A DNA stretch of 8,510 bases from NCBI GenBank assembly GCA_034717985.1, contig JAYEMH010000042.1, positions 1-8,510 on the forward strand, given 5' to 3'. The DNA comes from JAYEMH01 sp034717985 [NCBI: Candidatus Ratteibacteria bacterium]. Its GTDB lineage: Bacteria; CAZDME01; JAYEMH01. This document shows positions 1 to 8,510 of this stretch, one piece after another (the stretch's first letter is position 1; every line of letters begins with the position of its first letter). The translations under genes were made by a program, and so were the position numbers. The notes under the pieces were generated by a model, which saw only the letters and a program-made list of their open reading frames with translations, was not told the origin of the DNA and did no database searches.

Positions 1-3
1 AAG

Positions 4-32
4 AGCCCAAGCTGAATTGCTTGGGCTTTTTT
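4..32 (+). terminator. Rho-independent terminator of an upstream transcription unit
   Basis: A perfect 9-bp stem, AGCCCAAGC (4-12) with GCTTGGGCT (19-27), encloses the 6-nt loop TGAATT and runs directly into a T tract (27-32). This is the classic intrinsic terminator layout for + strand transcription. The gene it ends lies outside the window. It also separates that unit from the promoter that begins about 23 nt further on. Confidence 0.9.
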
Positions 33-54
33 GGGTGAAAACAGAAAATATTTC

Positions 55-82
55 TTGACAGTATGTTATTTAGTGTTAATAT
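55..82 (+). promoter_or_regulatory. Sigma70-type promoter with extended -10, for the ATPase gene
   Basis: A consensus -35 hexamer TTGACA (55-60) is followed after 16 bp by TAATAT (77-82, 4 of 6 matches). A TGT directly upstream (74-76) gives an extended -10 element. An overlapping TATAAA (80-85) is an alternative -10 with a 19-bp spacer. Transcription would start near 89-92, leaving a leader of about 20 nt that carries the strong Shine-Dalgarno AGGAGG at 97-102. The placement between a terminator and the ATPase start fits an independently transcribed gene. Confidence 0.75.
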
Positions 83-109
83 AAAGACAAAAGCAGAGGA
101 GGTCTATTT

Positions 110-1375
110 ATGATATTGTTAGAGAGAATATTGAGGCAGAATCCTTGGTGGCAAGGGAAGGAAATCAAAGAGATTAAAAATTATAAGGAAAGATTTCTTT
201 TAAAAGAGATTGAAAAGTATTTTAATAACCCTCAGATAATTGCGATTTTAGGCCTGCGGCGAACAGGCAAAAGTGTTTTGCTTGCTCAAATTATTAAAAG
301 ATTTCTTTTGAAATCTCAGCCCAAGAGGATTCTTTATTTTTCTTTTGATGAGATATTGGGGAAAGACCCGGAAATATTAGAGAAAATATTAGAAATATAC
401 GAGAACGAGATTTTGAAAGAGGATTTAGAAAATGTTTGCATATTTTTCGATGAGATAAACCATTTAAAGGACTGGCAGATAATTCTTAAGCGATTTTATG
501 ATTTAAAAAGAAAAATTAAATTTTTTATTTCCGGTTCGTCAAGTATCTATCTTAAAAAATCTAAAGAGAGTTTAGCCGGAAGAATCTATGAATTCAATCT
601 TTATCCTTTGAATTTCAAAGAATATCTTTATTTAAAAGGGGTTGATGTAAAGAATGTAGCCTTACAGGCGCTTGTTCTTAAAAAGGAGTTAAACAGATAT
701 TTTCTTTCCGGCTCTCTGCCGGAGATTATTCAGGAGGTTGATTTTTCGAAGATAAAAAAATATATCAATTCTCTTATAGATAAGATAGCATTTTATGACA
801 TTCCCAAGGTTTATGAAATAAATGAACCCGAAGTTTTAAAAATGATTATTTCTTTCATTGCCCAAAGACCGGGGATGACTTTAGATTATCAAAATTTAGC
901 TTCCAGTCTAAAAGTAAGTTATCAAACCATTTCAAAATATGTCGGATATTTAGAAAAGGCATTTTTGATAAAACTACTTTATAATTTTAGAGGAAGTCCA
1001 ATTGCCCGGGCAAGAAAACTTAAAAAGGCTTATTTAGGCTCTATAAATTTGGCTTCAGGATTTTTAGACTCGGAACAGGAACTTTTGGGAAATTTATCTT
1101 TGTTGGCAGAAAACTTGGTTTGTCTTCATTTAGACGCTAAATGGTTTTGGAAAAAATATACAGAGATTGATTTCTATCACAAGGATATTCCTGTTGAGGT
1201 AAAATATACAGAAACAAAGCCAGATATTAAGAACAGTTTTTTAGCGGCTAAACATTTAAGAGCAAAGAGGATTACTATAGTGACAAAAGATACCGAGAAA
1301 GAAGAGGAACGAAATGGCATAAAAATTGTTTATCTGCCTTTATGGAAATTTCTTCTTTTCGATGGACAGAAATAA
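110..1375 (+). CDS. AAA ATPase with C-terminal DUF4143 domain, function unknown
   Basis: A 421-residue predicted P-loop ATPase of the AAA_14/DUF4143 group. The Walker A motif is GLRRTGKS (residues 48-55). Walker B is VCIFFDEI (109-116, with D114 and E115). A sensor-like FFISGSSS lies at 138-145, followed by the family's LAGR...LYPLNFKEYL stretch (155-173) and a GSLPE motif (201-205). Residues 254-290 resemble a winged helix. The C-terminus carries a PD-(D/E)XK-like pattern, E334, D354 and E363-V-K365, so a degenerate or active nuclease fold is possible. The ATG is 7 nt behind AGGAGG, which fixes the start. The length is normal for the family and I see no break. The gene is far more AT-rich than its neighbours (13 G/C in 60 bases at 181-240), which suggests transfer. 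The family is common as stand-alone copies with no settled role; no partner gene is visible here. Confidence 0.9.
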   Translation: MILLERILRQNPWWQGKEIKEIKNYKERFLLKEIEKYFNNPQIIAILGLRRTGKSVLLAQIIKRFLLKSQPKRILYFSFDEILGKDPEILEKILEIYENEILKEDLENVCIFFDEINHLKDWQIILKRFYDLKRKIKFFISGSSSIYLKKSKESLAGRIYEFNLYPLNFKEYLYLKGVDVKNVALQALVLKKELNRYFLSGSLPEIIQEVDFSKIKKYINSLIDKIAFYDIPKVYEINEPEVLKMIISFIAQRPGMTLDYQNLASSLKVSYQTISKYVGYLEKAFLIKLLYNFRGSPIARARKLKKAYLGSINLASGFLDSEQELLGNLSLLAENLVCLHLDAKWFWKKYTEIDFYHKDIPVEVKYTETKPDIKNSFLAAKHLRAKRITIVTKDTEKEEERNGIKIVYLPLWKFLLFDGQK

Positions 1376-1405
1376 TGTGAGTCAATTCGTGGAACACTTT
1401 TTCCC

Positions 1406-1434
1406 TTGTAATAATATCCCGCATAGGCTATAAT
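1406..1434 (+). promoter_or_regulatory. Sigma70-type promoter for leuS
   Basis: A perfect -10 hexamer TATAAT (1429-1434) lies exactly 17 bp downstream of TTGTAA (1406-1411, 4 of 6 matches to the -35 consensus). Transcription would start near 1441, giving a leader of about 36 nt to the ATG at 1477, or about 21 nt to the GTG at 1462. This leaves no room for a T-box or other long leader control of leuS. No intrinsic terminator is visible between the ATPase stop and this promoter, so some readthrough from the ATPase gene is possible. Confidence 0.7.
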
Positions 1435-1476
1435 ACGTCCTCTTAAGAAGCTTTCCCAAAAGTGAGACAACCCGAG

Positions 1477-4014
1477 ATGAAAAATACTTACCCCTTTAAA
1501 AAAATTGAGAATAAATGGCAGAAAAAATGGGAACAGGAACCTCTTTTCAAGGAGAGAAGCGTCTCCGAGAAGAGAAAGAAATATTATCTCCTGGAGATGT
1601 TTCCCTATCCTTCCGGAAGAATCCATATGGGGCATGTCCGAAATTACAGCATCGGTGATGTGGTGGCTAGGCACAAGGTAATGAATCGATTTAATCTCCT
1701 TCATCCGATGGGCTGGGACGCCTTTGGTCTGCCGGCCGAGAATGCGGCTCTGAAAGAAAAAGTACATCCGGCCATCTGGACGGATAAAAACATTTCATAT
1801 ATGCGGGGGCAGCTTAAAAAAATGGGATTTGCCTATGACTGGAGCCGTGAGGTCAGCACCGCCAGCCCCGACTATTACCGCTGGAATCAATGGATTTTCT
1901 TAAAGCTTTATGAGCGGGGATTAGCCTATCAGAAAATGGCGGCCGTTAACTGGTGTCCCCAATGTACCACCGTTTTAGCCAATGAACAGGTAGAAGGGGG
2001 GAATTGCTGGCGCTGCGGGACGGCGGTAGAATCAAAAGAAATTAAACAGTGGTTTTTTAAAATTACCTCTTATGCCGAAGCCTTGCTTAATGATTTATCC
2101 GGCTTGAACGGCTGGCCGGAGAAGGTAAAGATAATGCAGGCGAACTGGATTGGACGCAGTGCCGGGGTAGAGATTTGCTTTAAAATTGCCGGGGAAGACG
2201 AAACCATTCCTGTTTTCACCACCCGTCAGGATACTATTTTCGGGGCGACTTATTTAGTCCTTTCAGCCGGGCATTCTTTATCGGCCAAATTGGTTAAAGG
2301 GACAAAGATAGAAAAGAAAGCTTTAGAATTTATAAATCAGGTAAGACGGGAAAAGCTGAATAAAACCGCTCAGACGGAGGTAGAAAAAAGAGGGATTTTT
2401 ACGGGGCGTTACGCCATTAATCCGGTCAATCAGGAGAAGATTCCTATCTGGATTGCTAATTATATCGTAATGGAATATGGAACCGGGGCGGTGATGGCGG
2501 TCCCCGCTCATGACCAGCGGGATTTTGAATTTGCCCTAAAGTATAAACTGCCGATACGGCTGGTTATCCAGAATGGGAATAACAGCTTGGCTCTGGAAGC
2601 AATGCCGGAGGCCTATGAGGGTGAAGGGAATCTTGTGAATTCGGAAAAGTTTTCCGGGATGGACAGCTCCGCGGCTAAAAATAAAATTGCTCTCTGGATG
2701 GAGGAGAAAAAAATAGGGAAACGAAAGATAAATTATCGTCTTAAAGATTGGGGAATTTCCCGGCAGCGTTACTGGGGGACGCCGATTCCGATAATTTATT
2801 GTGAGAAGTGCGGCACCATGCCGGCAGCGGAGAAAGATTTGCCGGTGGCTTTGCCGAAGAAAATTGAGTTTGCCTATAAAAAAGGAGTATCCCCCTTAGT
2901 GGCTGATGAAAAATTCTATTTTACTCCTTGTCCAAAATGCGGCCAAAAAGCCCGCCGGGAAATTGATACTATGGATACCTTTGTTGATTCCTCCTGGTAT
3001 TTTTTAAGATTTACCGATTCAAAGGCTCAAAAATCTCTTTTTTCTCCCGGAGAAGCTAATTACTGGATGCCGGTTGACCAGTATATCGGCGGCGTGGAAC
3101 ACGCCATTATGCATCTTCTATACGCCCGGTTTATGCATAAATTCCTTTCTGATATTGGAATGGTAGAGACGCGGGAGCCTTTTTCTAATTTGCTGACGCA
3201 GGGTATGGTCATTAAGGATGGGGCTAAAATGTCTAAGTCAAAAGGGAATGTAGTTGACCCGGATGATATTATTGATAAATATGGAGCGGATACCGCCCGG
3301 CTCTTTATTCTTTTTGCCGCCCCGCCGGAGCAGGATTTGGAATGGAGTGACCAGGGCATAAAAGGTGCTTTCCGGTTTTTAAATAGAGTTTGGCGATTGG
3401 TTAATTTTCCCTGCCGCCGGGAGGTTCCGGAAGATATAGCTAAGAATTTAGAAGGTGTCCTTAAGCGGAAACTTCACCAGACAATTAAGAAAGTTACCGA
3501 CGATATTGAAAGGTTTCATTTCAATACTGCCATCAGCGCTATTATGGAACTGGTAAATCTTATCTTCAGCTTTTCGTTTGAGCGTCCGAAACAAGGTTCG
3601 GTTTTACCTGAGTCTCCCATAATGGCCGAATCTTTAAGAACGGTAGTGCTTCTCCTTTTTCCTTTTGTTCCCCATATTGCTGCGGAAATGTGGGAGATTT
3701 TAGGGGAAAAAGAGACTGTTTCCCGACAATTCTGGCCGGAATTTAAATCGGAACTTGCCCGGGAAGAAAAAGTTACTCTGATAGTGCAGGTTAACGGCAA
3801 GGTGCGGGACAAATTGGAGATTAAAGCCGGGCTGAGTGAAGAAGAAATAAAAGCCAAAGCCTTGACTCAGGAACGGGTCAGGAAATGGCTGGCTAATCAG
3901 GAAATTGTCAGAACGGTTATTGTCCGCGGGAAATTGGTCAATCTGGTGGTTAAACCAGGACAACAACCAAACAATGACCAAGAAATAAAAGATACAATAA
4001 CCAAGAAACAATAA
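1477..4014 (+). CDS. leuS: Leucyl-tRNA synthetase (class I), bacterial type
   Basis: Charges tRNA-Leu with leucine using ATP, in the cytoplasm. Numbered from the ATG at 1477 (845 residues): HMGH signature 50-53; zinc module C160-x2-C163 with C177-x2-C180; editing-domain TTRQDT 248-253 and the aspartates D346 and D349 of the VPAHDQRDFEFA stretch; further CxxC pairs at 442-445 and 485-488; KMSKS loop 584-588; helical anticodon-binding region about 625-760; C-terminal VNGKVRDK from 772. All catalytic and editing signatures are present. An in-frame GTG at 1462 would add five residues. I prefer the ATG because the family begins close to the Y-x-F-K-x-I-E-x-K-W motif, but neither start has a strong Shine-Dalgarno (AAGAAG at 1445-1450 would fit the GTG, loosely). 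Family members such as the E. coli enzyme end near the NLVV motif (822-825). Here about 20 more residues follow, the last 16 encoded by heptanucleotide repeats. Confidence 0.97.
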   Translation: MKNTYPFKKIENKWQKKWEQEPLFKERSVSEKRKKYYLLEMFPYPSGRIHMGHVRNYSIGDVVARHKVMNRFNLLHPMGWDAFGLPAENAALKEKVHPAIWTDKNISYMRGQLKKMGFAYDWSREVSTASPDYYRWNQWIFLKLYERGLAYQKMAAVNWCPQCTTVLANEQVEGGNCWRCGTAVESKEIKQWFFKITSYAEALLNDLSGLNGWPEKVKIMQANWIGRSAGVEICFKIAGEDETIPVFTTRQDTIFGATYLVLSAGHSLSAKLVKGTKIEKKALEFINQVRREKLNKTAQTEVEKRGIFTGRYAINPVNQEKIPIWIANYIVMEYGTGAVMAVPAHDQRDFEFALKYKLPIRLVIQNGNNSLALEAMPEAYEGEGNLVNSEKFSGMDSSAAKNKIALWMEEKKIGKRKINYRLKDWGISRQRYWGTPIPIIYCEKCGTMPAAEKDLPVALPKKIEFAYKKGVSPLVADEKFYFTPCPKCGQKARREIDTMDTFVDSSWYFLRFTDSKAQKSLFSPGEANYWMPVDQYIGGVEHAIMHLLYARFMHKFLSDIGMVETREPFSNLLTQGMVIKDGAKMSKSKGNVVDPDDIIDKYGADTARLFILFAAPPEQDLEWSDQGIKGAFRFLNRVWRLVNFPCRREVPEDIAKNLEGVLKRKLHQTIKKVTDDIERFHFNTAISAIMELVNLIFSFSFERPKQGSVLPESPIMAESLRTVVLLLFPFVPHIAAEMWEILGEKETVSRQFWPEFKSELAREEKVTLIVQVNGKVRDKLEIKAGLSEEEIKAKALTQERVRKWLANQEIVRTVIVRGKLVNLVVKPGQQPNNDQEIKDTITKKQ

Positions 4015-4057
4015 CCAAATAATAACCAATACCCAATGACCAAGAAACAATAGCCAA
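3964..4057 (+). repeat. Degenerate TAACCAA-type heptanucleotide array across the leuS stop
   Basis: Heptads, most ending CAA, can be read as CAACCAA (3964-3970), TGACCAA (3975), GAAATAA (3982), GATACAA (3991), TAACCAA (3998), GAAACAA (4005), TAACCAA (4012), TAACCAA (4023), TACCCAA (4030), TGACCAA (4037), GAAACAA (4044) and TAGCCAA (4051-4057). Interruptions are ACAA at 3971-3974, AA at 3989-3990 and ATAA at 4019-4022. A higher-order 21-nt unit of three heptads occurs at 3998-4018 and again at 4037-4057 with 19 of 21 identical. The leuS stop TAA is the first three bases of the heptad at 4012. No spacer and repeat alternation is present, so this is not CRISPR. Confidence 0.85.
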
Positions 4058-4117
4058 ACAAAAATAATGAGAGAATTTGATTTAAAAAAAAGAACAATAA
4101 TGTTGGGTAATTGGTTA
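4023..4117. repeat. Inverted repeat made of heptads (14-bp arms) in the leuS-lon gap
   Basis: The two heptads TAACCAA-TACCCAA at 4023-4036 recur as reverse complement at 4103-4117 (TTGGGTA followed by ATTGGTTA). Pairing is complete apart from one extra A in the second arm. The arms enclose 66 nt (4037-4102), which include the last three heptads of the array. In RNA this could form a 14-bp stem. No T tract follows, so it is not an ordinary intrinsic terminator. Confidence 0.75.
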
Positions 4118-4149
4118 GACCCTTCCTTTAAAAGGAACAAGAAGGTCTA
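4116..4149. repeat. Compact palindromic hairpin in the leuS-lon gap
   Basis: Two alternative folds are visible. One is a nearly perfect palindrome, TTCCTTT (4123-4129) with AAAGGAA (4131-4137) around one central A. The other is a longer stem, TAGACC + TTC (4116-4121 and 4123-4125, C4122 bulged) with GAAGGTCTA (4141-4149). The first bases overlap the end of the heptad-made inverted repeat. No poly-T tail follows on either strand, so terminator function is not supported; an RNA-processing or stability hairpin is possible. Confidence 0.55.
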
Positions 4150-4180
4150 TCCTTTAGGATTATTGAATATTGGTGATTGT

Positions 4181-4215
4181 TTGTATCTTGTATCTTGTAA
4201 CTTGTATCTTGTAAG
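4181..4215 (+). repeat. TTGTATC-type heptanucleotide tandem array upstream of lon
   Basis: Five consecutive 7-nt units with no interruption: TTGTATC, TTGTATC, TTGTAAC, TTGTATC and TTGTAAG. The sequence differs from the TAACCAA array about 125 nt upstream, but the period is the same. Flanking text (TATTGGT near 4169-4174 and 4222-4228) resembles reverse-complement TAACCAA heptads. The rest of the 4015-4276 gap contains no recognisable RNA gene, and its only small ORF is doubtful. Confidence 0.85.
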
Positions 4216-4276
4216 TTAATTATTGGTAATTGAATAGATATTTTTGACAGAACCCAAAATGATAACAGGATAAAAA

Positions 4277-6640
4277 ATGGATATTGGCTCAAAGATAGAA
4301 AGAAACAGAAATAAAATTAAAGCCAGGACTATCTTTCCCCTCCTTCCGGTTCGGGATATTGTCGTTTTTCCCTATATGGTTGTTCCCCTCCTGGTTGGGC
4401 GTCCCAAATCAGTTGAAGCTTTAGAGGAGGCGATGGACAAAGACCGTTTATTAGGACTGGTTACTCAGAAGGAAATTCGGATTGATGAACCGAAGATTCA
4501 GGATATCTATCAAATCGGAACATTAGGAGAGATTTTGCAATTTGCCCGCCTGCCTGACGGCTCAATTAAAATTTTAGTTGAGGGAATTTGCCGCTTGAAA
4601 ATCAAGGAGTTTATCTCCAATAAGAAATTTTTCCAAGTCATCGCTGATACGGAAGAGGAAGAAGCAAAAGAAGTTAATTTAGAAACGGTAGCTTTAATGC
4701 GGACGGCCGCTTCTCAATTTGAAAATTACGTTAAGCTTAATGCCCGTCTCGTTCCGGAGACGGCCGGTTCTGTTAGCAATATTAAATACCCGGGGCAGTT
4801 AGCCGATTCTATTTCTACCCATCTTCAGATTAAACTGGAAGACAAACAGAAAATTCTGGGGATATTTGACCCGCTGGCCAGGCTGAAAAAAATCGGGGGG
4901 ATTTTAAGCGCGGAGACCGAGATCCTTCACATTGAGAAAAAAATTCAGGGAAAGGTCCGCCATCATATTGAAAAAACCCAGAAAGAGTATTATCTCCAGG
5001 AGCAAATGAAGGCAATTCAGGATGAATTAGGAAAGAAAGACGGGCAAAACGAAAATCAGGAGTTAAGAAAACAAATTCTTGAGGCAAAGATGACTCCGGA
5101 AGCTGAAGAAAAATCGTTGAAGGAGTTAGGCCGTCTTGAAAGGATGCTTCCGGTTTCTCCGGAAGCCGGCGTGGTAAGAAATTACCTGGATTGGCTGATA
5201 TCTCTTCCCTGGTCAAAAATGACCGAGGATAAACTTGACATCAATGCGGTAGAAAAGATTTTAGAAGAAGACCACTACGGGTTAAAAAAAGTTAAGGAAA
5301 GAATTCTGGAGTATTTAGCCGTAAGGAAACTGGTCAAAAAAATGAAGGGTCCGATTCTTTGTTTTGTCGGACCTCCCGGAGTGGGAAAAACATCTCTGGC
5401 TAAATCTATTGCCCGGGCTTTAGGAAGAAATTTTGTTCGTGTTTCTTTGGGGGGTGTCCGTGACGAAGCTGAAATCCGGGGGCATCGGCGCACCTATATC
5501 GGCTCTCTTCCGGGTAGAATTGTTCAGTCAATAAAAAAGGCAAAATCGAGAAATCCGGTTTTTCTTCTTGATGAGGTTGACAAGATGAGTGTAGATTTTA
5601 GAGGTGATCCCTCGGCGGCGCTTTTGGAAGTGCTGGATCCGGAGCAGAATCATAGCTTTAGCGACCATTATTTAGAGGTGGATTTTGACCTTTCCGATAC
5701 AATGTTTATCACCACGGCTAATCTCCAGCTCAATATTCCTCTTCCCCTTCAGGACCGGATGGAAATTATCAAATTATCCGGGTATACGGAATGGGAAAAA
5801 CTTAAGATTGCCGAACTTTTTCTTATTCCTAAACAACTGGCGGCCAATGGCCTGGATTCAGAGAAGCTGACTATTTCCTCCAAGGCGATTTTAACCGTTA
5901 TTCGCAGCTATACGCGGGAGGCCGGGGTGAGAAATTTGGAAAGGGAGATTGCCTCTCTTTGCCGGAAAACCGCTAAAGAGCTGGTTAGTAACGGACACAA
6001 AGAAATAATAAAAATAACCAATCAAAACCTGTCAAAATTTCTGGGGCATCCTCGTTTTATTCTCAGCAAAGGAACCGAAAAAGATGAAATTGGCGTTGCC
6101 CAGGGATTGGCCTGGACCGAAGTGGGCGGAGAGGTAATGAATATAGAGGTTTCTATTCTCAAAGGGAGAAGGAATTTAACCCTGACCGGCAAACTGGGCG
6201 AGGTAATGCGTGAATCAGCTCAGGCGGCTTTGAGTTATACCCGCTCCAAAGCAAAACAGTTAGGCCTGGATGAAAATTTTTATCGTTTTATCGATATTCA
6301 TATTCACATTCCGGAAGGGGCTATTGCCAAAGACGGACCCTCTGCCGGAATTACTATGGCCACCGCCCTAATTTCGGCTTTGACCCGGAGAAAGGTATCC
6401 AAGCAGGCGGCGATGACCGGGGAGATAACCCTGAGGGGGAAGGTTCTGCCTATCGGCGGGGTGAAAGCCAAGGTTTTAGCCGCTCACCGCTCAAAAGTAA
6501 AGAAAATTATTCTGCCTAAAGAGAACAAAAAAGATTTAGAAGAAATTCCGGTTGAAATTCGCCGGGAGATGAATTTTGTTTTAGTTGAGCATATGGATGA
6601 AGTCTTGAAGGAAGCGTTGCTAAACAGCAAGAAAGGATAA
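4277..6640 (+). CDS. lon: ATP-dependent protease Lon (LonA type, S16 family)
   Basis: Cytoplasmic ATP-driven protease that degrades misfolded and regulatory proteins; known LonA proteins act as hexamers. The 787 residues match the usual length (E. coli Lon has 784). Layout: N-terminal substrate-binding domain (about 18-210, with the family's [11 protein letters not shown] near 22-32); helical linker (about 210-310); AAA+ module with Walker A GPPGVGKT (365-372), Walker [10 protein letters not shown] (428-436), sensor-1 N482, arginine finger R494 and sensor-2 GVRNLERE (550-557, R552); then the protease domain with Ser689 in KDGPSAG and Lys732 in GGVKAK forming the catalytic dyad, 43 residues apart as in E. 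coli (S679/K722). The ATG sits 6 nt behind AGGA (4267-4270), which supports this start; an ATG at 4259 stops after four codons. No internal break. No heat-shock (CIRCE-like) operator was found upstream. Confidence 0.98.
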
Positions 6641-6645
6641 AGGCA

Positions 6646-7800
6646 ATGAAAAAGTTTTATCTTTTGACCCCCGGCCCGACCCCGGTTCCCGAAGGAGCCA
6701 GAGAGATTATGTCCAACCCCATAATTCACCATCGCACCAGGGAATTCCAGGAAATTCTTAGTGAAGTTATTGAGGGGCTTAAATATATTTTTCAGACGAA
6801 AAACGATGTTTTGCTTTTTTCTTCCTCGGGAACAGGAGCGATGGAAGCTGTTGTGGCTAATCTTTTGTCTTCCGGTGATAAAGCCCTGGTTGTTCGCGGG
6901 GGGAAATTTGGCGAACGCTGGGGGGAACTTACCCAGGCATACGGAATAGAAACAATTTTTATTGACGTGAACTGGGGAGATGCGGCTGAGCCCGGAGAAA
7001 TTCAAAAGATTCTAAAAGCCAATTTGGATATTAAAGCGGTTTTTATTACCCATTGCGAAACCTCTACCGGCGTCGTCAACGACGTGGAAGCCATTGCTAA
7101 GGTTGTCTCTTCCACTAAAGCTCTTTTAGCCGTTGATGCCATCAGCAGTCTGGCTTCCATTCCTTTAAAAACCGATAAATGGATGGTTGATGTCGTCGTG
7201 GCCGGTTCGCAAAAAGGTCTGATGGTTCCTCCCGGCCTGTCTTTTGTCAGTGTTAGCTCTAAAGCCTGGGATATGGCGGAAAAATCAACCCTGCCCAAAT
7301 ATTATTTTTCTTTTAAACAAGCCCGTAAAGCTCAGGAAAAAGCAAATACCCCCTGGACGCCGGCGATAACTCTGGTTCTGGCTCTCCGGGAGACTTTAAA
7401 GATGCTCAAAAATGAGGGATTGGAACAGGTTTTCTTAAGACACCGGCGCTTGGCCGAAGCGACCCGTCAGGCGGCTTTGGCCATGGGACTGGAATTATTA
7501 GCCCCAAAATCACCGGCTATCAGCGTTACGGCCATCAAACTTCCCGAGGGTATCGATGGGGCGGCGCTGGTTAAAAATTTGCGAAAAAAGCATGGTATCT
7601 GGGTGGCCGGGGGCCAGGCCCAGCTTAAAGGTAAAATTATCAGGATTGCCCACATGGGCTATATAAAGCAATTCGAGCTGCTGGAGGCAATTTCGGCTAT
7701 AGAGAAGGAATTGAGTGAATTGGGTTACCAGCTGGAATCCGGAATTGGCCGGAAAGCTGCGGAGGAGATTCTGAGTCAGTCCATAGTCGACAGTCGATAG
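6646..7800 (+). CDS. Class V PLP-dependent aminotransferase (alanine-glyoxylate / serine-pyruvate type)
   Basis: Cytoplasmic fold-type I aminotransferase, 384 residues. N-terminal GPTPVP (10-15) and HHRTREF (28-34), cofactor-phosphate loop SGTGA (61-65), HCETSTG (136-142), cofactor-binding D164 in VDAISS, Schiff-base lysine K190 in AGSQKGL, substrate-gate NTPWTP (234-239) and the carboxylate-binding arginine R333 in IIRIAHMG. These place it in the group containing alanine-glyoxylate and serine-pyruvate aminotransferases; the exact substrate cannot be read from sequence. With serA next downstream it may act as the phosphoserine-forming or another serine/glyoxylate transaminase (inference). The start lies 5 nt after the lon stop, 8 nt behind AAAGGA (6632-6637) inside the lon end, so translation is probably coupled and the two form one transcript. 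The last seven residues and the stop fall in a heptanucleotide array. Confidence 0.93.
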   Translation: MKKFYLLTPGPTPVPEGAREIMSNPIIHHRTREFQEILSEVIEGLKYIFQTKNDVLLFSSSGTGAMEAVVANLLSSGDKALVVRGGKFGERWGELTQAYGIETIFIDVNWGDAAEPGEIQKILKANLDIKAVFITHCETSTGVVNDVEAIAKVVSSTKALLAVDAISSLASIPLKTDKWMVDVVVAGSQKGLMVPPGLSFVSVSSKAWDMAEKSTLPKYYFSFKQARKAQEKANTPWTPAITLVLALRETLKMLKNEGLEQVFLRHRRLAEATRQAALAMGLELLAPKSPAISVTAIKLPEGIDGAALVKNLRKKHGIWVAGGQAQLKGKIIRIAHMGYIKQFELLEAISAIEKELSELGYQLESGIGRKAAEEILSQSIVDSR

Positions 7801-7811
7801 ACCATAGATAA
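7777..7811 (+). repeat. Heptanucleotide array across the aminotransferase stop
   Basis: Read in the phase CAGTCCA (7777), TAGTCGA (7784), CAGTCGA (7791), TAGACCA (7798), TAGATAA (7805-7811). The stop codon TAG at 7798-7800 is the first three bases of a heptad, and codons 378-384 (Gln-Ser-Ile-Val-Asp-Ser-Arg) are array-encoded. In the other phase these units are the reverse complement of the TRTRGWC family found at 7954-8020. Confidence 0.75.
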
Positions 7812-7981
7812 AAGCAGACAAAAAATAGTTCATAAAAGATAAAAATCAGTAATCCGGAAAAGGGCGAAGATTGATAGTCAAAGGCAGAAATTTCCCTTCC
7901 AGCATTTAAGGTTCGGCTCTGCGGGTTTGATATTTTAGATTTTTTGTTTTTTCTATGGACTATAGTCTGTAGTCTATGGAC
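7779..7981. repeat. Long imperfect inverted repeat (35-nt arms) between the aminotransferase and serA
   Basis: The left arm 7779-7813 is four heptads (GTCCATA, GTCGACA, GTCGATA, GACCATA) plus GATAAAA. The right arm 7947-7981 is TTTTTTC plus TATGGAC, TATAGTC, TGTAGTC, TATGGAC. Reverse-complementing the left arm aligns heptad by heptad with the right arm: I count 23 of 28 identical in the heptads and 29 of 35 over the full arms. Between them lie 133 nt (7814-7946) of unrecognised sequence, AT-rich at both ends. The overall size of about 203 nt with terminal inverted repeats would suit a miniature element or a large RNA hairpin, but no target-site duplication is visible. Confidence 0.7.
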
Positions 7982-8020
7982 TAAAATAGGACTGTGGTCT
8001 ATAGACTATGGTTCGTGGAC
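7954..8020 (+). repeat. TRTRGWC-type heptanucleotide array upstream of serA
   Basis: Nine heptads: TATGGAC (7954), TATAGTC (7961), TGTAGTC (7968), TATGGAC (7975), ATAGGAC (7986), TGTGGTC (7993), TATAGAC (8000), TATGGTT (8007) and CGTGGAC (8014-8020), with one 4-nt interruption TAAA at 7982-7985. Adjacent units create self-complementary stretches such as GACTATAGTC (7958-7967). The array ends 4 nt before the Shine-Dalgarno of serA, so it lies in the serA leader if transcription starts upstream of it. Confidence 0.85.
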
Positions 8021-8024
8021 TAAA

Positions 8025-8030
8025 AGGAGG
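8025..8030 (+). promoter_or_regulatory. Shine-Dalgarno site that decides the serA start
   Basis: A full AGGAGG lies 10 nt before the ATG at 8041. An earlier in-frame ATG at 8032 is only 1 nt behind it, too close for initiation, so 8041 is preferred. The protein then begins MKILVSDPLA, as expected for the family. A TTGATA at 7927-7932 resembles a -35, but no convincing -10 follows, so I cannot place the serA promoter. Confidence 0.7.
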
Positions 8031-8040
8031 GATGGAAAAA

Positions 8041-8510
8041 ATGAAAATTTTGGTCAGTGACCCTTTGGCTAAACCGGGTCTGGAAATTCTTCGTAAAACG
8101 AAGGGCTGTCAGATTGACGAAAAGCCCAAGCTTTCCCCCGAAGAGTTGAAAAAGATTATCAAGGATTATGACGGTTTAATTATTCGAAGCGGCACCAGGG
8201 TGACCAAGGAAATTATTGAGGCGGCAGAAAATTTAAAAATTATCGGCCGGGCCGGAGTCGGTTTAGATAACGTGGATTTAGCGGAAGCGACCAAAAAAGG
8301 CATTATTGTTATGAATACGCCGGGCGGAAATACAATTTCTACCGCCGAGCACGCTATAAGTTTGATTTTAGCCCTGGCCAGGAATATCCCCCAGGCTTAT
8401 GTTTCTCTTAAAGAGAAAAAATGGGAACGGAAAAAATATACCGGCGTGCAGCTTTATGGCAAAACCCTGGGAATTATCGGTATGGGCCGAATTGGAACCG
8501 AGGTAGCCAG
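8041..8510 (+). CDS. serA: D-3-phosphoglycerate dehydrogenase, N-terminal part (cut by window end)
   Basis: First enzyme of phosphorylated serine synthesis: oxidises 3-phosphoglycerate to 3-phosphohydroxypyruvate with NAD, in the cytoplasm. The 156 complete codons show the N-terminal half of the substrate domain (MKILVSDPLA at the start, LIIRSGTRVT at 46-55, GRAGVGLDNVD 69-79, NTPGGNTISTAEHA 92-105) and the opening of the Rossmann domain, LYGKTLGIIGMGRIG (138-152), with the GxGxxG dinucleotide loop at 147-152. The catalytic Arg, Glu and His and any ACT regulatory domain would lie beyond 8510, so the long or short SerA form cannot be decided. Other D-2-hydroxyacid dehydrogenases share this fold, but the SGTRVT and GLDNVD stretches are typical of SerA. 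The frame is open to the window edge. It follows a class V aminotransferase after a 240-nt repeat-rich gap with its own strong Shine-Dalgarno. Confidence 0.93.
   Translation, partial: MKILVSDPLAKPGLEILRKTKGCQIDEKPKLSPEELKKIIKDYDGLIIRSGTRVTKEIIEAAENLKIIGRAGVGLDNVDLAEATKKGIIVMNTPGGNTISTAEHAISLILALARNIPQAYVSLKEKKWERKKYTGVQLYGKTLGIIGMGRIGTEVA

What the first reader, a model, noticed from the sequence alone, without database searches (positions are those of the whole stretch)
3964..8020. Three heptanucleotide repeat families fill the intergenic gaps
Separate arrays of period 7 occur at 3964-4057 (TAACCAA-like), 4181-4215 (TTGTATC-like) and 7954-8020 (TRTRGWC-like, with an inverted copy at 7779-7806). 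The sequences differ but the period is the same, and two arrays carry one 4-nt A/T-rich interruption (ATAA at 4019, TAAA at 7982). Short tandem heptanucleotide repeats are known from cyanobacteria, but several families within 4 kb, tied to gene ends, look unusual. A shared 7-nt period across unrelated sequences suggests a common generating mechanism (slippage, or a templated enzyme with a 7-nt step) rather than shared ancestry. That mechanism is speculation.
Basis: partly seen in the sequence, partly recalled or inferred. Interest (0 to 1): 0.7.

Follow-up and report, generated by a model that had tools for sequence, protein, structure and literature searches.

The report
Dispersed DNA hairpins with seven-base arms
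The seven-base repeats between these bacterial genes are the two arms of long hairpin-shaped DNA elements that recur in many related genomes, and they help turn the old puzzle of why bacterial repeats so often have seven-base units into something testable.

Summary
The period-7 arrays are real: in both gaps lag 7 stands out (z 5.2 and 5.1, 0 of 1000 Markov sequences). The "three families" are better read as two quasi-palindromes: array A (3964-4057) with B (about 4161-4240), and D (7777-7813) with C (7946-8020), are inverted mates. In 1.70 Mb from 18 genomes plus the window (16 of the 18 chosen for repeat hits) period 7 gave 162 arrays, period 8 18. Genomes hold many heptads, and arrays drift through different heptads in phase. 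47 of 217 arrays have a strong inverted partner within 200 bp (control 4.3%), 25 of them in one genome. Families are dispersed inside genomes and shared between them: CTATRGW 1118 matches in 93 of 384 Omnitrophota genomes, reversed control 278 in 64; one 24-mer of the A/B family is exact in 11 of 13 chosen genomes. Heptad repeats in bacteria are known; heptad-armed dispersed hairpins, with low divergence at two orthologous sites, look like a new variant. Mover and function are unproven.

The parts
3964..4057 (+). Element 1, left arm (array A): heptads of the form AAnnnnC (AATAACC, AAGAAAC, AATGACC) with one 4-nt step near 4019; supplies the leuS stop codon (4012-4014)
   Evidence: similar phrases in other genomes
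4058..4160 (.). Element 1, spacer/loop; holds a small hairpin about 4114-4152 (TTAGACCC...GGTCTATCC)
   Evidence: a similar spacer hairpin in L283 by eye
4161..4240 (-). Element 1, right arm (array B and flanks): TTGTATC/TTGGTAA heptads, inverted mate of array A
   Evidence: 4015-4037 aligns inverted with 4161-4183, 18 Watson-Crick pairs of 22; profile match inverted 0.50, direct 0.32; DNA fold z -4.70, 0 of 200 shuffles
7777..7813 (-). Element 2, left arm (array D): AGWCSAY-type heptads, overlaps the 3' end of the aminotransferase gene and supplies its stop codon (7798-7800)
7814..7945 (.). Element 2, spacer/loop
7946..8020 (+). Element 2, right arm (array C): CTRTRGW heptads with one 4-nt step near 7982
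   Evidence: 30 of 36 aligned positions pair with array D; family search; DNA fold z -4.30, 0 of 200 shuffles
1462..4014 (+). leuS (leucyl-tRNA synthetase); its last codons (tail ...NNDQEIKDTITKKQ) lie in array A
   Evidence: TIGR00396 1097 bits, cut-off 548; ORF
4277..6640 (+). lon protease gene
   Evidence: TIGR00763 and PRK10787 over cut-off
6646..7800 (+). PLP aminotransferase gene (best model BhcA, 353 bits, below its cut-off of 650)
   Evidence: relatives
8041..8510 (+). serA-like phosphoglycerate dehydrogenase gene, cut by the window end
   Evidence: TIGR01327 223.5 bits on the N-terminal fragment, below the cut-off of 454

Best explanation
The window holds two members of a class of dispersed quasi-palindromic DNA elements, roughly 120-280 bp long, whose arms are degenerate heptad arrays in inverted orientation around a spacer. 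Shown: the arms, their inverted pairing, the shared period, many copies per genome in G151 and G230, and families shared between species. Inferred: arms grow and shrink in 7-nt steps by slipped-strand replication, which the hairpin probably favours; point changes make the heptad drift in phase, so one period carries many sequences; whole elements spread to new gaps by copying (transposition or recombination, agent unknown) and are tolerated mainly away from gene starts. Low divergence at two orthologous sites suggests that some copies have gained a function.
For: Period: 162 arrays of period 7 in 1.70 Mb, next non-multiple period 8 with 18, others 10 or fewer (periods 4-30); perfect repeats of 3 or more copies, units 4-14: unit 7 38, unit 4 24, unit 6 5, unit 14 2, unit 5 1. 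Drift in phase: in 21 arrays of 70 nt or more similarity is 0.77 at lag 7 and falls steadily to 0.56 at lag 49, off-period 0.20-0.29; one arm of a G151 element reads GTCAATT, GTCTATG, GTCAACA, GATAACT, GTTCACT, GTTTGCG, GTTCACG, AATTACG in phase. Inverted pairs: 47 of 217 arrays inverted, 12 direct; control 4.3% and 6.6%. Dispersal: 55 further places in its own genome for a G151 query and 46 for a G230 query, lower bounds; copies aligned. Sharing: CTATRGW 1118 matches in 93 of 384 genomes, 28 genomes with ten or more, reversed control 278 in 64, 5 with ten or more; 24-mer exact in 11 of 13 chosen genomes, reversed control 0. Step: 7-nt indels 16 of 132 in arrays, 5 of 138 outside, p 0.012; a 21-nt difference L010/L011, a 14-nt gap L100/L106 in a poor alignment. 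Lineage-specific gain: the aminotransferase-serA gap is kept in 43 of 58 relatives, with an array at threshold in 1. Low divergence: 2 of 117 and 6 of 144 in two elements, 340 of 2707 and 460 of 2486 elsewhere; third codon positions 0.23-0.40.
Against: 170 of 217 arrays have no strong inverted partner within 200 bp; none reach the threshold in 9 of the 15 genomes listed (72 arrays), and 25 of the 47 lie in G230, though weaker hairpins occur in some of those genomes. The reversed control also matches 64 genomes, so presence alone says little. No target duplication was seen by eye and no mobilising gene was found. Unit order is only weakly mirrored between arms (39 of 51 above the permuted median, mean z 0.75). 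The 7-nt excess is modest after removing overlapping loci, and 4-nt indels (11 of 132, 5 of 138, p 0.12) are not significant. Gene-end preference is modest: an ORF stop inside 29 of 149 noncoding arrays (0.195) against 0.126 for random noncoding placement, p 0.023, and no stop/start preference by distance (62 against 60). The low divergence rests on two loci found through one 24-mer, with element limits set by me after seeing the alignment; recombination between the species could mimic it.
Confidence: 0.57

Rival explanations
1. Plain degenerate microsatellites: each array arose on the spot by 7-nt replication slippage, as proposed for heptamers from the DNA segment that contacts the polymerase; there is no element.
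For: Period 7 dominates in loci of several phyla; 7-, 14- and 21-nt length differences; most arrays lack a strong mate. The slippage idea for heptamers is in print (passages of PMC4692102, citing a 2007 study that I did not see).
Against: Inverted mates of the same family, dispersed copies with shared spacers, exact 24-mers in 11 chosen genomes and k-mer sharing above reversed controls are not expected from independent slippage.
Confidence: 0.17
2. RNA elements: the transcribed hairpins act as terminators, attenuators or RNase barriers after genes.
For: Arrays avoid ORF starts (8 of 149 against 0.125 expected, p 0.007) and mildly favour stops, are depleted in divergent gaps (5 against 16.0 expected by length, p 0.002), and two orthologous copies differ little.
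Against: In 63 co-directional hairpins G.U and A.C mismatches on the sense strand are equal (56 and 60); no terminator-like site in either window gap; no Rfam family at gathering score in the window.
Confidence: 0.12
3. Binding arrays for a nucleic-acid-binding protein that reads a short core every 7 nt, as proposed for TAACTGA repeats.
For: Mismatches are unevenly spread over the seven phases in 40 of 138 arrays at p below 0.05, about 7 expected; low divergence at two loci.
Against: Many unrelated cores in one genome would need many proteins or one without sequence preference; no binding data.
Confidence: 0.08
4. A templated enzyme with a 7-nt step writes the arrays.
For: Strict period with changing sequence.
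Against: Neighbouring units resemble each other more than distant ones, which fits copying of the neighbour rather than of a fixed template. No candidate gene was searched for.
Confidence: 0.03

Closest known systems
Heptameric repeats of Xanthomonas and Nostoc (GGGNATC, GGGGAYT); cyanobacterial short tandem repeats ('STRR', name recalled)
   Same: Intergenic heptad arrays in large numbers, variable length, some Xanthomonas sites in close convergent pairs (passages of PMC4692102)
   Different: That paper treats one G-rich heptad type; here many mostly A/T-rich families per genome, in-phase drift, and arms of dispersed hairpins with spacers
TAACTGA direct repeats of Beggiatoaceae, Cyanobacteria and Bacteroidetes
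   Same: Heptad arrays near gene ends, patchy sharing between lineages, two Cyanothece strains differing mostly in 7-nt increments, mixed with other heptamers in Microcystis (abstract and sections 10 and 24 of PMC4679880)
   Different: One fixed heptad as direct repeats, in the main genome mostly just before start codons; here drifting heptads, inverted pairs, starts avoided
Geobacter metallireducens multicopy sequences with heptanucleotide repeats
   Same: Multicopy elements with four or five tandem heptads; one class is drawn as a strand-switching hairpin (passages of PMC2700814)
   Different: Other sequences, read there as regulator sites or RNA elements, no in-phase drift described in the passages seen
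REP / REPIN palindromic repeats
   Same: Dispersed palindromes, often in opposite orientation, in co-directional and convergent gaps (abstract of PMC3733652)
   Different: Arms here are tandem heptads; no sign of a RAYT link; GTAG/CGTC tags not tested

Membership tests
Bacterial heptanucleotide tandem repeats | Tandem units of 7 nt, mainly noncoding, in excess over background | tested here: met
Bacterial heptanucleotide tandem repeats | Length varies between relatives in steps of one unit | tested here: inconclusive
   7-nt indels 16 of 132 in arrays, 5 of 138 outside, p 0.012; 21 nt, 14 nt in a poor alignment; no strain-level data
REP/REPIN | Short palindromes, often as inverted dimers, dispersed in gaps | tested here: met
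   for the paired minority of arrays
REP/REPIN | Associated RAYT (Y1 transposase) gene flanked by the repeats | tested here: not met
   2 arrays in 95,267 bases around the 30 Y1 loci held, 12.9 per 100 kb in the mainly repeat-rich stretches; the background is not matched by genome
REP/REPIN | GTAG or CGTC tag at one end | not tested
   no call
MITE | Terminal inverted repeats with defined ends | tested here: inconclusive
   35 matches from 30 loci share AAATAAC at the left end with no consensus beyond about -8; right ends vary
MITE | Target site duplication | tested here: inconclusive
   none seen by eye at a few copies; no systematic test
Intrinsic terminator | GC-containing hairpin followed by a T run | tested here: not met
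   0 sites in 3900-4300 and 0 in 7700-8060

The most novel reading that the evidence does not exclude
Heptad-armed hairpins are an abundant class of dispersed DNA element in many uncultivated bacteria, with lineage-specific vocabularies, made by a 7-nt copying step common to bacteria and partly domesticated: some copies evolve as slowly as the slowest codon positions. The 7-nt step and the hairpin would be two sides of one process, slippage on a folded strand, which would explain both the period and the inverted arms.
Probability: 0.28. Interest if true: 0.8.

Novelty: new variant of a known kind. Interest (0 to 1): 0.55.

Why it matters
A heptamer excess in bacteria has been noted in print with only a short suggestion for its cause. 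Here one phylum shows over 200 arrays in 1.7 Mb with many sequences, one period and inverted arms. That makes the question "why seven" testable by comparing families, strains and repair-deficient laboratory hosts. If the low divergence at orthologous sites holds in general, a large unannotated class of functional intergenic elements exists in uncultivated bacteria.

Tried and rejected
Heptads as frame-independent stop signals (7 = 2x3+1): stop codons in arrays 1314 against 1160 in reversed controls, strands with stops in all three frames 138 against 123 of 438; too weak to be general. Mobilisation by Y1 transposases: counts are 7, 3, 1, 6, 4, 4, 4, 3, 2, 9 in ten array-rich genomes and 5, 3, 0, 1, 5, 12 in six others, and their surroundings are poor in arrays, though against an unmatched background. 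RNA pairing selection seen as G.U excess: not found. Strict mirror copying of arms: weak signal only. Genus-level relatives of G230 and G151: none held besides themselves. L010/L011 second site as conservation evidence: dropped, because the whole stretch around it is about 98% identical. Rfam: no family at gathering score in the window.

Counts mended on re-reading: the first indel count (30 of 187 and 7 of 177) held overlapping loci and is replaced; the 4-nt excess then lost significance. The first stop-codon comparison (40 of 219 against 8.1) used an unfair shifted control; against random noncoding placement the excess is modest. The first adjacency count (32 of 46) skipped 12 loci on the other strand; one search has 43 of 58.

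Dropped rows: two G002 stretches (8.7 kb) were left out of the 1.70 Mb table; 2 of 219 arrays had no comparator; 65 of 219 arrays of the CTATRGW type (crude pattern filter) were dropped on purpose. part b used stretches of 8 kb or more (211 of 219 arrays).
Full report
WHAT IS THERE. The window carries leuS, lon, a PLP aminotransferase and a serA-like gene in one direction. The closest relatives of the aminotransferase are in Candidatus Omnitrophota (58-61% identity), so the window is most likely from that phylum; no genome for it is held. In the gaps leuS-lon and aminotransferase-serA, period 7 is in clear excess: 0 of 1000 Markov sequences reach the lag-7 identity of either region.

TWO PAIRED ELEMENTS. 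Arrays A and B are inverted mates (4015-4037 with 4161-4183, 18 of 22 pairing), as are D and C (7777-7813 with 7946-7982, 30 of 36). Folded as single-stranded DNA both regions beat all 200 shuffles (z -4.70 and -4.30). Array A runs into leuS and array D into the aminotransferase gene; in both cases the stop codon lies inside the array.

THE PERIOD IS GENERAL. In the first 29 sequences (28 loci of several phyla and the window; periods 3-21) period 7 gave 21 arrays (8 of them in L004), period 12 6, period 8 5, with 14 and 21 as multiples. In 1.70 Mb from 18 genomes and the window, 16 of the 18 chosen for repeat hits, period 7 gave 162 arrays (114 mostly noncoding), 14 78, 21 45, 28 25, period 8 18, all others 10 or fewer; the Markov-2 noncoding control gave one period-7 array in three replicates. 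Densities differ: 54 in 313 kb of G230, 0 in 80 kb of G193. One genome holds many unrelated heptads.

DRIFT IN PHASE. In 21 arrays of at least 70 nt, similarity is 0.77 one unit away and 0.56 seven units away. In a G151 element one arm passes through eight different heptads without losing phase, and a 4-nt A/T-rich step (TTAT) sits on the other side. Seven-nt indels are (16 and 5, p 0.012), but the cases are not independent.

DISPERSED AND SHARED. A G151 query finds 55 further places and a G230 query 46 in their own genomes, with only 40 candidates scored. The CTATRGW family (arrays C and D) has 1118 matches in 93 of 384 Omnitrophota genomes; the reversed pattern has 278 in 64, because it is itself a heptad family in a few genomes such as G014. 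In the phylum of L005 (Candidatus Scalindua; Planctomycetota by recall) it matches 7 of 119 genomes, with 7 for the control by my count, and in the phylum of L010 (Cloacimonadota) 1 of 117, with about 22 for the control. So the family is a feature of Omnitrophota among the three groups. The AAGATAC family (arrays A and B), with up to 3 mismatches, matches 65 of 384, control 27 by my count; CAATAACCAAGATACAAGATACAA is exact in 11 of 13 genomes chosen from that list, reversed control 0 in all 13. Thirty-five matches from 30 loci share a left end AAATAAC and lose consensus about eight bases further out. Arrays of different genomes share more k-mers than reversed controls, also without CTATRGW arrays (14-mers 53 against 6).

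INVERTED PAIRING. 47 of 217 arrays have an inverted partner within 200 bp against 12 with a direct one (controls 4.3% and 6.6%). 25 of the 47 are in G230, and 9 of the 15 genomes listed have none at this threshold. A laxer search lists 79 hairpins, some in those genomes too.

LINEAGE-SPECIFIC GAIN. The aminotransferase-serA order is kept in 43 of 58 relatives, 40 of the 43 gaps being 118 nt or less; only one (L040) has an array at threshold, with a different heptad (TTCAGCC); L008 shows a weaker GGTTATT/AATAACC hairpin by eye. At one orthologous gap G230 carries a TAGCGNN hairpin and G357 an AATAACC one (one flank by BLAST, the other by eye).

LOW DIVERGENCE. In two orthologous element pairs (L263/L274, L261/L275) the element differs at 2 of 117 and 6 of 144 positions, against 340 of 2707 and 460 of 2486 beyond 100-nt flanks (p 6e-5 and 9e-7). 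The fastest codon position differs at 0.23-0.40, the slowest at 0.03-0.08. Both pairs were found through a 24-mer and the element limits are mine, so this is suggestive only.

PLACE. By midpoint, arrays are depleted in divergent gaps (5 against 16.0 expected by length, p 0.002) and not nearer to stops than to starts in co-directional gaps (62 and 60). Against random noncoding placement they hold an ORF stop somewhat more often (29 of 149, 0.195 against 0.126, p 0.023) and an ORF start less often (8 of 149, 0.054 against 0.125, p 0.007).

MECHANISM. Best reading: dispersed quasi-palindromes whose arms change by 7-nt slippage and point mutation. Shown: structure, period, dispersal, sharing. Weakly shown: step size. 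Inferred: slippage as cause, the hairpin as its promoter, copying as the way of spread. The mover is unknown; Y1 transposases show no link. The mismatch test gives no sign of selection on RNA pairing (56 G.U, 60 A.C).

KNOWN WORK. A heptamer excess in many bacteria, with a polymerase-based slippage idea, is in print (passages of PMC4692102). TAACTGA repeats, with 7-nt differences between two strains and mixed heptamers in Microcystis, are in print (sections read). Geobacter elements with heptads are in print (passages). Among the rows listed by the searches (listings and abstract starts; several lists were capped) I saw no paper on heptad arrays in Omnitrophota or on heptad-armed dispersed hairpins; the main text of the phylum survey PMC10066038 holds none of six search terms. 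The library lacks most subscription papers, so earlier description elsewhere is possible.

VERDICT. Observation confirmed, interpretation half right, a new variant of a known kind.

Noticed in passing
window 4114-4152; L283 (spacer): A small hairpin in the spacer of element 1 (GGTTAGACCCTTCCTTTAAAAGG...GGTCTATCC) resembles one in a G223 element of the same family (GGTTAGGGCCTTCCTTTAAAGG...CCCTACC), by eye, which hints at homology of whole elements.
   Followed up: partly
window 4237-4255; L251, L259, L267, L272, L278, L282: Several copies of the AATAACC family are followed outside the arm by ATATTTTTGACARWACC-like sequence, which looks like a -35 box or a further part of the element.
   Followed up: no
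G014, G299, G372, G246, G164: The reversed control pattern (GRTATCW heptads) is itself an abundant heptad family in some genomes, 44+47 matches in G014.
   Followed up: no
L261:2330-2400 vs L275: A GGACGAA-type heptad hairpin after what looks like a tRNA gene in G332 has no clear counterpart in the orthologous gap of G274; L275 in turn has insertions absent from L261, one of 52 bp inside an element loop.
   Followed up: partly
L079:3693-3888 and 9342-9541: In the genome behind an Actinomycetota record a 200-bp repeat (91% identical copies) carries GATGGCN heptads plus GAGCGAACGGAGTGAGCG-like palindromes.
   Followed up: no
window 110-1375: ORF of 421 aa that looks like an AAA ATPase of the DUF4143 type (recalled), with no NCBIfam match.
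   Followed up: no
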